DNA of 64,000 nt from a virus, in the IMG/VR virus record IMGVR_UViG_3300011187_000003, positions 1 through 64,000 of that record; one strand, written 5' to 3'. Numbering within the stretch: position 1 is the stretch's first letter; the number at the start of each line of letters is the position of its first letter. This document shows, one piece after another, positions 1 through 64,000 of the stretch. A program made the translations under genes and the position numbers. The notes under the pieces were generated by a model that worked only from the letters and a program-made list of their open reading frames with translations, did no database searches and had not been told where the DNA came from.

Positions 1-1371
1 AAAGTAATTACCTATGATAAAGCAGGAAATTCATCAGCTGATGGTTTTTATACCATGACTACAGATGATATTACTGAGCCTGTAATTGGCTACAATGTAA
101 ACTCTACTAGCTGGCAAAACACTGATGTAGACGAAACAGTTAATGTAGATGATGCAGGAGGCTCAGGAGTAGCAAACGCATGGTATAAGTGGACTAATTC
201 AGCCACACAACCTACTGATGGATGGGTAGTAATGGGTACAACTACAGACTTCTCTACACCACAATCACAGGAAGGTAAATGGTACTTACACATAAAAGCT
301 ACTGATAACTATGATAACACAGCGTACGACTACTCAGGAGCCTATAAGATTGATAAAACAGTACCAACTATCTCATCTACTAATATCTCAATTGACTCCC
401 CTACTGGCATTTATGATACATATACAGCTACAGTAACATGGACTATTGAAGATGACAGAGCAGGAGTAGATAGAACAGAGATAGGCTTTTATGTAGATGG
501 AACATGGTATTATGATGAGACCAACTTACCTGATGGAATAACAGCAGATATAGATATGGATAATGTAACAGGTAATGGTAGTAAGACAGCTACATTTAGT
601 AATGTACCTAGAGAGATTGATATTGCCACTAGTTGGCAAGGGTATGACATTGCGACTAATGAAACAGTTGAAGAGCAGAGTGAAACAGTTTATACACCTA
701 GAATATATGAAACATATACTACAGTTACACCAACTTCATATGAGATAGGAAAGACAGATACTTTAATTATTCCTACTGAATATGAAATAGGAATCACTGA
801 TAGTACTCAATCACCTAGTGAGTATATAATTGATGTGCTTTCAAAATCAACTTCAGCACCTAGTGTTTATGGAATAGGACTGACTCAAGCATCAACCATA
901 GCTCCTAGTGAATATGAGATAGGCATTACTGATTCAAAATCAGCCCCTAGTCTTTACGACATCATTGCCTTATATGATGAACCTATATTAGTTAGTGGTA
1001 AATACAAACAAGGCTTAAGAATAGGAACATCAGATATTGAGGTAGATGTTAGTGAATTTTCAGGTGGCTGGACAATGCACTTATTCAGAAGAGGAGAGCA
1101 AGATAAAGAATTTAGAGATATATTCGCTCTTTCAAGTGGGGATGTATATATAGATGGTGAAGTAGATGAATCCTATGACACTAGCTGGTTTACACACACT
1201 GAAGATAAAATAACAATTAAAAGTGGTGCAATAGATATAGATGAGTTATTAATTATACCATATGAATTAGTACCATCAGAGATAAAGACATTAACAGGTT
1301 CTGCTTTCTATGACACTAGTCCAAATATAACGATTGGCAAACCTAGTACAGCAAATATGGAGGTTTTATAA
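1..1371 (+). CDS. Tail-fibre/adhesin-like protein, 5' end outside window
   Basis: The reading frame is open from base 1, so the true start lies upstream and only the last 456 residues are seen. The first half resembles bacterial Ig-like modules rich in Thr, Asp and aromatic residues (WYKWTNS, GKWYLHIKATD), as in phage tail fibres and surface adhesins. The middle holds about six degenerate 15-17 residue repeats built on P(S/T)xYEIG (bases 715-965). The C-terminus is a different beta-rich region. It ends 1 base before the next tail gene, whose ribosome binding site lies inside its last codons. The function, part of the distal tail, is inferred from composition and position. Confidence 0.6.
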   Translation, partial: KVITYDKAGNSSADGFYTMTTDDITEPVIGYNVNSTSWQNTDVDETVNVDDAGGSGVANAWYKWTNSATQPTDGWVVMGTTTDFSTPQSQEGKWYLHIKATDNYDNTAYDYSGAYKIDKTVPTISSTNISIDSPTGIYDTYTATVTWTIEDDRAGVDRTEIGFYVDGTWYYDETNLPDGITADIDMDNVTGNGSKTATFSNVPREIDIATSWQGYDIATNETVEEQSETVYTPRIYETYTTVTPTSYEIGKTDTLIIPTEYEIGITDSTQSPSEYIIDVLSKSTSAPSVYGIGLTQASTIAPSEYEIGITDSKSAPSLYDIIALYDEPILVSGKYKQGLRIGTSDIEVDVSEFSGGWTMHLFRRGEQDKEFRDIFALSSGDVYIDGEVDESYDTSWFTHTEDKITIKSGAIDIDELLIIPYELVPSEIKTLTGSAFYDTSPNITIGKPSTANMEVL

Positions 1372-1372
1372 A

Positions 1373-2593
1373 ATGGCAAAGGTATATAAGGATATTTACA
1401 TAGATTGGGACTGGACTGGAGATAATAATTTACTGAAGGGGTTTAATGTTGGAATTACCCCTTCCAGTGGTGACCCTAAGCATGATGCAATTATTATTCA
1501 AAAGACAAGTGCAGAAAAAACTGATATAAAAGATAAAGGTACAGAGCAGTATGAACATATTTTTAGAAATGTAATACTAGAGAAAGGTGTTGAACATATT
1601 GCATGGGTACAGGCATTAACTGAAGGAGACGACAGTGACTGGTTAAGTACTAACAAAATGGTAGTAGCAGATGATGGAACAGCTACAGTTGCTACTACAG
1701 ATGCAGATGGTAATCCTATTACAGCTTCAAGTGGAGATGTAGTAATTGACAACAGTGGTATTAGTATTGCCAATGGTAAACTAACCATTAATGGCTCTCA
1801 AGGAGCTAGCCAAGATGATGTTAGCAGTACGAAAACAGATGTTGAGAATTATGCAGATGGTGTTGCTGATACTGCTGAGGAAAATGCCAAAAACTATGCA
1901 CAGGCTAAAATACCAAAATCTATGACAGCACCAAGTAACCCGAATGATGGTGACTTATGGATAGACATTACCCCCATCCCTAACATCTTAAAAAGATACG
2001 AGTCAGATACAACTAGTTGGGTTAAATTAACACCTACTAGCCCTAATGATGTAGGAGCAGAGGGAGAGATAATTAAATCTAGCACAGCACCAAATAGCCC
2101 CTATACAGGTAAGTTATGGGTAGATACATCTATGTCACCTAGTGCACTTAAAAGATACAATGGTACATCTTGGGAGACAACAAGAATAACTGATACATCA
2201 CAAGTAAACGATGGTGCAGGATTAGGAAGTACAGCAGATTGGACACAAGTTAATGATGATGGTGGTAAACCTGTAGATAATGCGACTCCTAATGATTTTG
2301 ATTTATATGTAGGAATAGGTGGTGGTGGAGATGTAAGGATAGACTCAGATGGGCTAACCATAAACAATGGAAAGTTAACCATTAATGGTTCTACTCCTGA
2401 TAAGACATCTGAGAATCATGCTAAAGACCAACATGACTTTGACCAGCTGGAAGGAAGTGCTGGTAAGATAACAATTAATAGTGATGGAATAACAGCAGAG
2501 AACAGTGATGGATATAAAACAGTTGATATTGGCTCTGAACAAGGGGATGCTTTCTTTTCAGGTGATGTTGTTGGAGCAGTATATAATGAATAA
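1373..2593 (+). CDS. Phage tail/minor structural protein
   Basis: The ATG at 1373 follows GGAGG at 1359-1363 with ideal spacing; an earlier in-frame ATG at 1334 lacks a site. The 406-residue protein contains two copies of a motif common in phage tail fibre and tail endopeptidase-associated proteins (GDLWIDI..LKRY and GKLWVDT..LKRYNGTSWE) and two copies of a GLTINNGKLTINGS-type strand-turn motif near residues 130 and 325. It ends with a sequence typical of trimerised fibre shafts (DAFFSGDVVGAVYNE). No signal peptide or membrane segment is seen. It probably forms part of the host-contacting tail apparatus with the gene before it. Confidence 0.6.
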   Translation: MAKVYKDIYIDWDWTGDNNLLKGFNVGITPSSGDPKHDAIIIQKTSAEKTDIKDKGTEQYEHIFRNVILEKGVEHIAWVQALTEGDDSDWLSTNKMVVADDGTATVATTDADGNPITASSGDVVIDNSGISIANGKLTINGSQGASQDDVSSTKTDVENYADGVADTAEENAKNYAQAKIPKSMTAPSNPNDGDLWIDITPIPNILKRYESDTTSWVKLTPTSPNDVGAEGEIIKSSTAPNSPYTGKLWVDTSMSPSALKRYNGTSWETTRITDTSQVNDGAGLGSTADWTQVNDDGGKPVDNATPNDFDLYVGIGGGGDVRIDSDGLTINNGKLTINGSTPDKTSENHAKDQHDFDQLEGSAGKITINSDGITAENSDGYKTVDIGSEQGDAFFSGDVVGAVYNE

Positions 2594-2616
2594 TTTAAAT
2601 AAATGTATAGTATTGG

Positions 2617-2645
2617 TTGAAAAAGTATAATGTTTTGTGTATAAT
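2617..2645 (+). promoter_or_regulatory. Class A promoter of the cysteine-repeat/radical SAM locus
   Basis: TTGAAA (2617-2622), a 17-base spacer ending TTGTG and TATAAT (2640-2645) followed by AATATTAG. The same family recurs at about ten other places on both strands. It gives the downstream locus transcription independent of the tail genes. Confidence 0.75.
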
Positions 2646-2679
2646 AATATTAGAAAAGGAAAGAGGGAGGTGATATTTA

Positions 2680-4170
2680 ATGTCATATTGTGGTTCAGGA
2701 GATACAACTTCTTGGACTGACCCCTCTTTGGTGGCAAATAAAGCATCAGTTAGAGGAATACATATGAGGGAGTTAAGGAAAGCAGTTCAAGAATTTCATG
2801 TAGAAACTGCAGGTGGTGATGCTGGCAAAAGAGTCATTTGGGATAAAAATGATAACAACTGCACAACAGGAGAGTCAACAAGTTCTCCTAATTATGGAGT
2901 TGTTGACAAGGTTACTACTATAAAAGCTAAACATATAACACAACTTAGAAATATTTTAGATTCATATTCTAATTTGCAGGGGTTCTCATCCTTCTATTGG
3001 GAAGAAGATGATGTTAGTGGTGGCATTACAAAAATTAGAGCTACACATATTAAAAGATTAAGAAATGCAGTTAACCTAATAGAAGAAAGGGGAGCGCTTA
3101 ATTGTGAAAACTGTCAAACTTCTTATGAATACAATCCATGTGGCTCATCATGCCAAACAACTTCAGAAACAAACCCTTGTCAAACATGTGAATCAGTAAT
3201 TGAAGGATATGATTGTGACTCAAATTGTCAGGTTTCTTGCCAAAGAACCTGCCAGCTATGTGAAGCTTGCACAGAGACTGGTTGTGAAACTGGTTGTGAG
3301 GTAGCATGTGAATCGACTTGTGAAAAATCATGTCAAACCTCTACACAAACTTGCTCTACATGCGATATAAGTTGTCAAACAGCATGTGAAACTGACCCAT
3401 GTCAAGTTTGCCAAAGTACCTGTGAGTCAAGTTGTCAAAGTGGCTGTGAAGATAGCTGTGAGGGTACATGTGAGAATACATGCGAAACTGCATGTGAAGA
3501 TAGCTGTCAGGCTACTTGTCAGTCAGTTTGCCAAACTCAATGTGAGGCTGATTGCCAACAGGCATGTGAGTTATTCTGTGAGACAACCTGCGAACAATCA
3601 TGTGAAAGCTCTTGTGACACAGGGTGCGAAGATGCCTGTGAGGAAGGTTGTGAAACTAGTTGTGAAGTAAGTTGTCAGGACAGTTGTGAAACTGGATGTA
3701 TGACAACATGTGAAATTGGTTGCCAAATGTCATGTGAGCTTATGTGTGAAGATGCATGTGAGATAAACTGCATGACTGCTTGTGAGACTGGTTGTCAACT
3801 TTTATGTGAAATGAGTTGCCAAACAACTTGTGAACAATATTGTCAAGTAGGCTGTGAGGTAAGCTGTGAAACAGGATGTGAAGTTTCTTGTGAGGAAGGC
3901 TGTGAGGTAAGCTGTGAAACAGGATGTGAAGTAAGTTGTCAGGACAGTTGTGAAACTGGATGTATGACAACATGTGAAATTGGGTGTGAAACTGGTTGTC
4001 AGGTTAATTGTCAATATGCTTGTGAGTATGAATCTCAGCACAGTGACCACAGTGACCACAGTGACCACAGTGACCACAGTGACCACAGTGACCACAGTGA
4101 CCACAGTGATTATTCAAATACATGGTCAGGAGATGCACCAGGATGTGGTACAGGTGATACAATTGGCTAA
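2680..4170 (+). CDS. Cysteine-tetrad repeat surface protein, probable substrate of the adjacent radical SAM enzymes
   Basis: The start follows GGGAGGTGAT. Residues 1-145 contain three copies of a module ending in (V/I)(R/K)xxHIxxLRxAV, known from cell-surface and RHS-type proteins. Residues about 145-455 are extraordinarily rich in cysteine: some 74 Cys, of which the last 52 form an unbroken run with exactly three residues between neighbours, usually CExx or CQxx. Then come eight SDH/SDY triplets, metal-ligand-like, and a short Gly-rich tail. No signal peptide is seen, in keeping with a virion protein. It sits directly behind tail genes and 22 bases before the first of three radical SAM genes. 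Inference: the cysteines are converted to thioether or related cross-links, or hold metal clusters, giving a rigid tail appendage. No characterised homologue is recognised. Confidence 0.8.
   Translation: MSYCGSGDTTSWTDPSLVANKASVRGIHMRELRKAVQEFHVETAGGDAGKRVIWDKNDNNCTTGESTSSPNYGVVDKVTTIKAKHITQLRNILDSYSNLQGFSSFYWEEDDVSGGITKIRATHIKRLRNAVNLIEERGALNCENCQTSYEYNPCGSSCQTTSETNPCQTCESVIEGYDCDSNCQVSCQRTCQLCEACTETGCETGCEVACESTCEKSCQTSTQTCSTCDISCQTACETDPCQVCQSTCESSCQSGCEDSCEGTCENTCETACEDSCQATCQSVCQTQCEADCQQACELFCETTCEQSCESSCDTGCEDACEEGCETSCEVSCQDSCETGCMTTCEIGCQMSCELMCEDACEINCMTACETGCQLLCEMSCQTTCEQYCQVGCEVSCETGCEVSCEEGCEVSCETGCEVSCQDSCETGCMTTCEIGCETGCQVNCQYACEYESQHSDHSDHSDHSDHSDHSDHSDHSDYSNTWSGDAPGCGTGDTIG
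4039..4110 (+). repeat. Tandem 9-bp repeat encoding (SDH)n
   Basis: Seven perfect copies of CACAGTGAC (4039-4101) plus an eighth ending in T, in frame inside the cysteine-repeat gene. Slippage would add or remove whole Ser-Asp-His triplets without breaking the frame. Confidence 0.95.
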
Positions 4171-4192
4171 AAAGAACAAAAGGAGGGGTATT

Positions 4193-5041
4193 TTGTACCT
4201 TGATTTACATATCACAAAAAGATGTAACTTAGATTGTAAACATTGCTATTTAAGCAGTAAAGAAAAAGAGCAGGGTAGTGATATGAGTTTTAAAGTACTA
4301 AAAAACATAGCAAATAATTACTTAAATATTAATCATCCTTCTACAGCAGAGAAAAGAATTATAATAAGTGGGGGAGAACCAACATTACACCCTGAAATTG
4401 ATAGATTTTTATCTTACATTAATAAAGTTTATGATGGAAGATTAATTATTCCCTCTAATGGAGTAGGTGTAAAGAGGCTGCTTGACACTGGAGCAGTCTC
4501 TAAACAAAATAGAATACAAATTAGCTTAGATGGCAATAAAAAAATACATGATTCTATAAGGGGAGAAGGTAGTTTTGGAACTGCTATAGAAGCGTTAAGG
4601 GAGCTAAAAAGAAGAGGGTTTAAAACACATATATTTTTTACTATCAACCAACATAATGAGCATACATTCTCAGAAGTTAAGAGGATAGCAAAAGGTCTTG
4701 GTGTAAAGGTCTTTCTTAATTACTACCATAGTGTAGACAACACAAAAGACAGCTTGGGGATGATAAGTAAGTCAAAGTTTATAAAATATTTAAAGAATTA
4801 TAACAATACAAATAAATGCTATTTAAATAATTGTGTTGCTGGGATAGAAGGATGTGTTGTTATGCCAAATGGTGAATATTATGACTGCACAAGGAACATG
4901 AAATACTTAGGAAAGTACCCATCAAAATTAGAAGAGGTTTTGTTGATGAGTAGAGCCAAGGACTATGACTATAAAAACCCTTGTAATACTTGTATGTCAC
5001 TAGAGGTTGATAATTTTGAATTTAGTTGTTTAGGAAGGTAG
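4193..5041 (+). CDS. Radical SAM enzyme 1
   Basis: The start is the TTG at 4193 after AAGGAGGGG; upstream frame-open sequence is the shadow of the cysteine-repeat gene. The 282-residue protein has the CxxxCxxC cluster motif at residues 11-18 (CNLDCKHC), then ISGGEPTLHPEI and ISLDGNKKIHD, as in radical SAM TIM barrels. The C-terminus carries further cysteines (CYLNNC, PNGEYYDCTRN, CNTCMS), like a short SPASM/Twitch domain binding an auxiliary Fe-S cluster. It is a clear paralogue of the next gene. Such enzymes generate a 5'-deoxyadenosyl radical, and SPASM members commonly modify ribosomally made peptides. Position suggests the substrate is the cysteine-repeat protein. Confidence 0.88.
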   Translation: MYLDLHITKRCNLDCKHCYLSSKEKEQGSDMSFKVLKNIANNYLNINHPSTAEKRIIISGGEPTLHPEIDRFLSYINKVYDGRLIIPSNGVGVKRLLDTGAVSKQNRIQISLDGNKKIHDSIRGEGSFGTAIEALRELKRRGFKTHIFFTINQHNEHTFSEVKRIAKGLGVKVFLNYYHSVDNTKDSLGMISKSKFIKYLKNYNNTNKCYLNNCVAGIEGCVVMPNGEYYDCTRNMKYLGKYPSKLEEVLLMSRAKDYDYKNPCNTCMSLEVDNFEFSCLGR

Positions 5042-5051
5042 GGGATAGATA

Positions 5052-5936
5052 TTGTTTATTGATTTACATGTGACTGAAAGATGCAACCTTAGATGTAAAC
5101 ATTGCTATCTTGATGAGGAGTACTTTGAGAATGGAAAGCAAATGTCATTTGATATGTACACTTCATTAGTAGATAAGCTTTACACAATGGAACACAAAGA
5201 TGACCATAGAAAGGTCTACTTAAGTGGTGGGGAATGTACTACCCACCCAAGAATTGGAGATATGATTAAGTATATTCATTATAAATATAATGATTCTATA
5301 GCAATGGTAACAAATGGCTATAAAATTCCTGAATTATTAAAGGGGACTGCACTTACCCCTGATGATGGCCTCTCTATTAGCCTAGATGGTAATAAAGAGG
5401 TTCATAATTGGGTAAGGGGGGATGGTTCCTTTCAACAGGTCAAAGAGGCACTAAAAGCTTTACAGAACCATAATCACCATAATTATAATTTACACCTTAC
5501 TGTTCATCAAAAAAACATAGACCAAGTTGAAGAGGTTTGTGAGTTTGGTAAAAAGTATGGCGCAGGTATGGTTGGGATTAACTTCTTTCAACCAGTTAGG
5601 GGAGAGGAGCATCCATTTGACTCTGTGTCACTAGACCAATATTGGGATGCAGTAGAAACTGCAAAAGAATATTTTGGTCACAAGAAATACAGGACACCAT
5701 GTTATGTGAATGGTTGTCATGCAGGAATAGATGCTCTAGCAATATTACCTGATGGTACTTATTGGGATTGTGCTAGAAACCAAAAAGAATTAGGTAAGTA
5801 TCCTGAAGATTTTGAAAAAGCTATATATAGAAACTTGCTTGAATTATATGGAAAAAGGGACTCTAGGGAAACATGCATGAAGGGATATGTGGAAACTATA
5901 GGAGAAATAAAAAACTATAAGGGAGAGGATAATTAA
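5052..5936 (+). CDS. Radical SAM enzyme 2, paralogue of enzyme 1
   Basis: TTG start at 5052, 10 bases after the previous stop. The cluster motif CNLRCKHC is at residues 11-18, exactly as in enzyme 1. Shared blocks include YLSGGECTTHPRI, ISLDGNKEVHN and the C-terminal CYVNGCHAGID with LPDGTYWDCARN. The paralogues arose by duplication but have diverged strongly, so they may act on different positions or as a pair. It lacks the CxxC near the end of enzyme 1, keeping only one Cys in RETCMKG, so its auxiliary cluster may differ. Confidence 0.88.
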   Translation: MFIDLHVTERCNLRCKHCYLDEEYFENGKQMSFDMYTSLVDKLYTMEHKDDHRKVYLSGGECTTHPRIGDMIKYIHYKYNDSIAMVTNGYKIPELLKGTALTPDDGLSISLDGNKEVHNWVRGDGSFQQVKEALKALQNHNHHNYNLHLTVHQKNIDQVEEVCEFGKKYGAGMVGINFFQPVRGEEHPFDSVSLDQYWDAVETAKEYFGHKKYRTPCYVNGCHAGIDALAILPDGTYWDCARNQKELGKYPEDFEKAIYRNLLELYGKRDSRETCMKGYVETIGEIKNYKGEDN

Positions 5937-5937
5937 T

Positions 5938-7248
5938 ATGGAGAACAATAACTTTAAGGAAATTTCAAACATTTCACTATTATTAACTGAGGATTGTAAC
6001 TTTAGATGTGAGTATTGCTTTATTGACAAAAACCCTAGTGAAATATCACTTGAAACTGCTAAAGATGCAGTTGATTGGCTGGTAGGGCAAAATGAAAATG
6101 ATAGATTACATATTAACTTTTTTGGAGGAGAACCAATGTTGAAGTTTGACCTAATCAAAAAAATTGTTCTATATGCAGAAAATAACTATGATAGACAATT
6201 TGGTTTTGGTGTAACAACTAATGGTTCTTTATTTAATGATGAAAGATTAGACTTCTTTGAAGAGCATAATATGTCAGCACTATTTTCTATAGATGGTATT
6301 GAAGAAGTACATAATAGACATAGGAAATATAAGGATGGCTCAGGAACTTTTAAAGATGTTGAAGAGAACATGAAAAAATGTGTAGAAAGAGGGATATCAA
6401 GAGTAGGTAGGCCAACATATACTCCTGAAACCTTACCACATTTATATGAAACAGTTAAATATCTACTGGATGAGATTGGGTTTAAGTCTGTATCACCAAC
6501 ACCAGCTGTAGATGGTTTCATTGAGTTTACTGAGGAAGATTATGAGGAGTATGACAAGCAATGGAAGAAAATTAATAAGTATTTTAAAGATAGCATCCTA
6601 ATGGAAGAGGATGTAGGTTTAGGGTATTACAGCAAATGCTTTAGACAGCATTTTGGACAACATAAAATGCAAACTCCATGTGGTGCAGGTAAAAAGTATG
6701 TAGGTATCAATCATAAAGGAGATATCTTTCCCTGTCACAGATTCGTGCAATGGCAAGAATGGAAGTTAGGTGATGTTTATGATGGCATAAAATATAATCA
6801 AAGAAGAAGTATTTTTCATGACTTTCATAATGATGATACTAGTGAAGAGTGCAGGAAGTGTGATAATAAATTCTGTGGTGGTGGATGTTTTGCAGTAAAC
6901 TATTCTACTACAGGAGATATTCATAAAACCAGTAAGGATAGCTGTAAGCTATCTAAATTACAGTGGGATAATGCAATGGATATTTATGAAGAGCTTAAGA
7001 TGTCAAATAAATTCCAACAAAAATATAGTCAATATATTGAAAATGCCCCTGAAGAAATAAAAGAAGAGATTGGGTATAATGATGAAGAAAAAAGAGATAA
7101 CAAACAAAGCAGGGACAAACAACAGTATCAATCCTCACAAAAGAGTAATGATATTGAGGAGCTAAAGAAAAGGGTTGATAATTTAGAGCAAGCAGTATCA
7201 TCAATTAGTAATATTATACTAGAAAATTCTAAGGAGGAAGGTAGATAA
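5938..7248 (+). CDS. Radical SAM/SPASM enzyme 3 with C-terminal coiled coil
   Basis: A 436-residue protein. CNFRCEYC at residues 20-27 binds the radical SAM cluster; NFFGGEPML and FSIDGIEEVHN are standard barrel motifs. A full SPASM domain follows (CGAG, GDIFPCHRF, CRKCDNKFCGGGC and a last Cys near residue 340), like the anSME, PqqE and Cys-rich-peptide maturase group. Unusually, about 90 extra residues follow, ending in a heptad coiled coil (ELKKRVDNLEQAV), perhaps for oligomerisation or substrate docking. It begins 1 base after enzyme 2 and is the best candidate for the cross-linking maturase. Distinguishing thioether formation from sulfatase-type maturation needs experiment. Confidence 0.88.
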   Translation: MENNNFKEISNISLLLTEDCNFRCEYCFIDKNPSEISLETAKDAVDWLVGQNENDRLHINFFGGEPMLKFDLIKKIVLYAENNYDRQFGFGVTTNGSLFNDERLDFFEEHNMSALFSIDGIEEVHNRHRKYKDGSGTFKDVEENMKKCVERGISRVGRPTYTPETLPHLYETVKYLLDEIGFKSVSPTPAVDGFIEFTEEDYEEYDKQWKKINKYFKDSILMEEDVGLGYYSKCFRQHFGQHKMQTPCGAGKKYVGINHKGDIFPCHRFVQWQEWKLGDVYDGIKYNQRRSIFHDFHNDDTSEECRKCDNKFCGGGCFAVNYSTTGDIHKTSKDSCKLSKLQWDNAMDIYEELKMSNKFQQKYSQYIENAPEEIKEEIGYNDEEKRDNKQSRDKQQYQSSQKSNDIEELKKRVDNLEQAVSSISNIILENSKEEGR

Positions 7249-7568
7249 TGACAAAAGTTATTTTAAAAGATGCAGACAACACAGAACTATTTAGTAAGGC
7301 AGATAGTGAGTTTGAAAAAGCAGAGATTCTTAAGAGAAAAAGAACCAATGAAGGAGTGGTAGAACTCTTCTCGTTAGAACTTCCAATAGGTCAAGACACA
7401 TTTTTAGAGCAATACAACTCTCTCTCAGAAGGTACTATTGTATTTTCTGATGAAGAGGCTGGAATAAACAAAGGGTTAGAAATTAATGAGGTTGATGAGT
7501 ACAAAATATCAACTAATAGAAGTGGTCAGCTTGTAGAGGTACTTAGTTTCGCAGGCCAAATTCAATAA
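7248..7568 (+). CDS. Small protein of the radical SAM operon
   Basis: 106 residues, overlapping the stop of radical SAM enzyme 3 by one base, so probably translationally coupled. It is mixed alpha/beta, acidic and soluble, without cysteines, signal or membrane segment. No family is recognised. It could be an accessory factor of the modification system or simply the last small tail protein before the lysis genes. Confidence 0.65.
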   Translation: MTKVILKDADNTELFSKADSEFEKAEILKRKRTNEGVVELFSLELPIGQDTFLEQYNSLSEGTIVFSDEEAGINKGLEINEVDEYKISTNRSGQLVEVLSFAGQIQ

Positions 7569-7639
7569 CTAAAAGGGGTGAGACTCCCCTCCTCTGTTTG
7601 CAGTTAAATATTCAGAATATTATGAAAAGGAGTGATAAT

Positions 7640-7858
7640 TTGGGAAGAGATAAGAAGTTACACTTTTTAGTTGGTGCTTTAATTGCCCTTATTGGTGGGG
7701 TTGTAATTTCCCCACTGACAGGCTTTATCTTAGCCTCTATAGCAGGAGTAGTTAAAGATGTTGGTTACGACCTAATACTAGACAAAGGGTGTTTTGAGGT
7801 ACTAGACATTGTTTACACAGTACTAGGGGGTTTATTAATATATATTATTTTAATTTAA
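7640..7858 (+). CDS. Small membrane protein, DUF2279/YfiM-like
   Basis: The TTG at 7640 follows AAAGGAGTGAT, the site used by the next genes; an ATG at 7622 lacks one. The 72-residue protein starts GRDKKLHFLVGALIA, the KxxHFxxG pattern of phage YfiM-like membrane proteins, and has two or three hydrophobic segments. Its position ahead of the amidase suggests a role in lysis or in the membrane, such as a holin-like protein. The function is unproven. Confidence 0.65.
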   Translation: MGRDKKLHFLVGALIALIGGVVISPLTGFILASIAGVVKDVGYDLILDKGCFEVLDIVYTVLGGLLIYIILI

Positions 7859-7871
7859 AAGGAGTGATTAA

Positions 7872-8438
7872 ATGATAATTGCACTAGATGCTGGACATGG
7901 GGCAAATGATGGGGGGGCTGTTGATGGAATAGGTGATGATGAGATTTACGAGGATGAGATTTACACTGAAGAAAGTGAGTTAGTATTAAGATACACTAAA
8001 GTACTTAAACAAAAGCTTGAAAGTAAATATGATATCTTACTCACTAGACATGACGATACATTTATCCCACTACATTGCAGAACAGATATAGCAGATGCTA
8101 ATGGAGCTGACCTATTTATCTCCATACATGCTAATTCTTTCTCAGACAGTGATGCAAAAGGTGCTGAGACGATTCATTACCCTACAAGTACAAAAGGCCA
8201 ACAGTTAGCTGTAACTGTACAGAATGGCCTTGTACGAGCCACAGGAGCAGTTGATAGAGGTACAAAGGGTAGAAATAACCTGTATGTACTTGAAGAAGTA
8301 CAAGCACCTGCAATATTAATTGAGTTAGGGTTTATATCAAACCCTGAAGAAGAAGAAAAATTACATAATGAAGAATATTTAGATAAAGCAACTAATGGAA
8401 TAGTTGAAGGAATTAACAAATACATAGAGAGGTGTTAG
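7872..8438 (+). CDS. Endolysin: N-acetylmuramoyl-L-alanine amidase (Amidase_3)
   Basis: 188 residues forming a single catalytic domain with no cell-wall-binding domain. Zinc ligands are visible as His9 (DAGHG), Glu34, His86 (SIHANS) and the catalytic Glu151 (LIELGF). It cleaves the amide between MurNAc and L-Ala in peptidoglycan. There is no signal peptide, so release should depend on a holin, and two or three small membrane genes are adjacent. An acidic insert follows the first zinc motif. Confidence 0.92.
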   Translation: MIIALDAGHGANDGGAVDGIGDDEIYEDEIYTEESELVLRYTKVLKQKLESKYDILLTRHDDTFIPLHCRTDIADANGADLFISIHANSFSDSDAKGAETIHYPTSTKGQQLAVTVQNGLVRATGAVDRGTKGRNNLYVLEEVQAPAILIELGFISNPEEEEKLHNEEYLDKATNGIVEGINKYIERC

Positions 8439-8439
8439 G

Positions 8440-8877
8440 ATGAGCGACTCCAACAAAAATAGTGAAGAGCTAGGTGGAATCAAAACAAATATTACACAAC
8501 TAAAGAAAAGAGTGGAAAAACTGGAGAATAGAATAAAGGAACTAGAAAGGAAGTTTAATAACTTAGATAAGTCACACTCTAGGTTAGAGACACTAACCTC
8601 AAATCTTTCAAGTAAGATTGGCAGTTTTGACGACAAGCTAGATAACATTGTCAAAGAGATTGAAAATTTGAATAAGCAGTTGGCTGTTAACTCCACAAGG
8701 CAAAATATAGAGAGAGAACAGCGCAACCAAGAGAGAGAGAGCAATAAACTTACAGACCAACTGCTTGATAAGAGGAATCGTACAATATTAATCCTTGTAG
8801 TGGGGTTAGTGTCAGCACTATTGATTAGTTTAGGAATGAATGTCAAAGATGTTGTTGAATTATTTAGTATTATCTAA
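8440..8877 (+). CDS. XhlA-like coiled-coil membrane protein
   Basis: 145 residues: a long heptad coiled coil (residues 15-100) followed by one C-terminal transmembrane helix (TILILVVGLVSALLISLG). This is the architecture of phage hemolysin XhlA-type proteins, which work with holins. It starts 1 base after the amidase stop, so it belongs to the lysis operon. Confidence 0.7.
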   Translation: MSDSNKNSEELGGIKTNITQLKKRVEKLENRIKELERKFNNLDKSHSRLETLTSNLSSKIGSFDDKLDNIVKEIENLNKQLAVNSTRQNIEREQRNQERESNKLTDQLLDKRNRTILILVVGLVSALLISLGMNVKDVVELFSII

Positions 8878-8888
8878 GGAGTGATGCA

Positions 8889-9089
8889 ATGGACAAAAAT
8901 GAGAATGGTGTTGCTGACAAAAAAGAAGCCTACATATCTTATGGTATAGCTGGCATAGGTCTTATAATGGCTATCTCAGCGTTTTATATGTATCAAGAGT
9001 TTGGGCTTGCTAAAGATTTTTTTTACGCTTCTGTACTGCTCTCAGGGTTTCGTGATGGGATAGATGGTTTAAAAAAGTTTGTTAAATAG
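8889..9089 (+). CDS. Small holin-like membrane protein
   Basis: 66 residues with a charged N-terminus, a first hydrophobic segment (residues 18-34) and a second weaker one. RBS AAGGAGTGAT. Size, topology and location beside the amidase and XhlA-like gene suggest a holin; no specific family motif is recognised. Confidence 0.6.
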   Translation: MDKNENGVADKKEAYISYGIAGIGLIMAISAFYMYQEFGLAKDFFYASVLLSGFRDGIDGLKKFVK

Positions 9090-9104
9090 GAAGGGGAAGG
9101 TAAT

Positions 9105-9482
9105 ATGTTAAATAAAATTAAGAAGTATGGCTGGATTGCACTATCTGCAATCTTAGCCATTATCACTTTAGGTAAAATGACACTTAGTCATAAGGTACAA
9201 GAGAAAGAAGAGGAGATTGACGAGATTGAGAAGGCTAAACAAAAAAGTAAAGCTAGAGAAAAAGAGATAGATAAAAAACTTGATAAACTTGACAAAAAGA
9301 AAGAAGATGAAAATCATGATAGAAAATTAAAAAGAATAGATAGAAAGACAAAAAAGCTTGAGGAAGAAGGAAAGAAGTTAAGTGAGACAATATCCCAGCT
9401 GGATAAAGAGGGAGATGATGTTGATGAGCAAGAAGATAATAGCGTTAATACTGATAAGCTTGATGATGCTCTCAATAAGTAG
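9105..9482 (+). CDS. Inner-membrane spanin-like coiled-coil protein
   Basis: 125 residues: an N-terminal transmembrane segment (WIALSAILAIITLG) followed by a very charged coiled coil rich in Lys and Glu. This matches i-spanins, which link the inner to the outer membrane in the last step of lysis. It overlaps the next gene by 59 bases in another frame, as many Rz/Rz1 pairs do. If correct, the host has an outer membrane. Confidence 0.5.
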   Translation: MLNKIKKYGWIALSAILAIITLGKMTLSHKVQEKEEEIDEIEKAKQKSKAREKEIDKKLDKLDKKKEDENHDRKLKRIDRKTKKLEEEGKKLSETISQLDKEGDDVDEQEDNSVNTDKLDDALNK

Positions 9483-9873
9483 TCCAGTACTGGCCTACTA
9501 CAAGAATGATAATGGTGAGCTAGTCTTTAAACCTGAAGAAGTAAATACCATGCTGGATAAGATAGATAAATCTGAGACTAGGAAGCAAATTATAGACAAA
9601 CAGAAAGAGAAGATATCTAATCTTGAGGAACAGTTAAAACAAAAAGATAAAAAGATAGCAGTCCTAGAAGGTAAGAATCAGGATTTAAATAAAGAAGTTA
9701 ACCTACTAGAGTCAAAGGTGCAAGAGGTAGAGTTCCAGTTAGAGAAGGCAAATGAGCAGTTAAAACTACGAAAAGAGCAAGTTGATACCCTTCAAAAAAG
9801 GGAAAGCTTGTCCTTTACCTCAGAGCTGAAGCTGTTAATCGCTTTAAAAGCCTTTAGTATGGTGGCAAACTAG
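9424..9873 (+). CDS. Exported coiled-coil protein, possible spanin partner
   Basis: The ATG at 9424 follows GGAG at 9411-9414; the ATGs at 9415 and 9418 are too close. The 149-residue protein has a clear signal peptide ending SSPVLA, a signal peptidase I site, with no lipobox cysteine, so it is not a classical o-spanin lipoprotein. A long coiled coil and a C-terminal amphipathic helix follow. Overlap with the previous gene and position at the end of the lysis cassette support a joint role. Confidence 0.6.
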   Translation: MSKKIIALILISLMMLSISSPVLAYYKNDNGELVFKPEEVNTMLDKIDKSETRKQIIDKQKEKISNLEEQLKQKDKKIAVLEGKNQDLNKEVNLLESKVQEVEFQLEKANEQLKLRKEQVDTLQKRESLSFTSELKLLIALKAFSMVAN

Positions 9874-9882
9874 AATATTTAA

Positions 9883-9911
9883 GGGTATCCTCAACTGGAT
9901 ACCCTTTTTTT
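9883..9911 (+). terminator. Rho-independent terminator ending the tail/lysis block
   Basis: Perfect 8-bp stem GGGTATCC/GGATACCC with a 6-base loop and seven T. It separates the forward block from the convergent reverse block ending at 9913. Confidence 0.95.
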
Positions 9912-9912
9912 G

Positions 9913-10347
9913 TCAATATGATGTTCTTTTACCTAGATAAAACTCTATAAATATTTTATCATCTTTCATATCTAGTTCAAACTCAGGTAATTTAAACTTA
10001 CCCTCATCTGAGATATTATCTAAATAATCTTTTAAATCAGGTGCAGTAATTTTCTTAGGTTTACCTCCATACTTATCATTCTTCTTTTTTAAAGTAAACA
10101 TAGTACTGTATTCATTTGGTGCATCACATACAGCACAAACTAATTTTTCACTATCTTTATCGAATCCAATCATTATGTGTAGTTTCCCATTATTTTTATC
10201 AAATACATTATCAAACTTAGAGTTAATTTCTTTTAATAAATTTGCAGTAAAATATATTTTAACTTTTCTATCTTGCTCATAGTTGACTGTCAAATAACTG
10301 TCATAACTTCCACCTAACCAATTAATGTTATCTTTATTCCCAATCAT
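9913..10347 (-). CDS. Unknown protein, related in shape to its neighbour
   Basis: 144 residues, soluble, mixed alpha/beta. It overlaps the upstream gene by 14 bases. Both proteins share the order of a KIYF strand, a helix with NNN or KFDN and another strand, so they may be distant paralogues. Last gene of the reverse operon before the convergent terminator. Confidence 0.6.
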   Translation of the reverse strand: MIGNKDNINWLGGSYDSYLTVNYEQDRKVKIYFTANLLKEINSKFDNVFDKNNGKLHIMIGFDKDSEKLVCAVCDAPNEYSTMFTLKKKNDKYGGKPKKITAPDLKDYLDNISDEGKFKLPEFELDMKDDKIFIEFYLGKRTSY

Positions 10348-10753
10348 TTACTATTTCCCCTTTCATATTATCTAATGGTTTGGTAAAGTCTGCATAATAA
10401 GTATTGCCTTCTAACTGTTTAACTTCATATCTTTGCAAATCACCTTTGTTAATTCCTGCAATATTCACAACTTTTCTAGTTATTCTACTAATATTAATTG
10501 TTCCAGTGCCTCCACCATTAGATATTACCAACCTTAATGAATCTATATCATTTACAGTTGTTTCTTTAAAGTACATTCTCTTCTTTATTGCATCAATCCC
10601 TATCTTAATAAATCTATTATTGTTCAATATGTCCCTTACTACTTTAGAATTAAAGTATATTTTTGAATTGTCTCTATTTGCTATACTAACGAATGGAACT
10701 TTAGCCCTTCTATTCCCAATTGACTTTTTGGGTTTAACCCATTCTACACTCAT
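10334..10753 (-). CDS. Unknown protein
   Basis: 139 residues with a basic N-terminus (KPKKSIGNRRAK) and no membrane segment. It follows the ParR-like gene by 3 bases, so it may be cotranscribed with the partition genes. No family is recognised. Confidence 0.6.
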   Translation of the reverse strand: MSVEWVKPKKSIGNRRAKVPFVSIANRDNSKIYFNSKVVRDILNNNRFIKIGIDAIKKRMYFKETTVNDIDSLRLVISNGGGTGTINISRITRKVVNIAGINKGDLQRYEVKQLEGNTYYADFTKPLDNMKGEIVNDWE

Positions 10754-10756
10754 GTT

Positions 10757-11056
10757 TTATTCCCCTTTCCCAAACTCACCTATATTGTCAATAGTTTTGT
10801 TAAGCTCTTCATAGAGGTCTTTATCCTCAGTTTCTTGATAAATCTTAGTCGTACTAATTCTATGCTTAATATCCTGCAATGCCTCATTGTATAGCTGGCC
10901 TGTCTCATGCTTGTATAAAGTTTTAATAGCTCTTCTAACCAACTGAGACTTAGACAAAGACTCTAGTTGTTCCTCAACAAACTCTAACTCCTCTTTCTTC
11001 ATATTATTCTCAGAAAGCCTACCATAGAGCTTAACATGTTTAATCTTATCCCTCAT
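10757..11056 (-). CDS. ParR-like DNA-binding protein
   Basis: The ATG at 11056 lies inside the end of the ParM-like gene. The 99-residue protein begins with a strand (KHVKLYGRLS), then helices with SKSQLVRRAIKTLY, the layout of ribbon-helix-helix ParR/StbB proteins that join a centromere to ParM filaments. Length and the place directly after ParM fit type II partition systems; the assignment rests more on context than on sequence. Confidence 0.55.
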   Translation of the reverse strand: MRDKIKHVKLYGRLSENNMKKEELEFVEEQLESLSKSQLVRRAIKTLYKHETGQLYNEALQDIKHRISTTKIYQETEDKDLYEELNKTIDNIGEFGKGE

Positions 11057-12077
11057 TTTTATCAACTCTTTTGTTTTGGTAGACCCCTAATTTATAGTAT
11101 CCTTTTACATTAGATATCTGTGGGTCATCCATAAGGATTACCTCTTTATTAGCCCTGTTAATAAACTTCTTCTTAAGATAACCACCTACAGCCTTAGCAC
11201 CACCACCTGTAAGGATAATCTTATGAACATTATCTAAATAGCGATTCCATTGTGCTAACAACTTAGTGTATATTTCTTCAGCTAACAACTCAAACTGTTT
11301 ATCAGACCTACTCTGAAGGTTCCTGTAAGTCTTTCTACCATACTTAAATTCATCCTCTCCATTTAGATAATGGAATTGAATAATGTTATAGGGTAAACTA
11401 GGGTCAACAGCTTTAAAGGCATCACTTAACCCAACACCAAGTCCTACATCTGTACCTTTAGTTGGCACCATCCCTTTACCTGCAAAAGCATCTACTGTGT
11501 TACCTCCTATATCAACTAGTCCATATCTTTCATTTAGTAACTCATGGTCTTTGATTGCTCCTGAGTAAGTTAAAACTTCATCATAGTATGCTCCAATCCC
11601 CTGTGGAATACACATAACATCATTGATAATGACTTTTCTTTCCTCACCATTTGTTTTGTAGTGAAATACTCTATCTTTATAGAAGTCAATAAATTCTTCT
11701 CTAAACTCATAATAACTTCTTATAGATAAACCACCAACTAACTTACCAATCTCTACACTCTTTTCATTAGAATGTAGTGCAATACCAGCTAATAACTTAG
11801 CAACTTCACTTTCATCTTTAAATTTGTCATACTCAAAATTCCTGTTACCACCTTGTCCATCTTGCTGAATTGCATAGTTACCTAAGAAATACAGCTTATC
11901 ATTATACTGTATTGATATCTTATCAATTGTCAATGAGTTATCCTCATCAATTAAGATATCTCTACTTTGCTTAGGTAGGTAAGAGACAGAGGGGAATATG
12001 ATAGCTTCACTTGATTCTAACATTAGTTTATCACTATCATATCCATTATCCCAACCTATTTGTTCTAAATATTTCAT
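11046..12077 (-). CDS. parM: ParM/Alp-like actin
   Basis: 343 residues with the actin-fold signature: phosphate-1 loop WDNGYDSDK near residue 10, phosphate-2 LVDIGGNTVD near residue 187 and the adenosine loop ILTGGGA near residue 290. Such proteins polymerise to push sister DNA molecules apart in low-copy plasmids and some phages. A ParR-like gene overlaps its end. RBS AAGGAGCTGATG. Supports a plasmid-like prophage state; an intracellular positioning role in lytic growth is an alternative. Confidence 0.85.
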   Translation of the reverse strand: MKYLEQIGWDNGYDSDKLMLESSEAIIFPSVSYLPKQSRDILIDEDNSLTIDKISIQYNDKLYFLGNYAIQQDGQGGNRNFEYDKFKDESEVAKLLAGIALHSNEKSVEIGKLVGGLSIRSYYEFREEFIDFYKDRVFHYKTNGEERKVIINDVMCIPQGIGAYYDEVLTYSGAIKDHELLNERYGLVDIGGNTVDAFAGKGMVPTKGTDVGLGVGLSDAFKAVDPSLPYNIIQFHYLNGEDEFKYGRKTYRNLQSRSDKQFELLAEEIYTKLLAQWNRYLDNVHKIILTGGGAKAVGGYLKKKFINRANKEVILMDDPQISNVKGYYKLGVYQNKRVDKNEG

Positions 12078-12089
12078 TACATCAGCTCC

Positions 12090-12647
12090 TTATAGTTTAT
12101 TATTGTTGTTCTCTTTAGCTCTAGGTAAATACTTAGCATCTTCATATATTACTGCTAAATTAACCACCCCTGAACTTTCACCAAGAAACAAATTAATTAC
12201 TTGTGTATCATTCATCTCCCAACTATAAATGATTTCTACTTCACCAGTTTGAACAGCCCAACCTAAATCATCTTCAAACATAGGATTTGGTACCCAACTC
12301 ATTCTAGTTTCAGATGGCTCACCATATTTGTCTTTAAGTTGAGATATTAGTCTATCCATTTTGTCTATATATACATTAGGGTTAGATGGATTCATATTAA
12401 AAGCGTACATTCCTGATGCAAACTTTTTATCTTGTAGTTTAAATAAAATTGTTACATTTTCTCCTACTAGTGTATCTTTATACAGTAATCCTCCCACCTC
12501 TTCCTCAGTTGGTTGACCTTCCTTGTTCTTTATCTCTTTTGCAGTAGAACCAAACTCTACCCCTCTAAATTTAAGTTCTTCAGCACCAACTACACCAACA
12601 GAAACGAGTAAAAATGTAACCAACAATAAAATAACTAGTTTTTTCAT
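12090..12647 (-). CDS. Secreted protein of unknown function
   Basis: 185 residues with a typical signal peptide (MKKLVILLLVTFLLVSVGVVGAEE in type, cleavage near Ala22). The mature part repeats elements such as FRGVEFGSTAKEIKNKEG and DRLISQLKDKYGEPSE, as in small periplasmic beta/alpha proteins of bacteria. It may be a moron gene expressed in the lysogen, altering the host envelope. It has its own promoter. Confidence 0.65.
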   Translation of the reverse strand: MKKLVILLLVTFLLVSVGVVGAEELKFRGVEFGSTAKEIKNKEGQPTEEEVGGLLYKDTLVGENVTILFKLQDKKFASGMYAFNMNPSNPNVYIDKMDRLISQLKDKYGEPSETRMSWVPNPMFEDDLGWAVQTGEVEIIYSWEMNDTQVINLFLGESSGVVNLAVIYEDAKYLPRAKENNNNKL

Positions 12648-12693
12648 TAATTAGCCTCCTTTTTTGTAATAAGCTGACACTTTGCTTACTATT

Positions 12694-12722
12694 ATACTAA
12701 CATGTATCGCACTTCTTGTCAA
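12694..12722 (-). promoter_or_regulatory. Promoter of the secreted protein and partition genes
   Basis: On the minus strand TTGACA (12717-12722), 17 bases, TAGTAT (12694-12699). A second GTTGACAA copy lies 31 bases upstream. Repeats of GTCAACxCTTTA type surround it and could be operators or a small centromere for ParR. Confidence 0.6.
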
Positions 12723-12789
12723 CGCTTTAGTGTAAAAAAATTAATTTTGTCAACACTTTAATTAAATAATGTTTAAGAGTGCCCTTAAA

Positions 12790-13125
12790 TCAAGCACCAT
12801 GAATGTCACCATCAATTTTGAGTCCTAAGTTGTTTTTGTTGTATGCATACTTACCTTCCTCAGTTAAAAACCTCTCTCTCTTCAGCCCTTCCTCTTTTAC
12901 ATCAACTAATAATTTTGCTTCTAATCTTATTAATGATTTTGCTATTAATGAAGTGGAAACATTAACGTTTCTCTTTTCTACTTCATTTTTGTATGAACTG
13001 TACAAGAAATCCTCAACATCTGTTTTACTTAGTATTTGCATTTCACCTATTAGTTTCATTATCAACTTTTCTCTCTTGTCTAATGTATCAAACATCACAT
13101 CTACGCACTCTTTTGTTAATCTCAT
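12790..13125 (-). CDS. Winged-helix-like small protein
   Basis: 111 residues, mostly helical, ending with FLTEEGKYAYNKNN, a pattern typical of winged-helix regulators (beta-wing followed by TEEGK). Monocistronic with its own strong promoter. It may bind DNA, but no family is certain. Confidence 0.55.
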   Translation of the reverse strand: MRLTKECVDVMFDTLDKREKLIMKLIGEMQILSKTDVEDFLYSSYKNEVEKRNVNVSTSLIAKSLIRLEAKLLVDVKEEGLKRERFLTEEGKYAYNKNNLGLKIDGDIHGA

Positions 13126-13155
13126 ATAAAAAACCTCCTTTGTTAGTATGTGTAT

Positions 13156-13184
13156 ATCTTACCATACTCCAAAGGAGGTGTCAA
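13156..13184 (-). promoter_or_regulatory. Promoter with overlapping inverted repeat
   Basis: TTGACA (13179-13184), 17 bases, TAAGAT (13156-13161), reading leftward. An imperfect inverted repeat (arms CCTCCTTTG and AAAGGAGG, plus AGTATG/CATACT) spans the whole promoter at 13134-13178 and could be an operator. Confidence 0.65.
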
Positions 13185-13210
13185 GTACTATATTAGATTT
13201 TATATCATCT

Positions 13211-13333
13211 TTAGTTATCTCTTTGTTTTAATCTTCCTGTACAGTTGCTACATTTCATGTCATTTGCTTCTGCAACTTCTTCTGCATATATCATTCTACA
13301 CTTTTCGCACATGTACTTATATCTTGTACTCAT
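13211..13333 (-). CDS. 40-residue zinc-ribbon protein
   Basis: Start MSTRYKYMC, RBS AAGGAAGTGAT. It has two CxxC knuckles (CEKC and CSNC) and ends LKQRDN. Small zinc ribbons of this size are common in phages and may bind nucleic acid or host polymerase. Confidence 0.7.
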   Translation of the reverse strand: MSTRYKYMCEKCRMIYAEEVAEANDMKCSNCTGRLKQRDN

Positions 13334-13341
13334 AGTGTTTA

Positions 13342-13596
13342 TCACTTCCTTCTAATAATATAAATGTCATGAATACTATGTGTTGTCATAACCCACAGTA
13401 GCCAACTAGAGAATATTGTGAGGAGCACTTTCTTTAAAGCTTCTATAGGTTTTTTTCTATTCTTTTCACTATATATTCCTACATATTCAAGATAATACTC
13501 TTGAAATACCACTGCAAGCACTACAGCAACATTAAACAGTAGTCCTACTATATAAGTATTGAGTAAGACTATTAACAAACTATTTACTAATTGCAT
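13342..13596 (-). CDS. Small membrane protein
   Basis: 84 residues with two hydrophobic helices (about 3-32 and 58-72) separated by a basic loop. The start codon overlaps the dUTPase stop (TAATG). Function unknown. Confidence 0.6.
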   Translation of the reverse strand: MQLVNSLLIVLLNTYIVGLLFNVAVVLAVVFQEYYLEYVGIYSEKNRKKPIEALKKVLLTIFSSWLLWVMTTHSIHDIYIIRRK

Positions 13597-14219
13597 TACT
13601 TACCACTATCTCCAAGTTTCCCTTCTCCTCTTTCACTATCAAATTGATTAATATCCTCAACTTGCTTTACTTCAAGATGTGGAGTTTTAACCAACAACAT
13701 TTGAGCAATAGCTTTATTGTAAGGATACTTTGTTTTAAATTTAGTCTCTTCAACTTCATCTTTAACTTCCTTAGTAATATAGAGTGCTTTATCTCTAGTA
13801 TTTTGAATTGCTACAAATACTTCTCCTCTGTATCCACTATCAACAACACCTGCTCTTACTGCCATACCAATAGTTCCTGTGCTTCCTCTTTCTCTAAATA
13901 AGGATGTATACCCTTGTGGGAAAGCCATTGCAATCTTAGTTGGGATTAACTTAATCTCACCTGCTTTAATCTTCATAAAATCATCTTCAAAGCAAGCATA
14001 TAAATCATACCCACCATCTTCCTCTCTCTTGGTTGGTGTAACAGCTCTAGGGTTTAATAGCTCAACATTTAATTTATCTTCCATTTTACCTTCCTCCTTT
14101 ATAGTTGTGACTGTAATTTCTGTACCAGCTGGTGTTGGGTCTGAATAAATGGTTGGTTCTCTTTGTGGTGGTAATGGGTCATATGGTATTGAACCTTCCT
14201 TAAAATAATTATTATTCAT
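13596..14219 (-). CDS. dut: dUTP diphosphatase (trimeric type) with N-terminal extension
   Basis: All five dUTPase motifs are present: DGGYDLYA, RERGSTG, AGVVDSGYRGE, KAIAQMLL and the C-terminal SERGEGKLGDSG arm. It hydrolyses dUTP to dUMP, keeping uracil out of DNA and feeding the ThyX encoded at 61.6 kb. Two starts look usable. ATG 14219 (RBS AAGGAGGAG) gives 207 residues with a Pro/Thr-rich extension. ATG 14084 (RBS AAGGAGGAAG) gives 162 residues, the usual length. Confidence 0.93.
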   Translation of the reverse strand: MNNNYFKEGSIPYDPLPPQREPTIYSDPTPAGTEITVTTIKEEGKMEDKLNVELLNPRAVTPTKREEDGGYDLYACFEDDFMKIKAGEIKLIPTKIAMAFPQGYTSLFRERGSTGTIGMAVRAGVVDSGYRGEVFVAIQNTRDKALYITKEVKDEVEETKFKTKYPYNKAIAQMLLVKTPHLEVKQVEDINQFDSERGEGKLGDSGK

Positions 14220-14221
14220 AA

Positions 14222-14995
14222 CTACTCCTCCTTGTCCCATTGTTCAGTAATTTTTAACTTGTCAATTTTAAAATAAACCCTTGATATATTTCTCCAGCTT
14301 TTTTTATGTACTACAGTAAGTTTCTTTTTGTTCCTAGCTCCTATGTCCTGAACAGTAGATATTAAGCTATCAACTGTAAAGTCGTCTAAGTCATCTATGC
14401 CATAGTATCTTCTGACAAAATCTAACCTCTTAAACCTTTTGTGACCCATCTCTCCAAAAGTTATTATTAATCCATCTCTTGCCATCTTAATAGCCAAATC
14501 AAAGCAATCAAAAGCACTACCAAAGGGGTCTAGGTCTACTAGGTCATATTTATTATTCTTATAATATAAATAACACAATAAATTATGAGCATCCATATTG
14601 TAATCAGTGTCAAATTTGTCATTTATATCATTGGTAGTTAAATCAACATCATTATATCTATTGTAGTAGGGATTTGATGATGCATAGGCATCTAAGACAC
14701 TGTTAGGATTCAAATACTCCATGAAGTCCCCATTTACTTTATACTTTTTGTCTCTATAGGGTGCATTATAGTTACCATTCTTCTTTAACTCCCTCTTTAG
14801 CTTAATCCTAACTGAAACCTTAGTCCTGTCAACGCTTTGAGCTATTTTTTTATTATTAAACCCTTCTTCCCTTAAGGATTTACACCATTCTAGTTCTTTA
14901 TCAGTCCACCTTCTAGGGTTACTCTTTTTTTCCTGACTTCTTTTCATAATTTTACCTTTAAATTCATCAGGCATCTTTGGTACTGGTTTATCCAA
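14222..14995 (-). CDS. HTH plus methyltransferase-like protein
   Basis: 257 residues. Residues 29-70 form a helix-turn-helix (WTDKELEWCKSLREEGFNNK). The rest resembles a Rossmann methyltransferase: VLDAYASSNP in the place of motif I, LVDLDPFGSAFDC in the place of motif IV and GLIITFGE after it. The DPFGS motif recalls Trm1-type guanine-N2 RNA methyltransferases and some DNA enzymes. Motif I is degenerate, so activity is uncertain. Located in the nucleotide metabolism cluster. Confidence 0.55.
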   Translation of the reverse strand: MDKPVPKMPDEFKGKIMKRSQEKKSNPRRWTDKELEWCKSLREEGFNNKKIAQSVDRTKVSVRIKLKRELKKNGNYNAPYRDKKYKVNGDFMEYLNPNSVLDAYASSNPYYNRYNDVDLTTNDINDKFDTDYNMDAHNLLCYLYYKNNKYDLVDLDPFGSAFDCFDLAIKMARDGLIITFGEMGHKRFKRLDFVRRYYGIDDLDDFTVDSLISTVQDIGARNKKKLTVVHKKSWRNISRVYFKIDKLKITEQWDKEE

Positions 14996-14996
14996 A

Positions 14997-15179
14997 CTAT
15001 CCCTCCTTTACTTTAACAAATAATCCACAGTGACATTCGCCAGTCTCAATGAAATCACCACAAGGGCAGATGGTGTCCCTGCTTTGCTCAAGCTTACAGG
15101 GACAATGACCATCCTTCTTATCTAACCCCTCTCTTAGAGTCTCTAAGAGGTCTTTGTCGTCAGTTAATTTAAACATCAT
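14997..15179 (-). CDS. Mini ferredoxin-thioredoxin reductase-like redox protein
   Basis: 60 residues with CPC at 26-28, CPC at 38-40 and CHC at 49-51. This is the ferredoxin:thioredoxin reductase catalytic signature (CPC-X16-CPC-X8-CHC) but with only nine residues between the first two motifs. In the family these cysteines hold a 4Fe-4S cluster beside an active disulfide. Close to the class II RNR and a glutaredoxin-like gene, it may help to re-reduce the RNR in an anaerobe. Confidence 0.7.
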   Translation of the reverse strand: MMFKLTDDKDLLETLREGLDKKDGHCPCKLEQSRDTICPCGDFIETGECHCGLFVKVKEG

Positions 15180-15328
15180 TATATTGACTGGTATACATTC
15201 TCAACTACTTCTTGAATAGCTTCTTGTAGTTCAGCACGCTGTACACCTTTCTCCTTCTTTGAAACTTTCTTATCGTTTGTCTTGTTCTTAATAGCTAATT
15301 TAATTTCATATACCTGTGGTTCTTCCAT
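15179..15328 (-). CDS. 49-residue basic/helical protein
   Basis: Start at 15328, stop at 15179, both overlapping neighbouring genes in TAATG junctions, so it is translated in a coupled series. It has a lysine-rich first half and a helical second half (RAELQEAIQEVVENV). No family recognised. Confidence 0.6.
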   Translation of the reverse strand: MEEPQVYEIKLAIKNKTNDKKVSKKEKGVQRAELQEAIQEVVENVYQSI

Positions 15329-15573
15329 TATTTATCTTCCTCCCCTATAATATCCTGCATTTTACCCTTCATATTCTTATATTTACTAGTTCTTTCTGAA
15401 AGAGTTTGAGCAGTTTGTTCTAACTCTTTTTTGCGCTCATTGATTTCCTCAACAGTTTCCTCATTCTCTTCAATTTGATTATCCAGCTTACCAATAACTC
15501 CCTTGATTTCCTGAAAAACACTATCCTGTCTAACAACTTTCTTGAACTTCTTAAGAGGGTCAAATAATCTCAC
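15328..15573 (-). CDS. Small coiled-coil protein
   Basis: 81 residues, almost entirely heptad coiled coil (residues 25-70). Stop-start overlaps with both neighbours. Function unknown. Confidence 0.6.
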   Translation of the reverse strand: MRLFDPLKKFKKVVRQDSVFQEIKGVIGKLDNQIEENEETVEEINERKKELEQTAQTLSERTSKYKNMKGKMQDIIGEEDK

Positions 15574-15812
15574 TAATTATCATCTCCTTGTAATTTTTTA
15601 ATTATGTAATCATAGCCTTCTCTTTGGTGTGGGAGGTTGCAGTCACTACAGTCCTTAGTGCCATCTTCTAAAATGGTGTAGTTGCCACCACAGTCATCTA
15701 ATTCATATAAGGGGCAGAAGCAAAAAAGGCAACTAAACCCCTCTTCTGCTACCCCTTCATGGCAAGGTAAAAATTCACAGCTTTTATTCTGACAAAATTT
15801 GTAGTTATCCAT
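15573..15812 (-). CDS. Cysteine-rich small domain protein (PF04071-like)
   Basis: 79 residues with nine cysteines: CQNKSCEFLPCHEG, CLFCFCPLY, DCGGNY and CSDCNLPH. This matches the cysteine-rich small domain family, a probable metal-binding domain that I recall occurring near cobalamin salvage genes. It lies directly downstream of the B12-dependent RNR, so a role in handling cobalamin, iron-sulfur or reducing equivalents for that enzyme is plausible. Confidence 0.7.
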   Translation of the reverse strand: MDNYKFCQNKSCEFLPCHEGVAEEGFSCLFCFCPLYELDDCGGNYTILEDGTKDCSDCNLPHQREGYDYIIKKLQGDDN

Positions 15813-15834
15813 ACTTAAAGCATCCTTTTATATA

Positions 15835-18800
15835 CTATATTGAACAAACACTAAATCCACATGATTTACATTCTTGACAGCCACCAGTATTGACTAGCTC
15901 ACCTTTACAATCAGGGCAAATACCCTGTTCAATTAAATCAGCATCATTTAGCTCTACTTTATTCTCACTATTATCATCACCACTACTTAGTATTCCTGAC
16001 CTTGCACAACCATCTCTATAGACTGTAATACCTTTTAAGTCTTTTTGCCAAGCATATTTGTAAACATCCTTAATCTCATCAACAGTTGTGCTATTATCTA
16101 AGTTAATGGTACTACTAATACTTGCATCTATGTACTTTTGCCACACTGACTGCATGTTAATTCTTTGCTTATAGTCTAAGTCGTGAGCAGTTACAAAAAT
16201 TTCAGGTAGGTCATCTTTATTATAAACACTCATTTCTTCCATATACTCTTCAACAATAGGAGTAAACACTTCATACTCTACATCTTCATCATAGAGCGTT
16301 TGAGTAGTCCTTGTGTAGCTTAAGTCAAATATAGGCTCTATACCACCACTAATTCCTAGCATGCTTGAAATACTTCCTGTAGGAGCTATAGTAAGCAATT
16401 GAGAGTTCCTTAGCCCATATTTTTTAATCTTATCTATAGTTTCAGGTGTACCAACTGAATTTAAGTAATCACTTTTTAAAACATCCTCACTATATTCAGG
16501 GTATGTAGCCTGTTCTTTTGCTAATTCTGCTGATGTTTTTAGTGCAGTATTTGCCATTTTGCTAGCAATAGAATCGTTGATATCTAGTGATTCTTCACTA
16601 CCATATTCAACATTTAACTTAATCAGCATATCTGCAATACCCATAACACCTAGTCCTATCTGCCTCCACTTATCTACACTATCTCTTTGTTCTTGCAGTG
16701 GATGGAGTGGCACACCTTCATCTAAGACCTCATTAAGGAATTTAACACCATCCTCAACAACCTCTTCAAACTTATCAAAGTTAAAGTAAGCCTCATCTGT
16801 AAATGGCTTCTCAACAAACTCTGAGAGGTTTAAGCTACTCAATAGACAACTACCACCAGCTGGTAATGGCTCTTCAGCGCAGTTATGTACAGTAGCACCC
16901 TCAACAACCCCCCAATGGGTTTTTGGCTCACTGAAATCAAATACCTCTTCTTTTTCTAACTTTTTAACACTTGTGACATATGGGGCTGTCTTTTGTATAA
17001 ACCTTATTAGCTTATCTTCTTTATACTTCTGAACAAAACCAATTTCTTCTAAAAACCTAACTTTGTCATCATGTTGCCTAAGATTTAAGTCATAGCTCTG
17101 CTTGCAGGTACATTCACCATTGTCAAACTCAGCATTAGTTGGCTTGACAGTGGTTGTTATATAAGGACTAAACCCTTGCTTTTCTAAAAATTCATAAACT
17201 TCTTTAACAAGCCCTTTTGATGTTGATTTTAAGGTGACTCTTCCATTGTAAATAGAACCAATTACAGAACCATTAGCACTATATAAACCTCTTATGAAAC
17301 TTAACTTACTAGTTTTATCCCAAACATTAAAGGTAGTTGGTAAGGTTCTTTTTGGTAAAGGTTTAGTTGAAAACCCAAGTGTGTCAATAATATCGTTAAA
17401 CTCATTAATATAATAAGTATAATTATCACTATAAACATCATCTTCACTAACTCCAAACAGCTCTAATAAATCATTATCATTCTCCCCAATATGAACATCA
17501 ATACCTTTATGCTCATCACTATTGACTCTTCCTAAGCTGGCATCACCTTGCATAAAGCCTAACTTTGTGAACTGGCTATTGTACATAGTGTTTTTGCCAA
17601 CATATGGCATAGTTCTTTTACCTTTCATATATTGTGCCTCTACTTGTTTACCTTCATTTGTCATAAAGACATGGTCAGGAGTGCATTTTATAGACTTCTT
17701 GTTATAGAAATTAACTTCTACAATATCTTTAAACCCATTAGACCAAACATTTCCACTAGTCACTTTGCCATCTTTATTTACCACATTAACTCTAGTGTTC
17801 AGTTTGGCTAACTCATCAAACCTTTTGTAGCCATCTTGAGTTAATAGCTCCATATCACCTGTAAAACAGGGGTTAACTCCAGAATACTCAAACCCATCTT
17901 CCTCTGAAAGCAAATTATAGTTTTCAATATTATCCCAAAACAAAAATCCAGGTTCTGCCATATTCCAATTAGAATAAGCAATCTTATTAAATACCCTTCT
18001 TGCATTTACTTCTCTCTTTATCTCTTCACCAGTATCATCTACATAGAAATAAAGCTCATGCTCCTCATCATTTGCAACAGCTTCCATAAAATCATCAGTG
18101 ATTTTTAGTGATATATTAGCCTTAGTTACTGCCTCAAGGTCATTCTTGATATCAATAAACTCTTCAATATCAGGATGGTTAATATCAAGGCTAATCATTA
18201 AGGCTCCACGCCTTCCACGCTGGCCTATGATGTTAGTAGTTAAGGAGTATAGTGGCATAAATGAAACTGCTCCACTAGTCTTTCTAGCACCATTATTAAC
18301 TATAGAATCTTTAGGTCTTAAATTGCTGATGTCAACACCAGCTCCACCACCATATGAGAATGTTCTTGCTAATTTTTTAGATACATCAAAAATAGATTCA
18401 ATGCTATCTTTAGGTGGAGTAATAACATAACAATTAGAATATGTAACCTTCTTACCACGCTTCTGTAGACCTCTATTGGCAAGGATTCTACCAGCTGGCA
18501 TGAAGTATTGGTCTTTAATATGTTTTTTAACCTTATTATTTCCTTCAGTTATTCTATTTAAAAATTCATCTAGGCTTTCACCATCTATTCTATACTTTCT
18601 TTCAAAGATTGACATTGGTAACTCACCAGTAAGCCAACTCTCACTGCGCTTTTTAGCTCTTTCTTGACGATAAATTATGTATCTCTTAGCTGTTTTTATG
18701 TAGCTGAACAACATTAATTTCTCCTCTACAATATCTTGAATTTGCTCTACATTTGGTAGGTTAGTCTCACTAAAGTTATCAACTAATACTTCTTCAATAG

Positions 18801-18945
18801 AGTTTATTAATTCATTCATATCATCAATGCTCTCTTCAGTTTCCTGCTCTGCTGACCTAATTGCCTGTACTACCTTTTCCTTATCATACCTTACAATATC
18901 TCCATCTCTCTTTATTACATTCTCTAACATGTTATTGTCTATCAT
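15835..18945 (-). CDS. nrdJ: Adenosylcobalamin-dependent (class II) ribonucleotide reductase with intein
   Basis: 1036 residues, of which 707 remain after intein removal. Residues 1-95 are an ATP cone. NCYVITPPKDSI and TFSYGGGAGVDIS are typical of NrdJ, and the C-terminus has CPDC, CQEC and the redox pair in CGFSVCSI. The enzyme reduces ribonucleotides to deoxyribonucleotides without oxygen using coenzyme B12. The intein interrupts NP/C, so the first residue after it is the cysteine expected to form the thiyl radical, and only spliced protein can be active. It overlaps the glutaredoxin-like gene by 14 bases. Confidence 0.95.
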   Translation of the reverse strand: MIDNNMLENVIKRDGDIVRYDKEKVVQAIRSAEQETEESIDDMNELINSIEEVLVDNFSETNLPNVEQIQDIVEEKLMLFSYIKTAKRYIIYRQERAKKRSESWLTGELPMSIFERKYRIDGESLDEFLNRITEGNNKVKKHIKDQYFMPAGRILANRGLQKRGKKVTYSNCYVITPPKDSIESIFDVSKKLARTFSYGGGAGVDISNLRPKDSIVNNGARKTSGAVSFMPLYSLTTNIIGQRGRRGALMISLDINHPDIEEFIDIKNDLEAVTKANISLKITDDFMEAVANDEEHELYFYVDDTGEEIKREVNARRVFNKIAYSNWNMAEPGFLFWDNIENYNLLSEEDGFEYSGVNPCFTGDMELLTQDGYKRFDELAKLNTRVNVVNKDGKVTSGNVWSNGFKDIVEVNFYNKKSIKCTPDHVFMTNEGKQVEAQYMKGKRTMPYVGKNTMYNSQFTKLGFMQGDASLGRVNSDEHKGIDVHIGENDNDLLELFGVSEDDVYSDNYTYYINEFNDIIDTLGFSTKPLPKRTLPTTFNVWDKTSKLSFIRGLYSANGSVIGSIYNGRVTLKSTSKGLVKEVYEFLEKQGFSPYITTTVKPTNAEFDNGECTCKQSYDLNLRQHDDKVRFLEEIGFVQKYKEDKLIRFIQKTAPYVTSVKKLEKEEVFDFSEPKTHWGVVEGATVHNCAEEPLPAGGSCLLSSLNLSEFVEKPFTDEAYFNFDKFEEVVEDGVKFLNEVLDEGVPLHPLQEQRDSVDKWRQIGLGVMGIADMLIKLNVEYGSEESLDINDSIASKMANTALKTSAELAKEQATYPEYSEDVLKSDYLNSVGTPETIDKIKKYGLRNSQLLTIAPTGSISSMLGISGGIEPIFDLSYTRTTQTLYDEDVEYEVFTPIVEEYMEEMSVYNKDDLPEIFVTAHDLDYKQRINMQSVWQKYIDASISSTINLDNSTTVDEIKDVYKYAWQKDLKGITVYRDGCARSGILSSGDDNSENKVELNDADLIEQGICPDCKGELVNTGGCQECKSCGFSVCSI
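16882..17868 (-). mobile_element. LAGLIDADG intein inside nrdJ (329 residues)
   Basis: Residues 360-688 of the RNR precursor. It begins Cys1 (CFTGDMELLTQDG), has the block B CTPDHVF, two LAGLIDADG helices (LGFMQGDAS and FIRGLYSANG) and ends VVEGATVHN before Cys+1. The endonuclease motifs keep their acidic residues (D109 and the less typical SANG), so homing may be partly decayed. Both splice junctions check at codon level. Confidence 0.95.
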
Positions 18946-19171
18946 CTCCTTTTAAAATTTGTTGTAGTTCTAATAGCTTATCTTCCTCTTCATTGACAAT
19001 TAAAGGGAAGCTAGTATTTTCTATGTCCTCAATTAAGTTAAAATACTTTGACTGCTGTTCTGTACTCAACTCATGTTGCTGGTAATATCTAAATGTAACA
19101 TCAGCTTTATCTAAGAGCTTAATAACCTTAGTACATTCACTATCACCAACAAAGCCAACTACAGTAATCAT
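18932..19171 (-). CDS. Glutaredoxin-like monothiol protein
   Basis: 79 residues, beginning with a strand (ITVVGFVG), then DSECTKVIKLLDKADVTF with a single active-site-type Cys13, and a later SFPLIV segment with the cis-Pro of the thioredoxin fold. It overlaps the RNR start and is the likely electron donor or partner of that enzyme. Lacking the second cysteine, it is not a classical dithiol glutaredoxin. Confidence 0.7.
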   Translation of the reverse strand: MITVVGFVGDSECTKVIKLLDKADVTFRYYQQHELSTEQQSKYFNLIEDIENTSFPLIVNEEEDKLLELQQILKGDDRQ

Positions 19172-19181
19172 TATTAGCCTC

Positions 19182-20270
19182 CTAGTCTAAAATAATATAA
19201 CTTTGAGGGTCTATTTCAAGACCTCTATAGCTTCTACTATCTTTGCTATTATTGATAATTAAACTATACTTACCTCTCTTGGCATGGTAAATATCATTAT
19301 CAACATGTATTAGCTGTAACTCTGCATCTTTTGAATCTTTCCTTACTTTGATTAACCTATCAATTTTATCTTTTAGGTCATACCTAAAGTAATCATTCCA
19401 AAACACAACTACTGGATTATCTTGAAAAAATATGTAAGCATATGCTAGCTCTTTATTGCTCATTATTGCATCTTCATTAATATCTCTACTTCCTCTTTCA
19501 ATGTCATGGTTAGCAACAAAATTGACCTTTTTGCATGGACTAAAAGAATTACAGTTAGTTAAATTGACTATAGGATAGTCAGGATTCATACACATCTCTT
19601 TTAGCTTATAAAACAATGGGAAATTAAAAGTTGGTATATTTACTTGACTTTGAATACTCTGAAGCTTAACAGTGTCTCCACTCCAGTACTCCCCAACTAT
19701 AAACTCATCTTCAAATTCATTGGTAAACTCATTAACAAAATCTAAATCCATATCTTTAAGGTTGTCAAGGCGAAAACTATCAAACCCTATATCCTCTTTA
19801 AGCCAGCTAGCCCATTGTATTAGGCCATCTTTCATATGTTCATCATCACTGTAGTAATCAATGGTTTCCCCAAAATCACTCACATCTTCATCACCAGACT
19901 TAAAGTGCTTATAGTTTTTAGGGAACTTAGGTTCATCAAACTTAGTATATGTACGACAATCAGTATCAGGGTTATATTCTAGGTCTCCACCTAGCATATG
20001 CCCCATCACTAAATCTGCCATTACTCCAACATCTTCTTCATGGAAGCTGTTGATTAAGTTAGTTAAGGACTCCTTGTCCCCAAAGCGAGAGTTAAGGTTA
20101 TAATGCTCCATTACATCATAACCCATTGACCCTTCTCCATTCATACCCTTTGAGGGTGGTGGGAGCCAAACTGTGTCAAACCCCTTATCAGCTATACCTT
20201 TTGATATGGAGTCTAAATGCCCCCACCAATCTTTCAGGCAGTCCCAGTGGAACGCCTGTAATATTATCAT
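19182..20270 (-). CDS. GH13 alpha-amylase-like enzyme (auxiliary metabolic gene)
   Basis: 362 residues matching the start of cytosolic-type alpha-amylases (LQAFHWDCLKDWWGHL, FDTVWLPPPSKG, GSMGYDVMEHYNL). The four GH13 motifs are visible: DLVMGH, FDSFRLDNLKD (nucleophile Asp), FIVGEYW (acid/base Glu) and FVANHDIERG (third acid). It should cut alpha-1,4-glucans. There is no signal peptide, so it probably works in the cytoplasm, for example on glycogen. It is shorter than most family members, with little C-terminal domain. Such a gene inside a phage nucleotide-metabolism operon is unusual. Confidence 0.9.
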   Translation of the reverse strand: MIILQAFHWDCLKDWWGHLDSISKGIADKGFDTVWLPPPSKGMNGEGSMGYDVMEHYNLNSRFGDKESLTNLINSFHEEDVGVMADLVMGHMLGGDLEYNPDTDCRTYTKFDEPKFPKNYKHFKSGDEDVSDFGETIDYYSDDEHMKDGLIQWASWLKEDIGFDSFRLDNLKDMDLDFVNEFTNEFEDEFIVGEYWSGDTVKLQSIQSQVNIPTFNFPLFYKLKEMCMNPDYPIVNLTNCNSFSPCKKVNFVANHDIERGSRDINEDAIMSNKELAYAYIFFQDNPVVVFWNDYFRYDLKDKIDRLIKVRKDSKDAELQLIHVDNDIYHAKRGKYSLIINNSKDSRSYRGLEIDPQSYIILD

Positions 20271-20276
20271 TTTTAT

Positions 20277-20744
20277 TTACTCCTTATATGGTAAGTCAGT
20301 AATGTTTTCAGTCTCTTCATAGAAGTACTTGCAACCTTCAAGCTGTGCAACTCTATCACTCTTATAAGAGAGTACATAAAAGCTTTTATCATTAATGTTG
20401 TCATAAAGTAAATCTGACTCAACTACTGCTTTTCTATTATGTACTCCACTTGTAATAGTGTCACCTTTATCAAGTTCTTCAACATCTTTTTTCTCAAGTT
20501 TAGTTACTTCTTCTTCTGCATATGTAGTAAATACTCTTCTATTGCACATATTACTTTTAGGAACTAATATAGCTAATTCATCACTATATGCATCAGGCTC
20601 ATCAAGTACTGCTATTACCTCACCTATTGAGCCTGTAATGTTAATTTTTACTGTATCTCCCTCTTCTAATGAGTCCTCAAAAAACTCATCCATAATTTTA
20701 TCTAAACCTACGCCAACTTCCTTACTATTACTGTGTTCTCTCAT
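20277..20744 (-). CDS. Unknown acidic protein
   Basis: 155 residues with many small beta strands (EEGDTVKINITGSIGEVIAV in type, and LDKGDTITSGV), perhaps two SH3-like barrels. The pattern 'GDTV..G..G.V..v' recurs twice. Coupled to the next gene upstream. No family recognised. Confidence 0.6.
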   Translation of the reverse strand: MREHSNSKEVGVGLDKIMDEFFEDSLEEGDTVKINITGSIGEVIAVLDEPDAYSDELAILVPKSNMCNRRVFTTYAEEEVTKLEKKDVEELDKGDTITSGVHNRKAVVESDLLYDNINDKSFYVLSYKSDRVAQLEGCKYFYEETENITDLPYKE

Positions 20745-20953
20745 TATTTACACGCTCCCTTTAAAGTATACTCTGCTACACTTTTGTTGCCTTTTTTTAC
20801 CCTATTAGTCTCAATGTCATGCCCCTCTTGCCTAAGCTTGTAGATGGTAGCTGATAACCTTAAAGCACCATGTTCAATAATAGCCTCATACTGTGTCAAT
20901 GGTGTGCCAGTCTTTAAATGCCCTAGTACCTTTTCCTTAATAGTTTTACCCAT
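20744..20953 (-). CDS. Small HTH protein (HTH_55-like)
   Basis: 69 residues from ATG 20953, which has a good AAGGAG; GTG 20962 is too close. LTQYEAIIEHGALRLSATIY forms the helix-turn-helix typical of small phage HTH_55 proteins acting as regulators or replication accessories. Confidence 0.7.
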   Translation of the reverse strand: MGKTIKEKVLGHLKTGTPLTQYEAIIEHGALRLSATIYKLRQEGHDIETNRVKKGNKSVAEYTLKGACK

Positions 20954-20991
20954 AATACCCACTCCTTTTTTGATGTTTTTAAAATTTAAAA

Positions 20992-21339
20992 TTATTCATA
21001 ATAAACTTTTTCAATAGTCTCAGTTTTGCGCTCAACCACTTCAACTGTCATTTGGGTTGGCTGTCCCTCTTGCCTCTCTGTAGCTGGTGCCTGCCAATGA
21101 AATAATAAATACTCACCATCTACATCAAATACAACTTGCATATCATAAGACCAACGACCTCTGTACCCTGTTTCCTCTGACAACACTTCTTCTACTAAGC
21201 CTTCATCAAGTAATTCTTGTGCGCCTTCAACTTCTTCTTCAGCGAGTTGACTTATAGCTTGAAACAAAGATTCTTCAGGACAACCACAATAGTCACCAAT
21301 TTTTGTTTCAACCTCTGCTTTTAAAATATTTATATCCAT
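20992..21339 (-). CDS. Unknown protein
   Basis: 115 residues with a helical N-terminal half and a beta C-terminal half (DMQVVFDVDGEYLLFHWQ). The start is next to the stop of the coiled-coil gene. Function unknown. Confidence 0.6.
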   Translation of the reverse strand: MDINILKAEVETKIGDYCGCPEESLFQAISQLAEEEVEGAQELLDEGLVEEVLSEETGYRGRWSYDMQVVFDVDGEYLLFHWQAPATERQEGQPTQMTVEVVERKTETIEKVYYE

Positions 21340-21743
21340 TACTTTACCACCCTTTCTTCAACTTCTTTATGTAGATACTCAACTAAAACCTCTTCATCAA
21401 TTTTATTATCATACTTGATAGTAATTGTATTCTGAGGGTCGTCATCTAAGGAATTAACCTCACAATGTTTCTTTAGCTGGCGCTCTTTTTCTCTTTCCTC
21501 TAGCTCTTGTAATCTTTCTTGTAACCTTTCAACTTTTTGGGATAGATTAGTATTTTCATCATCTACCATATGAAGCTTGTACCCTATCTCTGATATTTTC
21601 ATTTCTAAGTTTTTTATCTTCTCACTACCTTGCCCTACTAGGCCTTGTTTCCTTATTATATATAACTCTTCATCTATTTGGTGAACAATATCTTTTAATC
21701 CCTCAAAATCACTGCTATTTACACCACTACCAAAAATACTCAC
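21339..21743 (-). CDS. Coiled-coil protein
   Basis: 134 residues; residues 10-90 are heptad coiled coil rich in Glu, Lys and Leu, followed by a short strand-rich tail. Coupled with its downstream neighbour. Function unknown. Confidence 0.6.
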   Translation of the reverse strand: MSIFGSGVNSSDFEGLKDIVHQIDEELYIIRKQGLVGQGSEKIKNLEMKISEIGYKLHMVDDENTNLSQKVERLQERLQELEEREKERQLKKHCEVNSLDDDPQNTITIKYDNKIDEEVLVEYLHKEVEERVVK

Positions 21744-21764
21744 TCAAATACCCCCAATTATTTA

Positions 21765-22220
21765 TTACATTAACCATTCAAGGTTCCATCCTTTTCCCTG
21801 TCTAGGAAGTTCTATTGCTAACTCTCTAAACATATCCAATGGAATACTTTTTCTATCAATAGTTTGCTCTATCTCTAAGAACTCACCTATCCTAAAGGCA
21901 AAACATTGCCCCTTTTTATTGTCAACCCATCTGAAGTTGACCATTACATAGGCTTTACTATTATCTCCTATCTGCTCAAACTCTTTTAGTCCTTCCCTTT
22001 GAACATCACTTAACCTGCTGAATGGAAAGCTCTTTGGATTTCCACTCTTTCTACCCCTAAGCAACTTCGCTTCAATTCCAATACTTTGCTTATTAGTTAA
22101 GAGTAGGTAATCAAAGGGACTGCTTGAACCTGCATACATTTGAACATCTCTAAACCTCCTGCTCCAAATGTCCTGTTCTTCAGCAGACTTCTTAATATCT
22201 TGTTCAAGTAAATTTGCCAA
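21765..22220 (-). CDS. RecU-like Holliday junction resolvase / PD-(D/E)XK nuclease
   Basis: 151 residues. SSSPFDYLLL, then GIEAKLLRG (the D...ExK core), SFPFSRLSDVQREGL and a late basic region match RecU/VRR-type nucleases, which resolve Holliday junctions or branched replication intermediates. First gene of the leftward operon, with a class A-like promoter. Confidence 0.75.
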   Translation of the reverse strand: MANLLEQDIKKSAEEQDIWSRRFRDVQMYAGSSSPFDYLLLTNKQSIGIEAKLLRGRKSGNPKSFPFSRLSDVQREGLKEFEQIGDNSKAYVMVNFRWVDNKKGQCFAFRIGEFLEIEQTIDRKSIPLDMFRELAIELPRQGKGWNLEWLM

Positions 22221-22247
22221 TAATTCTTTCCTCCTCTGTCAAGTATT

Positions 22248-22276
22248 ATTATACAAAATATAATGTATTCTGTCAA
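22248..22276 (-). promoter_or_regulatory. Promoter of the RecU-like gene
   Basis: TTGACA (22271-22276), 17 bases, TATAAT (22248-22253) followed by AATA, as in class A promoters. Confidence 0.75.
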
Positions 22277-22308
22277 ACTATACTAAGAATTATTTCAAAA
22301 AAAAAATT

Positions 22309-22479
22309 TTAAATGTTATTAAACATAGCTATTAAAAACCCTATAATAAATACTCCAATGTAGAATCCACCTACAAGAAGTGTTGGAAGTAAAACAAAAA
22401 TCCAGCCCCAATCAATAACTCCAGCTATCTTAAGCCCTATGAACATTACCTGCAATAATCCTGTGCAACCTAGCTCCAT
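22309..22479 (-). CDS. 56-residue phage membrane protein (Fragile-X-F type)
   Basis: The start MELGCTGLLQVMFIGLK and the block GVIDWGWIFVL match small two-helix phage proteins annotated as transmembrane Fragile-X-F. Two hydrophobic helices fill the length. The RBS lies in the end of the upstream gene (AAGGAGTGATTAAG). Function unknown. Confidence 0.7.
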   Translation of the reverse strand: MELGCTGLLQVMFIGLKIAGVIDWGWIFVLLPTLLVGGFYIGVFIIGFLIAMFNNI

Positions 22480-22482
22480 TAC

Positions 22483-22719
22483 TTAATCACTCCTTACTTT
22501 CATTTCCCCTGTAGCTTTTTTGACCCTCTCTACATTTGCATTACTAATCAAATCAGTAATAGCATCAATATAAGCTTCAGCCTTAACTTCACCTTTATCA
22601 TGGTGCCAATCACCATAGTGCTTAGTTTTCATGCCATCAATAAATATCTCAACAGAGCAAAAATCCTTTATAAAATCTTCATCATCTTTCTGATAATGGG
22701 TAATTTTTTTAACCTTCAT
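22483..22719 (-). CDS. Unknown small protein
   Basis: 78 residues: strand-rich start, then helices. It overlaps the HAD/HNH-like gene by 11 bases. No family recognised. Confidence 0.55.
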   Translation of the reverse strand: MKVKKITHYQKDDEDFIKDFCSVEIFIDGMKTKHYGDWHHDKGEVKAEAYIDAITDLISNANVERVKKATGEMKVRSD

Positions 22720-23593
22720 TATGATTAGCCCTCCTTAAATAACTTCTAACCACAAGGTCTAAATAAACATACCAATTATCAACAAACAAGAGGTTCCTAT
22801 CATCTATTAATACATCATAAAGTATTTTGCGAGATTCTTTGTAGTTATATTTTTCCCACTCATCCTCTGTTAAAGCATCATTAGAATTAATAGCATCAAC
22901 CTCTATATCATAAACATCTAACCATGTCTTTATTGGTTCAAGGTTGCTTCTGCAAGTCCAAATAACAGTTCTAATTCCAATATAATTAAACAACTTTAAA
23001 GCTGTAACAGCCATAGGCTTAGGTTCACCAATCTGTGGGTAATTTGAATTAACTATAGTATTGTCAAAATCTACAGCAACTACCATACCACTTTCTGAGG
23101 CAAAGTCTTTAACTAATTCAGGTTCAAACTTATCAAATCCCCAACCTTCTTGATTCTTTATATCATCCCTTATGTATGATGTAATACTTCTTTTGTCTAT
23201 GTCAATCTTTCTTGACAAATTTGATGCACTGTAATCTACATAAGTTTTACCTTCAGGAGATTTAGCAATGAAGTAAGTTTGCTCCCCTCTTTTTAATTTA
23301 AAGTTTGCATCTCTAGGTAGCCATATACATGTATCTTTTGAGTATATTTTTGAGCCTTTGCTGGTTTGCAGTAAATCTTTATCAATCTGTAGCTGACCAT
23401 CCATAAATTTATCTAAATCCCAACCAAAAATTTCTTTAGCATCTTCTCTAAAATTAGCATAACACTTCCATCTATCACTAACCTCAACATCTTTATCACC
23501 ATACGACCTATAACTTATATCCCCAACATTATAACACCTAGAAATAATTGAGTGCCAAGTGTCATAAAGTTTCATATTTTTTACTTTTCCCAT
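22709..23593 (-). CDS. HNH/AP2-like region fused to HAD-family phosphatase
   Basis: 294 residues from ATG 23593. Residues 8-105 (LYDTWHSIISRCYN, VSDRWKCYANFRED and CIWLPRDAN) resemble phage HNH/AP2-type homing endonuclease proteins. Residues 106-160 look like a NUMOD/AP2 DNA-binding tail. From residue 170 a complete HAD fold begins (VVAVDFDNTIVNS, then IWTCRSN and DVLIDDRN), as in phage nucleotidases. The true N-terminus seems lost: sequence upstream continues in frame past a stop codon (see 23597-23977). Probably a homing endonuclease that landed in front of, and fused to, a phosphatase gene. Confidence 0.7.
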   Translation of the reverse strand: MGKVKNMKLYDTWHSIISRCYNVGDISYRSYGDKDVEVSDRWKCYANFREDAKEIFGWDLDKFMDGQLQIDKDLLQTSKGSKIYSKDTCIWLPRDANFKLKRGEQTYFIAKSPEGKTYVDYSASNLSRKIDIDKRSITSYIRDDIKNQEGWGFDKFEPELVKDFASESGMVVAVDFDNTIVNSNYPQIGEPKPMAVTALKLFNYIGIRTVIWTCRSNLEPIKTWLDVYDIEVDAINSNDALTEDEWEKYNYKESRKILYDVLIDDRNLLFVDNWYVYLDLVVRSYLRRANHNEG

Positions 23594-23596
23594 ATC

Positions 23597-23977
23597 TCCT
23601 AAACACCCAACTCCATAAACTGTTTTTGTGTATTTATCACGAACCTTACCAGCTTTTAAGTTGTTCTTGTAGCAGACAGTTTCATAACCTGTCTTTAAAA
23701 ACTCAACTCTATACTTTTCTTTTCCAACTTTTTATTTTACTTTAAATTTATCAAAGTTATTGCTTTCAAAGGTTTTGCCTATCAATTTATCTGTTCTATC
23801 TTTTACAGTACCTTTTTTGACAGAATCTCTTCTTGCACTATAACAATATCCTGTATCTAAAAATCTTATATTATAATACTTAATGCCATGCTTATTTTTT
23901 CTATCTATACTTAAAACTTTATAATCATTCCCACTCTTAGAGGTTTTTATTTTATCAGTTAAGTCATCTCCTATAAT
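23597..23977 (-). pseudogene. Disrupted N-terminal part of the HNH/AP2-HAD gene
   Basis: In the same frame as the gene at 22709-23593 lie 80 codons, a TAA at 23732-23734 (in AAATAAAAA, so plausibly a mutated Lys codon) and 46 more codons reaching the ATG. The two pieces are homologous units (FLDTGYCYSARRDSVKKG and FLKTGYETVCYKNNLKAG), the paired repeat usual before this HNH domain. A good GGAGTGA is followed by ATT ATA and not ATG, so the start is also non-canonical. Either decayed or translated as two pieces. Confidence 0.7.
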
Positions 23978-24189
23978 AAATCACTCCTATCATAAAGTTC
24001 TTCATCAAAATAAATCTCATTAATATCTTTTTCTAAAAGCTTGTGATATTCATCTTCCAGCTGGGCGTATGTATGTCTAGCATGCTCAACTTCTCCCCTT
24101 TTCTCTAAGAGATAGTCTTTAACTATTTGCTTCTTCTCATCATCAAGCGCATGCCTAACATCACTCATAACTGTTCTTGCTCTTACCAT
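23971..24189 (-). CDS. Small helical protein
   Basis: 72 residues from ATG 24189, which has the better-placed GGAG; GTG 24198 is too close. Charged helices throughout; its last codons carry the ribosome site for the next reading frame. Function unknown. Confidence 0.6.
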   Translation of the reverse strand: MVRARTVMSDVRHALDDEKKQIVKDYLLEKRGEVEHARHTYAQLEDEYHKLLEKDINEIYFDEELYDRSDLL

Positions 24190-24201
24190 TAATACCACTC
24201 C

Positions 24202-24912
24202 TTAAAGTTTATTAATATTTTTGTCAACAACATCTGAAGGTAATAGCTTTAAAACCTTTTCAGCAACCATCTCAGTCCTCTGTACATCTCTTCTGCAGTG
24301 GGTGATTACATCATCAAGCTTACCTTGTTCAATAAGCTCTTTAGTTTTAGCCCCATCTATGTACTCCTCTTGCTGGTAAGGGTCAAAGAAAAACTGGTAA
24401 ACAGATTGTAAATCATTAGAGGAGATTGTTTTGTCCTCTTCATAATCTAACCAGTCAACATTTTTCATTTTAGTTAGTTTTTTATATGTTTTAGGTTTTG
24501 TGGTATACTCAACATCATTTGCTTTTGCTAACTTTTTAACATCAGACGCTCTCAATCTTGACTTTGGCACAGGCTCAGTAACATTGGTGCTAGTATTAAA
24601 ATACCTCTTTACGAGTGGGTAAATATCAATGTGATGTAAACCATCCATTGACCATTGTATCCCCTTTAAGCCTGCCTTAGTGCGCAAGAATGGGAAATCA
24701 AATCCTCCCTGATAATTCTCACCATTGTAGGTAACCACCAAAGTATCCCATCTACTAAGCTGTGACATAAAATTCATTAACCCTTGAAGGGTAGTATTAA
24801 TCTCATTAGCATTTCTTTTCCTTGTCACACTGCAAACAAAGTCATTGTCAATTGCTGATAGGCCAGTAGTTTCAATATCAAAAGTCGTTAAATTCCACCT
24901 TCCAAAACTCAT
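24202..24912 (-). CDS. DEDD-family 3'-5' exonuclease
   Basis: 236 residues from ATG 24912 (RBS GGGGAG); the longer frame runs into the promoter. Exo I is FDIETTGLS, Exo II YNGENYQGGFDFPFL and Exo III HCRRDVQRT, the RNase H-like exonuclease signature. Independent of the DnaE polymerase at 57.8 kb, it may supply proofreading or process replication ends. First gene of its operon after a class A promoter. Confidence 0.8.
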   Translation of the reverse strand: MSFGRWNLTTFDIETTGLSAIDNDFVCSVTRKRNANEINTTLQGLMNFMSQLSRWDTLVVTYNGENYQGGFDFPFLRTKAGLKGIQWSMDGLHHIDIYPLVKRYFNTSTNVTEPVPKSRLRASDVKKLAKANDVEYTTKPKTYKKLTKMKNVDWLDYEEDKTISSNDLQSVYQFFFDPYQQEEYIDGAKTKELIEQGKLDDVITHCRRDVQRTEMVAEKVLKLLPSDVVDKNINKL

Positions 24913-24939
24913 CCTATCTCCCCTTTTCCTCTTACTATT

Positions 24940-24968
24940 ATTATACACAAATCGTTATCTTTTTTCAA
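24940..24968 (-). promoter_or_regulatory. Class A promoter of the exonuclease gene
   Basis: TTGAAA (24963-24968), a 17-base spacer ending TTGTG, TATAAT (24940-24945) then AATAGTAAG. Confidence 0.8.
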
Positions 24969-24985
24969 CCATTATTTTACACTTA

Positions 24986-25933
24986 TTACAATTTATCTCT
25001 ATTCTTGTAACATTTATCAAAAATACTTTTATCTTCAATATCAGCAATGTCTTTGTATTCTTCAGGCAATTCTATTACTTCAACATTCATCAATGCCAGT
25101 ATCTTTTTAATAGCCTTGTTTCTACCATTCACACCTTCTTCATCTGAATCAAAGCATAGCACAGCAGTGCTTCCCAACTGTCTAAGTATCCATTTTCTCT
25201 CACCTAAGTCATTATTACCTAGAGCTACAGCATTTTTATAACCCCATTGAGCCAACCTCAGTACAGATTTTTCATCCTCAACAACAATCACTTCATTAGT
25301 ATCTAGCTGGCTAACTCTATGTGCATTATAAAATGTCTTTGCTTTACTGCCACCTTTTTTAGTTTTATACTTAGCATCATGCTCATCAGTAACATCTCTC
25401 CCAGCTACAGCAACTAAATCACCATCAATATTACGCCAAGCAAATATTACTCTGTTGTGGAGGTCGTCAAAAGGGTCAGCACTATATCCCACATCATATT
25501 CTTCCAGTATTTCCTGCGAGAAGCCTTTGTCTAGCAGGTATTGGTGAGTATACTGTGAATACTCCTCAACAAGATTTTCATTAATGGTTTGATTATCTTC
25601 TTTGTCAACTAACTCTAGCAATGATTCTTGAGTTTTGGTTTGGCTATCAAAAACTATTTTCTGATTACTAAAACTTTCTCCAGTGATTATCTCTACTGCT
25701 TCTTTAAAGGTCACACCCTCATATTCTCTAACAAAGTCTATGGTGTCACCACTTGCACCACAACCCTGACAATGATAAACATTCTTGTCAGTATTGATAA
25801 AGAGGGAGGGGTCATTGTCGTCATGAAAGGGACAAACAGCCTTATACTCATCCCCCATTGCCCTTTCTATATCTATGTATTGCTCAATCACTCCCTCAAT
25901 TGCTATATCATTCTTTATTTCACTGACCTTCAT
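24986..25933 (-). CDS. dnaG: DnaG-type primase (zinc finger plus Toprim)
   Basis: 315 residues. The CHC2 zinc finger is CPFHDDNDPS with CQGCGASGD. The RNA polymerase basic region follows, then Toprim with VIVVEDEKSVL and CFDSDEEG. It makes RNA primers on the template opened by the DnaB-type helicase encoded just upstream. Shorter than bacterial DnaG, lacking an obvious helicase-binding domain. Confidence 0.88.
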   Translation of the reverse strand: MKVSEIKNDIAIEGVIEQYIDIERAMGDEYKAVCPFHDDNDPSLFINTDKNVYHCQGCGASGDTIDFVREYEGVTFKEAVEIITGESFSNQKIVFDSQTKTQESLLELVDKEDNQTINENLVEEYSQYTHQYLLDKGFSQEILEEYDVGYSADPFDDLHNRVIFAWRNIDGDLVAVAGRDVTDEHDAKYKTKKGGSKAKTFYNAHRVSQLDTNEVIVVEDEKSVLRLAQWGYKNAVALGNNDLGERKWILRQLGSTAVLCFDSDEEGVNGRNKAIKKILALMNVEVIELPEEYKDIADIEDKSIFDKCYKNRDKL

Positions 25934-25935
25934 AG

Positions 25936-26292
25936 TTACACTCTGTCATTTACTTCAGGGTTTTTAGCAACATAGACTTTACTATTGAACTTAATTACCA
26001 CTACATCACCTGAACGAACAGTCATGTCTCCATCATGCTCATATGCCCTTGAGACCATACCATCAATCTCTTCATCACTAAGCTCAACACCAGTAACTGG
26101 TTTGAAATTATCAGGATACACATCCACAGCCTCAACCTCTGGTACTTTGTACATGTTATCATCAGGGCTATTAATAAGGGATACTACATAATCATCTCCT
26201 TTATTATATTCTAACTTTGCATATGAACCTACTAGTTTTTTCCTAACATATGGTAAACAACTATCAACATCCTTAACCAAAACAACTCCCAT
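25936..26292 (-). CDS. Unknown protein between helicase and primase
   Basis: 118 residues, soluble, with a C-terminal SH3/OB-like strand pattern (RSGDVVVIKFNSKVYVAKN). The position suggests a replication accessory; nothing specific is recognised. Confidence 0.6.
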   Translation of the reverse strand: MGVVLVKDVDSCLPYVRKKLVGSYAKLEYNKGDDYVVSLINSPDDNMYKVPEVEAVDVYPDNFKPVTGVELSDEEIDGMVSRAYEHDGDMTVRSGDVVVIKFNSKVYVAKNPEVNDRV

Positions 26293-26325
26293 ATATTATT
26301 CACTCCTCTTAGTATTATTTCACAT

Positions 26326-27720
26326 CTATTGTTCTACAAATAATAATCTTTCTTGGTCTAAATTCATCTCAATACATTCTCCATTGTTAGTGAAGTCATG
26401 CTCACTACCATGTCTATTTTTCTTGATTACAAAAGCATAGTCACCCATCAATAAGTGTTCTTCTCTCTCTTCATTAGAGATTTTCTTTAAGATAGCATAA
26501 GCTGTTGAATGTCTCTCAATATCCTGTGATTCTGCAGAGAACATTTCCTGATATGTCTTTGCCTGACTAGCTGTTGCCACCCAAATACCTAGTGGGTCAG
26601 CGATATCTTCCTTCATTCTATTAACAACATCACCTAACCAGTGGCGTAAAGCTTCATCACTGCCACCAAAGGCAGAACTACGCTTAACATAGTCCCAAAC
26701 AAATCCTTGAATATCATATTTATTTTTGTAGTATCTAGCTCTACGAACAAGTTTATCTGCTGAGTATCCTCTAATTAAGTCTATGTAGATGGGGGATTCT
26801 TCAAGGGTTTTTACTGCATCAAGTACTCTCTTCCTCATCTTTTCATTACCCTTCTTGTTATAAATACCATTCTCTATGTAGTTTGGTGGTAGGCCAGCTA
26901 TCTCAGCTACCATTCTGTCTCTCTGCTCATGTTTAGGCATCTCATTAGCTCCCCAATATACTGGTTTACCATCATCAACACCAACTTTTTTAACTATATT
27001 CTTCAGCATGATTGATTTACCCACACCAGTTTGAGCATTGATTATAAGGACACTACCATCTCTTAATAGCCCCTGTGAAAAGGTATCAACTTGTGGGTAT
27101 GGTGAAGGCTGACCAGTAAATCCTTTATTGTTGACTTCTCTGCTTAGGTACTCATCCCTCATACCTTCAGCAATATGCTCTGCTTGGTGAGTTTGATTAG
27201 TATACTCATCAGTAACCTCAAGTGTTGTCCTCTCAGCAAGGCCTAATACTTCCTCTAAGCTCATCTTTTGATAATCCTGAATAAATTTATCCTTGAGATT
27301 ATCATTCCTTGCTATCAAATCATTAATAGCAACATCTTTCTGAAGGTCTTTTATGTACATATCTATACTACTAGGGTCAACATCAAGCTTCTTAAGTGTT
27401 CTTATGTATTTTGATATTGCCTGTTCAGCATTATCATTCTTGTCACCTAACTCTTCCTCAAAAATTTCTCTAACATTATGGAATTTATCTATATAATTAA
27501 TAAGTGTTACTTCATCAAACCTACCATGCTCCATATCTTTCTTTCTTGCTATGTAGTCCAGTATCTCAAACAATGACCTGTTGTACTCAACATCAGTGTA
27601 CTTGTCAAAATCCTCTTCAGTTAATTCAACCTGATAAATAAGTGGTGGATTCTGAGCAATACAAGCTAAGATGCTTTGTTCAATAATCTTAGTGTCTATT
27701 ATCTCATCCTGCACAAACAT
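26326..27720 (-). CDS. dnaB: DnaB-like replicative helicase
   Basis: 464 residues. An N-terminal helical domain, then a RecA-like core with Walker A NAQTGVGKS (about residue 232), GANEMPKHEQRDRM, Walker B-type QGFVWDYVKR and a Gln sensor near TASQAKTY. Hexameric 5'-3' helicase at the fork. Divergent from host DnaB. Confidence 0.88.
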   Translation of the reverse strand: MFVQDEIIDTKIIEQSILACIAQNPPLIYQVELTEEDFDKYTDVEYNRSLFEILDYIARKKDMEHGRFDEVTLINYIDKFHNVREIFEEELGDKNDNAEQAISKYIRTLKKLDVDPSSIDMYIKDLQKDVAINDLIARNDNLKDKFIQDYQKMSLEEVLGLAERTTLEVTDEYTNQTHQAEHIAEGMRDEYLSREVNNKGFTGQPSPYPQVDTFSQGLLRDGSVLIINAQTGVGKSIMLKNIVKKVGVDDGKPVYWGANEMPKHEQRDRMVAEIAGLPPNYIENGIYNKKGNEKMRKRVLDAVKTLEESPIYIDLIRGYSADKLVRRARYYKNKYDIQGFVWDYVKRSSAFGGSDEALRHWLGDVVNRMKEDIADPLGIWVATASQAKTYQEMFSAESQDIERHSTAYAILKKISNEEREEHLLMGDYAFVIKKNRHGSEHDFTNNGECIEMNLDQERLLFVEQ

Positions 27721-27728
27721 CCCTCCTA

Positions 27729-28160
27729 TTAAACTGTTTTTCCTTTTGAATATAAGATATATGATGTATTAATTGTAAAAAGGAGCATCAGATTTCTGTT
27801 AGATAATTTTCCAGAACCATCTAAGTGAAGCTCACAAAAACTATTTATCATAGAGGCATACTTCTTTTTGTCGAGCCTTCTTAGTTTATATGTTTTTTTA
27901 AACTGCAAGAAAAGCTCTATAATTTCTTGCTCATATAACCCTCTTTCTAGTAATAGAGAAATAATATCTTTATTGAAGCTTTGACATGTTGCAGTTATGT
28001 CTATATCAGCCTTAAGATACAAGTCTAAAAGAGTTTTATCTAAGCCTCTTACAACACTTGCTACCATCTCACTAGAGGTAGTTCTGTGTCCTAGCTCACC
28101 AAAATAACCTCTTAAAATATCAATATAGTCATGTGTTAAGCTTCTTGTAGTGGTCATCAT
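27729..28160 (-). CDS. Unknown helical protein upstream of DnaB
   Basis: 143 residues, mainly helical with basic patches (KKTYKLRRLDKKKY). It overlaps the transglycosylase gene stop. Possibly a helicase loader by position only. Confidence 0.55.
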   Translation of the reverse strand: MMTTTRSLTHDYIDILRGYFGELGHRTTSSEMVASVVRGLDKTLLDLYLKADIDITATCQSFNKDIISLLLERGLYEQEIIELFLQFKKTYKLRRLDKKKYASMINSFCELHLDGSGKLSNRNLMLLFTINTSYILYSKGKTV

Positions 28161-28795
28161 ATTTTACTCCCCTTCCTGTTTTGTTCCATTAATTTTGAGT
28201 GATAAGTAATTCTTCCCAGCACTTCCATAACATATTTTCTCCATCTCTCTTTATTTTCATCAACTGAAGGGTTGTTATAAGACATAATTGCAGTAAATCT
28301 ATCCTTCTTTTGTTGTAGCTGGTGGTAGTAATAGTACACAGCAAGCTTAGCCTGAGTATTAGTATCTTCTGCAAGTAAATCTCTGTCGTATTTCCAGCCT
28401 CTGCTGTTAGCAATTCCTTTTGCTGTATTCCACTGCATAGAGAATACACCAAATGATGTACCATTATCTATATAATTATTATAATTGACAAAACCAGTCT
28501 CCAACTCAACAATTGCAAAAATATCCTTAGCAACTCTCTTATAATGAACTTCAGGGTACATATAATTTAGTTTTTTGCTCCACTCAATAATAGAATCAAC
28601 CCTTTTTTGTGCCTGTTTAAATGTCATAGCATCAGCTGTATCCAATTCAGGCCTATTTCTTACCCACTTATCATTGATAAACATTGCCCTCTTAATTCCA
28701 AACTCTCTAAAAGAAGCTGTTTGACCCACAACTGTAAATATCAACACAAGCAATGCTAATAGGGCTATAGTTAACGCTTCCTGTTTAGATAACAT
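28157..28795 (-). CDS. Membrane-anchored lytic transglycosylase (SLT domain)
   Basis: 212 residues. One N-terminal transmembrane segment (residues 8-25), then an SLT-type fold with catalytic Glu in IVELETGF, GTSFGVFSMQWNTAKG and AIMSYN. Cleaves the glycan strand of peptidoglycan. Lying in the replication operon and away from tail or lysis genes, it might modify the wall early, for instance to block superinfection. Confidence 0.75.
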   Translation of the reverse strand: MLSKQEALTIALLALLVLIFTVVGQTASFREFGIKRAMFINDKWVRNRPELDTADAMTFKQAQKRVDSIIEWSKKLNYMYPEVHYKRVAKDIFAIVELETGFVNYNNYIDNGTSFGVFSMQWNTAKGIANSRGWKYDRDLLAEDTNTQAKLAVYYYYHQLQQKKDRFTAIMSYNNPSVDENKERWRKYVMEVLGRITYHSKLMEQNRKGSKI

Positions 28796-28826
28796 AATAT
28801 ACCTCCTTATAATTTAAAGGGAGAGA

Positions 28827-28844
28827 AAGGCCTGTTTTGGCCTT
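28827..28844 (-). terminator. Hairpin before the transglycosylase gene
   Basis: AAGGCC/GGCCTT with a 6-base loop, extended by a weaker outer stem. T-rich but interrupted sequence follows on the minus strand, so termination may be partial. Confidence 0.45.
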
Positions 28845-28861
28845 CCTATCCCAATATGTAC

Positions 28862-29821
28862 TTACAGTAATTCTTCATATTCCTCTGACTCAATAATACC
28901 TTGGTAACTATCAATTTCCTCAATAGTTAACTCATTAACTTTTTCTTTGCCAAACTTCTTCTTCAGAATCTTTCTGCTTTCAGCTGGCTTAATGCCTGCA
29001 TCTTTGATTTTAGAGATTAACTCTTTTTTCTTAGGCTTTTTGTCTTGCCTTTTGTAATAATCATCAATCATCTGCTGAGTTACACCTTGTTCTTCATTGT
29101 TTCTCTCAATGGCCTCATCAAAGGCTTCTTTTAGCTCATCAAAATCTAGGTCAATCTTATCTGTATTGAAGTCTAAGCGTGACCCTGCTTCCTGATGATT
29201 GGTAGGTCTAACAAAGAGCTTTCTCTGCCCTTCTTCATCAAAGTCAGCAAGTAAGAAGATGTCAGTCATATTCTTAAGGAACTTACCTGCTTTGCCACCT
29301 ACATCTAAGTCAATCTTATTTTTCTCCCCACCTAAACCATCTTTCTCAGTGGTGGTTTTCATATGTGCTACAAAGATTACACCAAACCCATTTGATAAGA
29401 GTTTTCTAATGATACCTTCAACTTCATCATTGACGAACCCCCAACCCTTACCAAAATCTCCTATATCAGCTGGAGAATCAACATTATATTTCTTTTTGAT
29501 ATAATCCTTAGCCAAATCATATGGCACGCCAAATGGGTCGAATATGGCTGTTTTAAAGCCATATCCATCATTCTCAATAAACTCATTCACACCAGCCTTA
29601 AAAACTACCCATGCATGTTTATTTAACTCATTTGATTTCTTCATTACATCAAACTCATGTGTTAATAGTCCTGATGTAGATGGTTCAAACTTAAAGTGGT
29701 ATGGTTTTGGAAAGTCATTTGCTAGTGTAGTCTTACCAACCTTATTTCTACCTGTTATTACCCAAATATACTCTTCCATCTTTTGCTTTGGGATGGAAGG
29801 TTCTAAATCAAGAATACCCAT
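28862..29821 (-). CDS. Sak4-like RecA-fold ATPase (single-strand annealing recombination)
   Basis: 319 residues. Walker A GRNKVGKTT at about 23-31, FKTAIFDPFG as Walker B region and VIFVAHMKTTTE resembling the Sak4/AAA_24 group. The C-terminal 60 residues form a lysine-rich helical tail. Sak4 ATPases act with a phage SSB, and the next gene upstream is SSB-like. Confidence 0.75.
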   Translation of the reverse strand: MGILDLEPSIPKQKMEEYIWVITGRNKVGKTTLANDFPKPYHFKFEPSTSGLLTHEFDVMKKSNELNKHAWVVFKAGVNEFIENDGYGFKTAIFDPFGVPYDLAKDYIKKKYNVDSPADIGDFGKGWGFVNDEVEGIIRKLLSNGFGVIFVAHMKTTTEKDGLGGEKNKIDLDVGGKAGKFLKNMTDIFLLADFDEEGQRKLFVRPTNHQEAGSRLDFNTDKIDLDFDELKEAFDEAIERNNEEQGVTQQMIDDYYKRQDKKPKKKELISKIKDAGIKPAESRKILKKKFGKEKVNELTIEEIDSYQGIIESEEYEELL

Positions 29822-29886
29822 ATATTTATCACTCCTATTTTTTTAATTTATAATATTATTTTACTACTCTTTGTTATACTTTACAT

Positions 29887-30807
29887 TTAATAGCCAGATT
29901 CAAAATTGTTATCAAAGCCATCTTCAAACCCACCTAACTCATCAACATCAGCCTGCTCATGCACTGTACCAATAAAGCCAACTTCAAGCTCATTTAAGTT
30001 ACCTTGAACGATATCATACTTGTTAGTGATTACCTCAGTGTTGATATCACAGCCAACTGTAATATTATCATACTGCTTAATCTTATCATCAAACTGTTCA
30101 GCGATATCACCATATGCTACTAAGTGGAATAGCTCTAAGTTATATAATCCATCCTTAGCCTCATCTAGTTTCTCAGCTAGCATGTAAAGCTTCTTGATAT
30201 CAGTGGTATCCTCAATCTTTTCTTTTAACCTAATGATTTCTGCATCAACATCATCATTTGTATCTATGTAGTATTCAACTTCATTAAGTAAGACTTCCTG
30301 TCTAGTCATATCATCATTGTTCTCACCTTTTTCAACATCAAACTGGTCAAAAATACCAAGTGTGATTTCAGCTTTAGGGGTTTTTTCTTCAACTTCCTGA
30401 CCTCTAACTTCTTTAACAAGGTTAATCTCTTTAGTTACTACATCTCCTGAAAGTCTTGCAGTAGCCATTTCTTCAGAAGTTTCAGAGACCTTATCAATAC
30501 CATATACTTTATTTTTTCTCTTGCTAATCATTCTATTAGCAATTCTTCTCTGCCAATCTCCATTGAACTTACTTTCATCTAGCTCTCCACTGATGCGATA
30601 CTTATCACCATCTACAAGGCTCTTAAGGGCATCCTTTACAATACTAAGTGGTTTACCATTATCTTTCTTTTCCCACATCTGCACAGTAATATTATTACCA
30701 TCTGCATTGAGTCTAACTTTGCCAAGTGGGGTACCAATATCTGTATTGTACCCAATATCCTCAACTGTTCCTACTACCTTTGCACTATTCCCAAATCTAC
30801 TATCCAT
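29887..30807 (-). CDS. OB-fold single-stranded DNA-binding-like protein
   Basis: 306 residues. Residues 5-105 have the strand order of an OB fold (KVVGTVEDIGY, NITVQMWEKK, YRISGELDESK). The middle is acidic and helical, and the C-terminus is acidic with aromatic tips (GFEDGFDNNFESGY), like SSB tails that recruit partners. Pairing with the Sak4-like ATPase supports an SSB role. Confidence 0.6.
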   Translation of the reverse strand: MDSRFGNSAKVVGTVEDIGYNTDIGTPLGKVRLNADGNNITVQMWEKKDNGKPLSIVKDALKSLVDGDKYRISGELDESKFNGDWQRRIANRMISKRKNKVYGIDKVSETSEEMATARLSGDVVTKEINLVKEVRGQEVEEKTPKAEITLGIFDQFDVEKGENNDDMTRQEVLLNEVEYYIDTNDDVDAEIIRLKEKIEDTTDIKKLYMLAEKLDEAKDGLYNLELFHLVAYGDIAEQFDDKIKQYDNITVGCDINTEVITNKYDIVQGNLNELEVGFIGTVHEQADVDELGGFEDGFDNNFESGY

Positions 30808-30868
30808 TATTATCCTCTCCTTTAAATAATTTTATTAAAAGACTTATGTACAAGAACATTTATGTTAA

Positions 30869-30894
30869 TCAGAGGGGAGGGTAGACCCCTCTGA
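30869..30894. terminator. Hairpin between SSB-like gene and upstream operon
   Basis: 9-bp perfect stem TCAGAGGGG/CCCCTCTGA with an 8-base loop. No T-run follows on the minus strand, so it may be a processing or attenuation site. Confidence 0.5.
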
Positions 30895-30898
30895 AGGC

Positions 30899-31069
30899 TT
30901 AACTGAGAACCTCAATTGCTTCTAATAACTTCTCTTCTTCCTTATCTTCTATGTCCCCCCCAAATTTTCTCAGGGTCATTATACAAAACTCTTTGCATTG
31001 CTCAATTACTTTTGCTCCTAGTGACCTATTTTCTGATAGGCAATTACATTTATCATCTTCTTTTTCCAC
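30899..31069 (-). CDS. 56-residue protein with GTG start
   Basis: GTG at 31069 follows AAGGAG with nine bases between. The product starts MEKEDDKCNCLSENRS and contains four cysteines (CNC, CKEFC); it may bind metal. Transcribed from the class A promoter at 31142-31170. Confidence 0.55.
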   Translation of the reverse strand: MEKEDDKCNCLSENRSLGAKVIEQCKEFCIMTLRKFGGDIEDKEEEKLLEAIEVLS

Positions 31070-31141
31070 TACAGACCACTCCTTGTTGAGATTTTGTTGT
31101 ATTTTTTATCATTTGTCCCCAATTTTACCCTGTCTAATATT

Positions 31142-31170
31142 ATTATACAAGTGAGACACTAATTTTTCAA
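31142..31170 (-). promoter_or_regulatory. Class A promoter
   Basis: TTGAAA (31165-31170), 17 bases, TATAAT (31142-31147) then AATATTAG, identical downstream to the promoter at 2617. Likely drives the small GTG gene and the SSB/Sak4 genes. Confidence 0.8.
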
Positions 31171-31211
31171 CCAGATTTTGGGATTTTTTTTGAGAAATTT
31201 TTAATTAACTA

Positions 31212-32252
31212 TTATTTTTGGTTTAATTTCCTTGCTCTGAGATGAGGGAACAGCTGTTTTTTACCTTCCACTCTGCTTTTTGCAAAGTCATCCAGTAATG
31301 TAAAGAAGTATCCAATATTAGCTCCTTTTTTAGCTGTCATCTCCAGTGCTTCAAAAACTAAGGTATTGTCAAAGTAATATCCAAAAGCTATCTCCATCTG
31401 TTTCAATGTTGGTAGCTGGCTAAATGTTTTATCAAACTCTTTTATAAATTCTACACCTAGCTCCTCAGAAATATATTTAGGCAAGTTATCCACAAGCTGT
31501 TTAATTTTAATTTCAAACTCCCCTAGTTCTTTTTCTTTTTCTTTAATTCTTGTTAATAAAGAACTATGGTTCTTCTTTGTGGGGATGTTTTGACACAGTG
31601 CGAATACATCCCCCTGCGAATCTCCACATGGGGAACTATTATCCCCCTGCGAGGATTCCTGTTGTGACAGTGTTCCATCCACTTTTTCATCTTTTTGGTC
31701 ACATGGGGAACTATTATCCCCCTGTGATTTTGCCCCCTGTGGATAACTTTCAGGTGGAGACTCAATTTTACCCTGTGGATAACTTTCTTCTACATCATCT
31801 TCAGGGAATAAAGAGTAAAAAGAACTGGTAAAATTACCTAACTTTTTTTCAAGAATTTCATCCCTTGCTTTTTTGTTAACATCCTCTCCCTTTTTATTCC
31901 TTTTAACAGGGAGTCTTTCATATGCTAATTCTTTAGTCCATAGTTTTCTTTTGGTATAGATGTAACCTTTCTTCACCAAAAATGGGATTCCTTTCTTTTT
32001 TATATAGCCTTTACTATACCCTGTTTCTTTTGCAATGGTTTTTCTACTGACCCAGCAAGTGCCATCTGCATCCATATGAAGGGCAAGGCAGATAAATACT
32101 GAGAGAGAGCAACCCTTAAGCTCATTCAACTGTTGTTCTCTAAACAATGTATTAAGCTTAATATAAACATTCCTTGAGAACTCTTTATCTTGATTTAACC
32201 TGCCCTCTCTACCAAAGCTAACTGTAATATCTTTTTTCTCTGTCACTGGCAT
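31212..32252 (-). CDS. O-type replication initiator with internal iterons
   Basis: 346 residues. The N-terminal 120 residues form a winged helix/HTH (LSVFICLALHMDADGTCWVSRKTIAKETGYSK in type), like phage O/RepA initiators. The middle (about 145-230) is low complexity with repeated SQGDNSSPC and SYPQG peptides. These are the coded form of DNA repeats and DnaA boxes at 31608-31782. The C-terminal helical domain may contact the helicase. As in phage lambda O, the origin would lie inside the initiator gene. Confidence 0.7.
   Translation of the reverse strand: MPVTEKKDITVSFGREGRLNQDKEFSRNVYIKLNTLFREQQLNELKGCSLSVFICLALHMDADGTCWVSRKTIAKETGYSKGYIKKKGIPFLVKKGYIYTKRKLWTKELAYERLPVKRNKKGEDVNKKARDEILEKKLGNFTSSFYSLFPEDDVEESYPQGKIESPPESYPQGAKSQGDNSSPCDQKDEKVDGTLSQQESSQGDNSSPCGDSQGDVFALCQNIPTKKNHSSLLTRIKEKEKELGEFEIKIKQLVDNLPKYISEELGVEFIKEFDKTFSQLPTLKQMEIAFGYYFDNTLVFEALEMTAKKGANIGYFFTLLDDFAKSRVEGKKQLFPHLRARKLNQK
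31608..31782 (-). repeat. Candidate replication origin inside the initiator gene
   Basis: ATCCCCCTGYGA occurs at 31608, 31641 and 31716. A 25-bp block beginning CACATGGGG is perfectly repeated at 31625-31649 and 31700-31724 and is itself a dyad (CACAnGGGG and CCCCnTGTG). Two exact DnaA boxes (TTATCCACA on the minus strand) lie at 31738-31746 and 31774-31782. Confidence 0.65.
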
Positions 32253-32319
32253 CACCTGCTTCCTTTTTTTAGCATCTCACTTGTTCTACATATTACTATA
32301 TCAAGCACACTATAATTTA

Positions 32320-32907
32320 TCAAGCATAACTAAGAATTTTTTTCAGTTTTTTCTTAATCTTTTTCATTCTCTTCCCAATTGCCTGATGTGTGATGCCTAG
32401 CCTTTTGCCAATCTCTTCATATGTGCATTGTTCATAGTAATAACATTCTAACACGAACAACTGTTCACTGTCAAGCTTATCCTTTAGGAAATCAACTACA
32501 CTATTATTAAGAGCAGTGGCCTCTGTATCCTTATCTGATTCCACCTCTAATGTTTTATCATCCTCATACTCATAGTTCAAACTCAGACAATCATCAATAG
32601 CATCATTGCCTCTCTCTATGTAGTTAATCTTCCTAGATTCTAAAACATGCTTTAAATATGTATTAAATCTTGTTGACCTATTAGGATTATAATTATTGAC
32701 ACCAACTTCAATAGTCTTTAACATTAAATGTTGTAGTAGGTCATCATCTAAACCTCTCCTTGTTGTAGCAACCTGCTTGATAGTACCTATATTATTACTG
32801 ATTATCTTATGCAACTCATCTCCATCACCTGCTTTGGCCTTCTCCCAATTAACCTCCTTTTTTTCACTGTCAAATCTGTAATTGGACAAAGAGAAAACTT
32901 TACTCAT
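32320..32907 (-). CDS. Sigma-70 family RNA polymerase sigma factor
   Basis: 195 residues. Region 2-like sequence (DDLLQHLMLKTIEVG, NRSTRFNTYLKHVLESR) and a clear region 4 HTH (CTYEEIGKRLGITHQAIGKRM) near the end. Lacks regions 1 and 3. It could direct host polymerase to one of the two promoter families in this genome. The gene is divergent from the cI-like repressor. Confidence 0.8.
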   Translation of the reverse strand: MSKVFSLSNYRFDSEKKEVNWEKAKAGDGDELHKIISNNIGTIKQVATTRRGLDDDLLQHLMLKTIEVGVNNYNPNRSTRFNTYLKHVLESRKINYIERGNDAIDDCLSLNYEYEDDKTLEVESDKDTEATALNNSVVDFLKDKLDSEQLFVLECYYYEQCTYEEIGKRLGITHQAIGKRMKKIKKKLKKILSYA

Positions 32908-32940
32908 TTATTTTTTGCCCCCTCTTTTGATGCTATAATT

Positions 32941-33043
32941 ATGATACCACATTTGACACAGTTTGTCAAGTAATATTATAAATCTAATTTATTTCCATTT
33001 TTTTCAAACAATACTTGACAATTTTTATAAGTTATACTATAAT
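32941..33043. promoter_or_regulatory. Divergent promoters and operator between sigma and cI-like genes
   Basis: Leftward: TTGACA (32964-32969), 17 bases, TATCAT (32941-32946). Rightward: TTGACA (33015-33020), 17 bases, TATAAT (33038-33043). A perfect inverted repeat TTGACA-N5-TGTCAA at 32953-32969 overlaps the leftward -35 and is a likely repressor operator. Confidence 0.7.
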
Positions 33044-33115
33044 ATAGTTAAGTTGAATGAATCATCACAACACTTCAACAAAGTTCTACAAAGTTTTAAA
33101 AGGAGATGATTAACA

Positions 33116-33520
33116 ATGGCTATCCAAGAGAAGGTAGACCAAAGAAAATTAAATAAAGAGGAATTTGCCAAGCTAGTAGGTGAAAAGATTAAGTACTACA
33201 GAAATGAAAGTGGATTAACACTAAGAGGAATTGCTAGAAGAACTGAGTATACTGCAGGATATATAGGATTATTAGAAAAAGGTGAGGCAGTACCTAACAG
33301 TTATGTATTAGTCCAGCTAGCAGATGTAATGGGTATTCCTATTAATTACCTCTTAGGACAGGATGATATCAACCATGAAAAAAATAAGCTCCAAGACCCT
33401 GTATTAACTAATCCTAAAAATGAAGAGTATATTAATGTTATGAAGTACTTAATCTCTAAAGGAATTTCTCCTGAAAAAATCAAGCAAGCCATTGAGTTTG
33501 TAGAGGGAATGAATAACTAA
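33116..33520 (+). CDS. XRE/cI-like transcriptional repressor
   Basis: 134 residues with an N-terminal XRE helix-turn-helix (GEKIKYYRNESGLTLRGIAR, YTAGYIGLLEKGEAVP) and a helical C-terminal part. Monocistronic on the plus strand between leftward operons, with its own promoter and terminator; the classic layout of a lysogeny switch. Confidence 0.8.
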   Translation: MAIQEKVDQRKLNKEEFAKLVGEKIKYYRNESGLTLRGIARRTEYTAGYIGLLEKGEAVPNSYVLVQLADVMGIPINYLLGQDDINHEKNKLQDPVLTNPKNEEYINVMKYLISKGISPEKIKQAIEFVEGMNN

Positions 33521-33575
33521 TGAATGTTAGTGGAGTAAAAAGAACAATGATGAATAAAAAGCCACCTGATTGATA

Positions 33576-33613
33576 AAGGGATATACTCTATTATGAGTAT
33601 ACCCCTTATTTTT
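33576..33613. terminator. Bidirectional terminator between repressor and recJ
   Basis: Stem AAGGG/TATACTC with GAGTATA/CCCCTT around a 6-base loop, followed by ATTTTTTT on the plus strand. Separates the repressor from the convergent recJ gene. Confidence 0.85.
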
Positions 33614-35194
33614 TTATAAAACTCTTTTTATGTAAACCTGAAGGTTTTTGTATCCATTCCATTCATTGATTCCTAGAGTACCAATAATTCCACAATTAAG
33701 CTGATGAAATTTATCTGACATTCCAAAACCTATAGCATCAATACCATCTATACTTGCTGATAAATGCTCTCCTCTGCTTCCTACTAACTCTTTACTACCT
33801 ATTTCTCCAGTGATTTCAAACTTTGGAGTAGGATTACCTCTACCAGTAGGATTAAATACTTTTAAGTCATTAATTAAACTTAAGTTAATATCATCAGTTT
33901 CAATCTCCATATCAGCTTGCACCTTTTTGTAGCTTATATCTTTAGTATAATCAAGCATGTATTCTTTAAAGTCATCAATATTATCTTGCCTAATGGATAG
34001 GCCACAAGCGAACTTATGCCCTCCAAAGTTTTCTAAGTATGTATCAGCTGTTTTAAGTGATTCATATATGTTTAATGGTCTTACTGAACGACCACTACCT
34101 TTACAATTACCATCCTCATCAGGCTCACCAATCACAATAACAGGTAGATTTAATTTTTCCTTGATATCTCCTGCTACTAGTCCAACTACACCAGCTGGAA
34201 TGTCCTCTTGAACGATTATAATATTATCATGTTCATTTGTTTTCTTAAGCGCACTCTTAAGCGCTCTCTTAGATATCTCTTTCCTTCTCTCATTAATATT
34301 TCTAAGCTCTCTTGCAGTAGAACTAACATCTAGCTGGCCTGATAAATACTCAAAACCTTTTTGATTCTCACTCAATCTACCTTGAGCATTAATCAGTGGA
34401 GCTATTTGGTAACCAATCTTACCTGCAGTTATATCTCCTATCTTTTTATTCTGTACATTAGCCAGCTCTCTAAGTGGCTCCATAGGATTACTGTTAAATT
34501 TCTTTAGCCCTTCAGCAACTATAGCTCTGTTGTCGTCTCTTAGAGGCACCACATCAGCCACTGTAGCAAATGCTACAAGGTCTAATACCTCATAAAACTC
34601 TTCCTTGAGCAGGTGCCTTGCAACCATCCATGCTATACCTGCACCACAGTACTCAGTAAACTCTAAGTCACCACTCTCTACCTTTAAATCAACAAACTCA
34701 GTACCAATTGATTCTTCAGCTTCATGGTGGTCTATTACTATCACATCAATACCTTCTTCTTTTAATTGTTTTATGTATTCCCAATCACTAATACCACAGT
34801 CAACTGTGATAACTAAATCTTTACCTTGTTCTAATATGTAATCAACTACCCTCTGAGAAAGGCCATAACCATCCTTAAACCTACTGCTAATCATACCCTC
34901 TACATTATCTGCCCCTAACTTTTCAAGCATCTTATAGAGGATTGTCGCACCTGATGTACCATCTACATCATAATCACCATAGACAAGAATCTGGCTTTGG
35001 TATTCTAGATGCTGAGAAATTATCGCCTCTATTCTATCAATATTTGGTATATTATTAGTGTCCTGTAGGTTATCTATGCTAGGGTGAAGAAAATTTCTAA
35101 GCTCAGAATAAGAAGAAGCAAGCCCTCTTTTTTCTAAGAGCTTACTTATTATTTCATCAAACCCAAAATCATCTAAGACTTCTTGTTCTTTCAT
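33614..35194 (-). CDS. recJ: RecJ-type single-strand exonuclease
   Basis: 526 residues. DHH motifs: VYGDYDVDGTSGA, VITVDCGISD, VIDHHEAEE and a late GHKFACGLSI of DHHA1. Degrades single-stranded DNA 5'-3' in recombination and repair. Near-complete compared with bacterial RecJ (about 560). Confidence 0.93.
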   Translation of the reverse strand: MKEQEVLDDFGFDEIISKLLEKRGLASSYSELRNFLHPSIDNLQDTNNIPNIDRIEAIISQHLEYQSQILVYGDYDVDGTSGATILYKMLEKLGADNVEGMISSRFKDGYGLSQRVVDYILEQGKDLVITVDCGISDWEYIKQLKEEGIDVIVIDHHEAEESIGTEFVDLKVESGDLEFTEYCGAGIAWMVARHLLKEEFYEVLDLVAFATVADVVPLRDDNRAIVAEGLKKFNSNPMEPLRELANVQNKKIGDITAGKIGYQIAPLINAQGRLSENQKGFEYLSGQLDVSSTARELRNINERRKEISKRALKSALKKTNEHDNIIIVQEDIPAGVVGLVAGDIKEKLNLPVIVIGEPDEDGNCKGSGRSVRPLNIYESLKTADTYLENFGGHKFACGLSIRQDNIDDFKEYMLDYTKDISYKKVQADMEIETDDINLSLINDLKVFNPTGRGNPTPKFEITGEIGSKELVGSRGEHLSASIDGIDAIGFGMSDKFHQLNCGIIGTLGINEWNGYKNLQVYIKRVL

Positions 35195-35246
35195 TTTACT
35201 AATACCATCCCTTCCTTATTTGCAAAAATCCAATATTTGAAAATAA

Positions 35247-35507
35247 CTAAATAATCAAAGCGTTTTCTACTCTCTCCATATCTTCACCTAAAATGGTAAC
35301 AATACTCATTGTCTTATTGTTCATTGTAAAAATTAATGAACCAATACCACTCTTAAAACATAGATAGCCATCAGTAAACCTATTTAACTTTATAGTTTTA
35401 TATTTATCATGGAGAAGATAGGCCAGCTGGTCAGTAGATATATCTCTGTCATCCAGCCTATCCTCAGCATGGTCAGTTAACTTAACATGAATATCATTAA
35501 TCTGCAT
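35247..35507 (-). CDS. DUF4258/BrnT-like small protein
   Basis: 86 residues with the HAxxRxxxR motif (DHAEDRLDDRDIS) and a following strand pair, as in DUF4258 and RelE-fold toxins. A distant relative lies at 45625. It might be an RNase or just a fold relative; the active residues are not proven. Confidence 0.55.
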   Translation of the reverse strand: MQINDIHVKLTDHAEDRLDDRDISTDQLAYLLHDKYKTIKLNRFTDGYLCFKSGIGSLIFTMNNKTMSIVTILGEDMERVENALII

Positions 35508-35522
35508 TGCGATTACCTCCTT

Positions 35523-36410
35523 CTAAAAACTTAACGAATTAACCTGCTTCTTCTTCTTCTTACTATCAACATGAGTATAAATCTGTGTAGTAGCAAGGTC
35601 AGAATGTCCTAGTATCTCCTGTAAAGCCTTGATATCTTTAGTCTTTTTATAGAACAGAGTACTGAAAGTATGTCTAAGCTTATGTGGGGTAATTCTCTTA
35701 TTAATATTAGCTTGATTAACATAAGCTTTAACCAGCCTCTGTACAGTCCTCTTACTCACAGCATTTCCCCTATTAGACAAGAATACAGGCTCTTTATCTT
35801 TCTTGTAGCAGGTACCTCTTTCATTATTAATGTAATCAACCAAGTATTCCTTAGCCTTATCATGTAGTGGGACAACTCTGTCCTTATTGCCCTTACCTTT
35901 TTCAACATCAATAACACCATTACTAAAGTCTATGTTATCAAGGTCTAAACTACATACCTCACTTACTCTCAATCCTGAGAAGGTCATTAAATAAACAATG
36001 GCTTTGTTCCTCTTAGGAGACCTGCTGTCATCACCATCAACAGCCTTAAAGAATTGCTTAAGCTCATGCTCATCCATATACACTGGCTTCTTATTGCTTC
36101 TCTCTTTAACTTTTTCTAAACCTGTAGCTGGAGAAGTTAGAATTTTGTCCTTATCTTCAAGGTAGCTGTAGTATTTTTTAATAGAGTACATCTTCCTGTT
36201 TCTTGTGGATGATGCATTGTTTTGATTAACATAATTTAAAAACTCATTAATCTCCTTTGCAGAATAGCTCTCGTATTCTGCATCACTGCTGTTATGAAAG
36301 TTTATAAACTGCTTAATATCATTAGAATAATTCTCTGCAGTCAACTCACTATGTCCCCTCTCAGTAATAAGATAATCTTTGAAATTCTGAATAGTCTTAG
36401 AAAATTTCAT
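35523..36410 (-). CDS. Tyrosine recombinase/integrase
   Basis: 295 residues with a SAM-like core-binding domain and catalytic domain: Arg in SGLRVSEVCSL, HxxR in HKLRHTF, His in LGHSDLATTQIY and the Tyr nucleophile. XerC/D-like. It may integrate the phage or resolve multimers of a plasmid prophage. No attachment site is recognised nearby. Confidence 0.9.
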   Translation of the reverse strand: MKFSKTIQNFKDYLITERGHSELTAENYSNDIKQFINFHNSSDAEYESYSAKEINEFLNYVNQNNASSTRNRKMYSIKKYYSYLEDKDKILTSPATGLEKVKERSNKKPVYMDEHELKQFFKAVDGDDSRSPKRNKAIVYLMTFSGLRVSEVCSLDLDNIDFSNGVIDVEKGKGNKDRVVPLHDKAKEYLVDYINNERGTCYKKDKEPVFLSNRGNAVSKRTVQRLVKAYVNQANINKRITPHKLRHTFSTLFYKKTKDIKALQEILGHSDLATTQIYTHVDSKKKKKQVNSLSF

Positions 36411-36442
36411 TGTTTATTACCTCCTCTTCATTTGTTAAGTTT

Positions 36443-36471
36443 ATTATACCATCCATAATATTACTTGTCAA
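36443..36471 (-). promoter_or_regulatory. Integrase promoter, class B-like
   Basis: TTGACA (36466-36471), 17 bases, TATAAT (36443-36448); the transcript begins in AACAAATGAAG. Confidence 0.75.
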
Positions 36472-36488
36472 GGATTTTTTATAATAAT

Positions 36489-37016
36489 TTACATTTGTAA
36501 TACATTAGAAAAATATTTCAGCTGTTCTTTAATTTCCTGAGATTGTCTATCAAATAATTTATAGGGTTTTAGTACACCAACAATCTTACCATCATCAATG
36601 ATTGTTAGTACCTCACTGTTCTCTTTGTATCCAAATTCCTTGTTCTCAAATATCTTAAGATAGTTACTATTAATACAACCAAACCTATTACCTGCAATAA
36701 ATAATGGATTACCCTTAAAGGATATTTCAGTAACAGTAGCTGAGTTATCACTGCTTGCAGGTGTACCAAGCGTTTCTGCAGTAGGATTATATTCATTCTC
36801 CTCTGCATCATACTTAATAGCATCACCTATCTGTAGAGTAGGAGCCTCAGCTCTTTTTTTATACCCACTCCATTTGTTAATGAATGTCTTATATCCTTCT
36901 AAGTCTAGCTTAAGCATCAGGATTAAGTCACTCACTAAGAACTCATCATCAGCAGGGCGTTCAATCCACAGCCTGCCAGTCTTATTAAAAGCTTGTGCAA
37001 TCTTTTTGTGCTTCAT
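36489..37016 (-). CDS. Unknown protein
   Basis: 175 residues from ATG 37016 (RBS GGAGGG). Helical first part with KWSGYKKRAE, then a beta-rich part. No family recognised. Class A promoter immediately upstream. Confidence 0.6.
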   Translation of the reverse strand: MKHKKIAQAFNKTGRLWIERPADDEFLVSDLILMLKLDLEGYKTFINKWSGYKKRAEAPTLQIGDAIKYDAEENEYNPTAETLGTPASSDNSATVTEISFKGNPLFIAGNRFGCINSNYLKIFENKEFGYKENSEVLTIIDDGKIVGVLKPYKLFDRQSQEIKEQLKYFSNVLQM

Positions 37017-37037
37017 TTTTTTCCCTCCTCTACTATT

Positions 37038-37066
37038 ATTATACACATCTAAGCTAATTTTTTAAA
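37038..37066 (-). promoter_or_regulatory. Class A promoter
   Basis: TTTAAA (37061-37066), 17 bases ending ATGTG, TATAAT (37038-37043), then AATAGTAG. It lies inside the end of the gene upstream. Confidence 0.75.
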
Positions 37067-37437
37067 CCAATAATTGAATTAAATTTTATTTTTTCTTTGA
37101 GATAGTTAATCATCTTATCATCAGGGTAGTTTTTATCATAATATTCCAGCATATTCTCTACCTCACCAGCTGTTACTTGAGCTAAGAATTGATTAGCCCT
37201 CTGCTTAAATTGCTCTACTTCAAAATCATTATGTTCTTTGTCACCCTGAAATTTAAACTTCTTTTCACATAGATTAAACCTCCAATAAAATAGAAGTGTA
37301 TCAATTGCATCATAAAAGCTAACAGTATTGATATTGGTACCCTCATCTGCATAGACTTCTTCAAGGCTAAAGTCAGTTCTTTTTACCTGTGGAGAGTTTT
37401 TAAATCTTATAAGCTTACTTCTCCATCTACTTTGCAT
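37054..37437 (-). CDS. Unknown protein
   Basis: 127 residues, helical, basic at the N-terminus. Overlaps the next gene in a TAATG junction. Function unknown. Confidence 0.55.
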   Translation of the reverse strand: MQSRWRSKLIRFKNSPQVKRTDFSLEEVYADEGTNINTVSFYDAIDTLLFYWRFNLCEKKFKFQGDKEHNDFEVEQFKQRANQFLAQVTAGEVENMLEYYDKNYPDDKMINYLKEKIKFNSIIGLKN

Positions 37438-37616
37438 TATTTATCATCCCCTTCTATAGTTAAGTTATAGTCAACTTCATCCCTAATACCTTCTATTTCA
37501 GTAATCTCCCCATCTCTCTCCTCAACTTCCTTGGTATCAATGTCACCTAATTCAAAAGATGCTGTCACCTCTGCATCATAACCACCATTATCATTTTTGG
37601 TTAACTTAATATCCAT
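37437..37616 (-). CDS. 59-residue acidic protein
   Basis: Start MDIKLTKNDNGGYDAEV, RBS GGAGATAATAATA. Strongly acidic and beta-rich. Stop overlaps the following start. Function unknown; DNA-mimic activity is a guess only. Confidence 0.55.
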   Translation of the reverse strand: MDIKLTKNDNGGYDAEVTASFELGDIDTKEVEERDGEITEIEGIRDEVDYNLTIEGDDK

Positions 37617-37631
37617 TATTATTATCTCCTT

Positions 37632-37967
37632 TTATTTATCATACTCATTTAATCCTAAGCTAACATCCTCCAGTTTTTGAAGCAGGCCAAAATACTCTTT
37701 TGTGTCAAGTTCTTTATTATTGAATTGTTCAGTAGCACAATTACCTATAGTTTCAAATGCATTATAAACACTCATTTCAGCAAATATATCTTTAATCTGC
37801 CCCTTATCATCTTCATAAAACTCACAGGCCAGACTCCACCCTTCCTCAATTATGCTCTTAGCCTCAGCATAAGATATATCATACTTTTGTGCATATTCTT
37901 TAGCCTTACCCTTTCTTATCTCTTTAAAGGTAGCCTCTAACTCTTTAACTTTATTAGGTTTCTTCAT
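37632..37967 (-). CDS. Unknown helical protein
   Basis: 111 residues, helical, with lysine-rich start and YAEAKSIIEEGWSLACEFY. No family recognised. Confidence 0.6.
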   Translation of the reverse strand: MKKPNKVKELEATFKEIRKGKAKEYAQKYDISYAEAKSIIEEGWSLACEFYEDDKGQIKDIFAEMSVYNAFETIGNCATEQFNNKELDTKEYFGLLQKLEDVSLGLNEYDK

Positions 37968-37992
37968 TATATCTCCTCCTATAATATATTTT

Positions 37993-38286
37993 TTATTCCA
38001 TATACCTATCTAGTCCATCTATCTTAATTATAGCTTGCCAGCTGACATACCATTCATAGAGTTCCTTCTCATTACTGACTAAATACTGGCCTTCAGTGGA
38101 ACCAACATCAAGCAGGTCATAGCTTCTACCTATCTTCCCATAGAATAAGCTTCCCACCTTATCTACCTTATGGTAGATATGGTCATAAAACTCATCTCTG
38201 TCTAGGTCTTTTGGTAGCTGGTCACCTAATGTATCATCCAAAAACTCTGCCCCATCATTGTAATATTTCATGTTAACTTCCTTCAT
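37993..38286 (-). CDS. Unknown acidic protein
   Basis: 97 residues, soluble. Start at 38286 after AGGAGGTAATAAATA, coupled to the HTH gene stop. Function unknown. Confidence 0.6.
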   Translation of the reverse strand: MKEVNMKYYNDGAEFLDDTLGDQLPKDLDRDEFYDHIYHKVDKVGSLFYGKIGRSYDLLDVGSTEGQYLVSNEKELYEWYVSWQAIIKIDGLDRYME

Positions 38287-38687
38287 TATTTATTACCTCC
38301 TCTAGTTAGTCCCATAATTGAACGCCTAACTCTAATAGCTTGCTCAGTCCTCTCTAGTAAATCAGCTATCTTCTTGTCCTCAACTCCTTGATTATATAGA
38401 AACTCAAGTAATCTCATATCCTTGCTAGTCCAAATAAACATGTTCCTACTATCAGTAAACTTACTATCAGCATCAAACTTAATAGCATAACCTGTCGTAT
38501 TACTGAAGATTACTGTTAAGTCATCAACTGTTTTTAAATCCTCTAAATACCTAAACACAGTTCTCCTGCAAACACCTAAGTATTCAGCTATCTCCTCAGC
38601 AGTCAGTGCAAGGTTGTTATTGATATAATCTATCATCCTTAACAACCTTACAAACTTTTTCTCTAAGCGTTTATCCTTCATAGCCAT
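38286..38687 (-). CDS. Two-domain HTH protein
   Basis: 133 residues. Residues 24-55 form an HTH_11-type helix-turn-helix (LTAEEIAEYLGVCRRTVFRYL). A second HTH-like segment lies near the end (GVEDKKIADLLERTEQAIRVR). Likely a transcription regulator of the early region. Confidence 0.7.
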   Translation of the reverse strand: MAMKDKRLEKKFVRLLRMIDYINNNLALTAEEIAEYLGVCRRTVFRYLEDLKTVDDLTVIFSNTTGYAIKFDADSKFTDSRNMFIWTSKDMRLLEFLYNQGVEDKKIADLLERTEQAIRVRRSIMGLTRGGNK

Positions 38688-39069
38688 ACACAGTCTTGTA
38701 GCTTACCCCCTCTTCAATATCTTTTAAGCAATCACCATCTGATTTATATATTTGACCTATTGAGTGATATTGGTGTTTGTCCTTGCTAGATTGCATATAG
38801 ATTGTCCAAAAACGACCTGTATATTGCCCCTTAACTTCAGACTCTAATACATAACTTTTTTCATCTTCACCCCAATTGATGAGCTTGTACACCTTGCCAT
38901 CAATAGTTTTTGTGTTATCATATCCCCCCATATAGAAGTCAGGGTCATCAATGATATCTACCTCTGCTATCACATACTTAGGCTGTTCACCTTCAAAATG
39001 GAAGTCCCTCTTGTAATCACTAATGTCAGCATCCTTAACATAATCAAACAGGTTATCAAATAATTTCAT
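38671..39069 (-). CDS. Unknown protein
   Basis: 132 residues, beta-rich centre (YVLESEVKGQYTGRFWTIYM in type). It overlaps the HTH gene by 17 bases. Function unknown. Confidence 0.6.
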   Translation of the reverse strand: MKLFDNLFDYVKDADISDYKRDFHFEGEQPKYVIAEVDIIDDPDFYMGGYDNTKTIDGKVYKLINWGEDEKSYVLESEVKGQYTGRFWTIYMQSSKDKHQYHSIGQIYKSDGDCLKDIEEGVSYKTVYGYEG

Positions 39070-39121
39070 TTTATTACCTCCTAAGTTTTTTTGGTCACTC
39101 TGCTTTTAGACTGTTGCTGTT

Positions 39122-39607
39122 TTAGATATGGAGAATATTCTTTCTGAGCAAGAAGTTAACTGCACCTCTTACACTATCAAAGTCAACTTCTTTTTTCTTT
39201 TCTCCATTTACATACTTATTATAATACACTTTGTCACTACCTACAATTTTTACCTCAAGTACTTTGTCATGCCCCCTGTTGTCATTATACTCAAACCTAT
39301 ACTGCTTATTGTTCATCAGCTCCTCCATTATTTGTTTTGCTTTAATCTTTTGATACTGACTCTTATAGTCACTGAGCTGTCCATACTCCATATGAGTAGT
39401 GAAGTCCCTCATCTTATCTATGTCATCATCATCCCACATCCTGTTGCCACCATCAGTCCACTTAGGCTCAGGAACTAGCCTGCCCATACCAACCTCTTTA
39501 CCTTTTCTACTTAATACATCCCATTTATGAACAGTCAGTTTAGTAACACCTACAAGCTCTGCTGTTTCATTTATAGTATAATACCTTCTACCATCTATTA
39601 CTTTCAT
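39122..39607 (-). CDS. MerR-type HTH protein
   Basis: 161 residues. The N-terminal part (YYTINETAELVGVTKLTVHKW) is a MerR/excisionase-like winged helix; the C-terminal part is a small alpha/beta domain. May regulate or act as a recombination directionality factor for the integrase. Confidence 0.65.
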   Translation of the reverse strand: MKVIDGRRYYTINETAELVGVTKLTVHKWDVLSRKGKEVGMGRLVPEPKWTDGGNRMWDDDDIDKMRDFTTHMEYGQLSDYKSQYQKIKAKQIMEELMNNKQYRFEYNDNRGHDKVLEVKIVGSDKVYYNKYVNGEKKKEVDFDSVRGAVNFLLRKNILHI

Positions 39608-39638
39608 TATTTATTACCTCCCTTTCATTCTACTTGTT

Positions 39639-39667
39639 ATAATAACATATCCAGTATAATATGTCAA
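39639..39667 (-). promoter_or_regulatory. Class B promoter
   Basis: TTGACA (39662-39667), 17 bases, TATTAT (39639-39644) before the MerR-type gene. Confidence 0.75.
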
Positions 39668-39710
39668 CCTTTAATTTGGATTAATTACCTCTGTTATTAG
39701 AGTGTTGCTG

Positions 39711-40343
39711 TTAAGCAAAATCAAGGTTATTAAATAGCTTTTGTGCTTGCTCCATTGATATCATATCACCAGCATGCTCCATTAGGCCATTGCTTTCAAA
39801 CTCATTGCCATAAAAACCAAAGCAGGAGTCAATTAACTCCTTTTCTGTATGTCCACAATGCTCACAGGCCTCTTTTTTAAAGAGTTCAAACCCATATACT
39901 TTACCCTGAAGGTAATTGTTATAAGTTTTAACTTCTCCTTTTAACATTTTTCTAGTAAGCTCCAAAGTATCCTCTGTTATTTCATCTGTCATAAACCATT
40001 CTTTAATATCTTCATAAGTAGCATAGATAAACCCAATCTCTCCTGAATCCCACTCAGCATGATGTGCTCTGCCTACAAATGATTTAGTATCCATTGCTAG
40101 CTGGGAATGGTCATAGAGGTATAGAGGCAGAATAACAGCTTTCTCAGGCTCTTCTACCTGATGTTCTATTTCCCCTTGCCAACTACCTTCTTTACCTGTA
40201 GCCTGTGCATCCCCTAAGTCATATCTTTTATGCTCACACACCATTGTTCCTAAGTTATCCCACTCTCTAGGGGTTTTAGCATGCTCATCATTATATATCT
40301 CCAGCATTAAATCCTCTGTCTTTGCTTTATATACTTTTCTCAT
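39711..40343 (-). CDS. Conserved phage protein of unknown function
   Basis: 210 residues. The start region (EIYNDEHAKTPREWDNLGTM) is a sequence I recognise from other Firmicutes phages and mobile elements, without known function. A CxxC (CEHC) may bind metal. Its promoter is flanked by two identical palindromes, so it is probably tightly controlled. Confidence 0.65.
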   Translation of the reverse strand: MRKVYKAKTEDLMLEIYNDEHAKTPREWDNLGTMVCEHKRYDLGDAQATGKEGSWQGEIEHQVEEPEKAVILPLYLYDHSQLAMDTKSFVGRAHHAEWDSGEIGFIYATYEDIKEWFMTDEITEDTLELTRKMLKGEVKTYNNYLQGKVYGFELFKKEACEHCGHTEKELIDSCFGFYGNEFESNGLMEHAGDMISMEQAQKLFNNLDFA

Positions 40344-40401
40344 TATTTATAACCTCCTCAAGGTTTTTAATTCCAGTAACTGCTTTCACCTGACAACAAA
40401 G

Positions 40402-40448
40402 CTGATATCAGGTACATTATATCATATAAATTTTGCATCTGATATCAG
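40402..40448 (-). promoter_or_regulatory. Promoter framed by two CTGATATCAG palindromes
   Basis: Perfect 10-bp palindromes at 40402-40411 and 40439-40448. Between them, on the minus strand, TATAAT lies at 40416-40421. The -35 position (40439-40444) falls inside the upstream palindrome, and the other covers the start site. Looks like a pair of repressor or activator sites. Confidence 0.65.
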
Positions 40449-40460
40449 CCCCTCTCTGTT

Positions 40461-40946
40461 TTACTCTTCTTCTTTATCATGCCATTGAAGGCCTCTTGCT
40501 TCATAAAGTGGTGTCCAGTGATGGGAATAAAAGTCATAATCAGCACCATCAATACCAAAGTATAGAGTGCCTGTTTCAATAAATTCATATACCCTGAACC
40601 CACACTGCTTCATGATATCAATGTTTTCTCTAGCCCATTCCTCATCGAACCCTGAACCAAATGTCCACAGCGTACCCCACATAGGGAGGAATGAATCAGG
40701 CTCATCATAAAGGTCATCAATGTCAACCTCAACCTCCCCTTCTACTATTGCCTTATCTCCACTAACCTCCATTACTTCAACCTTGCGCTGAAGCTCATTG
40801 CTCCAAACATAATCTCCTTCTACAATAACACTTCTAGTTAACTCATAAAATGAATCAATATTATTTTTAAGCACACTCTCAATCAAACTGTATTCTACTG
40901 CATCAAACCCATTTGCCCACTCTCTAACTGCATCTTTTTTATCCAA
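40461..40946 (-). CDS. Conserved phage protein of unknown function
   Basis: 161 residues, very acidic, with LPMWGTLWTFGSG and DYDFYSHHWTPLYEARGLQW, motifs I recall from phage and mobile-element proteins of unknown role. Class B promoter. Confidence 0.65.
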   Translation of the reverse strand: MDKKDAVREWANGFDAVEYSLIESVLKNNIDSFYELTRSVIVEGDYVWSNELQRKVEVMEVSGDKAIVEGEVEVDIDDLYDEPDSFLPMWGTLWTFGSGFDEEWARENIDIMKQCGFRVYEFIETGTLYFGIDGADYDFYSHHWTPLYEARGLQWHDKEEE

Positions 40947-40993
40947 AGTTATAACCTCCTCAAGGTTAATGTCTTATTAACTTCACTATAATT

Positions 40994-41022
40994 ATTATAA
41001 CATAATCACTATACCATGTCAA
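40994..41022 (-). promoter_or_regulatory. Class B promoter
   Basis: TTGACA (41017-41022), 17 bases, TATAAT (40994-40999), transcript start region ATAGTGAAG. Confidence 0.8.
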
Positions 41023-41025
41023 ACA

Positions 41026-41370
41026 TTAATTAACATGTTTTTGATATGATTCTTCAGGAATAAAAATCTTTCTTGCTAAGATAACATCCTGATTAGTAGG
41101 CTTCCTTCTATCTCCAGCCACATAGCACTCAACAATAACTCTGTCCTTCTCTGTCCTGAAGTTATCTAAGTAGTCCTCAGTCTGCTCTTTAGTAGGCAGT
41201 ACATGGATGCCTGTTACATAGTATCTATCATTACCACCATCTCTACCCCACCTAATCTCTGCCTCATACCATCTATTAGGGAGCAGTGTTCTGTTCCTGT
41301 TAATCCCCTTAAATAAATTTTTAAGTTTATCATCTTTCCTTAACATTATTTTATATGCTTTTTGAATCAT
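41026..41370 (-). CDS. Conserved hypothetical early protein
   Basis: 114 residues, basic, with RWYEAEIRWGRDGG and VLPTKEQTEDYLDNF. Preceded by an unusually long structured leader. Function unknown. Confidence 0.6.
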   Translation of the reverse strand: MIQKAYKIMLRKDDKLKNLFKGINRNRTLLPNRWYEAEIRWGRDGGNDRYYVTGIHVLPTKEQTEDYLDNFRTEKDRVIVECYVAGDRRKPTNQDVILARKIFIPEESYQKHVN

Positions 41371-41502
41371 ATGTATTTACCTCCTCTGTCGTATTTGAAG
41401 GCCACACTGTTAGGAGCTTATAACCCCTAACAGTAAGGAGCTGACACATCTATATAGCAAGGAGCTGATTTCTCACTACTTTGTGGCCTTATTACCTTCA
41501 CT
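41371..41502 (-). ncRNA. Structured leader RNA with two anti-Shine-Dalgarno sequences
   Basis: Transcribed leftward from the promoter at 41509-41537. An outer 9-bp stem pairs 41398-41406 with 41482-41490 (AAGGCCACA/TGTGGCCTT) and an inner stem pairs CTGTTAGG with CCTAACAG (41407-41434). The single-stranded part between them carries CAGCTCCTT twice (41435-41443 and 41459-41467), complementary to the AAGGAGCTG ribosome sites of the rightward early genes. Confidence 0.45.
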
Positions 41503-41508
41503 AATTAT

Positions 41509-41537
41509 ATTGTATCAAGCATGGTATAGTTTGTCAA
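41509..41537 (-). promoter_or_regulatory. Class B promoter of the structured leader
   Basis: TTGACA (41532-41537), 17 bases, TACAAT (41509-41514), then TTAGTGAAGG. Confidence 0.75.
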
Positions 41538-41565
41538 GTCATATATGGAATTTATTAAAATTATT

Positions 41566-41973
41566 TTATTCTCTTCTCTCAAACTGTAACCTGAAGTCAC
41601 CTTCAAAGATAAACATAATATACACATCATCATTATTGATGTTTAAGTTTTCATTTAAGTATTCACTTGCTACATCTACAAGTCTATTGCTCCAGTAAAT
41701 GTGCTCTTCAAGCTGTTCATGATATCTATCCTCATCCACTTTAAACCCAAACATCTCTAAGGCCTCTTTGACTAAGTACTGCCCTGCTCTGTCAGGCACT
41801 AGTATATCAATAACACCTACTTTTCTATCATCAATATCAGGGTAGATTTCCAAATCATTTTCTGCTCTGTTATTTACTTCTTCTTCAACACTTTCCCAAT
41901 AAAAATTATCATCTAAGTGATTCTTTACCTGCTTGTCAAACTCTTCCTTAGTTAACTCTGTTACATCTGTCAT
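41566..41973 (-). CDS. Unknown acidic early protein
   Basis: 135 residues, strongly acidic, alpha/beta, C-terminal strands (DDVYIMFIFEGDFRLQFE). Class B promoter. Function unknown. Confidence 0.6.
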   Translation of the reverse strand: MTDVTELTKEEFDKQVKNHLDDNFYWESVEEEVNNRAENDLEIYPDIDDRKVGVIDILVPDRAGQYLVKEALEMFGFKVDEDRYHEQLEEHIYWSNRLVDVASEYLNENLNINNDDVYIMFIFEGDFRLQFERRE

Positions 41974-42013
41974 ATTATTTTTACCTCCTCAATTTTTTAT
42001 CTTCACTATTAAT

Positions 42014-42042
42014 AGTATAACAAATACATAACATGTTGTCAA
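42014..42042 (-). promoter_or_regulatory. Class B promoter
   Basis: TTGACA (42037-42042), 17 bases, TATACT (42014-42019), then AATAGTGAAG. Confidence 0.8.
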
Positions 42043-42056
42043 GTAATATATCAAAT

Positions 42057-42185
42057 TTATTCCAAAAACAACAATGGAATCCAGCACACCACAACAACAA
42101 TAAAGAATGTTAAGCTGTCTGTCATTGACAAGCTTGTCAGTCCACCTATAGCAAGCAATAAGAACATGTTAATGTAATAAGTCAT
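42057..42185 (-). CDS. 42-residue membrane protein
   Basis: Start MTYYINMFLLLAIGG, RBS GGAGGGGGATTAC; two hydrophobic helices (6-16 and 27-41). Its 3' end overlies the region upstream of the promoter at 42014-42042. Function unknown. Confidence 0.55.
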   Translation of the reverse strand: MTYYINMFLLLAIGGLTSLSMTDSLTFFIVVVVCWIPLLFLE

Positions 42186-42274
42186 GTAATCCCCCTCCTT
42201 CGATAGAGGCCACTCTCAGGCCTCTTAGAAGCTTTGATAATATCTCTCTCCTTCATGTACTCTACATCTAGTTT

Positions 42275-42514
42275 TTATCCCCAATACGCTTTGACATAAT
42301 CTTTAAACACCTTATTTGCATCTTTCCTTGTTGTAACTTTAGTCTTATACTTGCTAATCTCTGCAATAGCCTCTTTGCTCTCATTATCCTCATAAACCCT
42401 TATCTCAGCCACCGTCAATGAGTTTTCTTCTTCATATATTTGATATACTTCCTCAACCTCTATGTCAGTATTGTTTAATAAGTGTTGGCGTACAATCTCT
42501 GTTAATCTTTGCAT
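42275..42514 (-). CDS. Unknown small early protein
   Basis: 79 residues, alpha/beta, ending with a basic helix (NKVFKDYVKAYWG). Cotranscribed with the gene at 42521. Function unknown. Confidence 0.6.
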   Translation of the reverse strand: MQRLTEIVRQHLLNNTDIEVEEVYQIYEEENSLTVAEIRVYEDNESKEAIAEISKYKTKVTTRKDANKVFKDYVKAYWG

Positions 42515-42520
42515 ATTTTA

Positions 42521-42739
42521 TTACCTCCTATAGTTTTCCTTTTGAAGATTTGGGTAAAAAGGTTTAGCTTTATTGAATGTTAGCTTGTCCCCATGAGTTT
42601 TAACAAACTCATCTGAGCCAACACCCATGTAAACTGCCTTCATACCAAATGCATCCTGAGTTAATACAAACTTAATTATACCTCTATCCTCAGTCCCTTT
42701 AGGTGCTAGTGGGCTGTCACTATCAATAACTTTATTCAT
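42521..42739 (-). CDS. Unknown small early protein
   Basis: 72 residues from ATG 42739 (RBS AAGGAGGTAATAAAT); the longer frame upstream is promoter DNA. Beta-rich start. Function unknown. Confidence 0.6.
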   Translation of the reverse strand: MNKVIDSDSPLAPKGTEDRGIIKFVLTQDAFGMKAVYMGVGSDEFVKTHGDKLTFNKAKPFYPNLQKENYRR

Positions 42740-42770
42740 ATTTATTACCTCCTTAATTGATTCTAAACTT

Positions 42771-42799
42771 AGTATAACACAACCAGTACATGTTGTCAA
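42771..42799 (-). promoter_or_regulatory. Class B promoter
   Basis: TTGACA (42794-42799), 17 bases, TATACT (42771-42776). Confidence 0.8.
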
Positions 42800-42817
42800 A
42801 CAATATATCAAATTATT

Positions 42818-43531
42818 TTAAAAATACAAGTGACTGTAAAACTCTATCTCATGCTTGTTACCTTCAACATCTACAAACCATACCTGTTCACTCCCAACAT
42901 CTATTTCTATTTCCTCACCTTCAAAATCAAACTCAACATCTCCACCACCACGAAAATTATAACCTGCATTTTCTGAACAAGCAGTGCCTACTCCATCTAT
43001 ATTAGCACTAACATCCCTAAGACCCATTAAGAAGTAGTCAAATGCAGGGAGCTTAAAGATAACAGGCTTAGTATACCCTCCACGAATGTCGCATCCATTG
43101 TGGATGGACAAGATGATATACTCTGCATCATAGAAATCATCATCATATGGTATAACAAACTGTATATTTTGGTCAAGTACACATTCTTGATTATAAGTAT
43201 TGCGCACTAACTTATTATCTGCCAGCTGGTCAGCAAATGTCTCCATATCTGCTAAGTATGAATCCTCTGAATGTTCCATATACTGCTCAAACTTTTTGTT
43301 CATTTTTTCAGCATCCTCATCAAACTCTAGCATGTTGGTCAGGTAATGATAGACAGGTACATGAAATAGTAACTCATCCTCAAAGTAATCTATCTTTATC
43401 TCAGGCTCATCCTCAAAGTCTTTACCTTGATTCTCCTCCCAATGTCTACCATATACACTGCCTGAATCTAAAAAGTGACTGCCTGTGTTTTTTGTTAGCA
43501 TATCCTTTACAGTATCCTTAATATCCATCAT
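42818..43531 (-). CDS. Conserved phage protein of unknown function
   Basis: 237 residues. GSHFLDSGSVYGRHWEENQ and SIHNGCDIRGGYTKP are motifs shared with a family found in many phages and plasmids, function unknown. Very acidic. Class B promoter. Confidence 0.65.
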   Translation of the reverse strand: MMDIKDTVKDMLTKNTGSHFLDSGSVYGRHWEENQGKDFEDEPEIKIDYFEDELLFHVPVYHYLTNMLEFDEDAEKMNKKFEQYMEHSEDSYLADMETFADQLADNKLVRNTYNQECVLDQNIQFVIPYDDDFYDAEYIILSIHNGCDIRGGYTKPVIFKLPAFDYFLMGLRDVSANIDGVGTACSENAGYNFRGGGDVEFDFEGEEIEIDVGSEQVWFVDVEGNKHEIEFYSHLYF

Positions 43532-43578
43532 AATTTTTACCTCCTAATTTTTTTGGTCAACTTAACTTCACTAATAAT

Positions 43579-43607
43579 AGTATAACAGTTATGTAATATC
43601 ATGTCAA
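43579..43607 (-). promoter_or_regulatory. Class B promoter
   Basis: TTGACA (43602-43607), 17 bases, TATACT (43579-43584), then ATTATTAGTGAAG. Confidence 0.8.
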
Positions 43608-43647
43608 GGGTAAATTCAAATTTATTTTACCCTTGACAAAATCTTTG

Positions 43648-44301
43648 TTAGAGCAGGCTGTTTAAGTAATCACCTAAACCTATTTCTTGAATCTTATTAT
43701 TGCGCTCAAAATCAATCTCATAGTTATTGAGCTGTTCAGGCTCATTTGCTTCAGATTCTAACCAATTCTCCATTACTTGTTTTTGGTGATAGCCTCTACC
43801 TTTCTCCAGCTTTTCTCTAATCTTTTTTCTAATTTTTTCTCTTGCAGATGGATAATTATCAACGACACAATCTGTTAATACATCACCTTTATTATCCCTT
43901 GCAATGTAGCGCTTATATTTATCAGGCTTTAGCTGGCCAGCATCAACTATCTTATAGAGCCTATCATCATGTACAACTACATTAAAACGCTGTTTAGTCT
44001 GCAGGTAATTAAGTAAAGTCATATCATTGCAATCATCATAGCTTTGAAACTCATCATCAATAGATGCTTCTGCAATTTTATTAACTGCAAAGTTTAATCT
44101 TTTAACATCCCTGTACTCACCACGCTCTAAGCTATAGCTCCAGCCATACCAATTATCACTATTGTTACCACTCTGTAAAGTAATCTTGCCTGCATTTCTG
44201 TATTCCCCATCAAGTCCTTCCTTCACATACAGTAAAATACTAACACTCTGAAAACTGCCCTCATTTCTAACATCAGTAACTCTTAACCCTACATATTTCA
44301 T
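43648..44301 (-). CDS. Unknown early protein
   Basis: 217 residues, alpha/beta with a basic helical segment near residue 155 (REKIRKKIREKLEKGRG). First translated gene of the leftward early arm. Function unknown. Confidence 0.6.
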   Translation of the reverse strand: MKYVGLRVTDVRNEGSFQSVSILLYVKEGLDGEYRNAGKITLQSGNNSDNWYGWSYSLERGEYRDVKRLNFAVNKIAEASIDDEFQSYDDCNDMTLLNYLQTKQRFNVVVHDDRLYKIVDAGQLKPDKYKRYIARDNKGDVLTDCVVDNYPSAREKIRKKIREKLEKGRGYHQKQVMENWLESEANEPEQLNNYEIDFERNNKIQEIGLGDYLNSLL

Positions 44302-44349
44302 ATAATTATTACCTCCTCAAAATTTTGTGTTTTAACTTCACTAATTAAT

Positions 44350-44378
44350 ATGATAACACAACTAATATACTATGTCAA
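44350..44378 (-). promoter_or_regulatory. Class B promoter
   Basis: TTGACA (44373-44378), 17 bases, TATCAT (44350-44355), then TTAGTGAAGTT. Confidence 0.8.
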
Positions 44379-44467
44379 GAAAAAATTAAAATTAATCTGT
44401 AATTAAAATATAGTCATCCTTAATTATTACCTCCTAATTTTTTGTGCCTTTCAACCTCACTACAATT

Positions 44468-44496
44468 AGTATAACATAATCATTATAGTATGTCAA
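44468..44496 (-). promoter_or_regulatory. Class B promoter without a real gene
   Basis: TTGACA (44491-44496), 17 bases, TATACT (44468-44473), leader and AGGAGGTAATAATTAAGG as usual, but the ATG that follows opens only four codons. A relic of a deleted module, or a promoter for the genes beyond. Confidence 0.7.
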
Positions 44497-44504
44497 GAAA
44501 AAAA

Positions 44505-44602
44505 TAGAATTAATTTATAAAGGTACTTGCGCCAGCTACAGAACAAGTACCTCTACATTATTTTATATCAATTAAAGGAGCTGATGCTTCAATTGATTAC
44601 TA
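44505..44602 (-). ncRNA. Candidate small RNA with anti-Shine-Dalgarno loop
   Basis: Transcribed leftward from the promoter at 44608-44636. Hairpin 1 (44567-44597): ATCAATT/AATTGAT stem with a 17-base loop GAAGCATCAGCTCCTTT. Hairpin 2 (44521-44552): 9-bp stem AGGTACTTG/CAAGTACCT, followed by AT-rich sequence and a late T-run. The loop is complementary to the ribosome sites (AAAGGAGCTGA) of most rightward early genes. No useful open frame lies on this strand. Confidence 0.45.
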
Positions 44603-44607
44603 ATAAT

Positions 44608-44636
44608 AGTATAGCAAACTTAATAACACATGTCAA
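44608..44636 (-). promoter_or_regulatory. Class B promoter of the candidate small RNA
   Basis: TTGACA (44631-44636), 17 bases, TATACT (44608-44613), then ATTATTAGTAATC. Confidence 0.75.
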
Positions 44637-44637
44637 T

Positions 44638-44880
44638 GATTAATTATAAATTATTACTATTACTATTGTTATTATTATTATTAAGTATATTATTAATAAG
44701 GTTATTAGAAGTATTATTAAGTATATTGTTATTAATGTTATTAAGTATATTATTAATAAGGTTATTAGAAGTATTATTAAGTATATATTATTTATTACTA
44801 TTGTTATTATTATTATTAAGTATATTGTTAATACTTTTTTGTTACTATTTTTATTATCTTATTAGGAATATGTTTTAGGA
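44638..44880. repeat. TTA-rich low-complexity repeat
   Basis: About 240 bases made almost only of ATT, TTA and AAG units; a block of roughly 60 bases (ATTATTAAGTATATT with ATAAGGTTATTAGAAG) occurs twice, with a third partial copy. It opens a Leu-rich frame that is not convincing as a gene. No gene is seen from 44603 to 45624. Confidence 0.8.
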
Positions 44881-44999
44881 ATCTTATTAGTAGTTCTTAA
44901 CTTCAAGTACAAGTTCAAATTCTATTAATTAAAGCAAGTTAAAACTTAGTTTTGTTAGTGGTAAAATATAAATTAATTAAATTAAAAGTATTCTGATAA

Positions 45000-45165
45000 T
45001 TATAACCCTAGCTGGCAGGTCTTGAATTTAAAAGCTCTGTCGTATTTCAGTAGTTTTCTGTTAAAATAAAAAAGAGCGTCGTATTTCAGAGGTTCGCTGT
45101 TATAAATATGTAACGCGCACATACACACACACGCGCAGGCGCGCACACACGCACACACACGCGCG
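45000..45165 (-). ncRNA. Possible untranslated transcript starting in a CA/CG tract
   Basis: The promoter at 45166-45194 fires into 45112-45165, a nearly perfect alternating purine-pyrimidine (CA/CG) tract, which is striking in AT-rich DNA. Beyond it, GTCGTATTTCAG occurs twice in about 45-bp related units (45035-45110); a related CTGTCGTATTT lies at 41385. The only frame here encodes an implausible CACVRACACV protein. Confidence 0.35.
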
Positions 45166-45194
45166 ATTATATCACAAATCACATTGAATGTCAA
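45166..45194 (-). promoter_or_regulatory. Class B promoter facing the CA/CG tract
   Basis: TTGACA (45189-45194), 17 bases, TATAAT (45166-45171). Confidence 0.75.
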
Positions 45195-45229
45195 GTAATA
45201 TATCAAATTCTTTATATTTTTAATTGTTT

Positions 45230-45270
45230 GAATTGTGTACACAATTCACCTGTGGATAACTTTATCCACA
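45230..45270. promoter_or_regulatory. 18-bp palindrome beside paired DnaA boxes
   Basis: GAATTGTGTACACAATTC (45230-45247) is a perfect palindrome. Directly after it two DnaA boxes face each other, TGTGGATAA (45251-45259) and TTATCCACA (45262-45270). It lies where the leftward and rightward early arms diverge: operator, origin part or both. Confidence 0.65.
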
Positions 45271-45548
45271 AACTATACCAAACTACTAAAGATTAATTAT
45301 ATAATCAGATCAAAGTTATAGCTACTCCACATAAAAATCTATATTTTACAGAATCTACCATTTTGGTATAAATTACCAAAGCAGGTAGTCTTTTAAGATA
45401 TACTATAATCTTACAAAAATCAGGCTCCTTTTTTTAACATAGAAGTCCCAAGAAAAAGATGGCCATATTTAATTATCAATGTTCAAATCTTCAAGGTTCA
45501 ATAATACAATAACACAAAAAAATAATATCGTCAAATTTAACTTTTCCC
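45271..45548. other. Non-coding stretch before the rightward early arm
   Basis: AT-rich, no convincing frame. It contains TGGTA/TACCA inverted repeats near 45364 and AATCAGATCAAAGTTA (45302-45317), repeated exactly at 48006-48021. Confidence 0.5.
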
Positions 45549-45577
45549 TTGACAAAGTATATCAAGGCTGATATAGT
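45549..45577 (+). promoter_or_regulatory. Class B promoter
   Basis: TTGACA (45549-45554), 17 bases starting AAGTATA, TATAGT (45572-45577), then TTAAGTAGTAAGAC. Confidence 0.85.
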
Positions 45578-45624
45578 ATTAAGTAGTAAGACAGAAAAAC
45601 AAAAAATTAAAGGAGCTGAGGCAA

Positions 45625-45900
45625 ATGTTAGATATTAAAATTTCAGGACATGCAAGCAGTCAGGCCAGCGACAGACATTTAAAAAAGCAGTCATTATTAA
45701 ATATTATATTAGAGCTTAAGCAGGCAGATTTTAACGAATTTATAAATTCTAAATATATATATGCTTGCTTAAGAGACAGGCAGAAAAAAGAGTCTGTAGT
45801 TATTGCAGTTAATAACTCTACAATTACTATTGTAACAGTAATTAACAAAGTTATGCGCTGTAATAACTACCCTGATACGATAATAATAAATGTTAAATAA
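45625..45900 (+). CDS. Early DUF4258-like small protein
   Basis: 91 residues with SGHASSQASDRHLKKQS and later NSTITIVTVI, the same layout as the protein at 35247, so a likely distant paralogue with a RelE/BrnT-type fold. RBS AAAGGAGCTG. Its early promoter suggests a host-directed role. Confidence 0.6.
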   Translation: MLDIKISGHASSQASDRHLKKQSLLNIILELKQADFNEFINSKYIYACLRDRQKKESVVIAVNNSTITIVTVINKVMRCNNYPDTIIINVK

Positions 45901-45903
45901 AAT

Positions 45904-45932
45904 TTGACAAAGTATAATGAATCTGATAACAT
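45904..45932 (+). promoter_or_regulatory. Class B promoter
   Basis: TTGACA (45904-45909), 17 bases, TAACAT (45927-45932), then AATAGTGAAGATG. A tandem AAGGCCTGAG repeat lies in the leader. Confidence 0.8.
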
Positions 45933-46024
45933 GTTAAATAGTGAAGATGAAAAACATTAAATATTAGCTTGCTCAAAGGCCTGAGAAGGCCTGAGAAGCA
46001 GGCTAAAAAAAGGAGCTGATATTA

Positions 46025-46273
46025 ATGGATAAAAAATTAAAAGATGTTGAGAAGCTGGCAGATGTTGAAGAGGCAGGCACTAAAGTAGTAAGTAATTGTT
46101 TTAGTATCACAGCAATTGTTGATGGTTTAACAGAATCAGTTTTTTATCAGTATAATGGAGCTTTAACAGGTGATATCAAAAAAGCTAAAATTAAATATAA
46201 TTCATTTACTGGAGCGCCTTATTTTATAGATGATAGACAAATAAAACATGAATTATGTAAATTTATTAGCTAA
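46025..46273 (+). CDS. Unknown small early protein
   Basis: 82 residues, alpha/beta; RBS AAAGGAGCTGATATTA. Function unknown. Confidence 0.65.
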   Translation: MDKKLKDVEKLADVEEAGTKVVSNCFSITAIVDGLTESVFYQYNGALTGDIKKAKIKYNSFTGAPYFIDDRQIKHELCKFIS

Positions 46274-46291
46274 AAAAAGGAGCTGATATTA

Positions 46292-46366
46292 ATGAATAAA
46301 AAGAAGCGCTTGCAGATTGATTTTATTGCAGAGGATGCAGAAAATTTATTAAATAATTCTAATTAA
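46292..46366 (+). CDS. 24-residue early peptide
   Basis: MNKKKRLQIDF start with the same AAAGGAGCTGATATTA site as the gene before it; ends just before the next promoter. Basic then acidic. Translation likely from the RBS; function unknown. Confidence 0.5.
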   Translation: MNKKKRLQIDFIAEDAENLLNNSN

Positions 46367-46369
46367 TTC

Positions 46370-46398
46370 TTGACAAAGTATAATAGAGCTGATATAGT
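46370..46398 (+). promoter_or_regulatory. Class B promoter
   Basis: TTGACA (46370-46375), 17 bases, TATAGT (46393-46398); the leader to the RBS is nearly identical to that at 45549. Confidence 0.85.
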
Positions 46399-46445
46399 AT
46401 TAAGTAGTAAGACAGAAAAACAAAAAATTAAAGGAGCTGGTTAAG

Positions 46446-46775
46446 ATGATTATTACTTTTAACATTCCAAAGCAGGACAACGACAAGAATAAATTTGACG
46501 ACAGCAAGCTACAAGGTTATATCAAGCAGGTATGTAAAGTGACTGGTGGCACTACCACCTATCAGGCCAAAGGTCAGTATATAATGGAATCTGGCAAGAT
46601 GACAAGCGATAATAATTATATGGTTAAAACAAGCACTGATTCAAGGCAGGACTTGCAAGAAGTTAAAAGAATAATTGCAGGCATGGCCAAAGATTTAAGT
46701 CAAGAATCAATCTATTTTGAAGTGCAGCAGGCAGATGTTGAGTTTATAACTGCTGACATGAATCAGGCAGTATAG
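46446..46775 (+). CDS. Unknown small early protein
   Basis: 109 residues, alpha/beta; RBS AAAGGAGCTGGTTAAG. Two strand-helix halves. Function unknown. Confidence 0.65.
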   Translation: MIITFNIPKQDNDKNKFDDSKLQGYIKQVCKVTGGTTTYQAKGQYIMESGKMTSDNNYMVKTSTDSRQDLQEVKRIIAGMAKDLSQESIYFEVQQADVEFITADMNQAV

Positions 46776-46788
46776 TCAGATCAAAAAA

Positions 46789-46815
46789 CAGGCCTTGTAA
46801 AAGAGGCCTGATAAA
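46789..46815. terminator. AGGCCT hairpin
   Basis: CAGGCCT/AGGCCTG stem with an 8-base loop. T-run present on the minus strand only (TTTTTTGATC), so it is a canonical terminator for leftward, antisense transcription and a plain hairpin for rightward. Confidence 0.65.
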
Positions 46816-46834
46816 AAATAATTCTAATTATTAT

Positions 46835-46863
46835 TTGACAAAGTTTAATGCATCTGATATAGT
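46835..46863 (+). promoter_or_regulatory. Class B promoter
   Basis: TTGACA (46835-46840), 17 bases, TATAGT (46858-46863), then TTAAGTAGTGAAGATG. Confidence 0.85.
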
Positions 46864-46909
46864 GTTAAGTAGTGAAGATGAAAACAAAAAATTAAAGGAG
46901 ATGATAATT

Positions 46910-47188
46910 ATGAAAACAAACGACAAAAAAATTGAATCTATTGAAGGCCTGCAGGATGCAATTAAGGACTTGAAGAATCAGGACATTTATTTGATTGAAA
47001 ATGTGGAGCTTGAAGCAGGCGACATCTATCAAGTTTTAAAAGATGTTGACATTGCAGATCAAAGATATATGGAGACTTTAAAAGATACAGTAGAGTTTTA
47101 CGCAAGACCTGAATGGGACAGAGATAAAAAAATTTATCCTGCAATCTGGATTAATCCAACATCTGAAAAGTTAGTATTTGAGTATTAA
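46910..47188 (+). CDS. Unknown small early protein
   Basis: 92 residues from ATG 46910 (RBS AAAGGAGATGATAATT); the longer frame includes the promoter. Contains IESIEGLQDAIKDLKNQD and a C-terminal strand-rich part. Function unknown. Confidence 0.65.
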   Translation: MKTNDKKIESIEGLQDAIKDLKNQDIYLIENVELEAGDIYQVLKDVDIADQRYMETLKDTVEFYARPEWDRDKKIYPAIWINPTSEKLVFEY

Positions 47189-47200
47189 AGGTTAAAAAAT

Positions 47201-47227
47201 ATCAGGTCTGCAAAAATCAGGCCTGAT
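47201..47227 (+). terminator. AGGCCT-type hairpin
   Basis: ATCAGGTC/GGCCTGAT stem with one G-T pair and an 11-base loop, after the early gene. Confidence 0.5.
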
Positions 47228-47265
47228 AAAAATAAAATAAAATTTAAAATAATTCTTGATATTAC

Positions 47266-47294
47266 TTGACAAAGTATAATAAACTTGTTATACT
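47266..47294 (+). promoter_or_regulatory. Class B promoter
   Basis: TTGACA (47266-47271), 17 bases, TATACT (47289-47294), then ATAGATAGTGAAGATG. Confidence 0.85.
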
Positions 47295-47341
47295 ATAGAT
47301 AGTGAAGATGAAAACAACACAAAAAAAGGAGCTGGTTTTTG

Positions 47342-47605
47342 ATGATTAAAAGAAAAGAATTAATTAAACTTGTTGAGGAGAATAAAAGAGAAAAAAGACA
47401 AGAAAAGTGGATGATAATAGAGAAGTGCGAAGCACTTACAGAAAAGAGAAAAAGAGGCAATTTAATAGCTGAAAGTATCATTGAAATTCTAAAGCAAGGT
47501 AATGACTTTTATGCGAGTGAAGTTAATAACTCAAAAAATAATTTGAGATTCGTTTTGAATATATTGGATAACAAAGATTATATAATTGATATTGACAAAA
47601 AATAA
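47342..47605 (+). CDS. Unknown basic early protein
   Basis: 87 residues from ATG 47342 (RBS AAAGGAGCTGG). Very Lys/Arg-rich helical first half (KRKELIKLVEENKREKRQ), possibly nucleic-acid-binding. Function unknown. Confidence 0.65.
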   Translation: MIKRKELIKLVEENKREKRQEKWMIIEKCEALTEKRKRGNLIAESIIEILKQGNDFYASEVNNSKNNLRFVLNILDNKDYIIDIDKK

Positions 47606-47610
47606 TTATA

Positions 47611-47643
47611 ATTATCAGGCCTTGTAAAAGAGGCCTGATAATT
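47611..47643. terminator. Long AGGCCT hairpin
   Basis: 12-bp stem ATTATCAGGCCT/AGGCCTGATAAT; loop identical to that at 46789. Confidence 0.65.
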
Positions 47644-47684
47644 ATTAAATAACTTAGATCAAAACCAATTAGGAGCTGATGCAA

Positions 47685-47960
47685 ATGGAGAAAAAAATTA
47701 AAAAGATGCAAGAATTTTTTGAAGGCAGAGAAGTTAAGGTAACAGGCTGGAGTGAAGACACCACTAAAGAGATGGTGATGGAAGTAGAGAACAATAAAGA
47801 AACGATAACTTTAAAAGATTCTAACAGTCAAATTTTTTTATTAGTTAGCAAAAAAGCACTTGACAGAATTGATATTTTAGAACACTTAAGAGAAGGCAAA
47901 AAAGCAAGCATTCTAATCTATGGTGATGGTATCACAGTTTATGTTCAAACAATAAAATAA
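47685..47960 (+). CDS. Unknown small early protein
   Basis: 91 residues from ATG 47685; ATG 47679 is too close to the RBS AGGAGCTG. Starts MEKKIKKMQEFFEGREVKV; the protein at 48838 has a similar opening (IAKFFEEREGKEF), so the two are probably related. Function unknown. Confidence 0.65.
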   Translation: MEKKIKKMQEFFEGREVKVTGWSEDTTKEMVMEVENNKETITLKDSNSQIFLLVSKKALDRIDILEHLREGKKASILIYGDGITVYVQTIK

Positions 47961-47966
47961 TCAAAT

Positions 47967-47993
47967 AGCAAGGCCTGAAAAAAAGGCCTTGCT
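47967..47993 (+). terminator. AGGCCT hairpin
   Basis: 10-bp stem AGCAAGGCCT/AGGCCTTGCT with loop GAAAAAA. Confidence 0.65.
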
Positions 47994-48048
47994 TCTATCT
48001 TAAAGAATCAGATCAAAGTTAATAAGTTAAAATAATATTAGTCAATTC

Positions 48049-48078
48049 GCTTCAAGCTTAAGAGCTTGGAGCTTTTTT
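48049..48078 (+). terminator. Rho-independent terminator
   Basis: 10-bp stem GCTTCAAGCT/AGCTTGGAGC (one G-T) followed by TTTTTT. Confidence 0.85.
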
Positions 48079-48446
48079 GTATTTATACCATGTAACTATA
48101 TTATTAAAAGCTATATAGAAGCGCTAAGAAGCTCATTAAGCACTTTTAAGCGAATCATGGTATTATGAGGCCTTGAATAAATAAAAGGCCTTAAATAACT
48201 ATTTAAATCTTTATAAGGTGCTATATAATTATAATATACATATTATATCAATAATAGCATACTATCATATATTAGAACCTTATAAGAGGCCATGAGAAGC
48301 GCTTTAAATAGCTTGCAGTTATATATACATATTAATAGGCCTGCAGTAACTAAAAGCTTTATATGGAGCTTTTAGCGCTTTTTGAGACCTGCAGCACTAT
48401 TAAGTATAGTACTACTAAAACTATTTGAATTAATTTAATATATAGC
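48079..48446. other. Non-coding region dense in short palindromes
   Basis: No frame of note. AGCGCT, AGGCCT and CTGCAG recur several times each, and a hairpin CTAAAAGCT/AGCTTTTAG with a following T-run lies at 48350-48382. May form RNA structure or be part of the origin region 700 bases downstream. Confidence 0.5.
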
Positions 48447-48475
48447 TTGACAAAGTATAACTAAAGCCTTATAAT
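48447..48475 (+). promoter_or_regulatory. Class B promoter without a gene
   Basis: TTGACA (48447-48452), 17 bases, TATAAT (48470-48475), then ACATAGTGAGACAGG. No start codon follows before the next promoter 67 bases on; probably a relic or booster. Confidence 0.75.
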
Positions 48476-48542
48476 GGTACATAGTGAGACAGGGAAGAAA
48501 AAAGAGTGCTGGCAAAACTTTTTAAAAAATATCAAATAAAGC

Positions 48543-48571
48543 TTGACAAAGTATAACAAACTTGTTATTAT
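48543..48571 (+). promoter_or_regulatory. Class B promoter
   Basis: TTGACA (48543-48548), 17 bases, TATTAT (48566-48571), then TTAAGTAGTGAGGGAC. Confidence 0.8.
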
Positions 48572-48625
48572 GTTAAGTAGTGAGGGACACAAAAGAACAA
48601 CAAATTTTAAAAGGAGATGATAATT

Positions 48626-48772
48626 ATGTTTTATGTTGGATGGGAAGAATTGAAGAGCTGGAAACCAGAGCTAACAGAGAAAGAAGCAAAGAAGCAAGCA
48701 AGGCAGATTGACAAAGATTGCGTAGAGCTGGAAAGAGAATTAAGAGAATCAGGAGAATACGAAAACTTATAA
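48626..48772 (+). CDS. 48-residue early protein
   Basis: MFYVGWEELKSWKPELTEKE; RBS AAAGGAGATGATAATT. Helical, charged. Function unknown. Confidence 0.6.
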   Translation: MFYVGWEELKSWKPELTEKEAKKQARQIDKDCVELERELRESGEYENL

Positions 48773-48837
48773 GAATCAAAGGCCTTGTGATAGCAAGCAA
48801 GGCCACAATATAAAAAATTAAAAGGAGCTGATAGAAG

Positions 48838-49110
48838 ATGAATAATATTGATAAAATAGCAAAGTTTTTTGAGGAAAGAGAAGGCAAAGAATTTATAGAA
48901 TTAGGATATAATCAAGGTAAAAGATTAATAGATTTTAGCTTTAAATTAGATAAAATTAATCGTAAAAGAGAAACAAGAATAAAATTAATATTAAATAATA
49001 ATGAGCCACAAAGGTTTGTAGAATCAAATATTAAAGAACTATATAGTGGTGATTATTTGCTAAAAATTGAGCTTATAAATGGTCTGATTCTTAGAATTAT
49101 TAAAAAATAA
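48838..49110 (+). CDS. Unknown small early protein
   Basis: 90 residues; RBS AAAAGGAGCTGATAG. The opening IDKIAKFFEEREGKEF resembles the protein at 47685. Basic, alpha/beta. Ends 16 bases before the DnaA box array. Confidence 0.65.
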   Translation: MNNIDKIAKFFEEREGKEFIELGYNQGKRLIDFSFKLDKINRKRETRIKLILNNNEPQRFVESNIKELYSGDYLLKIELINGLILRIIKK

Positions 49111-49126
49111 AACTAAAAAGCCTGAG

Positions 49127-49290
49127 TTATCCACAAGCTCAGGTTTAAGTTATCCACATTTGAGAGAGAGTTATCCACAATATTAAGTTAGTTATCCACA
49201 GGAAAGAGAGAATTATCCACAAGTTATCCACAAAACAAATGATAAATTATAAATAAATGATAAATAATAAAATTTATATGAATTAAAAAA
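49127..49290 (+). other. Probable replication origin: six DnaA boxes and AT-rich unwinding region
   Basis: Exact TTATCCACA boxes start at 49127, 49150, 49171, 49192, 49213 and 49224, all in one direction and mostly 21 bp apart, i.e. two helical turns. The first sits in the loop of a CCTGAG/CTCAGG hairpin. Immediately after the last box lies a 60-bp stretch of almost pure A/T with AAATGATAAAT repeated twice. This is the layout of DnaA-dependent origins. Confidence 0.8.
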
Positions 49291-49655
49291 CGAATTTCAA
49301 CACTCCCCTGTTACTATAAAATTTTTTTCTGATTCTGGCCTGATTGTTTTTGTCGTATAATACAGATTATAAGACAAAACATCCACGAAGCCTGCCATGA
49401 CAGGAATGGTGAGGGGTGTCGATTCAAGATAGAAAACCAAAAAAAAGAAATAGAAGGAAGAATAGGTTTTTGCACTCCCCTACCAACTCCTCTAATATCT
49501 ATCCCTATAAGACTCTAGATACCAACGACTCTAATTTGGCACCCTATACCTTTTTAATTAGTTAACTTTAATATTTGCCCCTATTGAGTCCTAATCACTA
49601 ACCTCTCTAAGGTATATCCCTACCCCAACCTATATTAGGGGGTGTCAAATAATGC
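49291..49655. other. Non-coding region after the origin, with a possible structured RNA
   Basis: No convincing frame. A TATAAT at 49358 precedes a G/C-richer segment (49379-49425) that can pair ACATCC with GGGTGT around a CCTG/CAGG hairpin. Beyond it the plus strand is pyrimidine-rich with repeated CTCCCCT, ACTCTA and CCCTAT words. Confidence 0.4.
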
Positions 49656-49684
49656 TTGACATATAATATTATATTATGTATAAT
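49656..49684 (+). promoter_or_regulatory. Class A promoter with inverted repeat
   Basis: TTGACA (49656-49661), 17 bases ending TTATG, TATAAT (49679-49684) then AATAATAG. TGTCAA-N7-TTGACA (49643-49661) overlaps the -35 and may be an operator. Confidence 0.75.
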
Positions 49685-49714
49685 AATAATAGAAAATTAA
49701 AGGAGGTATTGATA

Positions 49715-50128
49715 ATGAAAGATGTAGAGTATATTTATAATTACTTTAAGGAACTGTCACCAATATGTTTACCTAACACCACATATATTGTAAAATACAA
49801 TACTATCTTACATGAAGCTAAAAAAGCAAAACTCATTGAGATTAAAGAAAACTGCCTTGCTAAGTGGTTACCTAAGAATGGTAGAGATATTGACTTTTAT
49901 GATGATAATATTATTACTTTCAGCTCCTTTTACGCCTTTGGGTACTTAACCTATACATATCATAACTACGACCATGTTGATGATTTAATCTTATCAGGAT
50001 TTGAACAAGGGGACTTTGATAATTATAAGATTTATGATAAACAATCAAACAGCAGTAATGCTAGTTCAGCTGGAGATATGAGAGAACAATGTACTTGGGA
50101 AACTTTCTCAACCCCACAACCATTTTAA
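49715..50128 (+). CDS. Unknown protein
   Basis: 137 residues from ATG 49715 (RBS AAAGGAGGTATTGATA). Tyr-rich helices then a polar Ser/Asn tail (NSSNASSAGDMREQ). Function unknown. Confidence 0.6.
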   Translation: MKDVEYIYNYFKELSPICLPNTTYIVKYNTILHEAKKAKLIEIKENCLAKWLPKNGRDIDFYDDNIITFSSFYAFGYLTYTYHNYDHVDDLILSGFEQGDFDNYKIYDKQSNSSNASSAGDMREQCTWETFSTPQPF

Positions 50129-50167
50129 AAATCAGATAAGGGGGGTGGAAATAATTTAAGATTTTAG

Positions 50168-50196
50168 TTACAATTTTTCACTCGCATGTGTATAAT
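50168..50196 (+). promoter_or_regulatory. Class A promoter
   Basis: TTACAA (50168-50173), 17 bases ending ATGTG, TATAAT (50191-50196) then AATAATG. Confidence 0.7.
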
Positions 50197-50218
50197 AATA
50201 ATGAAGGAGGTGATAGCA

Positions 50219-50380
50219 ATGCTGTTCCTAAGAGGTATCTCAGTTGGAATAATGATTGGGGTTATAATCTACAAACTCTTTGACCAAGATAGTAGAGAAT
50301 TTGAGGAAGAAATATATGAGAATGGCTACAGTGATGGTTATGAAGATGGTTACTATAAGAGTGACTATAAATACTCATGA
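50219..50380 (+). CDS. Small membrane protein with Gly/Tyr/Asp tail
   Basis: 53 residues from ATG 50219 (RBS AAGGAGGTGATAGCA): one transmembrane helix, then an acidic tail with YENGYSDGYEDGYYKSDY. Function unknown. Confidence 0.6.
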   Translation: MLFLRGISVGIMIGVIIYKLFDQDSREFEEEIYENGYSDGYEDGYYKSDYKYS

Positions 50381-50393
50381 GGAGGTGATAGCA

Positions 50394-50717
50394 ATGAATG
50401 AAGTTGAAGAGGTTCTTAAAGATGGTAGGAACAATATTAATGATAAGTTTCTTGACACCAAACAAGTTAATATTATCAACCAAGAAGCCTTAAATACAGG
50501 TGATTGTATCAAAGTTAGAATTAACTCTAATGATGGTGAGGTTAGAAATGTTATTGTACGATATACTGATGAAGAGGGAGTCCATTGTATAGACCTAAAC
50601 TCAAGGAGGGACAGTAAAACATTCGCTATTCTTGCTAAATACTTGGCTAATGGCAATGTTGAAATATTAGATATAATGAGGGAAGGGGGGAACAGTAGAT
50701 GGATAAAGAAGGAGTAA
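50394..50717 (+). CDS. Unknown protein
   Basis: 107 residues from ATG 50394, whose RBS (GGAGGTGATAGCA) copies that of the gene before. Beta-rich centre. The end overlaps the next gene by 19 bases. Confidence 0.6.
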   Translation: MNEVEEVLKDGRNNINDKFLDTKQVNIINQEALNTGDCIKVRINSNDGEVRNVIVRYTDEEGVHCIDLNSRRDSKTFAILAKYLANGNVEILDIMREGGNSRWIKKE

Positions 50718-50887
50718 TCCAAGTACTAGAAGCTTTTATTTTAGAGATTGAGAATGATGAGATTGAGGTTTCTAAGATTGAGAAGCAAGATACTGAAAAG
50801 TACAAAGAGAGCTTTAGTGGTACAGAGACCTTTCATAATAAGAAATTTATATTTGAGATGAAAGGGTCTTACAACCTAGAAGAATAA
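50699..50887 (+). CDS. Unknown small protein
   Basis: 62 residues, acidic helix then strands; RBS GGGAAGGGGGG. Function unknown. Confidence 0.55.
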   Translation: MDKEGVIQVLEAFILEIENDEIEVSKIEKQDTEKYKESFSGTETFHNKKFIFEMKGSYNLEE

Positions 50888-50907
50888 AAAAAAAATCAAA
50901 TTATCTC

Positions 50908-50936
50908 TTGACAAAAGGTGTTATAGTATGTATAAT
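50908..50936 (+). promoter_or_regulatory. Class A-like promoter
   Basis: TTGACA (50908-50913), 17 bases ending GTATG, TATAAT (50931-50936). Confidence 0.7.
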
Positions 50937-50967
50937 TATAATTGCAATGTGAAAGGGGAGATAAAAA

Positions 50968-51242
50968 ATGTTTGAAGAACTTGATAAGATAATTGAGGAA
51001 GCCAAAACTGTGGCTTTGAAATTGATGAAGTATCTAGGATTACTCGTAAAAACAGCAGACTATCCAATAAGCCACAGGTTAGCATGATATATGTAACTAA
51101 AGAGATTCAGGATAAATATGAGGAAAAGAAACAAGAAGCAAAAGAGAAATACAAGCACATTAAGAAAAGTATAGAGGATAGCTTAAAACCCCCTAAAACA
51201 AACGCTATTCTCCATCATTATGACCTAGCTGGAGACAAGTAA
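50968..51242 (+). pseudogene. Small gene with frameshift in an A-run
   Basis: RBS AAAGGGGAG and ATG 50968 open MFEELDKIIEEAK, which goes on only to a stop at 51085-51087. Adding one A to the AAAA run at 51004-51007 restores a coherent product of about 91 residues, continuing NCGFEIDEVSRITRKNSRL and ending in a helical KYEEKKQEAKEKYKHIKK region to 51242. Either a real or programmed frameshift or a sequence error. Confidence 0.6.
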
Positions 51243-51253
51243 GGAGGGTTAAT

Positions 51254-51370
51254 ATGTTTGCAGTATTTATTACAATTTATTTATTAATACTAAGTATGTT
51301 TCTTGGGATTCCTCCAATTTTTATCCTGTTTTTAATATTATTAATTGTTCTTATCCCACCATTAAGTTAG
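51254..51370 (+). CDS. 38-residue membrane protein
   Basis: MFAVFITIYLLILSMFLGI start, RBS AAGGAGGGTTAAT; almost wholly hydrophobic. Function unknown. Confidence 0.6.
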   Translation: MFAVFITIYLLILSMFLGIPPIFILFLILLIVLIPPLS

Positions 51371-51379
51371 AGTATTTGG

Positions 51380-51408
51380 TTGAAAAATATCGCTATTATG
51401 TGTATAAT
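51380..51408 (+). promoter_or_regulatory. Class A promoter
   Basis: TTGAAA (51380-51385) after GG, 17 bases ending ATGTG, TATAAT (51403-51408) then AATAATAG; the closest to the family consensus. Confidence 0.8.
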
Positions 51409-51456
51409 AATAATAGAGAGTGATAAATAATAATTAACATTTAAGGAGTGATAACT

Positions 51457-51681
51457 TTGCCAATAACAACTTCTAGTAGGAGAGTGTACTTTACAGAAGA
51501 AGCTACAGATAAAGAAGCAAAAGATATTAAAGATATGTTTGATGATGAAGGCTACCTTTTAGAAAGTGACTTAGATGACCCAGCTAGGTATATTGTAGTT
51601 AGAGGGGCTCAAAGAGAGTTATTAAAACTAGATTTGATTTCACCAACTCTTAGTAAGATTAAAGTAGTTAAACCACTATAA
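51457..51681 (+). CDS. Unknown small protein
   Basis: 74 residues from TTG 51457, eight bases after GGAG; GTG 51448 touches the site. Acidic helix followed by strands. Function unknown. Confidence 0.6.
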   Translation: MPITTSSRRVYFTEEATDKEAKDIKDMFDDEGYLLESDLDDPARYIVVRGAQRELLKLDLISPTLSKIKVVKPL

Positions 51682-51693
51682 AGGAGGCTAATG

Positions 51694-51827
51694 ATGTATA
51701 AGAAGATATGCCCTGAATGTGATAGTGCATCTTATAGCAGTGGCAAAAAGGTGAATGGATTTGTCCTTATTGTGATGAAGATATAGGTGATATAGAAGTT
51801 GAAAGAACAAAAGAGGATGGTGATTAA
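51694..51827 (+). pseudogene. Z-ribbon gene with frameshift in an A-run
   Basis: ATG 51694 (RBS AAGGAGG) begins MYKKICPECDSASYSSGKK, then runs out of frame to a stop at 51786. One more A in the run at 51745-51749 would continue GEWICPYCDEDIGDIEVER to 51827, completing a CPEC...CPYC zinc ribbon of about 44 residues. The second such A-run break within 750 bases. Confidence 0.65.
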
Positions 51828-51830
51828 TAT

Positions 51831-52136
51831 ATGGTAATTGTCTTAAGTGCGCTAGGTATTGCTGTACTACTCCTGTTAGGTAATAACATAAGCAAGCTTA
51901 AAACCTATGAATGTTTGGGGTGTGGTTATAAAGAGTCACTAAGTAGATTCTTTACTAGGCATATTCCTTTTGGTAGCCAAACTATTTGCCCTAAGTGTCA
52001 TAGTGAAAAAGTTTACCTTGTAGGTGAAGCTCGCAAAAAGAAAATAGATGAAATATTTGAACAAGAAAAAGATAGTGGAAGAGTAAAAAGAGGTAGTACA
52101 GTAGGAAGGAGTATTAATTTTGATAGTAGACAATAA
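51831..52136 (+). CDS. Membrane-anchored zinc-ribbon protein
   Basis: 101 residues: an N-terminal transmembrane helix, then CLGC and CPKC knuckles and a basic tail. Function unknown. Confidence 0.65.
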   Translation: MVIVLSALGIAVLLLLGNNISKLKTYECLGCGYKESLSRFFTRHIPFGSQTICPKCHSEKVYLVGEARKKKIDEIFEQEKDSGRVKRGSTVGRSINFDSRQ

Positions 52137-52542
52137 AAAGATGAGATGTGTCAAGTGTCCAGCTACAGATGAGTGGCAGTTACTTAAGGAATGTTTAGGT
52201 TGTGGAGCCTCTGACCAAATACTTAGTGGTGAAGAGGGTAAGTTTGAGTGTAACTATAAAGAAAAACAAAAAGAATACCTAGAGGAAGATATCCATGACT
52301 ATATTATGGATGAGATGGGTATTGTAGAACTTGATGACTATGTAGATAAAAAAGTTAGAATGGAATTTGAGCAGTTAGGCGATACCTGTTTTCGCTATGA
52401 CCCTGAAGAAGTTGAATTAACTGATGAACTACTTGACTACATGATAGAGTTATCTGAAACCACTAATGAACTTGAGTATAGACTAGAAGCTGATGGTGAT
52501 GATGTTATTTCCAAAAGAAGGGGTACTTATTACAACACCTAA
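52120..52542 (+). CDS. Zinc-ribbon protein with acidic helical part
   Basis: 140 residues. TTG 52120 sits eight bases after AAGGAG inside the previous gene; ATG 52141 is the alternative. CVKC and CLGC near the start, then a long acidic helical region. Function unknown. Confidence 0.6.
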   Translation: MIVDNKKMRCVKCPATDEWQLLKECLGCGASDQILSGEEGKFECNYKEKQKEYLEEDIHDYIMDEMGIVELDDYVDKKVRMEFEQLGDTCFRYDPEEVELTDELLDYMIELSETTNELEYRLEADGDDVISKRRGTYYNT

Positions 52543-52846
52543 AAAATTTGATATGCTTGATTTTATCAATAGGCGTAGAAAGCAGATACTTGTACATAGT
52601 TGTGTTTATTATCGCTTTGGTACAAGTATAATCAGTGATGATAAGTTTGACACTTGGGGTTACCAGCTGGTAGATGCTGAACTGTCACATCCTAAGTTGG
52701 CTGAAAAAGCTGACTACCATGAAGTATTTAAGGACTTTGATGGTAGCACAGGGTACTATCTTCCAATAGGTGAACCTGAGATAGTTAACATTGCTCATAG
52801 GTTAATAAAAATGAAGGAGGACAATTATGGAGGAAATTTCAGATAA
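52493..52846 (+). CDS. LigA-related domain protein
   Basis: Up to 117 residues; the start is uncertain because no strong RBS is seen. SCVYYRFGTSIISDDKFDTW and ELSHPKL resemble the N-terminal Ia domain of NAD-dependent DNA ligase (YYxxDxPxISDxEYD, HPEL), which binds NMN. The adenylation domain is missing. Standalone copies occur in other phages; the role is unknown. Confidence 0.55.
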   Translation: MVMMLFPKEGVLITTPKKFDMLDFINRRRKQILVHSCVYYRFGTSIISDDKFDTWGYQLVDAELSHPKLAEKADYHEVFKDFDGSTGYYLPIGEPEIVNIAHRLIKMKEDNYGGNFR

Positions 52847-53603
52847 AGAAATCTATAATAATTCAATGAGTAAGTCAGTGCTTGATAAGATGTTTTTCCT
52901 TGATAAAGTCCCTGATAATATAGCAATCCTAGATTGGGGATGTGCAGATGGGACACTGCTTAAAGAGGTTATGAGGTTTTTCCCTGAGAATGAATATTTA
53001 GGGTATGATATTGATGAAGATATGTGCAAAAAAGCTATGGATAATATTGATGAAGAAGTATTTATTGGTTGGGATATCAATAATATCTTTAGAATAATAG
53101 CTGATGAATATCCTGACAAAAAAGTAGTAGTTAACCTTTCTTCAGTAATCCATGAGGTCTACAGCTATAGGAATACTGAGGAAATAGATGCCTTTTGGGA
53201 AGATGTATTTCAGCTGGCAGATATTGTGGTTATCAGAGATATGGTTTTTAGGCAGTCAATGGATAGAAATGCCTGCCCTAATGATGTAAGAAAAATACGC
53301 TCCAATGCTGACAGAAGATATCTTCAGGATTTTGAGAGTATTGAAGGGTCAATCACCAACAACAAAAATTTGATTCATTATTTAATGAAGTATAGATACA
53401 AGGATAATTGGGAAAGGGAAGTTAGGGAGAATTATTTCCCACTTTCAAGAGAGCGACTGGATAGAATTATACCTAGTAATTTTAAAATTAGGTATGATAG
53501 CATGTTTGCACTACCTTATACTCAGCGTAGAGTTGAGGAAGATTTTGGGGTAGAGATTAAAGATGACACACACTTGAAATTAATATTAGAAAAGGATGGT
53601 TAG
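52827..53603 (+). CDS. Class I SAM-dependent methyltransferase
   Basis: 258 residues. AILDWGCADGTLLKEV is motif I, YLGYDIDEDM motif II and VVVNLSSVIHEVYSY the region after motif IV. The substrate is not evident; it is more like small-molecule or RNA methylases than DNA ones. Overlaps both neighbours. Confidence 0.75.
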   Translation: MEEISDKEIYNNSMSKSVLDKMFFLDKVPDNIAILDWGCADGTLLKEVMRFFPENEYLGYDIDEDMCKKAMDNIDEEVFIGWDINNIFRIIADEYPDKKVVVNLSSVIHEVYSYRNTEEIDAFWEDVFQLADIVVIRDMVFRQSMDRNACPNDVRKIRSNADRRYLQDFESIEGSITNNKNLIHYLMKYRYKDNWEREVRENYFPLSRERLDRIIPSNFKIRYDSMFALPYTQRRVEEDFGVEIKDDTHLKLILEKDG

Positions 53604-53604
53604 A

Positions 53605-54015
53605 ATGTATGAATATAAAGCAGTTGTAGAGGATGCAATTGATGGAGATACCATTGATGTAAAGGTTGACTTGGGGTTTTCCATATTTAAGAAGGCAAGG
53701 TTAAGGTTAAATGGAATAGATACTCCTGAGACTAGTAGATGTAGCAAAAAACAGGAGAGAGCTGGAGAATTGGTTAGTAAATTTGTTGAGGATATTTTAT
53801 TTGACAATAAGCTGGTATATATCACTACCCATAAAAAGGGTAGTTTTGGTAGGTACCTTGCAGATGTTTATATTCCTAATCTTGATAAATCATTTAACCA
53901 GTTTCTTTATGATGAAGGGTATGCTATCAAGTATGGTAGGCATACTGAATGGAAAGGTAAAAAACTTAATAAAATTATAGAAGAGTTATCATACCTAGAA
54001 GATAAGGAGGAGTAA
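53605..54015 (+). CDS. Staphylococcal nuclease-like endonuclease (thermonuclease)
   Basis: 136 residues. VVEDAIDGDTIDVKVD, RLRLNGIDTPE and GRYLADVYI match the SNase OB fold with its catalytic Arg and Asp residues. No signal peptide, so it acts inside the cell, perhaps on host DNA or RNA. ATG 53596 is an alternative start. Confidence 0.88.
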   Translation: MYEYKAVVEDAIDGDTIDVKVDLGFSIFKKARLRLNGIDTPETSRCSKKQERAGELVSKFVEDILFDNKLVYITTHKKGSFGRYLADVYIPNLDKSFNQFLYDEGYAIKYGRHTEWKGKKLNKIIEELSYLEDKEE

Positions 54016-54016
54016 C

Positions 54017-54220
54017 ATGAATAGTGATACAACTGAAGATGTGGTTAGAAATTTGACTGTCAATGTTGAATATAAAACTTGGTTTGATGATTACTTAAAT
54101 GACTTAGAAGGTATGGCTAAAAACTTACTTCGCTCAGGAGTGCCTAAAGCTAAAGTGAAAAAGATTGTAGCCATGAACATAAAAGAAGTAGCCCCTGAAG
54201 CAACAGAGGTTAGGTTTTAA
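54017..54220 (+). CDS. Unknown small protein
   Basis: 67 residues, helical; sits between the nuclease and phosphoesterase genes, overlapping the latter by one base. Function unknown. Confidence 0.6.
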   Translation: MNSDTTEDVVRNLTVNVEYKTWFDDYLNDLEGMAKNLLRSGVPKAKVKKIVAMNIKEVAPEATEVRF

Positions 54221-54714
54221 TGATTTACTTAATTGCTGATACTCATTTTGGTCATAAAAATATTATAGAGTATGAAGATAGACCCTTTGATAATATAGAC
54301 GATATGGATAGTGAGCTGATTAAAAGGTGGAATAGCGTGGTTGATGAAAATGATTTAGTCTACCACTTAGGTGATGTATTTCTTTGCAACACTGATAGAC
54401 AGTTCAAGATATTTAACCAGCTAAATGGTACTATTCATTTAATCAGAGGGAATCATGACAAGCAAACTAAAACTAAATTAGTTGATAGGTTAGGTTTTGA
54501 GAGTGTTAGAGGCCAATATCAGCACAAAGGCATGCTGTTGACACACAAACCTAAAGAAGATACAGGGATATTTAATATTCATGGTCATTCACATAGTAGA
54601 AGGAAAAAAGATGCTAGTCACTTTTGTGTTTCAGTAGAGGAGAATAACTATACTCCAGTTAGTTTCAGAAGAATTTTAGCATACAAACATGCACAATATT
54701 TTAATTTTAGATAA
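54220..54714 (+). CDS. Calcineurin-like metallophosphoesterase
   Basis: 164 residues with DTHFGH, GDVFL, RGNHD and the late HGHSHS, all the metal-binding motifs of the family. Small phage members act on nucleotides or phosphodiesters. Confidence 0.88.
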   Translation: MIYLIADTHFGHKNIIEYEDRPFDNIDDMDSELIKRWNSVVDENDLVYHLGDVFLCNTDRQFKIFNQLNGTIHLIRGNHDKQTKTKLVDRLGFESVRGQYQHKGMLLTHKPKEDTGIFNIHGHSHSRRKKDASHFCVSVEENNYTPVSFRRILAYKHAQYFNFR

Positions 54715-54726
54715 AGGAGGGAGATA

Positions 54727-55005
54727 ATGGAAATACCAATTGATGACGACCTGTACATAAAGGATAACAATTTAAACATTTCACTTGCTAAATACAAAGG
54801 GAAAGATAAAAAAGGTCAGGATAAATGGGAGTACATAGCTCATAAGCGTAGTATCAGTTCAGTTCTAAGGTCTTATAGGTATTACATAGTAAGAACCTGT
54901 GATGCAAAAAGCTTTGGTGAATTAAGGGAAGTATTTTTAAGAACTGAAGAGGTTATCCAAAGTATTGATGATAAGTTAGATGTAGAATTATCATTAAAGG
55001 AGTGA
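54727..55005 (+). CDS. Unknown small protein
   Basis: 92 residues, with YIAHKRSISSVLRSYRYY, a pattern of phage hypothetical proteins with a lysine-rich strand followed by helices. Function unknown. Confidence 0.6.
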   Translation: MEIPIDDDLYIKDNNLNISLAKYKGKDKKGQDKWEYIAHKRSISSVLRSYRYYIVRTCDAKSFGELREVFLRTEEVIQSIDDKLDVELSLKE

Positions 55006-55010
55006 TTAAA

Positions 55011-55262
55011 ATGGCCAAATGTCCAGTATGCAAGAGTGAACTTGATGGTGCTGTAAATCAATATAATGGCACTTTGATTGAGGAATTTCAAGATTGCCCT
55101 GAGTGTAGTTATGAATATGATTTTGTCTATGGAGCTGAAAGATATAGGGTAGATGGCAAGACTTTTGTTTGGCCTGATGTAACAGATATCCCCTTAGAGG
55201 AGCAGAAAGAAAAAGACAAAGCTATTGCTTATGCAAGGAAGAATTATAACTCAAATAATTAG
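55011..55262 (+). CDS. Small zinc-ribbon protein
   Basis: 83 residues from ATG 55011 (RBS AAGGAGTGATTAAA), with CPVC and CPEC. Function unknown. Confidence 0.65.
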   Translation: MAKCPVCKSELDGAVNQYNGTLIEEFQDCPECSYEYDFVYGAERYRVDGKTFVWPDVTDIPLEEQKEKDKAIAYARKNYNSNN

Positions 55263-55270
55263 GCAGGTGA

Positions 55271-55453
55271 TTGTGTATTAGTTGGAATGACTATCACAGG
55301 GAAGTTAATGAAAAACACGCTAAGTTTTTAATCAGTATTGGTAAGGTAAATAGCATTTTAGATGACTGTCCTTATTGCCAGCTACCAATAGCTGACTGTA
55401 GACACTGGACAGAAGAGGCTAAGTTACAACTGAAGGGTGGTAAGTATTTATGA
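55271..55453 (+). CDS. Unknown small protein
   Basis: 60 residues, TTG start likely; contains CPYCxLPIADC, a possible metal site. Stop overlaps the next start (ATGA). Confidence 0.5.
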   Translation: MCISWNDYHREVNEKHAKFLISIGKVNSILDDCPYCQLPIADCRHWTEEAKLQLKGGKYL

Positions 55454-55617
55454 TTTGGGTGATTGGGAACCATTATCTCAAGGGTAGAATGGCAATACCT
55501 ATAGATGAAGATGATGATATACATGAAGTACATAAAGAGCTAAAAAAGAAAATGAAGGTAGAAGATATTGTTAGAACAGACCATGAGCTAAAGGAGGAGT
55601 TAGACATTGAGAGTTAG
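55450..55617 (+). CDS. 55-residue protein
   Basis: MIWVIGNHYLKGRMAIP start, then acidic/basic helix. Start overlaps the previous stop and its end carries the RBS of the next gene. Function unknown. Confidence 0.55.
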   Translation: MIWVIGNHYLKGRMAIPIDEDDDIHEVHKELKKKMKVEDIVRTDHELKEELDIES

Positions 55618-55810
55618 TAACGATTTATTAAAAAAGATAGTGCTTGCCTTAAAAGATGGCAATATTGAAGAAGCTTTAGAGTTATCTGAAGATGTACCAT
55701 TAATTATAGATGTAAATACTGATGAATGGGAGTTTGCTGAAGGCAATGTACTTACATTAAATGACCTAACAGAAACTTTAATCAAAAGGGAGGAAAATAA
55801 GCGTGGATAG
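55607..55810 (+). CDS. Unknown small protein
   Basis: 67 residues from TTG 55607 (RBS AAGGAGGAG). Begins RVSNDLLKKIVLALKDGN, alpha/beta. Function unknown. Confidence 0.6.
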   Translation: MRVSNDLLKKIVLALKDGNIEEALELSEDVPLIIDVNTDEWEFAEGNVLTLNDLTETLIKREENKRG

Positions 55811-56060
55811 CGAAACAATTCTTGACTTAATAAAAAAAGAGCTTGACACTTTCAAAGAGACATACCCTAATAATGAGCCTGCTATAATTATGGGGAATAG
55901 TACATATAAAGTTTTCTTAGAAGAGTCTCAAAGAAGGCTTATGAGTGATGATATAAATGTTGCTCATGAGCCAATCACAAATTATTTGGATTGTAAGATA
56001 TATGTTGTTGATAGAGATAGTTACTTAAATATTTTAAAGGAGAGTGATGTAGTTGGGTAA
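55803..56060 (+). CDS. Unknown small protein
   Basis: 85 residues from GTG 55803. Helix then alpha/beta. Its C-terminus overlaps the zinc-ribbon gene that follows. Function unknown. Confidence 0.6.
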   Translation: MDSETILDLIKKELDTFKETYPNNEPAIIMGNSTYKVFLEESQRRLMSDDINVAHEPITNYLDCKIYVVDRDSYLNILKESDVVG

Positions 56061-56214
56061 GAAGAGCTATAAATGCCCTAGATGTGGTTCAATGTATCCT
56101 AGAAGAGTATGGAAAAATGCAAAGAGCATATATGGTACTTTTTATTTCTGCCCTGATTGTGAGACCAAACACCACTGGAATGACCTAAGAGTGGTGAGGC
56201 CTAAAGATGTATAA
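56053..56214 (+). CDS. 53-residue zinc-ribbon protein
   Basis: TTG 56053 after AAGGAGAGTGATG. CPRC and CPDC with KHHW between them and the end; a compact ribbon rich in aromatic and basic residues, likely to bind nucleic acid. Confidence 0.65.
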   Translation: MGKKSYKCPRCGSMYPRRVWKNAKSIYGTFYFCPDCETKHHWNDLRVVRPKDV

Positions 56215-56452
56215 ACAACTAGAATCTGATTTTACAAAAGACAAGATAGAGGATGGGGAGATATGGATAGTTGACTTGATGACAGCTATTTTTGGGGATA
56301 GAACTACAGCTAGAAAAATGATTAAAGATGAAGAGTTAGAGATTACCCTTAACAAAGAGCCATTGCCAACTAGGATAGATACAGATATTGAGATACAGCA
56401 TAGTGATGTTGTGGGGATTAGAGACCACAATGTAAGAATTATGCTTAAATAA
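56207..56452 (+). CDS. Unknown small protein
   Basis: 81 residues, alpha/beta, overlapping the zinc-ribbon gene by 8 bases. Last gene before a new promoter. Function unknown. Confidence 0.6.
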   Translation: MYKQLESDFTKDKIEDGEIWIVDLMTAIFGDRTTARKMIKDEELEITLNKEPLPTRIDTDIEIQHSDVVGIRDHNVRIMLK

Positions 56453-56484
56453 ATGTAAATTATTACAAAGAATCTTTAGTAATG

Positions 56485-56513
56485 GTTGAAATTTTATACT
56501 CAAATGTGTATAA
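56485..56513 (+). promoter_or_regulatory. Class A promoter
   Basis: TTGAAA (56485-56490) after GG, 17 bases ending ATGTG, TATAAT (56508-56513) then AATAGTAG. Confidence 0.8.
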
Positions 56514-56533
56514 TAATAGTAGAAGGGATAAAA

Positions 56534-56560
56534 AGAGCAGGGAAACCTGTTCTTTTTTTA
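56534..56560 (+). terminator. Terminator only about 20 bases after the promoter
   Basis: Stem AGAGCAGG/CCTGTTCT with loop AAA-type (GAAA) and seven T. Transcripts from 56513 would stop after about 45 bases unless it is bypassed: a probable attenuator for the kinase/polymerase operon. Confidence 0.8.
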
Positions 56561-56598
56561 CCATCATTCTTAGTAATACTTTACAGTGGGGGTGATAT

Positions 56599-57216
56599 AT
56601 TATTAAAAATCAGTTAGATGATATTGATATCAGCCTTAATAAGTTTGAAAAAGAGCTGAAGTATATAGAAACACCTGATACAACATCAAGGGCAGAGCTT
56701 ACTGAAAGAAATGGCTTCCCTTACATAAATGAAACACTAATGGAACTATTGATTGAGAATCAGAAAGTACCATCACCCTTCGATGTGTTTGTTCGATACT
56801 TACATAATAATGAGGGTGACTACAATGTCAAAGAAGCTTTAGGTAGAGGGTTTAAACGCCAACTAAGAGACAGAGTTTACAGGGCTTATTACTCATTAAT
56901 AAGGGAGATTCACTTCGCAATGATGCTTAGTGATTTAGACTTAAAGGTTGTTTACAGCACTGAGATAGACTTGGATAAAGGTATTGATGTGTTGATTGAC
57001 AATCAAGGAATTACATATGGTTTACATTTATTTTTAGATAGTAAGAGAAGCATTCAGCATAGGCAAAGAAAAAAGAGGTCAGAGTATGATGTTGATGTCT
57101 CAATTGAAGTACCATTCACAAGTGGTAGAGCAGTTGGGGGTTTTGACCTTTATACTACTGAGTATATTGTTGATGTGCTGGAAGAAATAATTAAATATCA
57201 TGGAAAGGTGGCATAA
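56599..57216 (+). CDS. Unknown protein, probable ATT start
   Basis: No ATG, GTG or TTG lies in frame before ATG 56740, yet the 47 codons upstream look coding (LDDIDISLNKFEKELKYIET) and begin with ATT six bases after GGGGGTGATAT. A start at 56599 gives 205 residues; 56740 gives 158. GIDVLIDNQGITYGLHLFLDSKRS hints at a PD-(D/E)XK-like or restriction-type nuclease fold, but this is weak. Confidence 0.6.
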   Translation: MIKNQLDDIDISLNKFEKELKYIETPDTTSRAELTERNGFPYINETLMELLIENQKVPSPFDVFVRYLHNNEGDYNVKEALGRGFKRQLRDRVYRAYYSLIREIHFAMMLSDLDLKVVYSTEIDLDKGIDVLIDNQGITYGLHLFLDSKRSIQHRQRKKRSEYDVDVSIEVPFTSGRAVGGFDLYTTEYIVDVLEEIIKYHGKVA

Positions 57217-57219
57217 TAT

Positions 57220-57771
57220 ATGCAAAAAGTTGTTGCTATTGGTGGTCATGCTGAACATGGCAAGGATACATTGGCAGATATGATAAAAGAAAAATTAGAA
57301 GAGAAGGATGAAGAGGTTGCAAGGTATGCTTTTGCAGAGTCCTTAAAAATGATTGCAGAATCTATATTTGATTGGGATGGGAGCAAAGATAAATATGGTA
57401 GAACCCTACTGCAAGAGTTGGGTAGTTTTGCAAGAGAATATATTGATGAAGACTTTTGGGTAAAAGATGTAGCTGAACAGATTGATGCTTTTAAAAATGC
57501 AGTTGACTATCATCTTATCTCAGATTTAAGATACCCAAATGAAGCAGAGTATTTTAGGGAGAATGACTATGATAACTTAATAGTTAAAGTAACTAGATTG
57601 GATGAAGATGGTAATCTTTACTCAAATTCCCTCTCAGGGGAGCAGAAGGAGCATCACAGTGAAACAAGCATTGACCTTATTGATTATGACCTACATGTAG
57701 TTGCTGACTCGCTAGACACCCTTGAGGAGTCTGCAGAAAAGATTACAGAGATGATAACTGAAGGAGAGTAA
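57220..57771 (+). CDS. Deoxynucleoside monophosphate kinase
   Basis: 183 residues. Walker A GGHAEHGKDT, AFAESLKMIAESIF, LISDLRYPNEAEYF and a late TSID match phage dNMP kinases of the T4 gp1 type. Makes dNDPs for the adjacent polymerase. Confidence 0.85.
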   Translation: MQKVVAIGGHAEHGKDTLADMIKEKLEEKDEEVARYAFAESLKMIAESIFDWDGSKDKYGRTLLQELGSFAREYIDEDFWVKDVAEQIDAFKNAVDYHLISDLRYPNEAEYFRENDYDNLIVKVTRLDEDGNLYSNSLSGEQKEHHSETSIDLIDYDLHVVADSLDTLEESAEKITEMITEGE

Positions 57772-57775
57772 TAGT

Positions 57776-60700
57776 ATGAGTAAATTTATTCACTTACATA
57801 ATCATACAGCTAGAGGGTCACTTCTTGACTCTATGGTAAATACAGAAGAGCTGGTGAAAAAGGCTAAAGAACACGACATGCCAGCTATAGCAATCTCTGA
57901 CCATGCTACTTTATCATCTTTTGTAAGGTTTTATAAAGTTTGCAGAGAGCATGATGTAAAACCCATCTTTGGTGTAGAGATGTACATGGTAGATAACATA
58001 AATATTAAAGATAAAGATGAAAAGAAAAACCACTTATTGTTGTTGGCTAAAAACAAGAAGGGTCTTAAAAACTTATTTAAGCTTATCACAATAGGTAATA
58101 AGCACTTCTACAAAAAGCCTAACATAGATTTTGAGACATTAAAGAAACATAAGGAGGGCTTAATCGTCTCTTCTGCATGTCTAGCTGGTAAGGTTTCACA
58201 GCTGGCATTGAGTGAGCAATATAATGAAATGGAAGAGGCTATCAAGAAGTATAAAAATGAGTTTGGTGATGATTTCTATTTGGAAGTTATGGCTAATAAG
58301 ATGGATGACCAAATTCAAGCCAATAAAGTGATTGCTACTGCAAGCAGGAAATTTAATATGCCAACAATTGCTACAAATGACCTACATTATTTAGAGAAAG
58401 ATGATTATGAGACTCATGATGTGTTGTTGGCTGTCCAAACTCGTGCAAAACTAGATGATGAAGATAGGTTCAGATTTTCAGCTAATGAATTTTACTTCAA
58501 GGATTATGAGGAAATGAAGCAGGGGTTATTCAATGGTGAAGAGCAGTTTAATGGTTTCGCTGAACAAGCATTAGCCAACACCCTAGAAGTTGCTGAGAAG
58601 ATAGAGAAGTTTGAAATACAGTTAGGTCAAACTAATTTCCCTGAGTATGAAGTGCCTGAAGGGTATGACCCTGATAGTTACCTAAAAGCAGTTACCCATC
58701 ACAGATTAAAAGACCTTGTGAATAAAAAGGGAGTTGACTATGAGGAGTATAAAGAAAGGCTAGAGTATGAGCTAGACATAATCATAGAGAAGGGTTTTTC
58801 TACATACTTTTTGATTGTAGCTGATGTAATAGGTTGGGGGAAGAAAAATGATATCCTATTCAATTTTGGCAGGGGGAGTGCTGGTTCAAGTCTTGCTTCT
58901 TACCTGCTAGGAATAATTGAAATTGACCCTATAAAATATAACTTGGTATTTAGTAGATTCTTAAACAAAGAGAGGGATTCTGACCCTGATATTGATATAG
59001 ATACAAGCAATGAAGATAGAGAAAGAATTATTAATTACCTGCAAGAGAAATATGGTAAAGAGTATGTAGCACAGATTTGTACTTTTGGTACTATGTCAAT
59101 GAAGGCTGTAATCAAAGATGTTGGTAGAGTAATGGGAATAGACTTTGACATTCTCAATGATGAAATTGTGCCTCTCATTGATGATGATGCAGATGGCTTA
59201 CAAGATGCCTTAGACCAAAGCTATGAGCTACAGAAGTATAAAGAAAGATATCCTGACTTATTTAAGCATGCATTAAAACTTGAAGATATGCCTAGACATT
59301 TCAGTAAGCATGCAGGTGCAGTTGTTGTCTCACCTAAGCCAATTACTGACATAGCACCATTGTCAAAGGTTAAAGGTGACATGATAACTCAAACTGAGAT
59401 GCATGACTCTGAGGATTTAGGGATGCTTAAGATTGACTTCTTAGGGTTAAAAACCTTAGACCTAGTTAAAACTACAATTAAGTTTGTACATAATAGAGAT
59501 GATTTAGATAAGTTTGATTGGATTCCAACTACAAAGAATCTAAAGAACATAAATCTTGAAGATAAAAATGTTTATGAAGGTATTTATAAATCAAAAGATG
59601 TGAGTGGGGTTTTTCAGGTAGAGTCAGATTTATATAGACAGTTGCTTGACAAGATGCAACCTGAAAGCTTTGAGCAAATAATAGCCTTACTTGCTATTGG
59701 TAGACCATCAATACTACAGGCTGACCTAGACCAAACTTATATTGATAGGTTACATGGTCGTGAAGAGCCAGAGTATCCTCATCCTGATTTAAAGGAAGCT
59801 TTAAAACCTACATTTGGTATTATGCTTTATCAGGAGCAGGTACTTGAAACAGCTAGGACTATTGCAGGCTTTAGTTATGGTGAGGGTGATATTTTACGCA
59901 GATTGATTGGGAAAAAGAAGCCTGAAAAACTAAAGAAAATGAAAGATAAATTTGTGAGTGACTCAATAGAGAATGGGTACACAGAAAAATTTGCCAATGA
60001 GATATTTGAGCTAATTGAATACTTTGCTGGTTATGGATTTAATAAATCTCATTCAACAGCCTATGCAAAGTTAAGTTATGTGACAGCATACTTAAAGCAC
60101 TACTTTTCAACAGAGTTTTACGCTTCATTATTAACACTGGAGTCAGATAAGTCTCCTAAAGATAGTAAGATGAATCAGTACATAAGTGAGTGCTATCAAA
60201 AAGAGATTGAGATTAAACCTCCACATATTAATAAAAGTGCTGAAGATTTTAATGTTGTGGATGGAATTATTCGCTTTGGGCTTAGGAGTATTAATCATGT
60301 TGGTGACTCAGCTCTTGAAGTTATCATGGAGAAGAGACCATTTGATGATTTCTTAGACTTCTATGAAAGAACAAACTCAAGAGTGGTCAATAAGACTGTA
60401 GTTGAAGCATTACTGAAGTCAGGAGCTTTTAACTGGTGTGATTATGACAGAAATAGATTAATCCATTGCTATTATGAGTTAAGAGACAATGATATGGTTC
60501 AACAGTATTTAATTCCACAATTTGAGCCAACTACAAAAAAGGATGTAATGATGTATGAAAGAGACTTGCTAAGCTTTTCAATCACCCATCCTTCTAAGTG
60601 GGAACAGGCTCAAACTGGAGATAAAATACTTTATGAAGGAACAATAAGAAACTATAGAGGTCACACTACAAAGGGTAATCATCAGATGGCATTTTTTGAC

Positions 60701-60847
60701 TTAGAGTTTGATGGTGGCATTGTTGATGTGGTTGTGTTCCCTAAGAGATTTTATAAATACAGAGAGAATTTAGAGAATAATAAAGATATTAAAATACTGG
60801 GAGAAAAAACAGAGAATAACTCATTAAAACTAATTGGGGTGAAGTAA
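57776..60847 (+). CDS. dnaE: DNA polymerase III alpha subunit (DnaE type)
   Basis: 1023 residues. The N-terminal PHP domain keeps HLHNHT, ISDHAT and FGVEMY. The palm has GRGSAGSS, DPDIDID (two catalytic Asp) and KIDFLGLKTL (third). A helix-hairpin-helix and OB region follow. No exonuclease domain is built in; the DEDD exonuclease at 24202 might proofread. The start of the next gene overlaps its stop. Confidence 0.95.
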   Translation: MSKFIHLHNHTARGSLLDSMVNTEELVKKAKEHDMPAIAISDHATLSSFVRFYKVCREHDVKPIFGVEMYMVDNINIKDKDEKKNHLLLLAKNKKGLKNLFKLITIGNKHFYKKPNIDFETLKKHKEGLIVSSACLAGKVSQLALSEQYNEMEEAIKKYKNEFGDDFYLEVMANKMDDQIQANKVIATASRKFNMPTIATNDLHYLEKDDYETHDVLLAVQTRAKLDDEDRFRFSANEFYFKDYEEMKQGLFNGEEQFNGFAEQALANTLEVAEKIEKFEIQLGQTNFPEYEVPEGYDPDSYLKAVTHHRLKDLVNKKGVDYEEYKERLEYELDIIIEKGFSTYFLIVADVIGWGKKNDILFNFGRGSAGSSLASYLLGIIEIDPIKYNLVFSRFLNKERDSDPDIDIDTSNEDRERIINYLQEKYGKEYVAQICTFGTMSMKAVIKDVGRVMGIDFDILNDEIVPLIDDDADGLQDALDQSYELQKYKERYPDLFKHALKLEDMPRHFSKHAGAVVVSPKPITDIAPLSKVKGDMITQTEMHDSEDLGMLKIDFLGLKTLDLVKTTIKFVHNRDDLDKFDWIPTTKNLKNINLEDKNVYEGIYKSKDVSGVFQVESDLYRQLLDKMQPESFEQIIALLAIGRPSILQADLDQTYIDRLHGREEPEYPHPDLKEALKPTFGIMLYQEQVLETARTIAGFSYGEGDILRRLIGKKKPEKLKKMKDKFVSDSIENGYTEKFANEIFELIEYFAGYGFNKSHSTAYAKLSYVTAYLKHYFSTEFYASLLTLESDKSPKDSKMNQYISECYQKEIEIKPPHINKSAEDFNVVDGIIRFGLRSINHVGDSALEVIMEKRPFDDFLDFYERTNSRVVNKTVVEALLKSGAFNWCDYDRNRLIHCYYELRDNDMVQQYLIPQFEPTTKKDVMMYERDLLSFSITHPSKWEQAQTGDKILYEGTIRNYRGHTTKGNHQMAFFDLEFDGGIVDVVVFPKRFYKYRENLENNKDIKILGEKTENNSLKLIGVK

Positions 60848-61074
60848 TGGAAGAAGAAGAGCTTGAGAATCTTGAGTACAATATTTATGAAGATATTATA
60901 GAGGATGCTAATAATGGAGATGAGATTGCTTCTTCAAAAATGGTTGCAATCCAAATTGGTAATTTTTATCAAACGCTCCTTGAAGAAGGAGTGGGTGAAA
61001 ACTTAGCCTATGAGTTAACATTTATGTTTGCTAGCCAGCTTATGGGTGTGGAAGATGATGGTATTCCATTCTAA
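60847..61074 (+). CDS. Small acidic protein with SSB-like tail
   Basis: 75 residues, very acidic, helical, ending EDDGIPF. The final residues match the DDDIPF tip by which bacterial SSB recruits replication proteins. Coupled to DnaE, it could tether the phage polymerase or compete with host SSB. Confidence 0.6.
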   Translation: MEEEELENLEYNIYEDIIEDANNGDEIASSKMVAIQIGNFYQTLLEEGVGENLAYELTFMFASQLMGVEDDGIPF

Positions 61075-61357
61075 ATAATGGATAATGTCGCATAATATAA
61101 ATTATATGGACATTTAAAATTGATGTTTTATAACTCAAGTTAGCATTATTAAGATATAGGGAGGATTAGAGAGCCTCCCTCCCCTTGATTTTATTGAATG
61201 TGAACTATTAAATAAATCAGCTTAATCTTAGCTGAGAGCTTCTCAAGTGCTAAGAGAGTTTATAATTAGGTTATAGGGGAAAAATTAATATAAATGTGAA
61301 TAAATAAAATACATAGTACAGTAATAAGTTTTTAATAATAATAAGAGGAGAGATAAG
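61075..61357. other. Non-coding region with alternative hairpins
   Basis: No gene. A 7-bp AGGGAGG/CCTCCCT hairpin (61158-61180) is followed by mutually exclusive stems, CAGCT/AGCTG (61218-61234) and TCTTAGC/GCTAAGA (61226-61255), then RBS AGGAGAG of the next gene. Confidence 0.55.
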
Positions 61358-61549
61358 ATGTCAAAAATAGCAACATTATTAATACTTGCACTTCAAGTTA
61401 TGGGTAGCCTTTCTCTTTTGGGGAAAGCTGTCACTGGTGAGAGAGAGTACAAACATAAAGACTCTTCTGACTTTTATGCTGAATTTATAGTTAGTTTACT
61501 TTGGATAGCTTGGTTGGTAAATATTGCCAGCAAGCTTCAATACATATAA
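61358..61549 (+). CDS. Small membrane protein
   Basis: 63 residues with two hydrophobic helices (4-22 and 44-60) around a charged loop. Function unknown. Confidence 0.6.
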   Translation: MSKIATLLILALQVMGSLSLLGKAVTGEREYKHKDSSDFYAEFIVSLLWIAWLVNIASKLQYI

Positions 61550-61561
61550 GGGGGGTAATTA

Positions 61562-62197
61562 ATGGCAACAGAGGTAAAACCACAAGCAGAACTATTAGAT
61601 TATTTAGGGGATTCAGAATTAAATGTGGCAACATCAGCTAGGTTAACTCATTCTGATAAATCACCTGAAGAAATAAAAGGAGATATGAGTGAAGAGACAA
61701 AAGAGAGAATGGTCAAGTATATGATTGAGCTAGGACATGATTCAACATTAGAAAATTCCTTCTTTTACTTTAAGATTAGATGTTCTAGGGTTGCTAGTCA
61801 CCAGCTAGTGAGACATAGAATAGGGGTGAGCGTGGCACAGCGTAGTCAACGCTATGTAGAAGAAGATGATTTTGAGTTTATTGTTCCACCAACAATTAAA
61901 GGGAATAAAGCAGAATATGAAATGTTTATAGACCATATGGAATATAGTCGTAACCTCTATCAGCACTATAGAAGTGTTGGTATTCCAAAGGAGGATGCAA
62001 GGTTTATTCTGCCACAAATAGCAACCTACTTAACAGTAGGGTTTAACGCTAGAGCATTGAGACATTTTCTAAAGTTAAGACTTGATAAAACAGCTCAATG
62101 GGAAATTCGCCAGCTGGCAGAACAAATACTGAAGCAAGTTAAAGAAGTAACACCAAACTTATTCCATGACCTTGAATTACAGGAGGAGAATAATTAA
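61562..62197 (+). CDS. thyX: Flavin-dependent thymidylate synthase
   Basis: 211 residues with the ThyX motif RHRIGVSVAQRSQRY. Makes dTMP from dUMP using FAD, the expected use of the dUMP from the phage dUTPase. Confidence 0.95.
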   Translation: MATEVKPQAELLDYLGDSELNVATSARLTHSDKSPEEIKGDMSEETKERMVKYMIELGHDSTLENSFFYFKIRCSRVASHQLVRHRIGVSVAQRSQRYVEEDDFEFIVPPTIKGNKAEYEMFIDHMEYSRNLYQHYRSVGIPKEDARFILPQIATYLTVGFNARALRHFLKLRLDKTAQWEIRQLAEQILKQVKEVTPNLFHDLELQEENN

Positions 62198-63343
62198 ATG
62201 GGGCAAAAAACATATACAGTCTTAGACACAAGTGTTCTTTTAGATAATCCTAATGTTTTATATGAAGTAGACAATCCACTCGTTCCATACTGTGTTCTTA
62301 GTGAGGTTGATGACAAAAAGACTCATAAGTATGTTGGGTTTAAAGCTAGAGAAGTTGTTAGAACTATACTAGGCTCAGATAGGATTGAATGTACTGAGCT
62401 AGATGTATCTGCTAAAGAAACAGATGATAGATTAGTTAGAGTTTCAATTGAGGACAACATGAGAATTATTACTAATGATGGCGCATTGCATATGAAGGCA
62501 GTAGCAATTAGTGGAGATTCTACATATTATGACTTAGAAGATGTTGAGCAATATACAGGAGTGAAAAAAGTTTCATTCCCTGCAGAAACAGTTAATAGAT
62601 TGCACGACAACCATCAGGCAAGTAATCCTTTTGATGATTTATATCAGAATCAATTTGTAACAGATGGAAGGATGATAGCAAGGCACTATGAAGATGTCTT
62701 ATATCTTGTAGGGAGGAATACAACAGTCAGAGGTATTAATGCTTTAAATGATAGGCAGTTAATGGCAACAGATTTAATTTACGACCCACTGGTAACAGTT
62801 GTGTCTATGCTAGGGTCAGCTGGAACAGGTAAAACTAGCTTGGCTATTAATGGAGCTATGGACTTAGTTCAGAGTAACTCTTTTGAAAAGATAATCATAA
62901 GTCGACCCAAAATACAAAAAGGTGTCAATGAAGAAAAGCTAGGGTATTTATCAGGTGGTATTGAGGAAAAGTTATCACCATTCCTACAGCCATTCTTTGA
63001 TAACCTAAGTAAAGATAATAGTCTTAACCTAATTGAAACTGAGCCACTTAGTATGGTGCAAGGTAGAGACTTAGAAAATAGTATTTGGATAATCACAGAG
63101 TTTCAGGATGTTAGACCACAAGATGTAGATGGTATTGTGGAAAGAGTTGGAAAAGGAAGCAAGTTAATTGTAGAAGGTGATATCAACCAAACATCAAGAA
63201 GCTACTTAAATAAATTTAATAATGGTTTGCTGTTTTTGGCAAATAACCTAAAAGAATCAGAGTTAACTAGTACAGTAACATTGGATGAAGTAATGAGAAG
63301 TGAGACAGCTAAGTTAGGTAAGCAATTAAGGGAGTGTAGATAA
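62198..63343 (+). CDS. phoH: PIN-PhoH family ATPase
   Basis: 381 residues. N-terminal PIN domain (VLDTSVLLDNPN, IITNDGALHMKA), then a PhoH ATPase with Walker A GSAGTGKTS and FQDVRPQDVDG. Proteins of this type are RNA helicase/nuclease-like; frequent in phages. Confidence 0.9.
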   Translation: MGQKTYTVLDTSVLLDNPNVLYEVDNPLVPYCVLSEVDDKKTHKYVGFKAREVVRTILGSDRIECTELDVSAKETDDRLVRVSIEDNMRIITNDGALHMKAVAISGDSTYYDLEDVEQYTGVKKVSFPAETVNRLHDNHQASNPFDDLYQNQFVTDGRMIARHYEDVLYLVGRNTTVRGINALNDRQLMATDLIYDPLVTVVSMLGSAGTGKTSLAINGAMDLVQSNSFEKIIISRPKIQKGVNEEKLGYLSGGIEEKLSPFLQPFFDNLSKDNSLNLIETEPLSMVQGRDLENSIWIITEFQDVRPQDVDGIVERVGKGSKLIVEGDINQTSRSYLNKFNNGLLFLANNLKESELTSTVTLDEVMRSETAKLGKQLRECR

Positions 63344-63507
63344 TGTTTAAAATACTTTTATCGTTAATTAGTTATACAATTGAAGGTGGATTTTTTACTT
63401 TGGTCGCTATGTCTATTACACAGGGTGACTGGTGGTATACATTCAGCTTCTCCACTTTATTAGTCTTTTGGTCAATTGCAATTTATTTTGCAATCACAGG
63501 GGAGTAG
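63343..63507 (+). CDS. 54-residue membrane protein
   Basis: MFKILLSLISYTIEGGFF; two hydrophobic helices. Start overlaps the PhoH stop (TAATG). Function unknown. Confidence 0.6.
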   Translation: MFKILLSLISYTIEGGFFTLVAMSITQGDWWYTFSFSTLLVFWSIAIYFAITGE

Positions 63508-63516
63508 ATATTATAA

Positions 63517-64000
63517 ATGACTGAGACAGGAGAGATTATAATAGATATAAAAGAAAATGGAGAAAATCGTTACAATGACCTATGGGAACAAGTTAAGAGG
63601 TTAGTTTTTAGTATTGCCTTTGACTACGCAAGGAAGTATGATTTTGAGTTTGATGATGTGAAGCAAAATGCTTATATAGCTTGGAAGAGTTTGTCAGAAG
63701 GTTTTAGTATGAATAAGATGACAGAAGGGAACATTGAATCCAACTACATAAGTTACATAAATAAGTATTTACCTAAAAGACTACATAATTATGCTGAAGA
63801 TTACTCAATGTTTAATGATTGGAAGATTATGTCTTATGACCAATTTAGTGACCCTTGCTTCCTTTCAGATGAACTTGTTGATGAAGGACATGGGGAATTA
63901 GATGATACAGTTATAATGACCATTGAGAATAACCTAGATAAGTTGACTGAGAAAGAAAAAGAAACTTACTTCTTGCTGAAGGAAGGATATAGGCAGGTGG
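63517..64000 (+). CDS. Sigma-like RNA polymerase factor, 3' end outside window
   Basis: 161 residues seen. LWEQVKRLVFSIAFDYARKYD and FDDVKQNAYIAWKSL resemble sigma region 2; LTEKEKETYFLLKEGYRQV is the start of a region 4 HTH, cut by the window end. The second sigma-type factor of the genome. Confidence 0.65.
   Translation, partial: MTETGEIIIDIKENGENRYNDLWEQVKRLVFSIAFDYARKYDFEFDDVKQNAYIAWKSLSEGFSMNKMTEGNIESNYISYINKYLPKRLHNYAEDYSMFNDWKIMSYDQFSDPCFLSDELVDEGHGELDDTVIMTIENNLDKLTEKEKETYFLLKEGYRQV

Follow-up and report, generated by a model that had tools for sequence, protein, structure and literature searches.

A cysteine-array protein encoded beside three radical SAM enzymes as a probable thioether-stapled virion appendage of a siphophage

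Introduction

Why would a phage encode a protein crowded with regularly spaced cysteines, followed by three radical SAM (rSAM) genes, directly after its tail-fibre genes? We analysed such a locus in a 64,000-nucleotide stretch of a virus genome from IMG/VR (the window). The original prediction had read the locus as a system for post-translational modification of a virion appendage.

Enzymes of this superfamily can crosslink cysteines. In the SCIFF peptide, the Cys32-Thr37 link spans five residues (PMC8326336); its exact site is disputed, Thr37 or Thr34. QhpD forms Cys-Asp and Cys-Glu thioethers within a protein (PMC8326336). PapB forms Cys-Glu links at the gamma carbon and accepts Cys-Xn-Asp substrates with n = 0-6, nested links included (PMC9413430).

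Results

Organisation of the locus

The contig carries a 123-bp terminal repeat. Therefore the genome closes, which places the genes for terminase, tape measure and tail hub upstream, and the terminally redundant siphophage genome of 87.6 kb is probably complete. Within the window, tail-fibre genes are followed by a promoter-like site, the Cys-array gene, three rSAM genes and the lysis genes (Table 1). The genes 5' of the locus were confirmed as tail and fibre genes, as originally predicted. The single promoter proposed ahead of the locus was also recovered as a promoter-like site, starting exactly at the first predicted position. It is the best promoter match of the region, where 34 promoter-like sites were counted against 27.8 +/- 5.1 in shuffles, which is only a slight excess. 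The rSAM genes share the strand of the Cys-array gene, with successive gaps of 22, 10 and 1 bp. The start of rSAM1 is best placed at the TTG at 4193, after aaggagggg (ribosome-binding site); the mechanically called ORF begins earlier.

Table 1. Features of the Cys-array locus, in window coordinates.
Feature	Position	Strand	Basis or remark
Promoter-like site, TTGAAA-17-TATAAT	2617..2645	+	11/12 consensus positions; consensus match only
Cys-array protein, 496 aa, 77 Cys	2680..4170	+	L167 and L231 encode relatives of 64-65% identity
Predicted multi-crosslinked array of C-[E/Q]-x-x units	3103..4035	+	E/Q at +5; selection on Cys
rSAM1, 282 aa, radical SAM without recognisable SPASM	4193..5041	+	PF04055, E 5.8e-20
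rSAM2, 294 aa, paralogue of rSAM1	5052..5936 (TTG start)	+	PF04055, E 1e-21; alignment
rSAM3, 436 aa, PapB/SCIFF-maturase-like radical SAM/SPASM	5938..7248 (ATG start)	+	NF047865, PF13186, CteB 5wgg

The Cys-array protein

The array protein has the length originally predicted, and its cysteines, put at about 74, number 77 when counted. Three I[RK]xxHxxxLR motifs lie in the N-terminal domain (aa 1-141), which precedes the array (aa 142-452); a C-terminal His-Ser-Asp repeat and a tail follow. Most cysteines lie in C-[E/Q]-x-x units. Of the 61 CxxxC units, 44 are distinct; position +1 is Glu in 37 and Gln in 17, and 63 of the 77 cysteines have Glu or Gln at +5. Domain searches recognised no virion domain in the protein, and no match to it was present in the named-phage collection. 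The array could not be modelled usefully with AlphaFold (mean pLDDT 37), which drew it as a helix at low confidence.

The two closest relatives, in contigs L167 and L231, were compared with each other. In their Cys regions, 106 codons differ synonymously and 11 by replacement. Each of the 48 cysteines compared is kept, and in 29 of them the codon switches between TGT and TGC. The array is thus not a simple DNA repeat, and codon comparison shows its cysteines to be under purifying selection.

The three radical SAM enzymes

All three enzymes contain the CxxxCxxC cluster motif and match PF04055 (E 1e-19 to 1e-21). The predicted run of three consecutive rSAM genes, the paralogy of rSAM1 and rSAM2, and the SPASM domain of rSAM3 were all confirmed. 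PF13186 was matched by rSAM3 (24.5 bits, threshold 21.5) and by neither rSAM1 nor rSAM2; both of the latter keep four cysteines after the barrel. These two proteins are 34% identical and match generic families only. A fold search with rSAM2 pointed to no specific function: its matches, among them viperin, MoaA, CteB (5why) and SkfB (6efn), are radical SAM enzymes of a general kind.

For rSAM3, the best NCBIfam model was the PapB family, NF047865 (E 1.6e-83; 280.7 bits, below the cut-off of 340). Scores also stayed below the cut-offs for QhpD (TIGR03906, 208.6 bits against 453), the SCIFF maturase (TIGR03974, 206.1 against 425) and TIGR04115 (139.2 against 350). The nearest solved structure is CteB (5wgg, E 2.2e-50). 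A C-terminal extension resembling a coiled coil is seen in the sequence and is also present in L167.

Arrays and rSAM genes co-occur in many phages

Scans with a DNA pattern for C-[E/Q]-x-x found Cys arrays in 53 viral contigs. Cysteine-repeat genes without rSAM neighbours had been named beforehand as evidence against the prediction, which was not refuted: an rSAM gene is present in 44 of the 53 array contigs, compared with 2 of 41 control contigs (Fisher p about 2e-15), and the nine exceptions can be explained. In eight the contig breaks off at the locus, and the ninth is next to a CxxxCxxC ORF that is unassigned. G062 ends before the rSAM gene carried by its 99.9%-identical relative G024, and in G020 an unassigned CxxxCxxC ORF without a Pfam match lies upstream. 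The rSAM gene is nearly always within 2 kb of the array and usually directly adjoins it on the same strand.

The reciprocal search, starting from the enzyme and using a closer alignment (A2), found arrays in 17 of 23 contigs, and also two variant Cys arrays. In variant arrays adjoining rSAM genes (L011, L305), Ser, Thr, Lys or Gly replaces Glu/Gln. Pattern searches of viral contigs with rSAM3 or rSAM2 alone gave no matches, and a 15-sequence alignment was too diverse to serve as a query. PapB-like matches in the named-phage collection came mostly from fecal contigs; those inspected contain ordinary SCIFF operons, probably bacterial. Some bacterial genomes have array loci that cannot clearly be assigned to phages (L282, L283, and an RHS-repeat protein in L281). 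Altogether, the pairing of array and rSAM gene is confirmed as widespread among many unrelated phages, beyond the oddity of a single one.

Arrays are fused to virion domains in relatives

In other phages the same array is fused to a Hoc-like head-decoration protein (302 bits), to Tail_P2_I (PF09684) and to YqbQ-like or tail PHROGs. These fusions indicate that the array belongs to virion proteins. In prophages of Peptoniphilus nemausensis 1804121828 and Ezakiella peruensis M6.X2, the array locus occupies the equivalent place, between baseplate or fibre genes and amidase genes. A search for Hoc-like proteins with and without the array returned the source record itself as the only viral match, hence no comparison could be made. 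Some array proteins exceed 1,000 aa and carry more than 100 units. The reading of the locus as a virion appendage is supported by the fusions, and the window protein would by analogy be a component of the particle.

A Cys(i)-Glu/Gln(i+5) pairing rule

The register of pairing was examined at run ends. At the last cysteine of runs of two to four cysteines, too short for the search pattern, the frequency of Glu/Gln was 0.79 at +1 and 0.76 at +5, and at +2, +3, +4 and +6 to +10 it fell below the background of 0.144. At the first cysteine, it was 0.21 at +1, 0.05 at -3 and 0.81 at +5. The enrichment at +5 at both ends indicates that every array cysteine has its own Glu/Gln at this position, that is, a pairing of Cys(i) with Glu/Gln(i+5). 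Isolated cysteines in array proteins have no Glu/Gln at +5, so the rule is limited to arrays. Pairing of Cys(i) with Glu/Gln(i+1), or in an ExxC (NxxC-like) register, was disfavoured as the main rule by the same statistics. A decayed repeat was also rejected as the source of the +5 residue: a lost upstream cysteine would leave Glu/Gln at -3, where it is depleted. The C-x4-[E/Q] rule favours thioethers to a non-alpha carbon, as in ranthipeptides, over the links of sactipeptides.

Discussion

The co-occurrence with rSAM genes and the virion fusions both support the proposed post-translational modification of a virion appendage. Many Cys-Glu/Gln thioethers are probably formed in it by a PapB/SCIFF-type enzyme. 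We consider it likely that the array is stapled by rSAM3 at C-x4-[E/Q] into a rod. The product of the locus would be a tail-fibre or tail-tip protein. rSAM3 would abstract a side-chain hydrogen of Glu or Gln, and the thiol of the cysteine five residues upstream would then be joined to that side chain, most likely at the gamma carbon. With one unit in every four residues, the rings would overlap and the array would form a continuous thioether-laced rod, which should stay locked without oxidising conditions. rSAM1 and rSAM2 probably help or add a second modification. Stapling may provide stiffness or stability outside the cell.

That the array is modified in some other way seems unlikely, though this is the alternative that we weighed most heavily. 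The links could be at the alpha carbon (as in sactipeptides) or in another register, or the reaction could be an epimerisation, with the +5 residue acting in recognition or folding. Three different rSAM proteins, two with generic matches only, suggest more than one reaction, and the variant arrays of L011 and L305 also adjoin rSAM genes. However, the closest enzyme families form non-alpha thioethers, and the run-end statistics exclude the two competing registers as the main rule. It is less probable still that the array is unmodified and holds disulfides, metal or Fe-S clusters, the enzymes serving a separate cargo or a metabolic function. The C-xxx-C spacing could hold metal, and the terminal His-Ser-Asp repeat of the window protein and the low-confidence AlphaFold helix are compatible with this, but neither metal nor disulfides would explain Glu/Gln exactly at +5 or the polarity of run ends, nor why rSAM genes accompany nearly every array and almost none of the controls.

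Finally, the protein might be a peptide precursor destined for secretion, or moron cargo resembling a bacteriocin (a true RiPP, released from its leader), and play no part in the virion. The enzyme family normally serves peptides and the window protein itself matches no virion domain. Against this, relatives have the array joined to proteins of head decoration or tail and located among tail genes, array proteins can exceed 1,000 aa with more than 100 units, and no protease or exporter gene was seen beside the array protein in the window. We regard this last explanation as very improbable.

Returning to the stapled appendage, we lean towards a widespread class of virion maturation, in which dedicated phage rSAM enzymes would introduce overlapping C-x4-[E/Q] thioethers into proteins of the head or tail, from tens to more than 100 of them, the array acting as a modular tag on unrelated virion proteins. 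No published description of this mode of hardening virus particles was found, and Gln as a thioether acceptor is without cited precedent. If the proposal is true, the chemistry of radical SAM enzymes, familiar from small peptides and from a few proteins with enzymatic function, also builds virus particles, and does so on an unreported scale, with as many as 100 links in a chain, or more. It would explain how rigid covalent fibres are made by some phages of anoxic environments, in which disulfides could not be relied on. Many phage radical SAM genes that lack annotation would gain a function, and protein engineering would gain a modular staple tag with its own enzyme. The C-x4-[E/Q] rule is an exact, testable prediction.

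Among known systems, covalent crosslinking of virion proteins is familiar from HK97-type capsids, but there it consists of autocatalytic Lys-Asn isopeptide bonds, with no dedicated enzyme and no cysteine chemistry. The freyrasin pair PapA/PapB (NF047865) also combines a radical SAM/SPASM enzyme with a substrate of many regular cysteines, each paired to an acidic residue. There, however, the native motif C-x3-D belongs to a short peptide made of leader and core, whereas the window array has C-x4-[E/Q] in overlapping units of a long, virion-type protein. CteB (TIGR03974, PDB 5wgg) matures the SCIFF peptide, whose core, CQTSCQSACKTSCT, forms a short run of C-xxx-C, and the link reported there spans the distance at which the array statistic peaks, the bond in the arrays being predicted. 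Nevertheless, SCIFF is encoded on the chromosome in Clostridia and measures about 46 aa; a single link, to a Thr acceptor, has been demonstrated, and there are six cysteines in about 45 aa, in contrast to the 77 in 496 aa of the window protein and to phage arrays of up to more than 100 units with Glu/Gln. QhpD (TIGR03906, quinohemoprotein amine dehydrogenase maturation) likewise acts on a protein rather than a peptide, but it makes few links in one subunit of a non-viral enzyme that has no repeat array. TIGR04115, a family of radical SAM peptide maturases, is named for a repeating C-xxx target. The array-bearing viral contig L170 encodes a true member (485.8 bits, cut-off 350), but by eye the L170/L144 array does not follow the rule of Glu/Gln at +5. 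A homologue of the same size as the L170 member is present in L176/G019.

The Cys-rich protein and its enzymes

The locus described in the original prediction was recovered in full: a promoter-like site, a Cys-rich protein of 496 residues and three radical SAM (rSAM) genes, named rSAM1 to rSAM3 in their order after the Cys protein gene. Along these four genes the successive gaps are 22, 10 and 1 bp. Glu or Gln (E/Q) lies at +5 for 63 of the 77 Cys. PF04055 matched all three enzymes, SPASM only rSAM3. The best family model for rSAM3 was the PapB ranthipeptide maturase (280.7 bits, under the cut-off of 340), followed by nif11-type, QhpD and SCIFF maturase models, every one below cut-off; among solved structures, the SCIFF maturase CteB (5wgg, E 2e-50) is closest to it. 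rSAM1 and rSAM2 are paralogues with four conserved Cys beyond the barrel, and no specific family was found for them. A His-Ser-Asp repeat located 3' of the array is absent from the two close relatives, which display SDWSGDYSDC motifs instead.

The 87,725-bp record (L181) carries an exact 123-bp direct repeat at both ends, and is thus probably a complete genome, circularly permuted although classed as linear in IMG/VR. The order across the junction is terminase, tape measure (1,650 aa), tail hub, fibre genes, Cys protein, three rSAM genes and amidase, which places the module between tail-fibre and lysis genes. A ribonucleotide reductase-like gene with an apparent intein and an alpha-amylase/glycoside hydrolase 13-like protein were also noted by eye in this genome.

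Location of the features in the window and in the loci compared.
Feature	Record	Position
Direct repeat, first copy (second at record end)	window	1-123
Promoter-like site, upstream of Cys protein gene	window	2617-2645
Cys protein	window	2680-4170
Helical-looking motif	window	2755-3077
His-Ser-Asp repeat	window	4036-4110
Ribonucleotide reductase-like gene	window	15835-18945
Alpha-amylase/glycoside hydrolase 13-like protein	window	19182-20270
Helical-looking motif	L160	9555-10154
Variant repeat; helical-looking motif	L305	9178-10038
Variant repeat; helical-looking motif	L306	10542
Variant repeat; helical-looking motif	L011	6432
Two rSAM-like ORFs and Cys-tailed protein	Phass-1 (OQ749652.1)	67831-70570
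Helical-looking motif	Phass-1	67831-68352
CSGGCVYC ORF	L183	13216-14778
rSAM gene with apparent inteins	L165 (= L299)	8165-10705
Protein with Cys array and RHS repeats (beside two rSAM genes)	L281	2853-11132

Pairing of Cys with Glu or Gln

In arrays, defined as runs of C-[E/Q]-x-x units, E/Q follows 91% of inner Cys (79 non-redundant array proteins), a figure partly due to selection. Run-end statistics were restricted to runs of 2-4 Cys, 8 residues clear of other Cys and unable to match the search pattern. Against a background of 0.144, the E/Q frequency around the first Cys was 0.21 at +1, 0.05 at -3 and 0.81 at +5. For the last Cys it was 0.79 at +1 and 0.76 at +5, without a Cys at +4, and only 0.04-0.09 at +2, +3, +4 and +6 to +10. 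These values indicate that array Cys each have an E/Q of their own at +5, and that the E/Q at +1 of the last Cys pairs with the penultimate Cys of the run. Pairing at +1 or in the ExxC register would reverse the pattern at one run end, and a decayed longer array would leave E/Q upstream at -3, a position that is depleted instead. In the window example NPCGSSCQTTSET, C154 would thus pair with Q159 and C158 with E163.

The Cys regions of L167 and L231, the two closest relatives of the window's protein, differ by 106 synonymous and 11 replacement codons; Cys was kept at 48 of 48 positions compared, with a codon switch in 29. By this comparison, the array is maintained as protein.

Several precedents exist for such links. 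In SCIFF peptides, a thioether between Cys32 and Thr37, five residues apart, was reported first, and a link to the gamma carbon of Thr34 in later work; the thioethers made by QhpD, Cys-Asp and Cys-Glu, lie within a protein (PMC8326336). PapB joins Cys to the Asp beta or Glu gamma carbon, tolerates Cys-Xn-Asp with n = 0 to 6, and also makes nested links (PMC9413430). The phage array resembles a SCIFF core repeated very many times, in which Glu/Gln would take the place of the acceptor. From this likeness and these precedents, we predict that the sulfur of Cys(i) would be joined to the gamma carbon of Glu/Gln(i+5), forming overlapping rings; Gln as thioether acceptor is an extrapolation.

Co-occurrence of arrays and rSAM genes

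Viral contigs were scanned for five consecutive units (scan 1, figures being among the matches listed) and, in a complete second scan, for six units including at least one E-to-Q step. Low-complexity DNA repeats were filtered out by residue variety at +2 and +3, leaving a convincing array gene, by our own unblinded classification, in at least 53 contigs. The neighbourhood search suggested with the original prediction supported it: among the matches listed, 44 of these 53 contigs contain an rSAM gene, versus 2/36 and 0/5 controls (first and second set) that matched the same patterns without a convincing array gene (Fisher p ~2e-15). Scan 1 alone gave 19/24 versus 2/36 among the matches listed (p 3e-9). 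The enzyme gene lies on the strand of the array gene, mostly adjacent or less than 2 kb away, except in G016 (6.7 kb) and L251 (opposite strand).

In eight of the nine rSAM-negative contigs, the array gene runs into or adjoins the contig end. One of these eight, G062, is 99.9% identical over 12.5 kb to G024 and stops just short of the rSAM gene of the latter. In the remaining contig, G020, an unassigned ORF immediately upstream of the array gene contains a CxxxCxxC motif; since this ORF has no Pfam match, its assignment as radical SAM is a guess.

The reciprocal search used enzyme alignment A2 only, with a query drawn from array-bearing phages. It matched 23 viral contigs, and C-[E/Q]-x-x arrays flank the enzyme in 17, many of them already known from the array scans. 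In two further contigs, L296 and L305, the Cys arrays are sparser or of a variant kind, and L306 has one of the C-S-C-S type; L286 and L287 are close to contig ends. The co-occurrence of arrays with rSAM genes is general, with many array loci besides the window.

Association with virion proteins

In relatives, arrays are attached to a Hoc-like head decoration protein (L163; PHROG 10993, 302 bits), to Tail_P2_I (L171; PF09684), to tail proteins of YqbQ-like and other kinds (L169), and to LamG-bearing proteins (L161). By eye, the array proteins of L166, L179, L186 and L187 resemble the Tail_P2_I type. In prophages of cultured Peptoniphilus nemausensis and Ezakiella peruensis, the module lies between Baseplate_J and an amidase gene, and arrays occupy a single place per genome in 9/9 bacterial genomes checked. 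Judging from the fusions in relatives, the array probably belongs to virion proteins. The phage nature of three bacterial or archaeal loci (L281, L282, L283) is not clear. In L281 (Clostridiaceae bacterium M8S5), a 2,759-aa protein with two neighbouring rSAM genes starts with a Cys array followed by RHS repeats, indicating that arrays also occur outside phage proteins.

No comparable phage system was found in full-text searches of open-licence papers. The enzyme chemistry and C-xxx repeat targets (PapB, SCIFF, TIGR04115) are already known; the modular tag use on virion proteins and the predicted C-x4-[E/Q] rule appear to be new.

Variant arrays and related loci

Variant repeats (C-x-G-T, C-S-C-S and C-S-G-S) occur beside rSAM genes in L305, L306 and L011, and possibly use other acceptors. 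Cys-rich proteins adjacent to rSAM genes repeatedly contain a short motif of helical appearance, I-x-A/Y-x-HI/DF-xxL/IxxAI, even when their Cys pattern differs; it may be an anchor or recognition domain common to them. In gut phage Phass-1, reading TAG as Gln revealed a pair of neighbouring rSAM-like ORFs along with a Cys-tailed protein of 174 aa that had no annotation. This locus is a distant variant, missed by annotation because of TAG recoding.

An unassigned 519-aa ORF of L183 with a CSGGCVYC motif, immediately upstream of an array gene and without a Pfam match, is possibly a divergent radical SAM enzyme. In a 172-kb phage (L165), the 846-aa rSAM product contains apparent inteins and matches an intein-containing family. 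Finally, four fecal 'Bacteriophage sp.' records (MT835472.1, MT835702.1, MT836984.1, MT836452.1) contain SCIFF peptide-maturase pairs of the ordinary kind and probably represent bacterial DNA wrongly labelled as phage.
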